From Candidatus Kapaibacterium sp. (lineage in GTDB: Bacteria; Bacteroidota; Ignavibacteria; Kapaibacteriales; WFXC01), in NCBI GenBank assembly GCA_026996895.1, contig JALWJX010000105.1, positions 1-34,557 of the forward strand: a stretch of 34,557 nucleotides of DNA. The letters are read 5' to 3'. Shown piece by piece: positions 1 to 34,557 of this stretch. Below the pieces are notes generated by a model. The model saw nothing but the letters and a program-made list of their open reading frames with translations, made no database searches and was not told the origin of the DNA. Each line of letters begins with the position of its first letter. Position 1 is the first letter of the stretch. The translations under genes were made by a program, and so were the position numbers.

Positions 1-20
1 AATGTTTTCAGTTTCATCAT
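1..20 (-). CDS. Partial gene: N-terminal start of a leftward gene
   Basis: The first 20 bases, read on the minus strand, give MMKLKT before the window ends. Two tandem ATG codons (20-18 and 17-15) follow an AGGA ribosome binding site about 8 nt upstream. A consensus promoter lies about 45 nt further upstream. The basic start with K-L-K could begin a signal peptide, but six residues allow no functional call. Confidence 0.5.
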
Positions 21-64
21 TTTCCAGATCCTGAAATTGTGAAACTCACTATTCAAGGATGGAG

Positions 65-95
65 CAAATATACAAAAAATTCCGGACACAGGCAA
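65..95 (-). promoter_or_regulatory. Bacteroidota-type promoter for the left-edge gene
   Basis: On the minus strand a TTG (95-93) is followed by exactly 20 nt and then TATATTTG (72-65), matching the Bacteroidota -33/-7 pattern TTG-N19-21-TAnnTTTG. Transcription would start near position 58 and run left into the partial gene at 1-20. It lies beyond the stem-loops that follow pnp, so the left gene probably has its own transcription unit. Confidence 0.7.
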
Positions 96-111
96 GACCA
101 TCGAAGAGGAT

Positions 112-169
112 CCGGGAGCGCACATTTCAGTGTGCATTCACCGGGAACGCACCCTTTAGGGTGCACTTT
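112..169. repeat. Two tandem 29-nt stem-loop units downstream of pnp
   Basis: Units 112-140 and 141-169 are adjacent, each 29 nt, each starting CCGGGA, and match at 21 of 29 positions. Each folds into a 6-bp stem with a 4-nt loop (TTCA or TTTA): stem arms 120-125/130-135 and 149-154/159-164. The substitutions keep pairing: an A-T pair in the first becomes C-G in the second, and T-G becomes C-G. No T-tract follows on either strand, so this is not a standard terminator. It resembles REP-type palindromic repeats or a 3' mRNA stabiliser for pnp. Confidence 0.6.
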
Positions 170-173
170 CTTT

Positions 174-202
174 GCCGACCACAGTCGGCGCTTCCAGCCG
201 AC
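174..202. repeat. Alternative stem-loops built on three GCCGAC/GTCGGC arms
   Basis: GCCGAC (174-179), GTCGGC (184-189) and GCCGAC (197-202) follow one another. The middle arm can pair with the left arm (loop CACA) or with the right arm (7-nt loop), giving two exclusive hairpins. They lie between the pnp stop and the tandem hairpins at 112-169 and probably belong to the same palindromic cluster. An odd palindrome around 208-218 (CTACCTGGTAG) lies next to them. Confidence 0.5.
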
Positions 203-254
203 ACTGCCTACCTGGTAGCCGGGTATGGAGAATAGTTGTTGCGGGAGGAATCCC

Positions 255-2483
255 TTAGAATGGGAGATTCGGCTTGTTCCCCCGCGGTTTGCGGTGTTCG
301 GTGCCCCGCTGTTGCCGCGAGCGCGGAGGATTCCCACGCTGAGGACGTCCTCCTCGGTGCTGCTGCTCCGGCGGGGGCAACAGCTCCTTGCGGCTGAGTC
401 GGTACTTGCCGTCCTGCACCGCGATGAGCTTGACTTTGACTTTGTCCCCGACTGCCAGCACGTCGCCGATATTGTGGATGCGGCGGTAGTCGATCTGGGA
501 AATGTGGAGCAAACCGACCTTGTTGGGGAGAAATTCGACCAGTGCGCCCAGTCCTTCGCGAATTTCCCGTACCACGCCCTCATACACCTCGCCGACCTCT
601 GGCTTTTTCACCAGGTCCTTGATGATAGCTTCGGCTTTCTTTGCTGCTTCCTCGTTAGGCGCATAGATCAGGGCAACGCCTTCCTGCTCGATGAAGATCT
701 CCGTTCCAGTATCTTCTGCAATGGTACGAATCGTTGAACCACCCGGTCCGATCACCGCACCGATCATTTCGGGTGGGACAGGCACGCGCCAGATTCGGGG
801 AGCATACGGAGAAAGCTCCGGCCGTGGTGCTGCCAGTACGGCGTTCATTTTTTCCAGAATGAACAGCCGCCCTTGCCGAGCCTGTTCCAGCGCTTTGCGA
901 ATGATGTCGTATGAAATGCCCTGCACCTTAATGTCCATCTGGCATGCAGTGATCCCATCGGCTGTTCCCGCAACTTTAAAGTCCATATCGCCCAGCATAT
1001 CTTCATCGCCCAGAATGTCGCTGAGCACGGCGTAGCGACCATCTTCTTCGATGATCAAACCCATCGCAATGCCAGAAACAGGTTTGCGGATGGGAACCCC
1101 TGCATCCATCAGTGCTAAGGAGCCGGAGCATACCGTTGCCATTGAGGAAGAGCCATTGGACATCAGAATGTCCGAAACCACCCGGATGGTATACGGAAAT
1201 TCTTCCTCCGGTGGAATCACGTGTTCCAGAGCCCGTTCTGCCAGATAGCCGTGCCCAATTTCTCGACGTGAGGTTGCTCCCATTCGCCGAACTTCGTTGG
1301 TACTGTAGGGTGGGAAATTGTAGTGGAGCATAAAGCGCCGGGTATACGTTGGAAGTAATCCCTCGATGACCTGTTCATCGAATTTGGTACCCAGTGTTGC
1401 CGTTGCCAGACTCTGCGTTTCGCCACGAGTGAAGAGTGCAGAGCCGTGCGTTCGCGGCAACAATCCGACTTCGATGGTGATCGGTCGAATTTCGTCCAGC
1501 CGCCGCCCATCAATCCGGATGCCTTCGTCCAGAATTTTTCGGCGCATTTCCTCCCGCTCAATGTCGCTGACAACAGCGCTGATGATCCGGCTCAGGTTGA
1601 GATCCGCATACTCCGGATTCTCCGCAACAATGGGCTGCAGGTGTTCTTCTACCGCCTGCTTGAGCTGCTTGCGAAATTCGGAGCGTTCGGATTTGGTCGT
1701 CGGTTTACTGAGGAATTCCTGGATCTGCGGTTTGACAAACTGCTCAATTTCTGCCACCAGCGCTTCTGGATACACTGGTTCGGTGAACTCTTGCTTGGGT
1801 TTTCCGGCTTTTGCTACCAGTTCTCGCTGCAATGCGTTGAGGCGGCGGATGTGGTGATGGGCAAATTCCAGAGCAGCGACAAAATCTTCTTCAGAGACTT
1901 CTGAATAACTTCCTTCCACCATCACGATGGAATCGTCGATGCCAGCGACCACCATATCGAAATCCGAGTATTCCAGTTGGCTCACCCGCGGATTGATAAT
2001 CCATTCGCCTTCGACTCGCCCGACGCGAACTTCGGAAATGGGCCCATTGAACGGGATAGAGGAGAGCATTAACGCTGCTGATGCTCCCGTTGCTGCCAGC
2101 ACATCCGCATCAAATTCTTGATCGTGCGAAAACACCGTTGCGATGACCTGCGTTTCTTTCCGCCATCCTTTGGGAAACATTGGACGACAGGGGCGATCAA
2201 TCAGTCGGGCAGACAGGATTTCCTTGTCCGATGGTTTTGCTTCCCGTTTGAAAAAGCCTCCCGGAATTTTCCCAGCCGCCCCCATTTGCTCCCGGTAATC
2301 GACGGTCAGGGGGAGAAAATCCAGATCCATTTCGTTGCCAGAAACGGCTGTGACTAAGACCATCGTCCCTCCCTGCCGTACCATCACTGCTCCGTCTGCC
2401 AGGCGAGCAAAACGACCGGTTTCAATGGAAAATTCTACTTCATTTAGTTCGCACGATACAGTGTGAACACCTACGTCCTCCAT
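255..2483 (-). CDS. pnp: Polyribonucleotide nucleotidyltransferase (PNPase)
   Basis: PNPase degrades RNA 3' to 5' by phosphorolysis, releasing nucleoside diphosphates, and works in mRNA decay in the cytoplasm. The 742-residue protein has the full architecture: first RNase PH domain in the N-terminal 200 residues ([25 protein letters not shown]), a helical linker, second RNase PH domain from about residue 325 with the catalytic [14 protein letters not shown] stretch near 490-505, a KH domain near 565-590 ([13 protein letters not shown]) and an S1 domain near 632-690. The last 40 residues are rich in R, G, P and Q and look disordered. The start has a strong AAGGAG 4 nt upstream. It is the last gene of the rimP-to-pnp operon, 54 nt after rpsO, as commonly found beside S15. 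Confidence 0.98.
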
Positions 2484-2537
2484 TCTGCTCCTTCCAGATT
2501 TATTTGTTGTACCTTCCTGTTGTCCGTCAGCAGCGCA

Positions 2538-2810
2538 TTAAAACGGGCGTCGGATGCCCAGCCGATCGCAGACATCCAGATATCGCTGGTAGTCGGTTCG
2601 GTAGAGATACCGAAGCAAACGGCGACGCTTGCCAACTAACAAAATCAGTCCTCGCCGGGAATGTTTATCCTTCGGGTGACGTTTCAGATGTTCGGTAATA
2701 TCAGTGATGCGTTCCGTCAAAATAGCAATTTGAGCGGCTGTATCGCCGGAATTTTTGGGATCGCCGCCAAATTGCTGGATCAACTCTGCTTTCCGCTCTT
2801 TGGTTACCAT
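2538..2810 (-). CDS. rpsO: 30S ribosomal protein S15
   Basis: S15 is a primary 16S rRNA-binding protein of the small-subunit platform. The 90-residue product has the family length and motifs: an N-terminal GDTAAQIAILTERI segment and the rRNA-binding HLKRHPKDKHSRRGL stretch, ending in LDVCDRLGIRRPF. It lies 28 nt downstream of ribF and 54 nt upstream of pnp, the usual rpsO-pnp pairing. In several bacteria S15 represses its own mRNA through a leader structure, but the short ribF-rpsO gap shows no obvious fold, so autoregulation is not supported here. Confidence 0.98.
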   Translation of the reverse strand: MVTKERKAELIQQFGGDPKNSGDTAAQIAILTERITDITEHLKRHPKDKHSRRGLILLVGKRRRLLRYLYRTDYQRYLDVCDRLGIRRPF

Positions 2811-2838
2811 TGCAACATCCTTTTGAGTTCAACTTCCT

Positions 2839-3801
2839 CTATGAATGATCAAGGGTTGCCTGCTGATACTGTGCGATTAACTCTTCGCATTGCATCCGAT
2901 CTTCGAACAGTTGCGAAAGGAACAAATCAACTGTGTCAAATTTCCGCTCCTCCCGCAAATATTGATGGAAGACCACACAAATGCGTTCGTCATACAAGTA
3001 CTCGTCGAAATTTAGAAAATGCACTTCTAACCGCGGATTAGAATCGTGTGTAAACGTTGGACGGGTGCCAATATTTGCCATTCCAAACACCTGACGTCCA
3101 CGGATTTGTGCGGATACGAAGTAGACGCCATTTTTCGGCAACAGCTTTTGCGGCTCCAGCGGTTCAATATTCGCCGTCGGGAAACCCAGCAGTTGACCCC
3201 GACCATCCCCGCGCACGACGGTTCCACATACGAAATACTCATATCCCAGCATTTGATTAGCTTCCGCAAGCTGCCCTTCCCGCAGCGCTTTGCGAATCCG
3301 GGTACTGCTGATTTTTTCTCCTCCTTCCATTACGGGCGGGACAGCGTCGACGGTGAAACCGTATTGCTTTCCTAATTGCTGGAGAAGCTGCACATTGCCC
3401 CGCCGCCCTTTGCCAAAGGAGTGGTCTGTACCAACGAAAATCCGGCATACCCCGATGGCATCAACCAAAAACTGTTTGACAAATTCCTCCGCTTCCAGCG
3501 CTGCTACTGTTTTATCAAAATGCACCACCAGGGTGTACTGTACTCCGAATTTTGCCAGAAGATCCAGCCGTTCTTCGATCGTGGTGAGCAGTTGAATGGG
3601 GGGACGGCGATCGCCAGCCAGAACCTGGCGCGGATGGGGATGGAAGGTTACTACCAGGTCACGACAATTGTCCTGCTGTGCCGCAATGAGCATATTCTGC
3701 AGAATCACCTGGTGTCCACGATGGACACCATCGAACGTACCGACACTTAAGACGGTATGGGGATCGCGCGGAACGTCCTGAACTCGCCAGAAGACCTTCA
3801 T
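2839..3801 (-). CDS. ribF: Bifunctional riboflavin kinase / FAD synthetase
   Basis: RibF converts riboflavin to FMN and then to FAD using ATP. The 320-residue protein carries the N-terminal adenylyltransferase module (SVGTFDGVHRGHQ near residue 20, HPHPRQVL near 55, GTDHSFGKGRRGN near 125) and the C-terminal riboflavin kinase module (GFPTANIEP and TRPTF, then LEVHFLNFDEYLY). Length is normal for the family. Its ATG overlaps the truB stop by ATGA, so the two are probably translationally coupled. The truB-ribF-rpsO order is common in bacteria. Confidence 0.97.
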   Translation of the reverse strand: MKVFWRVQDVPRDPHTVLSVGTFDGVHRGHQVILQNMLIAAQQDNCRDLVVTFHPHPRQVLAGDRRPPIQLLTTIEERLDLLAKFGVQYTLVVHFDKTVAALEAEEFVKQFLVDAIGVCRIFVGTDHSFGKGRRGNVQLLQQLGKQYGFTVDAVPPVMEGGEKISSTRIRKALREGQLAEANQMLGYEYFVCGTVVRGDGRGQLLGFPTANIEPLEPQKLLPKNGVYFVSAQIRGRQVFGMANIGTRPTFTHDSNPRLEVHFLNFDEYLYDERICVVFHQYLREERKFDTVDLFLSQLFEDRMQCEELIAQYQQATLDHS

Positions 3802-4529
3802 TCGCTGGGTACCTGTACCGTTTTTCCAACTCGCTGAGCAAGCTCCTCGGGCGAAAGTGCCATTGCGACGCGGTACGGTCCGATCGCAGTGCGTCGCAAT
3901 TGGTACAAATATCCGCCGGTACCCATTGCGCTGCCAATGTCGCGCGCCAGCGATCGGATGTACACTCCCTTACCACATCGAACTCGTAGATGAACCAGCG
4001 GGGGAGTTACCTCCAGAATGTCAATTGCGTAGATTTCCACTTCCCTGGGATCTAATTCCACCTTTTCTCCCTGCCGCACTCGGCGATAGCTTCTTTTGCC
4101 ACCCTGTTTGATCGCTGAATATGCTGGTGGAATCTGAAGAATTTTTCCCACAAACTGCTGAAGTACATCTTCCAGTTGTTTGCGATCGATGTGGTCGACA
4201 ACTGCGTGGATTTCTTCTGGCGCTTCTCGATCATCGGTGGCGGTTGTTGCCCCCAGCTTGATGACCGCTTCGTATTCCTTGGGTAGTTTCTGGAAAAAGG
4301 ATACGAATTTCGTAGCTTTGCCGACGCAGAGGATCAGCAATCCCGTGGCTAAAGGGTCCAGCGTTCCGGTATGACCGATTTTGTAAGCAGGGAAAAAGGG
4401 GCGAACAAATCGGATAACGTCATAGGATGTCCAGCGCAGTGGTTTATCGATGAGAATTTCTCCACCGATAGCCGGGAGCATACTGAGCCAATCCGAAAGG
4501 GATGAAGAGCGGGTCAAAATATTGAGCAT
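3798..4529 (-). CDS. truB: tRNA pseudouridine(55) synthase TruB
   Basis: TruB makes pseudouridine at position 55 in the T-loop of tRNAs. The protein has the opening GEILIDKPLRWTSYDV, the catalytic aspartate in GHTGTLDPLATGLLI, and the tRNA-binding ATKFVSFFQKLPKEYEA stretch. The preferred start is the ATG at 4529, because GAGG overlapping the rbfA stop lies just upstream, giving 243 residues. An in-frame ATG at 4553 would overlap rbfA and add eight residues. The stop overlaps the ribF start (ATGA). Confidence 0.95.
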   Translation of the reverse strand: MLNILTRSSSLSDWLSMLPAIGGEILIDKPLRWTSYDVIRFVRPFFPAYKIGHTGTLDPLATGLLILCVGKATKFVSFFQKLPKEYEAVIKLGATTATDDREAPEEIHAVVDHIDRKQLEDVLQQFVGKILQIPPAYSAIKQGGKRSYRRVRQGEKVELDPREVEIYAIDILEVTPPLVHLRVRCGKGVYIRSLARDIGSAMGTGGYLYQLRRTAIGPYRVAMALSPEELAQRVGKTVQVPSE

Positions 4530-4533
4530 TACC

Positions 4534-4914
4534 TCAGGTGGATTGCTGCTCATCCGTATTTTTGCCCTCTTGCCGTTCTTGCTCCAGTTGTTTGAGCAGT
4601 CGTTGAATTCGTTCCATATGATCCAAGGTATCATCCAGATAAAACTGCAAACGGGGGATTACTCGCATTCGCACTTGTGGCGCTAAGAGTCGGCGGAATT
4701 CTTTGGCATAGTGGTTCAGATACGTAATCACCCGCTCCGGATCACCATCAGCACCGTAGATGCTCACGTATACTTTGGCAACGCTGAGATCCGGGGACAT
4801 CCGCACGTGGGTTAATGTTACCAAACCATTGGTCACTTCGGAGGCTTTTGCTTCGACTGGTCCCGCCAGAATTTCCCGAAGTAGATGTGCCACACGTTCC
4901 GGTCGATATCCCAT
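4534..4914 (-). CDS. rbfA: Ribosome-binding factor A
   Basis: RbfA is a small KH-fold protein that assists late maturation of the 30S subunit and 5' end processing of 16S rRNA. The 126-residue product has typical family features: YRPERVAHLLREILA at the start, a central VTLTHVRMSPDLSVAKVYVS strand-helix stretch, and RMRVIPRLQFYLDDTLDHMERI near the C-terminus. A charged tail rich in Q, E and K follows. It lies 18 nt after infB, and its stop overlaps the truB ribosome binding site. Confidence 0.96.
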   Translation of the reverse strand: MGYRPERVAHLLREILAGPVEAKASEVTNGLVTLTHVRMSPDLSVAKVYVSIYGADGDPERVITYLNHYAKEFRRLLAPQVRMRVIPRLQFYLDDTLDHMERIQRLLKQLEQERQEGKNTDEQQST

Positions 4915-4932
4915 CGCATATCGAGAGCGTTT

Positions 4933-7900
4933 TTATGACGTTGTTGTTTCCAGTACGCGCTGGACTTCCACGATTTGTACTGCCTCAATGATGTCTCCAA
5001 CCTGAATATCATTGAAACTTTCCAGCAGGATACCGCACTCGTATCCTGCTTTCACTTCGCGGACATCGTCTTTATGACGGCGCAGAGAGCGGATTTTCCC
5101 TTCGAAAATTTCGATCCCGTCCCGAATAACGCGCACGGTATCATTGCGGTGGATCACGCCTTCCTGCACATAGCAGCCGGCAACGGTTCCCACTTTCCGA
5201 ATGCGGAAGATTTCCCGAACCTCAGCAATGCCCACCACTTCCTCCCGCTGTTCTGGCTGGAGCATCCCCTGCAGGGCTTTCTTCACATCGTCCACGCATT
5301 CATAGATCACTCGATAAATCCGGATTTCAACGCCTTCGCGTTCTGCTGCTTGCTTGGCAGCCGAGGTGGGGCGGACGTGGAAACCGATCACAATTGCGTT
5401 GGAGGCGGCAGCCAGCATTACGTCCGATTCGGAGATTGCACCGATACCTTTGTGGATAACATTGACAGCAACTTCCGGAGTGGAGAGTTTGTACAGAGCT
5501 TCGGTCAGTGCTTCCAGGGAGCCAACCACATCGGCTTTGAGTACGATGGGCAATTCTTTGACGGCGTGTTCCTGGATCAGAGAAGAGAGATTTTCCAGAC
5601 TCATTTGTCGGCGGCGATGGAGCAGCTTTTCACGCTTGAGAATTTGCCGCTGCCGGGCAATTTCCCGCGCTTTGCTTTCCGTGTCAACAACAACAAAACT
5701 ATCCCCTGCTTCTGGCACCTCGTTGAAACCCAGCACCTGCACAGGAGTTGCCGGGGTTGCTTCTTTGACCCGGTGACCGCGTTCATCGAGCATCGCCCGG
5801 ACTCGACCAAAAGTGGAGCCGCAAACGAAGATATCACCTTCGTGCAGCGTTCCCTGTTGCACCAGAACCGTTGCGACCGGACCTTTGCCACGATCCAGTT
5901 TTGCTTCGATAACTGTTCCCCGTGCTTTTTTTCGAGGGTTTGCTTTGAGATCCTGTAATTCTGCCACCACCAGAATGGTTTCCAGTAATTGATCAACTCC
6001 CTGTCCGGTTTTTGCCGAAACTTCGACGCACGGGACATCACCGCCCCATTCTTCGACCAGCAGTCCTTTCTCCGCCAGTTGTTGCTTAATCAAATCGGGA
6101 TTGGCTTCGGGTTTGTCAATTTTATTGATCGCAACGATGATGGGAACGCCAGCAACCTGGGCGTGGCTAATTGCTTCTTCGGTCTGGGGCATCACGCGGT
6201 CATCAGCGGCAACGACCAGCACCACAATATCCGTCACCTGAGCGCCGCGTGCCCGCATCGCCGTGAATGCTTCGTGTCCCGGCGTGTCCAGAAATGTAAT
6301 GGCTTTATTCGGATCATCCGGGAGGGTGACTTTGTAAGCGCCGATGTGCTGGGTAATGCCACCGGCTTCGCCTGCTACAACGTTGGATTGTCGGATATAA
6401 TCCAGTAGTGAGGTTTTTCCGTGATCGACGTGTCCCATAATGGTAACGACCGGCGGACGAGGCTGGAGATCTTCGGGGCGATCCTCTTCGTCCTCTGTTA
6501 GAGCATCTTCCAGCGGCTCCTCAACAAACCGAACCTCAAATCCCATATCCTCAGCAATCAGCGAGATAATGTCCCGGTCTAACCGCTGGTTGATCGACAC
6601 GATAACTCCCAATTCCATACATTTGACAATGATCTGGTTGGGCGTAACGCCCAGAACATTGGCTAATTCAGCGACCGTGATAAACTCTGGAATTTCCACA
6701 ACTTTTTCCAGTTGCTGCAGCTCTTCCTGACGCTGCAATTCTTCTTGCTTTCGTTGCTGCTTCCGGAGTTTTCGCTGGCGTCGGCGCTCTTCCAGAGCCG
6801 TTTCGCCACCGCTCATTGCTTGAAGCGTCTTTTTCAGCGTTCGTTCAACATCTGCCTGATCGACCTGCTGCTTGCTCTTCTTGCGACGCTTGCGGAAGCG
6901 GACCGGTGGCGAAGCTTCGGCTAAGGCGTCCTGGGGTGACACTTCAGACGCTTCCAGCGTTTCGGTTTCTGGTTCGGGTTCTTCTTCTTTCGCCCGCCGT
7001 TGCTTTACTCCCTTTTCCGCTCGCTTTTTCCGCCCTTTTCGTTGTCCTCGCTCACCAGTATCCCATTCGTCCAGGTCAATGTGTCCCAAAATACGGAAGG
7101 TCGGAATGCCGCTTTCTGGCTCATCTTCTGCCTGCTCTTCCGGGGAAGTTGTATCTTCTGCACCGGCAGTTGGTGCTTCATCCCCTTCTTCGGATGGTGC
7201 CACCGCTCCCTGAGGAGCGGTCAGGACGATGTCTTCACCAAAGCCTTCAGCAGGTTGTAGCTTGATGGAGTCGGCAATGGTTAACGCTGTTTCCAGATCG
7301 GTGGTTTCGACGGGTTTTGTCTCCGGTGTCTGCTCCGCTGGCGGTGCTGTCGTCGCGGGTGTTTCAGCCACCAGTTCTTCAGCGGTGCCTTCCTTTGCCT
7401 CCACTGGTGCTTCCTGCTTTTCCGAAGGTGCGGATACTACCTGCTTGTGTTCTTCTTCTACTACCTGGGGTTTCTGTTTCCTTCCTTTCTTACGTCCTGC
7501 GCGCTTCCCTTTGGATCTGACTTCCTTTGTAGAAGAGGTCTTTTTCTTCTTGGGCTTCGGTTCCAGTGCTTCCAGATCGATTTTGCCGATGATCTTCGGT
7601 CCTACGAGCGTTTCAGTGGCTTCTTCCGAAGGTGCAGGTGACGGTGTAGACTCGGTTGCTGGTTGCGGAACTTCTTCTTGTTCTACCGGTGGAGAAGGTT
7701 CCGGCGGTGATGCAGTTGCTGACGCTTCTGCCCTTTCCTCAGTTACTGTTTCTGCTGCCTGTGCAGCTACGGATCCCACCAGCACTTCCTCCTGTACAGT
7801 CGCCTCTTCTGCCTCCTGTCGTAAGCGCTTGGCTTTTTTGAGATCAGTTTCGAAAGCTTCAGTGACCAATGCGACCATTTCCGGCGTCAAAACCGCCGTT

Positions 7901-8016
7901 GCTTTCTCCTCGATCTCGTAGCCCTTTTCTTTCAAAAACCGGACAATGGCGTCTTTACCGACATTCAACTGTGCTGCTATTTTAAAGAGCCGCACTTTTT
8001 TGCTTTTGGGAGCCAT
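4933..8016 (-). CDS. infB: Translation initiation factor IF-2
   Basis: IF-2 is the GTPase that places initiator fMet-tRNA on the 30S subunit and drives subunit joining. The ATG at 8016 is chosen because [20 protein letters not shown] is the conserved IF2 N-terminal module; the frame is open further upstream but overlaps nusA. The product is 1027 residues, long for the family. Residues about 70-440 are low-complexity, rich in E, A, P and K, and contain two related segments, [12 protein letters not shown] (141-152) and [12 protein letters not shown] (308-319), each followed by a Lys/Arg-rich stretch. A second IF2_N module spans about 446-500. The G domain starts at GHVDHGKT (528-535), with DTPGHEAF and NKID following, and the domain II to IV region completes the protein. 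The Shine-Dalgarno (AGGTG) lies very close to the ATG. Confidence 0.97.
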
Positions 8017-8059
8017 ACACCTGTACCATTTTTCTGTTGAAAAAACTTTTATGTCGTAT

Positions 8060-9760
8060 TTATGTCGTTGTTGCGTCGTTTCTACTTTCTTCGCTGGATG
8101 TAGACGATAATTGAGCGCTGGAATTCTGATCTGCTGCCATTTCTGGCTGCTGAATCGGTGCTTCCTCTCCTGCTGCAACGGTTGTGTCACTGGCTGTTTC
8201 CAGTGCTGAACTTTCCGTCGCTTCCGCAGCAGATACGTCACTCTTTTCCTCTTCCCCATTTGCTTCTACCGTCGATGGCTCGGCTGTGTCCGCAGCGGGA
8301 ATCTCCACAGCCGTTGCAGGCTCTGTTTCGCCGTCTTCAGATCCGGCGATAGGTGTTGCTGCTGCGGTTTCTGCAGCCTCATTTTCGGCGATGTTTTCTG
8401 CTGCTTGCGCTTCGCTCTGCGCTTGCAGTTTTTCTCGCATTGCCATAATCTCTTCCTGGGTGATGGCTTCGATGCGCTCGCGCATCTCTTCGGTTTCCTG
8501 CTCATCGAATTCGTCCAGCATAATCTGCCGAAGTTCCAGAAGGAAGCCTTTGTCCATACCGGGCAGCGCTAAGAGCATCACAGGATCGGCTGCTAAGAAT
8601 TCCCGAGCCGTGGTAATGCCCAGTTTCTCCAGCTCTTCGTAGAGACCAATGCCCAGTTCCTCCACAAATTCCTTCAGTTCTATGTCTTCCCCGATTTCTT
8701 TCACCACCTGGATTTCATAGCCGGTGAGTTGCACTGCCAATCGGATATTCTGTCCACCCCGTCCAATTGCCAGCGGGATCTGATCCTCGCTGACCACAAC
8801 AATAGCGGTCCGGGTTTCCGGGAATACCTGCACCTCCTTGATTTTCGCTGGTGCCAGCACGCGGGCAATAAATTCTCGAGGATCATCCGACCACTTGATC
8901 ACATCGATGTTTTCGTTATTGAGCTCTCGCACGATGGAATGGATCCGCACCCCTTTCATTCCAACACAGGCGCCAACGGGATCAATGCGCGGGTCGTGAG
9001 AATACACCGCCACTTTACTCCGCTCTCCGGGTTCTCGGGCAATGGCTTTGATCACAATGACGCCATCGTAAACTTCCGGGATTTCCAGTTCGAACAGTTT
9101 TGCCAGGAATTGGTTATCCGCTCTTGAGACGATAATCTCCGGTGCACCGCCACCGTGTCGGCGAACTTCTTTGACCAGAACGCGCACGCTTTCCCCTTTG
9201 CGATACCGCTCACCGGGAATTTGCTCTTCTCGCGGCATTCGGAGCTCTACCCCATTGTACAGCAACAGGACGTCGCTACGTCGTACCTGATAGACTTCTG
9301 CGAGGATAATATCATTGAGCCGCTGCTGAAATTCCTGGTAAATATGTTCACGTTCCACCTCGCGAATTTTGGATACCAGAATTTGCTGCGCCAGATGGAT
9401 CATTCGCCGCCCAAATACGTCGGCTAATTCCTGCAGGCTGATTTCCTCTACAAATTCATCCCCGACTTCGTATTCTTCGTCCATCAGGCGAGCTTCTTCC
9501 AGTGAAATTTGCGTGGTTGGATCTTCGACTTCTTCCACGATTTCCCGGATAACGTAGATTTCAATATCCCCCTTTTCCAGGTTGACCACGATGTCAAATT
9601 GCACATCCGGTCCGTACTTTTTCTTCACTAAGGTTGCAAACGTATCCCAGATGATGGCGTGCAGTTTCTCCTTGTCGATGTTGTGTGAGCGCGCCATCTC
9701 CATAAAAGCTTCAACGATCTGCTTTTTGTCTGGTCCCTTGGATTGTTTTTTCCTTGCCAT
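8060..9760 (-). CDS. nusA: Transcription termination/antitermination factor NusA
   Basis: NusA binds RNA polymerase and nascent RNA and modulates pausing, termination and antitermination. The 566-residue protein has an N-terminal polymerase-binding domain (about 1-145), an S1 domain (about 150-215), two KH domains ([19 protein letters not shown] near 260, and [17 protein letters not shown] near 330) and a helix-hairpin-helix-like segment near 370-425 ([17 protein letters not shown]). From about 440 it ends in a long Ala/Glu/Thr/Ser-rich tail that looks disordered. GGAG lies 6 nt upstream of the ATG. It sits 23 nt after rimP and 43 nt before infB, the conserved rimP-nusA-infB order. Confidence 0.97.
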
Positions 9761-9783
9761 ATCAAACTCCGTCGTTTCGTTGT

Positions 9784-10242
9784 TTATACAAATTCGATTT
9801 GAATGATGCCGGATTCAATCGTTTCAAAAGCAATGGTTTCTTCTTGCTTGCTCCGCTGATCTTTCAACGTCAGCTTTGCATCATCAACGGCAACAATCCG
9901 CCCTTTGCGCTGTGTGCCGTCGATCAGCGTGAGCAGTACCGTTCGCCCAACGTGTTTTCGATATTGCCACGGAAATTGCAGCGGTCGATCCACGCCCGGC
10001 GATGAAACCGTCAGCCGATAATTGCCCGGTACAGCTTCCGCTTCCAGCAAATCTAACACTGCTTGCGTGATTTCCTGACACAGGGCAATGGTGACGCCGG
10101 TTTCGTTGTCTACAAAGACCTCGATTACCGGCTCGTGCCGATTGCCCCGAACCACAATTTCAATCACTTCTGCTCCTAAGGCTCGAACAATGCGATGGAT
10201 ACCACTTTGAACCGCCTCCGATAACACAATTGCTTCTTGCAT
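9784..10242 (-). CDS. rimP: Ribosome maturation factor RimP
   Basis: RimP assists 30S subunit maturation. The 152-residue product from the ATG at 10242 shows the family pattern: an N-terminal segment ending in VFVDNETGVTIALCQEIT, then NYRLTVSSPGVDRPL, and a C-terminal SH3-like part (GRTVLLTLIDGTQRKGRIV). The start is chosen for GGGAG 10 nt upstream and for family length. In-frame ATGs at 10266 and 10332 would put a terminator hairpin inside or directly before the coding sequence. It is the first gene of the large minus-strand operon, and its leader may control it. Confidence 0.93.
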   Translation of the reverse strand: MQEAIVLSEAVQSGIHRIVRALGAEVIEIVVRGNRHEPVIEVFVDNETGVTIALCQEITQAVLDLLEAEAVPGNYRLTVSSPGVDRPLQFPWQYRKHVGRTVLLTLIDGTQRKGRIVAVDDAKLTLKDQRSKQEETIAFETIESGIIQIEFV

Positions 10243-10252
10243 ATTCTGCTTA

Positions 10253-10288
10253 CTCCCAACAACCATAAAAAATGGGCTCCGTTGGGAG
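10253..10288 (-). promoter_or_regulatory. Alternative pairing that masks the rimP ribosome binding site
   Basis: CTCCCAAC (minus strand, 10288-10281) lies inside the terminator hairpin and is perfectly complementary over 8 bp to GTTGGGAG (10260-10253), which contains the rimP Shine-Dalgarno GGGAG. Terminator hairpin and this pairing exclude each other. Reading through the terminator could therefore still leave the rimP ribosome binding site covered. A switch function is inference from sequence; no ligand or protein partner is identifiable. Confidence 0.5.
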
Positions 10289-10291
10289 CCC
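10267..10291 (-). terminator. Intrinsic terminator (or attenuator) upstream of rimP
   Basis: On the minus strand GGGCTCC, loop CAAC, GGAGCCC (10291-10274) forms a perfect 7-bp GC-rich stem, followed by ATTTTTT (10273-10267). It lies about 85 nt after the mocA-like stop and ends only 24 nt before the rimP ATG. A promoter for rimP hardly fits between it and the gene, so it either ends the mocA transcript with partial read-through or works as an attenuator in the rimP leader. Confidence 0.85.
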
Positions 10292-10374
10292 TTCCCATTT
10301 GCGAGGAGTGCAATCCTCAGCAAATGCGCCATAGTAAACGCTTCTGCCGGGAAGATATTGCAAACTTTTTCTTC

Positions 10375-10965
10375 TCAGGATTGCTGGAGAAGATGCTGGT
10401 AATCTGCCTCCGTATCCACGTCGATCAAGATACCCGGATCATCAAGATCGAGCCACCGTACCTGGTCAGCATAGTGCTGGAGGAGTGGACGGGCACCCTG
10501 ATCGCCGGAAAGCTGGAGCAGCGCATCCCGGAAATGGGCGGGAAAGAGAACAGGATTACCTCGCTGCCCGTGATACCGAGGAACCAGGATGCGGTCGGGA
10601 AACCGGTTGTGCTGGTGCAGGAGCGTTGCATATGTGCGAGGTTGCACTTTCGGCATATCACCCAGGACAAACAGATAGCCCGTTGCCGCATCAGAAGCTG
10701 CCCGGACCCCGTACTGAATAGAACGTGCCAACCCGCATTCGGCTTCGGGATTTTCTACCCAGCGCACCGGAAAGGAAGCGAGCAGATGGCGAAAAGGGGC
10801 TGTTGATTGGACGACAACGATCGTTTCTCCCAGCGGTAGTGTCGCTAAGGATTCCAGTACCCAGCCTAAGATGGGCTTTTGCTGCAATGGAAGCAGCAGT
10901 TTTTGTTTCTGCTGCATCCGCCGCGCAAATCCTGCAGCGAGGACGATGGCAGACACACTGCTCAT
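10375..10965 (-). CDS. mocA: MocA-like molybdenum cofactor nucleotidyltransferase
   Basis: The family transfers CMP (MocA) or GMP (MobA) to molybdopterin to make the dinucleotide cofactor. The 196-residue protein begins with the nucleotide-binding SAIVLAAGFARRMQQKQK, has FVLGDMPKV near residue 113 as the metal-binding aspartate region, and RGNPVLFPAHF followed by GDQGARPLLQ, a stretch typical of MocA relatives, then DVDTEADY. The start at 10965 overlaps the upstream xdhC-like stop by ATGA. Pairing with XdhC favours the cytidylyltransferase of the xanthine dehydrogenase family over MobA. A generic NTP-transferase role cannot be excluded, and no molybdoenzyme gene is in the window. Confidence 0.8.
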   Translation of the reverse strand: MSSVSAIVLAAGFARRMQQKQKLLLPLQQKPILGWVLESLATLPLGETIVVVQSTAPFRHLLASFPVRWVENPEAECGLARSIQYGVRAASDAATGYLFVLGDMPKVQPRTYATLLHQHNRFPDRILVPRYHGQRGNPVLFPAHFRDALLQLSGDQGARPLLQHYADQVRWLDLDDPGILIDVDTEADYQHLLQQS

Positions 10966-12017
10966 TGTTTGCCCGCTTTGCCATACTTCGCCGCTACGAT
11001 TTCTGCGATGATACTCACCGCAATTTCTGCTGGTGTGATAGCGCCAATCGGCAGCCCAATAGGGGCAGCAATGCGAGCAAGTTCTGCGTCCGTGAATCCC
11101 TGCTGTTGAAGGCGTTGCACTCGTTTCTGGTGCGTTTTCCTGCTGCCCAGCGCACCGATGTATCGAACTGGCGATCGCAGGAGCCATCGCAACGCATCAT
11201 CATCGATTTTCGGATCGTGGCTGAGCACCACCGCATACGTTTCTTCCGTGATGGGCAATGCTGGCAGTACCTCCGAGGGCCACTGATGGAACAGCCGATC
11301 CGGCAGTTGCGGAAATCGCTCAGGATGGGCAAAGACCTTCCGGGGATCGATTAGCACGGTTTCCATTCCCAGCCGGTGTCCAAAAATGATGAGATCGAAC
11401 GCTGGAAATCCCGCTCCGATAATCAGCAGCATTGGCTTTGGTGGAAGTACGCCGAGAAAATATTCTTCCGATTGCTCTACCACCGTCATCGACCGCCGCT
11501 GCTGGTATGCTTCAGCGATCGTTGTATTCAGGGATTCGGGGATGGAAACCGGCAGCGGAGCAATCCATCCACGATGGGCGCTCCAGACGCCTTCAAGTAC
11601 AGGATCGCCTTCCGCTGATGGTAACCGAACGACCCATACGATGCCTTCTCCAGATTGAAGTGCGCTCGACAATGCTTTCCAGACGCTTTGCCGTTCGGGA
11701 TCTACCGCTGGATGGAGTGCAACGAGTACCCGGATAGCACCGCCACAGGACAGTCCTACATTCCACGCTGTTTCGTCATCGACGCCGAAGTCAGCGACCA
11801 CTGGTACTCCTGTACGCAACACCTGCTGGGCAATTTCTACGACAGCAGATTCGACGCAGCCGCCACTGACTGCTCCTTCGATCTGGCGGTCGTCGGCGAT
11901 GAGCATCTGGGTGCCGACCGGCTGCGGCGCCGATCCCACTGTCCGGAGCACTGTTGCGACGGCGAAGCGTTTGCCCGCCTGGCGCCATCGTTCAATTGTT
12001 CCCAGCAATTCCCGCAT
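10962..12017 (-). CDS. XdhC/CoxI family protein
   Basis: XdhC-family proteins bind molybdenum cofactor, help its sulfuration and insert it into xanthine dehydrogenase-type enzymes. The protein shows the N-terminal XdhC domain (FAVATVLRTVGSAPQPVGTQ and VSGGCVESAVVE) and the C-terminal Rossmann domain (LLIIGAGFPAFDLI, then VVLSHDPKIDDDAL, GALGSRKTHQKRVQRL, and IGAITPAEIAVSIIAEIVA). The start at 12017 (MRELLGTIERW) follows family alignment and gives 351 residues. In-frame starts at 12074 and further upstream exist, and no Shine-Dalgarno decides. It forms an overlapping pair with the mocA-like gene. Its upstream region is shared with divergent leuS, and I see no consensus promoter on this strand. 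Confidence 0.85.
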   Translation of the reverse strand: MRELLGTIERWRQAGKRFAVATVLRTVGSAPQPVGTQMLIADDRQIEGAVSGGCVESAVVEIAQQVLRTGVPVVADFGVDDETAWNVGLSCGGAIRVLVALHPAVDPERQSVWKALSSALQSGEGIVWVVRLPSAEGDPVLEGVWSAHRGWIAPLPVSIPESLNTTIAEAYQQRRSMTVVEQSEEYFLGVLPPKPMLLIIGAGFPAFDLIIFGHRLGMETVLIDPRKVFAHPERFPQLPDRLFHQWPSEVLPALPITEETYAVVLSHDPKIDDDALRWLLRSPVRYIGALGSRKTHQKRVQRLQQQGFTDAELARIAAPIGLPIGAITPAEIAVSIIAEIVAAKYGKAGKQ

Positions 12018-12211
12018 TGTGCCGTCATCACATTGTGCGTTCAACAAAACTTCCGCCTTGAAAGGACAAACCATAAAACGGGAAAAGAACCGATGCCGTG
12101 CACACCCGGATTTGAAGCGATAACGAAGTCCACACTGCCAGTGCTTTTTGCCATCATTTTGCAATACCTGACAACTGGCAGCTTGACCCTGTTGTCTCTA
12201 CTGGAATGCAA

Positions 12212-12243
12212 TTTGTTCCTTTTCCCAAAAGGTTGTAATTTTG
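12212..12243 (+). promoter_or_regulatory. Bacteroidota-type promoter for leuS
   Basis: TTTG (12212-12215), a 20-nt spacer, then TAATTTTG (12236-12243) match the TTTG-N19-21-TAnnTTTG pattern. The predicted transcription start lies near 12250, giving a leader of roughly 37 nt before the leuS ATG at 12287. Confidence 0.75.
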
Positions 12244-12286
12244 CAAGCTCGGCGGTTGAGGTGTTAAAAGAAAGAAATTCTCTGCG

Positions 12287-15037
12287 ATGAGTTATCCATT
12301 TCGAGAGATCGAGCAGAAGTGGCAAAGAGAGTGGGAAACGCAGCAGTTATACCGTACCCCGGAGATTCTGCAGGGACCGAAGTACTACGTGCTGGATATG
12401 TTCCCGTATCCCAGTGGAGCAGGGCTGCACGTTGGGCATCCCGAAGGTTACACGGCGACAGATATTGTGGCACGATACAAACGGATGACGGGTTACCACG
12501 TGCTCCATCCGATGGGATTTGATGCTTTTGGGTTGCCGACGGAACGATACGCGATTGAAACCGGTATACATCCTCGCGAAGTGACGCGCCGCAACATTCA
12601 CACTTTTCGCCGACAACTGAAAATGCTGGGATTTTCCTACGATTGGTCGCGGGAGATTATCACCAGTGAACCGGAGTATTACAAATGGACGCAGTGGATT
12701 TTTACGGTCATTTTCAACTCGTGGTACGATCCCCAGCAGCGACGAGCCCGTCCGATGAGTGAATTGCCGATCCCTGACGATCTACGAGATCCGGAGGAAA
12801 TCGAAGCGTACAAAGATCAGCATCGGCTGACTTACATTGCGGAGTTGCCGGTGAATTGGTGTGTGGAGCTGGGCACGGTGCTGGCAAATGAGGAAGTGGA
12901 TGAGTGGCGCGAAAAGGGATATACCATCGTTCGCCGCCCGATGCGCCAGTGGATGATGCGGATTACTGCTTATGCAGATCGCCTGCTGGAAGATCTGGAA
13001 CTGGTGGATTGGCCCCCCGCCACCAAGGAGATGCAGCGGAACTGGATCGGGAAGAGTGAAGGAGCGGAAATTCTGTTTCCGGTAGCAGATGGATCGGACA
13101 AAGTAATTCGGGTGTTTACAACGCGCCCCGATACCCTGTTCGGTGCAACATATGTCGTACTGGCGCCGGAACATCCGCTGGCAACAACCTTGCTGACCCC
13201 GGAGCATCGGGAAGAAGGATTGCGGTACATTGAGCAGGCATTGCAAAAGACAGAGCGGGAACGGCTGGAGGGGACGAAAAAGAAAACGGGGGTTTTTACC
13301 GGTAGCTATGCCATCAATCCGGCAACGAGAGAAAAAATTCCGGTCTGGATTGCTGACTACGTGCTTTACCATTACGGAACCGGTGCTATTATGGCAGTGC
13401 CTGGACACGATGAGCGCGATCACGACTTTGCCCTCACTTTTGGTTTGCCGATCCGGCAGGTTGTGTGTCCACCGGATGGATCGCACTGGGATATTCAAAA
13501 AGCGGCATATGTTGATCCGGGAGTCAATTGCCATTCTGCCAATGAAGAAATTTCGCTGGATGGATTGCCCACCGAAGAGGCAAAGAAACGAATTGTAGAA
13601 TGGCTGGAGCAGAAAGGATATGGCAAGCGATCTGTCCAGTATAAACTTCGGGACTGGCTCTTTTCCCGACAGCGGTATTGGGGCGAACCCATCCCGGTCT
13701 TGTTCTACGAGGATGGGACCAAACGAGCCTTAGAGCTGGATGAATTGCCGCTGCTGCTACCAGAGCTGGATGATTATCGACCAACGGAGTCCGGAGAACC
13801 GCCCTTAGCGCGAGCAAAGGACTGGGTGAATATCATCGACCCCAAGACGGGAAAGCCAGCACGGCGGGAAACCAATGTTATGCCTCAATGGGCAGGATCG
13901 TGCTGGTATTACCTGCGATTTATCGATCCACACAATGACCACTGGTTCTGTGATCCCGCCAAAGAACGGTACTGGATGGCGCCTTATGGCGTTGATCTGT
14001 ATGTCGGCGGGGCAGAACACGCTGTGCTCCATCTGCTCTACGCTCGCTTCTGGCATAAAGTGCTCTTTGACTATGGCTATGTGACAACGCCGGAGCCGTT
14101 TTACAAACTTTTCCATCAGGGACTCATTCTGGGCGAAGTGGAGTATACCGCTTTTGTGGATAACACCGGGCGCGTTCTATCGGTTGATGCGGTCGAAGAA
14201 AATGAGCAGCGGCAGTACGTGGAGAAAGCTTCCGGACAGGTGGTTCGCATCAAGCGCTTTGCGCCGGAAGAAGTAGAAAAGCGCGGGGATGCCTTTTATC
14301 TCCGAGAACATCCCGATGTTCGGGTGGAAGCGCGGGCGTATAAGATGTCCAAAAGCCGCGGCAATGTGGTCAATCCTGACGACATTGTGCAGCAGTACGG
14401 TGCCGATGCCCTCCGCGTTTACGAAATGTTTATGGGACCGCTGGAAATGACCAAGCCCTGGTCAACCAGTGGGGTTGAAGGCGTGTTCCGATTTCTCAAT
14501 CGTACGTGGCGAATGCTCATTGATGAATCCACCAGTCACCTTTCCTCGGCAGTTGTGGATCGACCGATGACACGCGAAGAGGCGCAAATGCTGCACGCAA
14601 CGATCAAAAAAGTTCGGGAAGACATCGAGAATTTGCGGTTCAACACCGCCATTGCGCAGATGATGATCTTTGTCAATTTCTTCCTGAAACAGGAAACCCG
14701 TCCACGGGAAGCGATGGAAAAATTCCTGCTCTGCCTTGCTCCATTTGCTCCTCATATCACGGAGGAACTCTGGCATCGCTTGGGGCATTCCAGATCGATT
14801 CACCTGGAGTCATTCCCCGAATACGACGAGGCGTTGTTGCAGAAAGAGGAAGAAGAAATCGTGGTGCAGGTGAATGGAAAAGTGCGCGGACGGATAACCG
14901 TGCCGGTGGACATTGCACAAGAAGCCCTGGAAGCTCAGGCCAGAGAGCTGCCAAATGTTCGGAAGTATCTGGAAGGTAAGACCGTTCGCCGGGTCATCAA
15001 CGTTCCGCATCGATTGATTAACTTCGTGGTCGGATGA
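12287..15037 (+). CDS. leuS: Leucyl-tRNA synthetase
   Basis: LeuRS charges tRNA-Leu with leucine. The 916-residue class I synthetase has the HIGH signature as HVGH (residues 48-51, in [14 protein letters not shown]), the editing domain inserted around 220-420 ([20 protein letters not shown]), and KMSKS at 686-690 ([15 protein letters not shown]), followed by the anticodon-binding domain and a C-terminal [12 protein letters not shown] stretch. Length is normal to slightly long; residues about 620-680 ([18 protein letters not shown] and onward) belong to the leucine-specific insert before KMSKS. It has its own promoter and its stop overlaps the fmt start (ATGA). Confidence 0.98.
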
Positions 15038-15993
15038 AGGCAAAAACCGACGCTCCGGTCATTCTCTTTTTCGGCACGCCCGAATTTGCCGTTCCCAGCT
15101 TAGAAGCACTGCATCAAGAATTTGGCATTCGGGCAGTTGTGACGGGTCCTGATAAACCTCAGGGACGTGGATTGCGTTGCCAGCCGCCGCCGGTTAAGGT
15201 AGCGGCACAACGCCTGGGTATTGATCTCATTTTGCAGCCTGTGCGGCTGAAAGATCCGGACTTCCAACACCGCCTTGCAGCGCTCCAGCCTGACATCATC
15301 GTTGTTATCGCTTTCCGCATTTTGCCTCCATCCGTCTATACCTTAGCACGCAAAGGAGCTTTCAACGTTCATCCCAGTCTGCTGCCAGCGTATCGAGGTG
15401 CTGCACCGATCCATTGGGTCATCATTCGAGGGGAGAAGCAGACTGGCGTGACCTCGTTTTTGCTCCAGGAAACCGTCGACACCGGACCGATTGTGCTCCA
15501 GAAAGCAGTCCTTATTCCGGAGCGTTGCACTGCCGGAGAATTGCACGACCTTCTGGCGCCACTGGCTGCGGAGATTGCAGTCGAAACAACCCGCCTTCTG
15601 CTGGAGGGCAGAGCACAGCCGAGACCGCAGCCACCGGGGGAGTATCCAACAGCGCCCAAACTGCGTCCGGAAGATTGCTGGATCCGGTGGGATCGACCTG
15701 CTGAAGAGGTCTGTCAGTGGATCCGGGGACTGTCGCCCATTCCAGGTGCCCGGACGCTCTGGGATGGCAAATTGCTGAAAATTTTTCAGTGTGACCCGGT
15801 AGCCAATGAGCACCATCTGTCGCCGGCGCAGTTTTTCATCGATTCCCATACCTTTGTTGTGGGGTGTGGAAACCATACCGCTATAGCAATTGCAGAGCTC
15901 CAGTTGCAGGGAAAAAAGCGTTTGAGGGTCGAAGACTTCCTCCGGGGGTATCGTGGACAGCAATCGGGACAGTTCGATGCGCCCGCTGGCTGA
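15034..15993 (+). CDS. fmt: Methionyl-tRNA formyltransferase
   Basis: Fmt formylates Met-tRNA of the initiator using 10-formyltetrahydrofolate. The 319-residue protein opens with [17 protein letters not shown] and has the catalytic [18 protein letters not shown] stretch (Asn and His) and the catalytic Asp in [12 protein letters not shown]. The C-terminal OB-like domain follows from about residue 205. The ATG overlaps the leuS stop, which suggests translational coupling. The usual partner def is not next to it. Its last 41 nt overlap the next gene if that gene starts at the GTG. Confidence 0.97.
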
Positions 15994-16750
15994 GTTTGTT
16001 CGCCAGACGCCGCAGTTTGTGGTTGCGCACCGGGGGGTCTCTGCCGCAGCGCCGGAGAATACCATTGCCGCTTTCCAGCGCGCTATTGATGCAAATATCC
16101 CGATGATCGAGCTGGATGTTCAGTTGAGCCGGGATCAGGAGCTGGTGGTGATTCACGATTTCTCGCTGGATCGAACGACCAATGGCTCAGGTGCGGTGCA
16201 CCACCACACGATGGAACAACTGGAGCAACTGGACGCAGGAAGCTGGTTTGCGCCGGAATTTGCGGGACAGCGGATCCTTCGGTTGAGCGAAGCGCTGGAC
16301 CTTTTGCTTCCGCACTGCTACCTGAACATTGAGATCAAACCGCCAGCGATCCCCGACCATTTCCCGTTCAAAGTGCAGCGCGCTGCCGAACTGGTGCAGC
16401 AGCGACAGGCTTTCCCTTTTGTCCTGTTTTCCTCCTTTCATTATCCTTCCCTGCAATGGCTGGCAACCCACTTCCCGGAGGCACAGACAGCTCCCATTCG
16501 TTTCCCGAAGGATCGCACGGCTCCCTCCCAACTGGTGCGCTGCTGCAATGCTTCCGTCTTTGTCGCCGATCTTGAAAGCATTACGGCAGAAGATGTGGCG
16601 GATTTCCAGCGTCACCAGTTGTATGCGGCTTATTATACGATCAATTCGGAAGCGGCGCTGGAGCGGGCATTGCGGCAGCAGGTTACCGCAATCGTGAGTG
16701 ATAATGCCGTGTACATTCAGCAGCTTTTGCATCAATGGCAGCACAGGTAA
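15953..16750 (+). CDS. Glycerophosphodiester phosphodiesterase
   Basis: The family hydrolyses glycerophosphodiesters to glycerol 3-phosphate and an alcohol, salvaging phospholipid breakdown products. The sequence has the TIM-barrel catalytic set: AHRG with His26/Arg27, the metal-binding pair Glu53 and Asp55 in IELDVQLS, and His68 in VVIHDFSLDRTTNG. There is no signal peptide, so it is probably cytoplasmic (UgpQ-like). The start may be the GTG at 15953 (GGGGG just upstream, 265 residues) or the ATG at 15977 (GGGAC upstream, 257 residues). It overlaps fmt upstream and the 2H phosphoesterase downstream, so the four genes from leuS form one unit. Confidence 0.9.
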   Translation: MDSNRDSSMRPLAEFVRQTPQFVVAHRGVSAAAPENTIAAFQRAIDANIPMIELDVQLSRDQELVVIHDFSLDRTTNGSGAVHHHTMEQLEQLDAGSWFAPEFAGQRILRLSEALDLLLPHCYLNIEIKPPAIPDHFPFKVQRAAELVQQRQAFPFVLFSSFHYPSLQWLATHFPEAQTAPIRFPKDRTAPSQLVRCCNASVFVADLESITAEDVADFQRHQLYAAYYTINSEAALERALRQQVTAIVSDNAVYIQQLLHQWQHR

Positions 16751-17310
16751 GCAGAAAATCCGGAAAGTCGCACAAAACAGCGGTGGTGTGGATCCCTCCG
16801 CTTGTGTTATGGGAGCCCATTCAGCGGATACGGCGGCAATATGACCGCAAGATCCATCGGTGGATGCCGCATATTACCCTGCTGTATCCCTTCGTTCCAC
16901 TACCTTTTTTCGCCTCGACGGTCCCAGCGCTGACGCGTCTACTGCAGCAATGTTCCCCATTTGAAACGCATCTCCGTCAGTTCCGCTGGTTTCAGCATTC
17001 ATCAACTTCTTTTACCCTCTGGCTTCGCCCGGAGCCTGTGGAGAAGTGGCAGGCATTAGCATCGCATCTGGTGAGCGGTTTTCCTGATTACCGCGACCAG
17101 ATGGCGTATCCATCGGGTTTTGTCCCTCACCTCAGCGTTGGACAGTTTCACGGTACGGAGCAGGAACTCCGGACGTTGTGTGATCAGCTCCAGCAGCAGT
17201 GGACGCCGTTGACGACCACCGTGACCGCTCTGTTTCTGATCTACCGCGACGACCCACCTTATGATCGGTTTCGCATTGGCGCCCGAATAGCGATGGGATC
17301 GCCCGAATAG
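16735..17310 (+). CDS. 2H phosphoesterase / 2'-5' RNA ligase-like protein
   Basis: The 191-residue protein carries the two HxT/S motifs of the 2H phosphoesterase superfamily: HIT at 46-48 (MPHITLLYPF) and HLS at 132-134 (VPHLSVGQF), spaced as in the LigT/YjcG-type fold. Family members hydrolyse 2',3'-cyclic phosphates on RNA ends or related cyclic substrates; the true substrate cannot be told from sequence. It overlaps the phosphodiesterase gene by 16 nt. It ends 4 nt from the stop of the convergent tnaA gene, with no visible terminator between them. Confidence 0.8.
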   Translation: MAAQVSRKSGKSHKTAVVWIPPLVLWEPIQRIRRQYDRKIHRWMPHITLLYPFVPLPFFASTVPALTRLLQQCSPFETHLRQFRWFQHSSTSFTLWLRPEPVEKWQALASHLVSGFPDYRDQMAYPSGFVPHLSVGQFHGTEQELRTLCDQLQQQWTPLTTTVTALFLIYRDDPPYDRFRIGARIAMGSPE

Positions 17311-17314
17311 GGGA

Positions 17315-18685
17315 TTACACCGGTGCCAGCTTGGCGGTGAAATGGCGGAGAAAACGGGGTTGTTCCAGAATGCGAAAACCGCGAAGCTGTTCCCGCTGCT
17401 GGGCAACCAGTGCTGCAACTTCGATGACATAGTCGATATGGCTCTGGGTATAAACTCGCCGGGGAATGGCCAGACGCACCAGCTCCATTGGAGGAGCAAC
17501 GTGATTGCCTGCAGCGTCGGTTTTACCGAACATCAGCGATCCAATTTCCACGGTTCGAATTCCTCCTTCGAGGTAAAAGGCACACACCACTGCCTGTCCG
17601 GGAAACTGTTCCGGTGGGATATGGGGCACCAGCGACCGGGCATCGATGTAGATAGCGTGTCCACCCGGCGGTTGCACAATGGGGATTCCAGCAGCCAGCA
17701 GCTTTTCACCCAAATATGCAACGGAGCGAACGCGGTATTTAAGATAGTGCTCATCAAGCACTTCCAGCAAGCCCTGGGCAACCGCTTCCAGATCGCGTCC
17801 TGCCAGTCCGCCGTATGTGGGAAATCCTTCGGTGACAATGAGCACTTCCCGCGCCTGCTGTGCCCATTGTGGATCTCGAAAGGCTAAGAAGCCGCCAGTG
17901 TTGGAGAGCCCGTCTTTCTTCGCACTCATTGTGCAGCCATCAGCGTAGGAAAACATTTCCCGCGCGATTTCCAGAATGCTTTTGTCCTGATAACCCGGCT
18001 CTCGACACTTGATAAAGTAGGCGTTTTCCGCAAAGCGGCAGGCGTCTAAAAATAGCGGGATGCCATAGCGTTCAAGGACCGCTTTGACTGCCCGGATGTT
18101 TGCCATCGATACCGGTTGTCCCCCACCTGAGTTGTTTGTGACGGTCAGCATACACAGTGGAATGCGGTCTGGTCCCACCCGTTCAATCAATGCTTCCAGC
18201 GCCTCTACATCCATATTGCCTTTGAAGTCGGCAATGAGTGCTGGCTGTTTGCCCTCGGCGCAGAGGAGATCAACCGCTTCCGCTCCCGTAAGCTCAATGT
18301 TCGCACGAGTTGTATCAAAATGCGTGTTGCTGGGAATAACCTTGCCCTTGCCGCCAGCAATCGTGAACAGAATCCGTTCTGCCGCCCGTCCCTGATGGGT
18401 GGGGATCACATACGGAAAACCGGTAATATGCTGAACGACCTCCTGAAATCGGAAAAAACTTTTTGCACCTGCGTACGACTCGTCTCCCTGCATTATCCCT
18501 GCCCACTGCTGCGCGCTCATAGCACCCGTGCCGCTGTCGGTGAGCAGATCAATCAGTACGTCCTCCGATGGAATTGCGAACACGTTGTAGAATGCTTTTT
18601 GCAGGATGGTTTCTCGCTCTGCACGAGTTGTAAATTTCAGCGGTTCAACACTTTTGATTCGGAACGGTTCGATAATGGTTCGCAT
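17315..18685 (-). CDS. tnaA: Tryptophanase
   Basis: Tryptophanase splits L-tryptophan to indole, pyruvate and ammonia with pyridoxal phosphate. The 456-residue protein matches the beta-eliminating lyase family throughout (EPFRIKSVEPLK, LIDLLTDSGTGAMS, VIPTHQGRAAE, the PLP-lysine motif MSAKKD with Lys256/Lys257, EGFPTYGGLAGRDLE). Tyrosine phenol-lyase is the close alternative. Three positions favour tryptophanase: Asp124 in HFDTTR (Thr in tyrosine phenol-lyase), EIGS rather than the ERG that supplies the phenol-binding Arg, and His448 in LRHFTAKL (Phe in tyrosine phenol-lyase). The start overlaps the ric stop by one base (TAATG). No tnaC-like leader is seen because the gene is internal to the nirS operon. 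Confidence 0.93.
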   Translation of the reverse strand: MRTIIEPFRIKSVEPLKFTTRAERETILQKAFYNVFAIPSEDVLIDLLTDSGTGAMSAQQWAGIMQGDESYAGAKSFFRFQEVVQHITGFPYVIPTHQGRAAERILFTIAGGKGKVIPSNTHFDTTRANIELTGAEAVDLLCAEGKQPALIADFKGNMDVEALEALIERVGPDRIPLCMLTVTNNSGGGQPVSMANIRAVKAVLERYGIPLFLDACRFAENAYFIKCREPGYQDKSILEIAREMFSYADGCTMSAKKDGLSNTGGFLAFRDPQWAQQAREVLIVTEGFPTYGGLAGRDLEAVAQGLLEVLDEHYLKYRVRSVAYLGEKLLAAGIPIVQPPGGHAIYIDARSLVPHIPPEQFPGQAVVCAFYLEGGIRTVEIGSLMFGKTDAAGNHVAPPMELVRLAIPRRVYTQSHIDYVIEVAALVAQQREQLRGFRILEQPRFLRHFTAKLAPV

Positions 18686-19380
18686 TATGCTTCTCCCGAA
18701 TGCCGTTGTTGGAGTGCTTGTTCCAGTCTGGGAAAGAGTACGTGATTTTCCAGGAAAGCGTGCTGGTGGAGGTCGAAGTAAAGATGGCGGAGCAGATCGT
18801 AGGTGCGCTGAGTTTTACGACATTCAATCGGTGGTGGCTGGAAGTCGCGAGTCAGCGTTCGAAGTCGCTCAAATTCCGCAGCTTCCAGATCGTGCTCGGA
18901 TCGGAGTGCATCCAGAATCTGCGGAGGAATTTTCTCCACTTCACCTGATTGAACAAACGGAAAGACCCACTGCTCTTCGCGCTCAAGGTGGGCGCGAAAT
19001 TCCCGATCGATCCGCTGGAAAATTTCCCACAGGGAAACAAGCACGGGCAGCCGCTCCCGATGATGCTTTAGCACGGTGGGCAGGAGCTGTGCTAACTCAT
19101 CCAGTGCCGCTCGAGCAAATCGGTGGTGGTTCTGCAAGATAAAATCCACCACCAGCGGCAGGTCCCAGAACTGTACGTGGAGCAGGCTGCCCGGCGGTTG
19201 CAGAGCGATGGACTGAAACGCTTGCAGGAGCTGCTCTATAGCGATGCCCCGCTGTTGACACAGTTGACCAAGCGGAGAATCTCCTTTGCAACAGTAATCG
19301 ATGTGGTATTGCTCAAAAACACGGATCCATCGAGGATCCTGACTCACTAATTCCGCGGCTGTCAGCGTCTCAATTGCCAT
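18685..19380 (-). CDS. ric: RIC-type iron-sulfur cluster repair di-iron protein
   Basis: RIC proteins (YtfE/ScdA/DnrN family) repair iron-sulfur centres damaged by nitric oxide or oxidants. The 231-residue protein has the N-terminal DUF542 region with the paired cysteines (FEQYHIDYCCKGDSPLGQLC) and a hemerythrin-like four-helix domain with histidine/glutamate ligand candidates: NHHRFARAAL near residue 84, HHRERLPVL near 105, FRAHLEREEQWVFP near 127-140, RSEHDLEAAEF near 160, and HQHAFLENHVLFPRL near 205-220. It lies 9 nt after the receptor gene and overlaps tnaA, downstream of nirS, whose product makes NO. That context fits a NO-repair role. Confidence 0.92.
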   Translation of the reverse strand: MAIETLTAAELVSQDPRWIRVFEQYHIDYCCKGDSPLGQLCQQRGIAIEQLLQAFQSIALQPPGSLLHVQFWDLPLVVDFILQNHHRFARAALDELAQLLPTVLKHHRERLPVLVSLWEIFQRIDREFRAHLEREEQWVFPFVQSGEVEKIPPQILDALRSEHDLEAAEFERLRTLTRDFQPPPIECRKTQRTYDLLRHLYFDLHQHAFLENHVLFPRLEQALQQRHSGEA

Positions 19381-19389
19381 TGCCGTTTT

Positions 19390-21402
19390 CTACCAGTTGA
19401 GAGACATTTTCAGGAAAAATGTTCGTCCCCAGCTCACCGGACGGGGTGGCGGCGTTGTTTGCCCCCGCCGAAGTTTGACCAGCGTATCGTTGACCAGGCG
19501 CACATCCAGCGCGTTGGAAACACCCGTGCTGAGCAGAACTTTTCCGTCCCAGAAGGTTCGGGCAATACCGAAGTCCACCAGGGTATAGGGATCGATAGAT
19601 CCCGCTTTGACCTCGTGTTTGCGAGTGTCAATGAGATAGCCTGGTGTTTTACCCACATATCGACATTGTGCCCACGCGGTAGAGGCAATCCACGGAACCC
19701 ATTGGTGGAGTACAGCCGTTACATCTGGCGAATAGCTGTACGGTTCAATCCCTTCGTATTCTTCTACTCCGTCGTTACTCCGACCAGTAATGGCGAAGCC
19801 GATTCGGAAAAGCGTTGTCGGAGACTGCAATCGGAAATTGATTTCGCCACCGTGTGTCCGGTATGTTGCCCGATTGCGGTATGTAATGGTATCTCCGCTG
19901 GGGGTTGGCACACGTTCAATCAAATCAGTGATGGAATTGAAGAATCCCCGAATTTGAGCTTCAATGTTCCAGTTGCTTCCCTGGGTATTCCATCGAAGTT
20001 GTACAGAAAGATGTTGTGATCGCTCAGGTTGCAGGTTTTCGTTACCAACGATTTCATACAGGAGACGCCCCCCCCAGTAAAAGGGAAAATACAGGTATAG
20101 CTCCTTGATCGTGGGACTCCGGAACCCTTCTGCATAGGACAAATTCAGTGAGAGGGATGCCAGAGGCTGGAAATGGATATTGACCGTCGGCGTCAGAGGA
20201 ACGGCAAACGTTTTTGTCCATCCCAGGCGAACGGAAGGTTGTACAGTCAGCCACGGCTGGATCGCATATTGGGCGCTGAGAAAGATCGAGCCGTCGTAGA
20301 CGGACTGCTTTCGGTCCAGGATCCGCGCTGTTTCTAAGGTCTGATATGTCCATTCATACCCAAGATGCGCCTGCAATTGCGGCAGAAGCTGGCGGAATGT
20401 CAAAAAGCCACGGGAAAACCACGTGGCATATTCGGTCGTATCACTTCGATCATTGAGAAAGGTAGATGCATCCGTTCGCAAATCGACCTGATACACCTGC
20501 CGGCGACGCTGATACAGGGTATAAGCAGCGACGAACTGGGAGTAGATCGAAGGTGATAGATCGCCGCTGAGCGTCACCGCATTGATCCATCGCCCAGTTC
20601 GGTAGAATTCATCATATGCCGTTATATCCGTTGGCTTTTGGGGTTCCAGAGCGTTTTGCTGCTCATCCCAGACATAAAAGGAGTGAAAAGTCCCATACAG
20701 GGACCCTGCTGGAAAGCCAATGCTCAGCAGACCGGAGAATTGCGTCCGTGGGATGAAATCATATTTTCGGAGCGTTGCCTGTTCTTTCCGTCCCGGAAAA
20801 TGGTACACACCCGCAGAAGCCGCTACAGAAATTTCACCGATTCCCCACTGCGCTCCTCCGGAAATCCGGTAACTGCCACGGGAATCAATCAGCGCAGAGA
20901 GTGCGGGACGGAATCGGGCAGTTGGATACGGTATTCGGGTGATAATGTTCACCGCTCCGCCAATGGAATTCGATCCGTAGAACGTTGAAACCGGTCCTTT
21001 GATGACTTCAACCCGCTCTATCTGATGAAGCGCAATCTGGCTTAGGTCCAGAACTCCTTTGAGCCGTCCTTCGATCGGAATGCCGTTCCACAGCATCTTG
21101 ACGTGTTCGCTACCAATCCCATCGATTTCAACACCGCTTCCCTCGACATCATCATAAGCAATCCGCAAAGCAGGAAGGGAAAACAGCAGTTCTCGAACAG
21201 TAAAGGTCGATAGTGGCTGGAATTCCACTTTGGAAATGACGGAAATAGGGAAAAGCGACTTCGAATAATGGGTTGGCTCATATTGAGCTGTGACTACCAC
21301 ACTGTCGATACGGTAAATCTTTTCTGATGGCGAGGTTTGGGACCATACGATCCCACTGCCACCCAAAATCACCGCTATTGTCATCCACATCGCAGAGCGC
21401 AT
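19390..21402 (-). CDS. TonB-dependent outer-membrane receptor
   Basis: The protein (670 residues from the ATG at 21402) has an N-terminal signal peptide (MRSAMWMTIAVILGGSGIVW, then SQ), a TonB-box-like DSVVVTAQY, a plug domain to about residue 150 (VRELLFSLPALRI, VEVIKGPVSTFYGSNSIGGA, VNIITR) and a beta-barrel ending in Trp (FFLKMSLNW). The start is set by AAGGTGA 7 nt upstream and by the signal peptide. It lacks the carboxypeptidase-like extra domain of SusC receptors and is in the size range of metal, cobalamin or heme receptors. The substrate is unknown. Its place 98 nt after nirS and 9 nt before ric suggests uptake of iron, copper or heme for nitrite respiration, which is inference only. 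Confidence 0.9.
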   Translation of the reverse strand: MRSAMWMTIAVILGGSGIVWSQTSPSEKIYRIDSVVVTAQYEPTHYSKSLFPISVISKVEFQPLSTFTVRELLFSLPALRIAYDDVEGSGVEIDGIGSEHVKMLWNGIPIEGRLKGVLDLSQIALHQIERVEVIKGPVSTFYGSNSIGGAVNIITRIPYPTARFRPALSALIDSRGSYRISGGAQWGIGEISVAASAGVYHFPGRKEQATLRKYDFIPRTQFSGLLSIGFPAGSLYGTFHSFYVWDEQQNALEPQKPTDITAYDEFYRTGRWINAVTLSGDLSPSIYSQFVAAYTLYQRRRQVYQVDLRTDASTFLNDRSDTTEYATWFSRGFLTFRQLLPQLQAHLGYEWTYQTLETARILDRKQSVYDGSIFLSAQYAIQPWLTVQPSVRLGWTKTFAVPLTPTVNIHFQPLASLSLNLSYAEGFRSPTIKELYLYFPFYWGGRLLYEIVGNENLQPERSQHLSVQLRWNTQGSNWNIEAQIRGFFNSITDLIERVPTPSGDTITYRNRATYRTHGGEINFRLQSPTTLFRIGFAITGRSNDGVEEYEGIEPYSYSPDVTAVLHQWVPWIASTAWAQCRYVGKTPGYLIDTRKHEVKAGSIDPYTLVDFGIARTFWDGKVLLSTGVSNALDVRLVNDTLVKLRRGQTTPPPRPVSWGRTFFLKMSLNW

Positions 21403-21455
21403 TGTAACATCACCTTTTGGTGGAACTGGAAGCACCTTTTGTTAAGCATTCATAA

Positions 21456-21487
21456 GCAGAGTCCCCACGCAATGGTGAGGACTCTGC
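21456..21487 (-). other. Long intercistronic hairpin between nirS and the receptor gene
   Basis: On the minus strand GCAGAGTCCTCAC, loop CATTGC, GTGGGGACTCTGC form a 13-bp stem with a single G-T pair. It starts 14 nt after the nirS stop. The following TTATGAATGC has no T-tract, so strong intrinsic termination is unlikely. A stabilising or processing hairpin that raises nirS mRNA over downstream genes is plausible. Confidence 0.7.
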
Positions 21488-21500
21488 CAGATACTGCGAC

Positions 21501-23156
21501 TTAGTAAATGTCGTGTACCGTATTGTATACGTTAAAGTGTCCGGTGGGCGTTCGGACCCAATCTCCAGTAATGGTGTTTTTCAGCGTGAGCGTCTTGTCA
21601 TCATAAACTAAAATTGCGGTCACCTGATCCTTCTTGCCCCACACCGAGACCCAGACTTCATCGCCAGCTTTGTTGTATTCCAGATGGACAGCTCGGCCGG
21701 GGAATTGCTTGGGGATTTCGATGGTCTTGATTACCTCGAGGGAGTTTTTGTCGATGACAAAAATGCTCCGTTGCAGTTTGGGATCCGGGTTTAACGGTCG
21801 ATCTGCCCAGATATGGGAGGATTTGGGATGCGTTTTAATGAAGAGATTGCCACCACCTGCGCCGGGCAAATGGATTTTCTTCACCACCTGCCACGGTTTG
21901 GTTCCGTTGCCATCGGTGGGGGTTGTGATGCAGGCGATGGTGTTTTCACCCAGATGCCCGGTCAGCCACAAATTCCCGTACTTCGGATGATGGAATGTTG
22001 CTCCCCGACCCGGATGCGGACGGTTCCCGGTGGGAATGATCGCCGTCACCTTTTTCTCTTTCGCATCGATGGCAACCACTCGATTCATTGCATTGGCAGC
22101 GACTAAGAAGTACCGTTTCGTCAGATCCCAGCCGCCATCGTGCAGGAATTTTTCAGCATCTAACGCTGTAATGTCAACGCGTCCTTTGTCCAGGTTTTTG
22201 TAGTTCACAATCCAGATAATGCCGGCTTCCTTCAGGTTCACAATCCAGGATGGTTCAAAGTGTGAGGCGACAATCGAGGCGACGCGGGTTTCCCGCATAA
22301 ATTCGTTGTCGTCGTACGTGTAGCTGCTGGTCGAGATGATCTTCAGCGGTTCTAAGGTTTGCCCGTCCAGGATCACCAGGTGGGGGGGCCAATAACCGCC
22401 GACCACCACATACTTGTCCAGAAAGTCTCCTTCCGGTCCTTTGTATTTACTGGATTCCACCGAGCGGGCATCGTACGCAACTTTGATTTCCGCAACCTTG
22501 TCCGGTTTCTTCATCCACAGGTCGATCATCGTGACTTTCCCATCGCGCCCGATGGAATAGAAGTAGCGTCCGGTAGCAGAAGAGCGGAGAATGTGGACGG
22601 CAAAACCCGTGTTGACAATGCTGACCAGCTCTTTGGTATCGCCGTCGATGATGGCGACTTTACCGACATCACGAAGAATGACACCCATAAAGTTTTTCCA
22701 GTTCCGATTGTGTTCCGGCTTTTGGGGACGATCCTTCGGCTCGACATACACCTTCCAGGTTTCGTACATCTGCTCCATCCCCATTTCCGGGGGTGCCGGC
22801 GGTTCGTTGTGGAGGAATTTGATCATCAAATTGATCTCGTCTTTGGTGAGTACACCCTGTCGCCCCCAGTCCGGCATACCACCCGGCTTTCCATACATAA
22901 TGGTGTTGAACAACTGGCTATCCGGAATCGTTGCTATCCGCTCCGGTAGCAGATTCGGTCCTGTTGCTCCTTTCCGCGTGGTGCCGTGACAACCTGCACA
23001 GGTATTAAAGAAAATTTTTGATGCCTTTGCCATCTCTTCCTTGGTCATTGCATACTTGTCCTGGTCGCCAGCATTTGAAAATCCCATTATGAACAGAGCA
23101 CTGGCTGTTACCAGTATCCCGAAAACAACCGCTGATCGTTGCAAAACCTGACGCAT
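21501..23156 (-). CDS. nirS: Cytochrome cd1 nitrite reductase
   Basis: NirS reduces nitrite to nitric oxide in the periplasm. The protein (551 residues from the ATG at 23156) has a signal peptide (VVFGILVTASALFIMGF), a cytochrome c domain with CAGCH at 53-57 and Met94 as axial ligand (GGMPDWG), and an eight-bladed d1-heme propeller. His188 (FAVHI) matches the proximal d1 ligand. His339 (FLHDGGWD) and His381 (RPHPGRG) match the two catalytic distal histidines of the Pseudomonas enzyme. The end NVYNTVHDIY is the family terminus. The start is favoured by AGGG 9 nt upstream and by the promoter, which would place the ATG at 23216 at or before the transcription start. It leads the operon nirS-receptor-ric-tnaA. 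Heme d1 synthesis genes are absent from the window. Confidence 0.96.
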   Translation of the reverse strand: MRQVLQRSAVVFGILVTASALFIMGFSNAGDQDKYAMTKEEMAKASKIFFNTCAGCHGTTRKGATGPNLLPERIATIPDSQLFNTIMYGKPGGMPDWGRQGVLTKDEINLMIKFLHNEPPAPPEMGMEQMYETWKVYVEPKDRPQKPEHNRNWKNFMGVILRDVGKVAIIDGDTKELVSIVNTGFAVHILRSSATGRYFYSIGRDGKVTMIDLWMKKPDKVAEIKVAYDARSVESSKYKGPEGDFLDKYVVVGGYWPPHLVILDGQTLEPLKIISTSSYTYDDNEFMRETRVASIVASHFEPSWIVNLKEAGIIWIVNYKNLDKGRVDITALDAEKFLHDGGWDLTKRYFLVAANAMNRVVAIDAKEKKVTAIIPTGNRPHPGRGATFHHPKYGNLWLTGHLGENTIACITTPTDGNGTKPWQVVKKIHLPGAGGGNLFIKTHPKSSHIWADRPLNPDPKLQRSIFVIDKNSLEVIKTIEIPKQFPGRAVHLEYNKAGDEVWVSVWGKKDQVTAILVYDDKTLTLKNTITGDWVRTPTGHFNVYNTVHDIY

Positions 23157-23220
23157 TACTCTGATCCCTGTTTGTTTGACACTACTCATAACTACACGTG
23201 CTGTGCCGTTAAGCACATTG

Positions 23221-23251
23221 CAAATTTAAGACTTTTTCATCTTTTAAGCAA
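23221..23251 (-). promoter_or_regulatory. Bacteroidota-type promoter for the nirS operon
   Basis: On the minus strand TTG (23251-23249), a 20-nt spacer and TAAATTTG (23228-23221) fit the TTG-N19-21-TAnnTTTG pattern. The start would be near 23215, about 60 nt before the nirS ATG. The region to 23486 (330 nt without a gene) shows no FNR/DNR box of the TTGAT-N4-ATCAA type. A weak palindrome, TTTTG-N2-CAAAA at 23277-23288, lies upstream and might bind a regulator. Confidence 0.75.
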
Positions 23252-23354
23252 TAGGTGGAAAATGAAATTTCTGTCATTTTTGAGCAAAAGGTCGAGATTG
23301 ACGACAAAAGCAGCAGGTATTCAGGGGAATAGAGGGACTCTAAAACACCGGAAG

Positions 23355-23368
23355 CTGTCGAAAGACAG
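23355..23368 (+). other. GAAA-capped hairpin in the nirS/aminotransferase intergenic region
   Basis: CTGTC, loop GAAA, GACAG form a perfect 5-bp hairpin with a GNRA-type loop when read on the plus strand. It lies about 120 nt before the DegT-type gene and could be in its leader. No plus-strand promoter is recognisable nearby. A chance structure is possible. Confidence 0.3.
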
Positions 23369-23486
23369 ACAGGTTTCTCCTCTCTTGCGCTACTGATGGT
23401 CAACATATTCAAGGATGCAGGTGGTGCTGAAATTTCCCATTTCATTGCTCGTTGTAATGGCTTTTGTAGAGTCGGGCGGAAGGGTG

Positions 23487-24632
23487 ATGCAAATTCCCTT
23501 TTTGGATTTACAAACGCAGTATCAGCAGCTTGCGGAACAGCTTGAACATCGTGTTTTGCACGTCCTTCGATCGGGACAGTATATCCTGGGTCCAGAAGTC
23601 GAAGCATTTGAAAACCGGGCTGCTCAATATCTGGGGATTGCCGATGCTATTGCAGTATCCAGCGGAACAGATGCGCTATTGATGGCGTTGATGGGACTGG
23701 GTATTGGGCCCGGCGATGAAGTGCTGGTCCCGGATTTTTCGTTCGTTGCGACGGCAATGGTTGTGGTACGCGTGGGGGCAACACCGGTTTTTGTTGATGT
23801 GGAACCTAATACGTTGACCATCGACGTTCAACAGGCAGCCGCAAAGGTGACGAACAGAACGCGAGCGATCATTCCGGTCCACCTCTATGGGCAAATGGCA
23901 GATATGGATGCGGTATTGCAACTTGCTCGTGAACACGATCTATGGGTCATTGAGGATGCGGCACAGGCATTTGGGGCAGAGCACCGATCAGGCAAGAAAG
24001 CAGGAACGCTGGGCACCGTCGGGTGTTTTTCTTTTTATCCCACGAAGAACCTGGGGGCAGCGGGAGAAGCAGGACTGATTGTAACGAATGATCCAGCGCT
24101 GGCAGCACGGCTTCGTATTATCCGCAACCAGGGACAGCAACATCGGTACAACAGCACCGTGATCGGGGGAAACTTCCGGATGGATGCGGTGCAGGCAGCC
24201 ATCTTAAATGTGAAGTTACCGATGGTAGATCAATGGAATCAGCATCGGCAGCAGCTTGCTCATACGTATCGCCATTTGCTGGAGCAGATGGGATTGTTGG
24301 AACAGCCGCACCATCCTATCCGGCTGTTGAACGTTCGCTATGCTGATAGCCAGGCAGTATTTCCACACGTCTACCACCAGTTTGTGGTGCTTGCCCACCG
24401 TCGAGATGCATTACGACAATTCCTTGCACAGCAGGGCATCGAAACGCAGGTGTATTACCCTGTGCCTTTTCACCGACAGCAATGTTTTGCCCGGTATCCG
24501 TCTATTGCTGATCCATTTCCAGTGGCAGAAACCGCAGCGCAGCAGGTGTTGGCATTGCCCATTTATCCGGGGCTGCCCTTAGCAGCGCAGCAGGCGATTG
24601 TGCAAGCAATGAAACACTTCTACGATGCCTAA
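23487..24632 (+). CDS. DegT/DnrJ/EryC1-type PLP aminotransferase
   Basis: This family transfers amino groups to nucleotide-sugar ketones in the synthesis of surface polysaccharide, lipid or antibiotic sugars. The 381-residue protein starts IPFLDLQTQYQQL and contains GSGTDAL-like VSSGTDALLMAL, VLVPDFSFVATAMVV, the cofactor Asp in VIEDAAQAFGAEH, and the PLP lysine Lys187 in SFYPTKNLGAAGEAG. The conserved GGNFRMDAVQAAIL and a C-terminal YYPVPFHRQQCF follow. The ATG at 23487 (GGAAGG just upstream) fits the family start; an in-frame ATG at 23415 is less likely. No sugar-biosynthesis genes are nearby. It overlaps the next gene by 8 nt. Confidence 0.92.
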   Translation: MQIPFLDLQTQYQQLAEQLEHRVLHVLRSGQYILGPEVEAFENRAAQYLGIADAIAVSSGTDALLMALMGLGIGPGDEVLVPDFSFVATAMVVVRVGATPVFVDVEPNTLTIDVQQAAAKVTNRTRAIIPVHLYGQMADMDAVLQLAREHDLWVIEDAAQAFGAEHRSGKKAGTLGTVGCFSFYPTKNLGAAGEAGLIVTNDPALAARLRIIRNQGQQHRYNSTVIGGNFRMDAVQAAILNVKLPMVDQWNQHRQQLAHTYRHLLEQMGLLEQPHHPIRLLNVRYADSQAVFPHVYHQFVVLAHRRDALRQFLAQQGIETQVYYPVPFHRQQCFARYPSIADPFPVAETAAQQVLALPIYPGLPLAAQQAIVQAMKHFYDA

Positions 24633-25503
24633 AGGATGGGTCGGTTTGTGGTTGTTTGCTCTGGTGTTCGGTTGGGCACAGGAAGAGCCACCCAGAGTGC
24701 AGGATAGCATCTGTTTTCGGTATCAACTCCGTCCCGGCGATTCGCTGGTATACTATGTGATTGGGAGTGACAGCATTCTTACTCATGAAACTCCTCCGTT
24801 GCAGCAGCGGTGGTTTCTCCGATTGATTGTTGTCTGTGATTCAGTCGATCAACAGGGCTATTTTCATTTCCGACAGTGGATCGATAGTGTCTACAAGCAG
24901 CGATGGTACGAAGGCAGGTCCCGGTCACTGGTCATTGATACCAGCTCGCCGTGGGAACAGGTTGTTGTCCATTTTGAGATGAACGATCAGGGGTGGATTA
25001 CGGCGTACCGTTACAATGATACCTCACGTCGGATGACCAGTCCCGGTGGGATGTTTTTCCCTCGATTATGGCGTGCAGGAGCCCATGGCTGCTGGCGTTC
25101 GCACCAAAGCTGGACAACGGAGCGGTTGATCGAGCACGTTCCCGAAAATGCCTATCCCCCGCCGGCTCGCAAATACCGCACTGTGTTCACTGCTCGCTAC
25201 CGTAAAGATTCATCCTCGATTCCCATTTCCAAATGTACCTTTGCTTCGGTCATTACCCAGCAGGCGGCTGTCCCAATTGACGGGCGATCGGCAATCTTAG
25301 AAGCAACAATTTACGAGTATGGTTTCCTGATCCAGGATACTCAATGGTTTGTTCCGCGCCACCTTTATGCAACGGCACAGGCAGATTTTACCCTGTGGTT
25401 CTCTAAGAAAGACAAGCTTCAGGGCACGCATTTTACCCGCGTAAACTACTACCTTCATTTCGCACGGTTTGCACCGTCTCACAAAGGACAACGCTTCAAA
25501 TGA
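24625..25503 (+). CDS. Secreted protein of unknown function
   Basis: I do not recognise this 292-residue protein. It starts with a short signal peptide (PKGWVGLWLFALVFGWAQ) and no lipobox cysteine, so it should be exported to the periplasm or outer membrane. The rest alternates short hydrophobic and charged strands with many Trp, Tyr and Arg residues (FRYQLRPGDSLVYYVIGSD, WFLRLIVVCDSVDQQGYFHF), which suggests a beta-rich fold. It is locked between the aminotransferase gene (8-nt overlap) and the VWA-OmpA gene (ATGA overlap). A shared role with that envelope protein is likely, but it is inference. Confidence 0.8.
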   Translation: MPKGWVGLWLFALVFGWAQEEPPRVQDSICFRYQLRPGDSLVYYVIGSDSILTHETPPLQQRWFLRLIVVCDSVDQQGYFHFRQWIDSVYKQRWYEGRSRSLVIDTSSPWEQVVVHFEMNDQGWITAYRYNDTSRRMTSPGGMFFPRLWRAGAHGCWRSHQSWTTERLIEHVPENAYPPPARKYRTVFTARYRKDSSSIPISKCTFASVITQQAAVPIDGRSAILEATIYEYGFLIQDTQWFVPRHLYATAQADFTLWFSKKDKLQGTHFTRVNYYLHFARFAPSHKGQRFK

Positions 25504-26840
25504 AACTGCTTTTCTGGATTGCTACCATCACCGTTTGGTTCTATGGTGTTACAATGCTCCAGCTTTACGGACAGGATACGGTTCGCTTGCCGTCGAAGCC
25601 AGTAACCCCGGAAACGGTGTTAAAACGGGCAAAGATCAAAGCAGAAAAACGCCCATTGACCATCACCATTCGGGATGTGGATATTCGCCACTTCCCCATT
25701 ATTGGGGTTATCGTGGAAGCACTGGATCAAAAAGGGCAGCCGGTTGATACCCTTCGAGCAACCGATGTACGGATTTTTGAAAATGGCGTTGAAAAGTTGA
25801 TTCTCCGGGTTGAACGCGTCCGCATCAATCAAAAAAAACCGGTAGACTTCGTTTTTGTTCTGGACGTTACCGGCACAATGGGAGGCTACATTGAGGGGAT
25901 TCGCAAGCATTTGCAGCGCTTTACGGAAGTACTGCAACGGCGCGGTATCGACTATCGATTATCACTGGTGCTGTTTACCGATGTGGTCGAAAAAACCTAT
26001 CCTTTTACCCGAAACGTTCAGGAATTTCTCAGCTATCTCCAGAATCTAACAGCGGCAGGAGGGTTAGATGAGAAAGAAAACGCGCTGGAGGCAATGGCAG
26101 CCGCTATCCATCTTCCCCTGCGGGATAGCGCGGAGCGAGTCATTGTCCTGATCACGGATGCACCGTACCACCAGAAAGGGGAGTATGGCGCTGGTACGAC
26201 CCAGTTCACCACGCAGAGCATTATCGAGCTGCTCAAGCGTAAGCGTATTCGGGTCTTCTGCATTACGCAGCCGAAGCTGAAGGAATACTGGCAAATTGCC
26301 AGAGAAACCCGGGGAGCAGTCTTTGACATTGAGCAGCCGTTTTATGATATTCTGAACCGGTTTTCGCAGCAACTGACCACGCTCTTTGCGATCTATTACC
26401 GAACGGACAAAGAAATACCGCCAGATTCCATTGAGATTGGCATTTATGATCGTCGCACCAGACGACTGGTCAAGAAGAAAATTTCTATCATCGAAATTGG
26501 GCGGCGGCTTATCATCGAGAATTTGCTGTTTGAAACGGGCAGTGCCGCTTTGCCGGACACGGTTCCGGAGCTGGATCGCATCGCATTGTTTATGCAGCGG
26601 CATCCGAATGTAAAAATCCGGGTTGAGGGCCATACCGATGCTATTGGGAGAGCGCAATTCAATTACCGACTCTCTGTACGGCGGGCACAGGCGGTGAAAA
26701 ACTATCTGGTTGCCAGAGGTGTTGACCCCAGACGGATTTTGGTGTACGGATATGGAGAATCGCAGCCGATTGCCAGCAATGAAACAGAATTTGGCAGGCG
26801 GCTGAACCGGCGGACGGAGATTGTCATTGTGAGCAAATGA
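25500..26840 (+). CDS. VWA domain protein with C-terminal OmpA domain
   Basis: The 446-residue protein has a signal peptide (about residues 1-24), an N-terminal beta-strand segment (about 50-105) with an IVEALDQKGQPVDTLRATDV stretch, a von Willebrand A domain (about 115-300) and an OmpA-like peptidoglycan-binding domain (about 340-446). The VWA MIDAS is DVTGTM beginning at Asp122, a slight variant of DxSxS, with VIVLITDAPYH completing the site. The OmpA domain shows LLFETGSAALPD, VRVEGHTDAIG-like RVEGHTDAIG, LSVRRAQAVKNYLVARGV, GYGESQP and NRRTEIVI. It probably links a metal-dependent protein-binding module to the cell wall. It overlaps the preceding secreted protein by ATGA. Confidence 0.9.
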   Translation: MKLLFWIATITVWFYGVTMLQLYGQDTVRLPSKPVTPETVLKRAKIKAEKRPLTITIRDVDIRHFPIIGVIVEALDQKGQPVDTLRATDVRIFENGVEKLILRVERVRINQKKPVDFVFVLDVTGTMGGYIEGIRKHLQRFTEVLQRRGIDYRLSLVLFTDVVEKTYPFTRNVQEFLSYLQNLTAAGGLDEKENALEAMAAAIHLPLRDSAERVIVLITDAPYHQKGEYGAGTTQFTTQSIIELLKRKRIRVFCITQPKLKEYWQIARETRGAVFDIEQPFYDILNRFSQQLTTLFAIYYRTDKEIPPDSIEIGIYDRRTRRLVKKKISIIEIGRRLIIENLLFETGSAALPDTVPELDRIALFMQRHPNVKIRVEGHTDAIGRAQFNYRLSVRRAQAVKNYLVARGVDPRRILVYGYGESQPIASNETEFGRRLNRRTEIVIVSK

Positions 26841-26940
26841 CCCCTGCAATCTCGATGTGGATATCCGCACGATTTGCCGGGGTTATTCGTATTGATTTCA
26901 GAAAGGGAACAGTAAAACAAAAAGGGGTTGACACAGAGCG

Positions 26941-28197
26941 TTGAACGCAACATCAGAACCTGCGGTATTGGTTGGCGTTGTGACGGCGAAGCAGCAACGC
27001 CGGGATGTTGAGGAGCATCTGCAAGAGTTAGCCCTTCTGGCTGAAACAGCAGGCGCTACTGTTGTTCGCACCATCATTCAAACCCGGACCCATCCAGATC
27101 CTGCCACATTTATCGGGAAGGGCAAGGTCGAAGAACTGCGGCAGTGGCTTCAGGATCACCAGGTTCATCTGGTCATTTTTGATGATGATCTTTCCCCGTC
27201 ACAGGCGCGGAACCTGGAGCAGCAATGGGAAGCCAAGGTCATTGACCGAACACAACTGATCCTGCAAATCTTTGCCCAGCACGCCCGGACGCGCGAGGCA
27301 CGCACCCAGGTGGAATTAGCACAACTGGAATATCTCCTTCCCCGATTGACACGGATGTGGACGCACCTTTCCAAGCAGTATGGAGGCATTGGCACAAAGG
27401 GACCGGGGGAGAAACAAATTGAAATGGACCGCCGATTGTTCCGTTCTCGGATCGCCACGCTCAAGCGGAAGCTTCAGCAAATCAGCCAGCAGCGGCAGCA
27501 GCAGCGGAAAAGGCGACAGCAGTTTCTGCGATTTTCTCTGGTTGGGTATACAAATGCTGGCAAGTCAACGCTTGCCAATGTCCTGGCAAATGCCGGAGTC
27601 TATGCAGCAGACAAATTGTTTGCAACCTTAGATACCATTACCCGGAAGATTGTGCTGCCCAGCGGAAAGCCAGCACTGTTGTCCGATACCGTGGGGTTTA
27701 TCCGTAAACTACCACCTTCCCTCATTGCTTCCTTCCATTCGACCTTAGCGGAAATCGTGGAATCGGACATTTTGCTGCACGTCGTTGATATTTCTCATCC
27801 TGCTTATGAAGAGCACATTCAGGTGGTACTGGACACACTTCGGCAGTTGGGCGCCGATCAAAAGCCCATTTTGACCGTATTCAACAAGCTGGATGTACTG
27901 GAAGATCGCCAGGTACTTCCCTATGCGCTCCAGCACTATGCGCCGGCAGTTGCGGTCTCGGCTACCCGAGGCATTAACATTACCGGTTTGCTGGAAAAGA
28001 TGGATGAGATGGCAACACGTCACCAGATTGTGCTCAAACTGCACGTGCCCTATTCAGAAGCTGCCGTCATAGGACAGCTCTATGAAACGGGCTCGATTCT
28101 CCAGCGATCGGATGAAGAGCAGGGCATTCGTCTGGTCGTTCGATTACCAGCGACGCAAGCAGCGCAGTTTCAGCATTATTTGCTCCCCACCTCATAG
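26941..28197 (+). CDS. hflX: GTPase HflX
   Basis: HflX is a ribosome-associated GTPase that splits stalled or heat-damaged 70S ribosomes. The 418-residue protein has the N-terminal HflX domain with FIGKGKVEEL and FDDDLSPSQARNLE, the conserved KGPGEKQIEMDRR linker, and the G domain from about residue 198: LVGYTNAGKSTL (G1), DTVGFIRKLPP (G3), NKLD (G4). The start is a TTG at 26941, because an in-frame stop lies 12 nt upstream and no ATG precedes the conserved segment; AGGGG lies upstream at a long spacing. About 100 nt separates it from the VWA-OmpA gene. Confidence 0.95.
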   Translation: MNATSEPAVLVGVVTAKQQRRDVEEHLQELALLAETAGATVVRTIIQTRTHPDPATFIGKGKVEELRQWLQDHQVHLVIFDDDLSPSQARNLEQQWEAKVIDRTQLILQIFAQHARTREARTQVELAQLEYLLPRLTRMWTHLSKQYGGIGTKGPGEKQIEMDRRLFRSRIATLKRKLQQISQQRQQQRKRRQQFLRFSLVGYTNAGKSTLANVLANAGVYAADKLFATLDTITRKIVLPSGKPALLSDTVGFIRKLPPSLIASFHSTLAEIVESDILLHVVDISHPAYEEHIQVVLDTLRQLGADQKPILTVFNKLDVLEDRQVLPYALQHYAPAVAVSATRGINITGLLEKMDEMATRHQIVLKLHVPYSEAAVIGQLYETGSILQRSDEEQGIRLVVRLPATQAAQFQHYLLPTS

Positions 28198-28321
28198 CGG
28201 GACCGGCAGTTTGTTCATACCAACACGAGGGGACGCTGTGGAGCTTCCGTGATGCCTCTTTGCAGGAGGAATGTTATTTTCGCAGGATGTGGAAAACAAA
28301 CGAACGGGGTACGGCGCAACA

Positions 28322-29788
28322 ATGATTCAATCGGTTTTGATTGCGAATCGGGGCGAAATTGCACGGCGGATCATTCGAACCTGTAAGCGGCTGGGTATTC
28401 GCTCTGTTGCTATCTACTCGGAAGCGGATCGTCTGTCGCTCCACGTGCGCGAAGCGGATGAGGCTATTGGCATTGGTGGATACACGCCGCTGGAAAGCTA
28501 TCTGGTGATTGACAAGATCCTGGAGGCTGCCGAACAAAGCGGGGCTGAAGCAATTCATCCGGGATACGGCTTCTTAGCAGAGAATCCCGCGTTTGCGCAG
28601 GCGGTCATTGATAGCGGACGGATTTTCATTGGTCCGAAACCGGAAACGATCCGGTTGTTAGGTGATAAAACCGCAGCCCGGCAACTGGCACAGCAGCATA
28701 ACATCCCGCTGCTACCGGGCACAACCGAAGCGTTAACATCGGTCGAACAGGCGCTGGCAGTTGCGCAGGAAATAGGCTATCCAGTGCTGCTGAAAGCAGC
28801 GGCAGGAGGTGGCGGGAAAGGGATGCGCGTTGTTTATTCTGAAAAAGAGTTGCCGTCGGCATTTGCTGCCGCCCAGAGCGAAGCGTTTTCTGCCTTTGGT
28901 GATCGTCGCGTGTTCATCGAAAAATTTCTGGAGCGTCCACGACACATCGAAATCCAGATCATAGCAGATACGCAGGGCAACGTGTTGTACTTCCCGGAAC
29001 GGGAATGTTCCATCCAGCGGCGGCATCAGAAGGTGGTGGAAGAATCGCCCTCGGCGGCGGTTACTCCGGAGCTGCGGGAAGCGATTGGTCAGGCGGCGGC
29101 GCGGCTGGCAAAAGCAGCGGGGTATCAAAATGCTGGCACCGTCGAGTTCCTGATGGATGAGCAAGGACAGTTTTACTTTATGGAAGTTAACACCCGCCTC
29201 CAGGTAGAGCACCCGGTGACGGAAATGCTGACCGGACTGGATCTGGTCGAACTCCAGATTCGAATTGCCGGAGGAGAACCTTTGCCCCTTTCGCAGGATC
29301 AGATTCAGTGGAAAGGGCACGCAATCGAATGCCGCATTTGCGCTGAGGATGTTTACAATAATTTTTTCCCGGAATCCGGGATCGTTCGCTTCTTGCAGGA
29401 ACCGGAAGGTGACCATATTCGCGTGGACTCAGCACTCTTTGTGGGTTATGAAGCCAGTGTGCATTTCGATTCAATGGTTGCTAAGTTGATCGTCTGGGGA
29501 GCGGATCGCTCAGAAGCTATTCACCGAATGCAGGAAGCATTAGCACGGTATCACCTGGCGGGTTTCAACACGACCATTCCGTTCTGCCAGTTCGTGATGC
29601 GCTCGACTCCTTTCCAGCAGGGTCTTTATTCCACCCATTTTGTCGAAGAACAGTGGGATGGAAAGCCCGATCCTGAGGTGTGCGAAATGGCAGCAATGAT
29701 TGCCGCTGCTGCTTTTGTGCACAAACAACGGGAACGGACACCGGTCTTTGCAAAGGAACATCCGTGGAAATTGTCCGGTTCTTTATAG
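28322..29788 (+). CDS. accC: Biotin carboxylase (AccC-like)
   Basis: Biotin carboxylase carboxylates the biotin of its carrier protein with ATP and bicarbonate. The 488-residue protein starts SVLIANRGEIARRIIRTC and has the ATP-grasp glycine loop GGGGKGM (about 161-167), the EVNTRLQVEHPVTE catalytic stretch near 288-300 and HRMQEALARYHLAGFNTT. After the usual AccC end it has about 40 more residues (CEMAAMIAAAAFVHKQRERT), as in subunits of acyl-CoA or pyruvate carboxylases, so accC is the closest but not the only possible name. No biotin carrier gene is adjacent. The start is chosen by alignment; the in-frame ATG at 28271 lies directly after AGGAGGA. The last 6 nt overlap the convergent receptor-channel gene. 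Confidence 0.88.
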   Translation: MIQSVLIANRGEIARRIIRTCKRLGIRSVAIYSEADRLSLHVREADEAIGIGGYTPLESYLVIDKILEAAEQSGAEAIHPGYGFLAENPAFAQAVIDSGRIFIGPKPETIRLLGDKTAARQLAQQHNIPLLPGTTEALTSVEQALAVAQEIGYPVLLKAAAGGGGKGMRVVYSEKELPSAFAAAQSEAFSAFGDRRVFIEKFLERPRHIEIQIIADTQGNVLYFPERECSIQRRHQKVVEESPSAAVTPELREAIGQAAARLAKAAGYQNAGTVEFLMDEQGQFYFMEVNTRLQVEHPVTEMLTGLDLVELQIRIAGGEPLPLSQDQIQWKGHAIECRICAEDVYNNFFPESGIVRFLQEPEGDHIRVDSALFVGYEASVHFDSMVAKLIVWGADRSEAIHRMQEALARYHLAGFNTTIPFCQFVMRSTPFQQGLYSTHFVEEQWDGKPDPEVCEMAAMIAAAAFVHKQRERTPVFAKEHPWKLSGSL

Positions 29789-30862
29789 TCCCCACCGGTT
29801 CAGAACAGTGGCGATGGTACCTTGCTCCATTGCGTGCAAAATAGCCTGATTGATCATTTCACGGTATGGTGATTGCTGCTGGAGGGCACAGGCATATCGC
29901 TCGGTGACGATGGGTAATTTGATCAATTCCAGCGACCATTCCGGATGCTGTTTCAGTGCGTACTGGAGCACCGGATAGTCATACACCACAGCCTCAATGT
30001 CGCCACGTGCAAGCTGTGTCAACAGGGTTTCCAGAGAACCAGCCGTGACCAGTCGTGCATCGTACCGCTGAGCAAATTCGCTGCCAGAAGTTCCCTTGAT
30101 ACTTCCGACTTTTCTGCCTCGAAGGTCTTCTGCCCGGGTAATAGGCGTTTGCTGGAATTGCACGTACGTTATTGCCGAGGCTAAGCCGGCGACAACCGAC
30201 GAAGCAATCATCAGGGAAACAATCATCCACGTTCCTGCCAGAAACTTTCCCACCACCGATCGAGGAGCAATATCTCCGTAACCGACAGTGGTAAAGGTGG
30301 CAATGGCAAGCCAGATGCCCTGTCCCAGTCCTGGCAGAAAACGCTCAGGAATATCCGGATTCTGCCTGCGTTCTACCAGCCAGAACAAAAAGCCAACGGC
30401 GGTGAGCATCAAAAAGAAGCTGCCCAGAGCATAGAAGATGACGGGTTGCAGCAAAGATCGCAGAAACTCAACAAGAGAAAAGTGGCTGGGCGACACCGCG
30501 ATTGCCAGCGTGCTTTCCATAAAAGCGTGGCTGAAGTCGAAGTGCTGTTCCCGTTCAGCCGTGATGCTGATTGAACCAATAGCAATATCCACCCGTTGCT
30601 GCTGGAGCAATGACAACGCTTCGGGAACGGAGCCAGATCCAACGGTGACGGTTGGGGTCGTAATAAAAGGTTGCAGTGCTCTCCACAGCTCATACGAAAT
30701 GCCACGCTGTTTGTCCAGCACAAACGGAGGAGAGCCGCACAGGAAGACACGCAGGGTATCCGCAGCAAAGGTGGCAGTGTTCGCTCCAATGAGAACGAAG
30801 ACGATGATGACTGCCAGCACCTGGCGGAAGCGCAGTGCCAGTTGCCGGATGTCAATGCTCAT
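29783..30862 (-). CDS. GluR0-type ionotropic glutamate receptor, K+ channel
   Basis: This 359-residue protein has the order of prokaryotic glutamate-gated potassium channels: signal peptide (1-33), ligand-binding half S1 (about 36-120), membrane helix (about 139-163), pore loop with the K+ filter TVGYGD (192-197), second helix (about 206-230) and ligand-binding half S2 (240-359). The binding-site pattern SISITAER places Arg104 where animal AMPA receptors bind the ligand alpha-carboxylate. KGTSGSEF supplies Ser259, and Asp295 in VVYDYP stands at the acidic amine-binding position. This suggests an amino-acid ligand, and the filter suggests K+ selectivity. The ATG overlaps the methyltransferase stop by ATGA. 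It overlaps the end of the convergent accC by 6 nt. Confidence 0.9.
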   Translation of the reverse strand: MSIDIRQLALRFRQVLAVIIVFVLIGANTATFAADTLRVFLCGSPPFVLDKQRGISYELWRALQPFITTPTVTVGSGSVPEALSLLQQQRVDIAIGSISITAEREQHFDFSHAFMESTLAIAVSPSHFSLVEFLRSLLQPVIFYALGSFFLMLTAVGFLFWLVERRQNPDIPERFLPGLGQGIWLAIATFTTVGYGDIAPRSVVGKFLAGTWMIVSLMIASSVVAGLASAITYVQFQQTPITRAEDLRGRKVGSIKGTSGSEFAQRYDARLVTAGSLETLLTQLARGDIEAVVYDYPVLQYALKQHPEWSLELIKLPIVTERYACALQQQSPYREMINQAILHAMEQGTIATVLNRWGL

Positions 30863-32097
30863 TCTGTCACTCCGGTCTCGCTCCGACTCCCTTCTTTACG
30901 GTAAAAGAGGATGTGTTCTTCGTGCCATTCATCGCGGGTTCCTTTAATCGGCTTTGGAATATCCCGATACAGCCGGAATCCCTGCTGCTCCACCATCTGC
31001 TGAATGCGATCGAGAAAATCTGCCGGTGCTTCTCGTAATGTTGGCTTACCAATGACCAGGACAAACCATTTGTGCGGCTTCAGCACCCGGGCGATAGCGC
31101 CAAATACCTGTTCCATATCGGTAAAGTACCGTTCCACCCGCTCCCTGACATTCCTGGGAGTAAGTCCGATCAATTTTTCCCGCAGCTCGTGAACATCAAT
31201 GCCCAGAAACTGCAACTGGGGGTAATCACTGCGGACGTAATCGCTGGCTAAGGAATACGGTGGAGAGGTCAGGACCACATCCACTGACTCATCTTCAATT
31301 CCTTCAAGGGTGCGAGCATCGAGGTTCGGAAGCACCTGCAGCGATCCCAGTTCGTAGGGATGGAATTCTGGATTGGTCACGAAAGTATGAATGATGCGGT
31401 AGTAATGATGCAGGGCACGCCGAAACAGGGCAGGGGAGACCTTCGGCGGGCGCGATGCACTGCGCGACTGCCGATTGCTTGCCCACCGCAGGGCGTGAAG
31501 AAAAGCTAAGAGAGCAAGATAGTGGATCGTTCCTTCTTCCGAGTTTTCCATTGCCCGAATGCTTTCCAGTTTGGCAGGATCGCTGACGGTTTCGAACAAT
31601 TCCTGCGCGCGATCAGGAATTTGCTCTAAGGTTTCCAGCGGCAGTTTGAGCACCTCGTACTTCACCCGCGTCATCAATCGGTTGATGGGGTTCAGATCCA
31701 CTGCTATGGAGTCAGCGCCTAAGAAAATCGCTTCCAGATTGGTCGTCCCGCTGCCGCACAATGGGTCCAGCACAACATCGCCGCGGGCGACCTGCACTGC
31801 GTTCAAAATTCCTTTGACAATCTGGGGGTGCAGGCGTGCTCGCGATGGATATAAATCGTGAACCGCGTAACCTGTGGAGATTTTGTTTTTCTCAAAAAGC
31901 AGATAGTGTTTCGTTGGAATCTCGTCGATGGTCTGGAAAAATGCCGATCGTTCCTTGAGCTGGTACGAATCCAGCACCTGCGTTTCCAGCCACGCAAGCT
32001 CTAATTGAAAAATTTGCGTCACGGACGGCAACAGTTGGGCGTGAAGTCCATCGAAAACCACTGAGTAGAACGCCGGTAGCTCTTCCAGACGCTTCAT
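30859..32097 (-). CDS. DNA methyltransferase-like protein (N4/N6 amino type)
   Basis: The 412-residue protein has the SAM-binding motif DPLCGSGTTNLEA (from Asp111) and the catalytic motif TSPPY at 277-281, typical of amino-group (N4-cytosine or N6-adenine) DNA methyltransferases. Motif I precedes motif IV. About 100 N-terminal residues precede the catalytic fold, and the end WHEEHILFYRK is common in such enzymes. An RNA guanine methyltransferase of the Trm-G10/THUMP kind is the main alternative, but there the motif is usually DPPY, and no THUMP domain is evident. No restriction gene is adjacent, so it would be an orphan enzyme. GGGGG lies upstream of the ATG. It is coupled (ATGA) to the glutamate-receptor gene. 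Confidence 0.8.
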   Translation of the reverse strand: MKRLEELPAFYSVVFDGLHAQLLPSVTQIFQLELAWLETQVLDSYQLKERSAFFQTIDEIPTKHYLLFEKNKISTGYAVHDLYPSRARLHPQIVKGILNAVQVARGDVVLDPLCGSGTTNLEAIFLGADSIAVDLNPINRLMTRVKYEVLKLPLETLEQIPDRAQELFETVSDPAKLESIRAMENSEEGTIHYLALLAFLHALRWASNRQSRSASRPPKVSPALFRRALHHYYRIIHTFVTNPEFHPYELGSLQVLPNLDARTLEGIEDESVDVVLTSPPYSLASDYVRSDYPQLQFLGIDVHELREKLIGLTPRNVRERVERYFTDMEQVFGAIARVLKPHKWFVLVIGKPTLREAPADFLDRIQQMVEQQGFRLYRDIPKPIKGTRDEWHEEHILFYRKEGSRSETGVTE

Positions 32098-32116
32098 TAC
32101 TTTCCCCCTGATTGTC

Positions 32117-32483
32117 TTACAGCACTACCTGCAAAGTTTTATCGGTAACCTGTCGATCAGTACCCTGTCCCTGCACTGCCTGCCAGAAGACGGTTGACCC
32201 AGAAACTGGTGCCGGGGTGTCGATTTTTTGTCCTGCGTATACCTGAGCACTGTTCCGGGGAACCGTGTACCAGCTCTGTTGATCTCTGTTGCGCTGACTG
32301 TCCCACCCTGCTCCCCGGATGCCACCTGTGTCCATACCGGGATTCCGGCACTGCATTTGCTCCCCATCTGTCAGTTCTAAAAAGTTCTTATCGCGTCAGC
32401 AGCCTTTCCCGCAACTCACTGCAATTTCTTTCGGTTAAAGTTACGAAAAATTCTGGAATTATCCAAGGTTCTCCTGACGGCAT
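32117..32483 (-). pseudogene. Probable decayed or frameshifted gene, Ig-like C-terminus
   Basis: Two open stretches in different frames meet here. The first (32483-32388) reads MPSGEPWIIPEFF and on to LTR-stop, 31 residues. The second is open from 32395 to the stop at 32117, with an internal ATG at 32356, and includes WYTVPRNSAQVYAGQKIDTP then SGSTVFWQA. That pattern (WYTVP, then YAGQKIDTP, then a Tyr/Trp strand) resembles Ig-like repeats in large secreted Bacteroidota proteins. The two overlap by 8 nt near 32388-32395, where a one-base change would join them. It could be a gene remnant or a small real protein of up to 79 residues. It ends 19 nt before the methyltransferase start. Confidence 0.35.
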
Positions 32484-32641
32484 TGGCGTGCGATGATCAT
32501 TTGGAATCCGCAGACAACTCCGATACCAGATGAAGGATGGCGAGGATAGATGAACAAGAATTCCGCTTGATGTTCAGACTTTCAGATTTCGCTCGCTTAT
32601 GCGTCTTCAGCCGAACAGAACGAAGGAAAGGACAGAAAGCA
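32484..32641. other. Gene-free leader region before smpB
   Basis: Together with the decayed gene at 32117-32483, this is part of the 540-nt stretch between the methyltransferase and smpB. I searched for a tmRNA gene, because ssrA often sits by smpB, and found no T-arm or CCA end. No consensus TAnnTTTG promoter is visible for smpB; ATCATTTG near 32499 is only a weak resemblance. The smpB frame stays open upstream to 32537 but lacks family similarity there. Confidence 0.4.
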
Positions 32642-33109
32642 GTGAGTAGAAAACCGAGTCGATCCAGAAAGATCATAGCGCAGAACCGTCGGGCGCGGCA
32701 CGATTACAACATTATCGAGACATACGAAGCTGGCATTGTCCTGCAGGGAACCGAAGTCAAGGCGCTTCGGGAGGGCAAAGTCAGCCTGCAGGACAGCTTC
32801 GCAATGTTCAAAGATGGGGAATTGTGGCTGATTGGAATGTACATCGGTCCCTATTCACAGGGCAACATCAGCAATCACCCGCCGCGGCGCGATCGGAAAT
32901 TGCTGCTGCACCGGCGGGAGTTGCGCAAATTGGAGCAGCAGGTCAAGGAGCGAGGGTTTACCCTGATCCCGCTCAGTGTGTACTTCTCCGGTCCGTATGT
33001 CAAAATCGAACTGGCGTTAGTCCGCGGCAAGCGAAAATATGAAAAGCGGGAAGCGATCAAAGAGCGAGATGTGCAGCGGGAATTGCGGCGAACGCTGCGA
33101 CAGCGATAA
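32642..33109 (+). CDS. smpB: SsrA-binding protein SmpB
   Basis: SmpB binds tmRNA and brings it to stalled ribosomes in trans-translation. The 155-residue protein shows the OB-fold signature: IIAQNRRARHDYNIIETYEAG, then GTEVKALREGKVSLQDSFA, KLLLHRRELRKLEQQVKERG and the lysine/arginine-rich C-terminal tail YEKREAIKERDVQRELRR. The GTG at 32642 is chosen because homology begins there, AGGA lies 9 nt upstream and the length is normal. The upstream ATG would add 35 unrelated residues. tyrS follows after 33 nt. Confidence 0.96.
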   Translation: MSRKPSRSRKIIAQNRRARHDYNIIETYEAGIVLQGTEVKALREGKVSLQDSFAMFKDGELWLIGMYIGPYSQGNISNHPPRRDRKLLLHRRELRKLEQQVKERGFTLIPLSVYFSGPYVKIELALVRGKRKYEKREAIKERDVQRELRRTLRQR

Positions 33110-33142
33110 TGGGAGCAGGAGTTTCACAAATGACGGAAGTCG

Positions 33143-34375
33143 ATGAGTGAGCGACGAACGTTTCCGCCGGTGGCGGAGCAGATGGACATTATTCGGGAAA
33201 ATGCCGAAGAGATTCTCCCCGAAGAAGAGCTGGTGCGGAAACTGGAACGGTCCTACGAAAAAGGGATTCCGCTCAATGTTAAACTGGGATGTGATCCCAC
33301 TTCACCCGATTTACACGTTGGACATTCCGTGGTGCTGACCAAGCTCCGGCAATTTCAGGATCTGGGGCATCAGGCAATTCTCATCATCGGCGATTTCACC
33401 GCGATGATCGGCGATCCTTCGGGACGGTCAAAGACGCGCCCGCCGCTGTCGCTGGAAGAAGCACGGAAGCGAGGGCAAACGTATTACGAGCAGGCGTCGA
33501 TCATTCTGCGATCCGACCACCTTCGCATTGTGTATAACTCGGAATGGCTTGGTAAAATGACCTTCGACGAAGTGATCCGGCTGACCGCTCACTACACCGT
33601 TGCCCAGATGCTGGAGCGGGAAGATTTTGCCAAACGCTACAAAGCAGGGGTTCCCATCGGACTGCACGAATTCCTCTACCCGTTAGCCCAGGCGATGGAC
33701 TCGGTTGCCATCCGGGCAGATGTGGAGTTGGGCGGAACGGATCAGCGGTTCAATTTGCTGGTTGGACGCACAATTCAGGAAAAATACGGACAGGAGCCGC
33801 AGGTTATCCTGACAATGCCGTTGCTGGAAGGGCTGGACGGACGGGAGAAAATGTCCAAGTCACTGGGCAATTACATTGCGCTCACGGATCCACCGGAAGA
33901 GATGTTTGGCAAAGTAATGTCCATCCCCGATGAGCTGATTCTCAAATACTACCGCCTGGCGGTTTTTGCGCCGGCAGAGCAGGTGGCGCATCTGGAGAAG
34001 CAACTCAAAGAGCAGCGAATCAATCCGCGCGATGCGAAGTTTCAGGTTGCAAAGGCATTGGTACGCCGCTATTACGGCGAAGAAGCAGCCGAAGCAGCAG
34101 CAGCGCATTTCGAGCGGGTGTTTGTCAAAAAAGCTATACCCGACGACATTCCGACGGTAACGGTAGCGCCGGGGACGACAGTAGGGTTGGTAGAACTGCT
34201 GACACAGCACCAATTAGCTGCTTCAAAGAGTGAAGCTCGCCGATTGATCCAGCAGCGGGCGGTATCCGTCGATGGCGAAAAGATCGTGGACATCCACGCT
34301 ACCATCACGCTGGAGCATCCCGTTGTAATTAAAGTCGGCAAGCGACGATTCCTCAAGCTCCAGCCATCGGCGTAG
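33143..34375 (+). CDS. tyrS: Tyrosyl-tRNA synthetase
   Basis: TyrRS charges tRNA-Tyr with tyrosine. The 410-residue class I enzyme has the HIGH motif as HVGH (58-61, in DPTSPDLHVGHSVVL), KMSKS at 236-240 (GREKMSKSLGNYI) and a C-terminal S4 RNA-binding domain from about residue 345 (KSEARRLIQQRAVSVDGEKI). The 410-residue length and EKYGQEPQVILTMPLLEG stretch match the longer TyrRS subgroup (TyrZ-like). It probably forms a unit with smpB. The last codons and stop lie within a 29-nt sequence that is repeated 66 nt downstream. Confidence 0.97.
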   Translation: MSERRTFPPVAEQMDIIRENAEEILPEEELVRKLERSYEKGIPLNVKLGCDPTSPDLHVGHSVVLTKLRQFQDLGHQAILIIGDFTAMIGDPSGRSKTRPPLSLEEARKRGQTYYEQASIILRSDHLRIVYNSEWLGKMTFDEVIRLTAHYTVAQMLEREDFAKRYKAGVPIGLHEFLYPLAQAMDSVAIRADVELGGTDQRFNLLVGRTIQEKYGQEPQVILTMPLLEGLDGREKMSKSLGNYIALTDPPEEMFGKVMSIPDELILKYYRLAVFAPAEQVAHLEKQLKEQRINPRDAKFQVAKALVRRYYGEEAAEAAAAHFERVFVKKAIPDDIPTVTVAPGTTVGLVELLTQHQLAASKSEARRLIQQRAVSVDGEKIVDIHATITLEHPVVIKVGKRRFLKLQPSA

Positions 34376-34458
34376 TTCCGTCGCTCAGCAAGTGTGGCTG
34401 GTAAGTGTACCGGTTCTCAGCTACCCAGTCCATCGGCGTAGCTCAGTCGCCCAGCAAG
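34364..34458. repeat. Direct repeat of the tyrS 3' end
   Basis: Positions 34364-34392 and 34430-34458 match at 26 of 29 bases (core CCATCGGCGTAG, then GTCGC and CAGCAAG). The first copy contains the last tyrS codons Pro-Ser-Ala and stop. The second copy contains, on the minus strand, the last codons and stop of the converging membrane-protein gene. The offset of 66 nt suggests a short duplication that shaped the ends of both genes. Confidence 0.75.
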
Positions 34459-34557
34459 CCGTTGATGATCCCGCCAGTGATACTAATCACCAGTCCGGCA
34501 AGCAGCGCATCCCAGAATGTCGCAATATGGAGGGAATCCAGCAGCGCATCGGTGAGC
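34443..34557 (-). CDS. Partial: C-terminus of a small membrane protein (phage-holin-4/YvlD-like)
   Basis: The minus strand stays open from the window end to a TGA at 34445-34443 and gives 37 residues: LTDALLDSLHIATFWDALLA, then GLVISITGGIINGLLGD. The FWxALLAxLVIS pattern followed by a short hydrophobic end is typical of the last helix of YvlD/phage-holin-family-4 membrane proteins. The start lies outside the window. It converges on tyrS with 67 nt between stops and no clear terminator. Confidence 0.5.
   Translation of the reverse strand, partial: LTDALLDSLHIATFWDALLAGLVISITGGIINGLLGD

Follow-up and report, generated by a model that had tools for sequence, protein, structure and literature searches.

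Organization of the rimP-nusA-infB locus

The window, that is, the whole 34,557-nucleotide stretch of DNA analysed here, comes from a genome of 2.7 Mb and carries the rimP-nusA-infB operon with its leader on the minus strand of the contig, the genes following one another in the order rimP, nusA, infB, rbfA and truB. The rimP gene (9784..10242, minus strand; 152 residues, coordinates including the stop codon) matches PF02576 and PF17384 and starts at the ATG at 10242–10240. It is followed by nusA (8060..9760, minus strand; TIGR01953 and PF08529), the second gene of the operon, whose 566-residue reading frame has family matches that stop near residue 354. The mechanically called infB frame (4933..8259, minus strand; TIGR00487) overlaps the end of the nusA frame by 200 nt, and the true infB start probably lies nearer 8060. 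Upstream of rimP, on the same strand, lies a gene for a MobA-like nucleotidyltransferase (mocA-like; 10375..11187, minus strand; PF12804, with TIGR03310 under its cut-off), and this gene and an XdhC-like one form a set of molybdenum-enzyme maturation genes (10375–12164, minus strand) directly adjoining the operon.

The leader contains two hairpins. The first is an apparent intrinsic terminator (10274..10291, minus strand) of the form GGGCTCC-CAAC-GGAGCCC, with the GGGC...GCCC core of known rimP leaders; its arms (10291–10285 and 10280–10274) form a stem of 7 bp, six of them G-C, closed by the loop CAAC, with a calculated energy of −13.3 kcal/mol. A U tract of six T (10267..10272, minus strand), preceded by an A at 10273, follows the stem and ends 24 nt before the rimP ATG. 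The second hairpin (10296..10326, minus strand) lies upstream of the first and pairs as CATTTGC-GAGGA/TCCTC-GCAAATG; it would be transcribed with the leader only from a start site lying further upstream. Both elements had been described in the original prediction, and the terminator is present on the minus strand exactly as described there (7-bp stem, 6-U tract, 24 nt before the ATG), while the further hairpin, noted as GAGGA/TCCTC (10318–10314/10307–10303), is in fact longer, with 12 bp and a single bulge. The 144-nt leader folds more stably than its dinucleotide shuffles (z = −3.71), and in transcripts ending at 10267 the terminator belongs to the minimum-energy fold for all five assumed start sites. 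A scan for sigma-70-type promoters returned none near the window leader. No credible match in the window leader came from Rfam, either at the gathering threshold or at E≤10, and at E≤0.1 the loci of seven relatives gave one sub-threshold microRNA match and nothing else.

Two other readings of the leader were considered and set aside. Starting with an ATG at 10332, the rimP reading frame stays open across both hairpins (10240–10332, minus strand), as it would for an N-terminal extension of RimP; this ATG is ATA in the close relative G001, and in 59 rimP leaders of the order the end of the terminator is separated from the RimP domain by 47–187 nt (median 67). An antiterminator AAATGGG/CCCATTT, considered by eye as an A-rich complement of the U tract, is weakened in G001 by a change of GGG to GGA at 10294, and does not appear in any fold of a transcript ending at 10267.

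Close relative and the proposed alternative fold

Comparison within the genus relies on one close relative that has the locus, G001; another genome of the genus, G002, gave no RimP or NusA match. The G001 leader is identical to that of the window at 122 of 132 positions, and none of the 10 differences falls within the arms of either hairpin. One of them, C10281G, changes the terminator loop.

The original prediction had also proposed that the leader is an RNA switch, in which eight bases of the hairpin, CTCCCAAC (10281..10288, minus strand), pair instead with GTTGGGAG (10253..10260, minus strand), a strand that includes the Shine-Dalgarno-like GGGAG (10257–10253). The pairing itself is there: the 8-nt complementarity is perfect but only somewhat unusual, with P about 0.01 in dinucleotide shuffles; of the comparable segments of the window, 1% (51 of 5304) have a complement of that length. 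The calculated energies in the window favour the alternative helix (−16.8 against −13.3 kcal/mol for the terminator), and when the read-through RNA is assumed to start at 10295, 10327 or 10330 this helix gives its minimum-energy fold. The switch does not follow from it, since GTTGGGAG (10260–10253) lies downstream of the termination point and is made after the U tract (10272–10267), so that the alternative helix is unable to prevent termination and could act only by hiding the Shine-Dalgarno motif of RNA that has already read through. In G001 the C10281G change removes one pair of the alternative helix, leaving 7 nt of the complement; there the terminator (−14.5 kcal/mol) is stabler than the alternative (−11.5 kcal/mol) by 3 kcal/mol and is kept in the minimum-energy fold of the read-through RNA. 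Across the order the signal is near chance: complementarity between hairpin and start region at p≤0.05 was found in 7 of 97 terminator-bearing leaders, about 5 being expected, and the two genomes of the window's genus (8 nt in the window's own genome, G000, and 7 nt in G001) are among those seven. Both helices had been expected to be conserved in relatives; the second is weakened in the sole close relative and is not conserved beyond it.

What may survive of the idea is a translational effect. If the RNA is taken to start at 10309, 10354 or 10374, its minimum-energy fold keeps the terminator formed and pairs GGGAG with ACUCC of the upstream hairpin, two segments that are both unchanged in G001. 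Since these folds hide the motif as well, some hiding of the Shine-Dalgarno in read-through RNA of the window's genus is possible as far as folding models go. Use of the motif is patchy, however, an SD-like sequence being present at 8 of the 20 open reading frame starts checked in the window. That CTCCCAAC and GTTGGGAG alternate with the terminator to hide the rimP Shine-Dalgarno, and so control translation of the read-through RNA, is in our judgement very unlikely.

Conservation of the terminator across the order

The terminator was followed through the order of Kapaibacterium-like Bacteroidota, whose families are labelled f1–f10 here, the window and G001 belonging to f1. RimP (PF02576) was detected in 68 of 123 genomes, and 59 of these 68 rimP loci carry the terminator core, as defined by a relaxed regular expression (GGG[CT]...[AG][CT]CC followed by T4, within 230 nt upstream of the domain). 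The core is present in f1 (2/2), f2 (21/23), f4 (8/8), f6 (1/1), f7 (9/9), f8 (3/3), f9 (14/14) and f10 (1/1), and is missing from f5 (0/6) and from the single f3 outlier (0/1); the nine misses are thus six f5 loci, two f2 loci and the f3 genome G080. All six rimP loci of f5, a family of small genomes, are without it (L053, L054, L057, L062, L071 and L077), from which it follows that the leader is dispensable.

The relaxed expression was set after stricter ones had missed loci (46/68 for rimP; 39/44 for f3 nusA) and presupposes a GGG/CC core, so that the near-invariance of the core pairs among its arms is partly built in. Figures free of this presupposition come from a generic detector that asks for a stem of at least 6 with at least 4 GC and requires no sequence. 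It found hairpins in 45 of the 68 rimP upstream regions (dinucleotide-shuffle mean 1.4) and in none of 30 alaS upstream regions, a control drawn from 30 genomes of the order in which one locus, L246, has only about 203 nt of upstream sequence. The GGGY...RYCC core is present in 44 of these 45 rimP matches, the exception being G029 of f5. A looser detector gave 51 of 68 for rimP and 2 of 29 for alaS (L246 excluded). Within the stem, the first inner pair covaries (T-A, A-T, G-C and G-T) and is paired in 47 of 62 distinct arms, a count reached by none of 1000 shuffles (mean 29.3) but uncorrected for relatedness; compensation at the outer pairs is weak among the same 62 arms.

The motif is also largely confined to this position. 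The strict pattern GGGCN{2,14}GCCCAYTTTTTRTT occurs 43 times, in 41 of the 122 genomes of the order (reversed control, 0), and 39 of the 43 stand in a rimP or nusA leader, 26 before rimP and 13 before nusA. By eye, the remaining four comprise two within apparent coding sequence (L105 and L127) and two resembling ordinary gene-end terminators (L122 and L123). The window's own genome has no match to the strict pattern, the window U tract being followed by the letters ATG; the looser GGGCN{3,16}GCCCATTTTT has two matches in that genome, one of which is the leader (reversed control, 1). The second (L103) was dismissed, as by eye it lies in open sequence that looks like a TrpB-like gene.

Position of the terminator relative to a promoter box

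The sequence TAnnTTTG is given as the promoter-box consensus of Bacteroidetes in the part of a Flavobacterium study used here (PMC9723704). It occurs 5–35 nt before the stem in 45 of the 59 rimP leaders (1.8 by shuffling), with spacings of 11–32 nt, and in the same interval before the stem in 34 of 38 nusA leaders of f3 (1.8 by shuffling). A box just before the stem places the terminator inside the leader in those families and, judged from sequence, it would be reached within a few tens of nucleotides of the presumed start site in most of them. Some of the leaders without the box have something close to it: f7 has TAnnTTTG in 1 of 9, six of the other eight showing by eye a near-variant such as TAATTTAG, and three f2 misses and one f4 miss read TATATTCG, again by eye.

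Neither of the two f1 leaders, those of the window's genome and G001, has TAnnTTTG 5–35 nt before the stem, so that in f1 it is only a supposition that a rimP promoter transcribes the hairpin. Together with the stop codon of the mocA-like gene, which ends at 10375, 83 nt ahead of the stem on the same strand, this leaves room for another reading, in which the hairpin of the window's genus is mainly the 3′ terminator of the mocA-like operon and rimP is expressed by read-through or from an overlapping promoter. The same core motif stands just behind a promoter box in most other families, which speaks against this reading, and we regard it as quite unlikely; the two roles, 3′ terminator of mocA and leader element of rimP, may coexist in the window's genus.

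A leader hairpin directly before nusA

Family f3 apparently lacks RimP, although many of its genomes (for example those of L135–L153 and L165–L184) are near complete. PF02576 matched 1 of 54 f3 genomes (G080), and an order-specific RimP profile matched none of 29 at E≤0.001 (a single weak hit stood at 0.144) and recovered 3 of 3 positive controls. The sole PF02576 match, in G080 (L035), has an unrelated upstream hairpin, GAGTGAG..CTCACTCC, and its rimP possibly sits on a contaminating contig.

In this family the hairpin immediately precedes nusA, at 38 of the 43 loci by the relaxed expression. The 43 loci derive from 46 f3 genomes with NusA, a number obtained by subtraction, of which 44 were used and one (G108, whose contig ends at the gene) was dropped; the other two genomes, G074 and G105, lie outside the f3 count, and in them the strict pattern matches at 91 and 61 nt, respectively, ahead of the NusA domain. 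The generic detector found hairpins in 28 of the 43 nusA upstream regions (shuffle mean 0.0), and 26 of these 28 have the GGGY...RYCC core. In the 38 loci the U tract lies only 57–187 nt from the NusA domain, which leaves no room for a rimP gene.

The presence of the leader before nusA where RimP was not found argues against a requirement for RimP as effector and in favour of nusA (or infB) as the gene controlled; it suggests that the leader may serve nusA, and a leader in this position also fits control of infB. The idea that RimP, a 30S maturation factor, is the feedback ligand instead of NusA draws on rimP being the first gene of the operon outside f3 and on a mention of this possibility in the part of Naville & Gautheret (PMC2965389) relied on here. 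With the same unit before nusA in f3, where RimP is found in 1 of 54 genomes by one profile and in 0 of 29 by the other, we consider it extremely improbable.

Comparison with known leaders

A screen by Naville & Gautheret in 2010 (PMC2965389), taken here from part of the article, found the rimP-leader to be the most ubiquitous attenuator in its set and describes it as a GGGc...gCCC hairpin followed by a T stretch, located 4–130 nt before rimP and having no visible antiterminator; NusA is named as the best candidate regulator. The window element has the stem (GGGCTCC/GGAGCCC), the U stretch (A followed by T6, 10273–10267) and the position (24 nt before the rimP of a rimP-nusA-infB operon), and it, too, is without an antiterminator, the terminator being in the fold at the end of the U tract from five assumed starts. 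We therefore regard it as a new member of this published attenuator class. The published rimP-leader is attributed to a ‘majority of species' with Firmicutes and Gammaproteobacteria among them, ‘Bacteroidetes' being absent from the main text as far as the article was covered (PMC2965389). The leaders described here differ from it in belonging to Bacteroidota, in having TAnnTTTG close upstream in most families, in standing directly before nusA in f3 and, in the window, in having an extra upstream hairpin. In the literature on rimP and nusA leaders, as sampled from parts of the sources, a leader before nusA without rimP was not found reported.

The gammaproteobacterial rimP leader of Rfam (RF01770) spans 102 positions and has two hairpins, the second of which (UGGGC...GCCC-U7) is the same motif as that of the window. 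The window has no match to the whole model, even at E≤10, and so none at the gathering cut-off of 47 bits; the E. coli control scores 102 bits. Escherichia coli K-12 itself has GGGCTTTAGGCCC-T7 before rimP, that is, GGGC(TTTAG)GCCC-T7, which forms part of its RF01770 match. According to the portions of the E. coli literature considered here, two terminators, t1 and t2, precede rimP, and the expression of NusA is influenced by NusA itself (PMC6511841), and fusions of the rimP 5′UTR plus reading frame fell, rather than rose, in a Rho mutant (PMC7815308), for which reason other layers of control may exist.

Closer in phylogeny, a structured 5′ element without an Rfam match has been described upstream of rimP in Flavobacterium psychrophilum and other genera of Flavobacteriaceae (PMC9723704, ISME Communications). 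It shares phylum and gene with the window hairpin and is likened to it by position, its structure being undescribed in the part of the paper used. Applied to 30 other Bacteroidota loci, the looser detector scored terminators in 21 of the rimP leader regions and in none of the 30 control stretches inside rimP; these loci are the best-scoring NusA matches, not a random sample, and some of the hairpins counted are separated from rimP by more than 100 nt. The sequence of the stem varies between lineages elsewhere in the phylum. Outside the order but within its class, the strict pattern has matches in 3 of 163 genomes, no excess over the 2 of its reversed control: one match (L218) precedes a RimP-like frame, another (L220) lies in a 499-codon open frame, and the third is L219. 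Five loci (L185–L187, L189 and L190) have tandem terminator-like hairpins before rimP, GGGGGGC..GCCGCCC-T6 followed by a CG-rich hairpin with T6, an arrangement reminiscent of the two-hairpin gammaproteobacterial rimP leader.

A terminator at this position need not be regulated at all; it might lower the expression of the operon by a fixed fraction, with no regulating factor involved. The absence of an antiterminator, the folding of the terminator at the end of the U tract from every assumed start, a hairpin strong enough to need no helper and the lineage-specific stems elsewhere in the phylum would all fit such a passive role. It leaves unexplained the common GGGY...RYCC core of the hairpins found without regard to sequence (44/45 before rimP and 26/28 before f3 nusA) and the same core in E. 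coli, and sits poorly with the autoregulation of nusA reported, in the parts of the sources drawn on, for other bacteria (PMC6511841, PMC12288461). We consider it unlikely, if less so than the other alternatives weighed above.

Discussion

The observations are best explained, and we think with reasonable probability, by the intrinsic terminator in the rimP-nusA-infB leader being an attenuator that works without an antiterminator fold, with NusA as the likeliest feedback factor. RNA polymerase would transcribe a short leader, the GGGC...GCCC hairpin and the U tract would stop part of the transcripts before rimP, and the expression of the operon would be set by the fraction that reads through. 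If NusA stimulates termination here, a high level of NusA would lead to less NusA synthesis and a low level to more. Termination in vivo at the window hairpin is presumed from its form, and NusA is likely the effector.

Feedback by NusA on the leader, put forward in the original prediction as a plausible idea, gains from the published rimP-leader class and from Bacillus subtilis, where NusA is reported to be autoregulated by NusA-stimulated termination in the 5′ leader (PMC12288461, a 2025 review, cited from part of its text). The B. subtilis case is a mechanistic analogy, in that a leader terminator likewise controls the nusA operon; NusA dependence is reported there and only presumed here. 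The NusA-dependent terminators of B. subtilis, as Mondal is said to have found in 2016, tend to be weak, whereas the window terminator looks strong. This strength (7 bp, −13.3 kcal/mol) and the unbroken U6 tract count against this explanation, as do the absence of the core from f5 (0/6) and of the canonical TAnnTTTG from f1.

A broader proposal is more tentative, and we rate it as possible although somewhat short of an even chance. The GGGC/GCCC leader hairpin might be a conserved recognition element for a NusA-containing elongation complex, belonging to nusA rather than to rimP, so that the unit stayed fused to nusA when f3 lost RimP; it would then be an autoregulatory leader of nusA, shared by Gammaproteobacteria and this order through conservation, with other stems in other Bacteroidota.

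The apparent natural loss of rimP in f3 separates RimP from NusA, the two candidates for feedback left open by Naville & Gautheret in the part of their article considered here (PMC2965389), and the family offers a minimal unit of promoter, hairpin and nusA for the direct study of NusA autoregulation.
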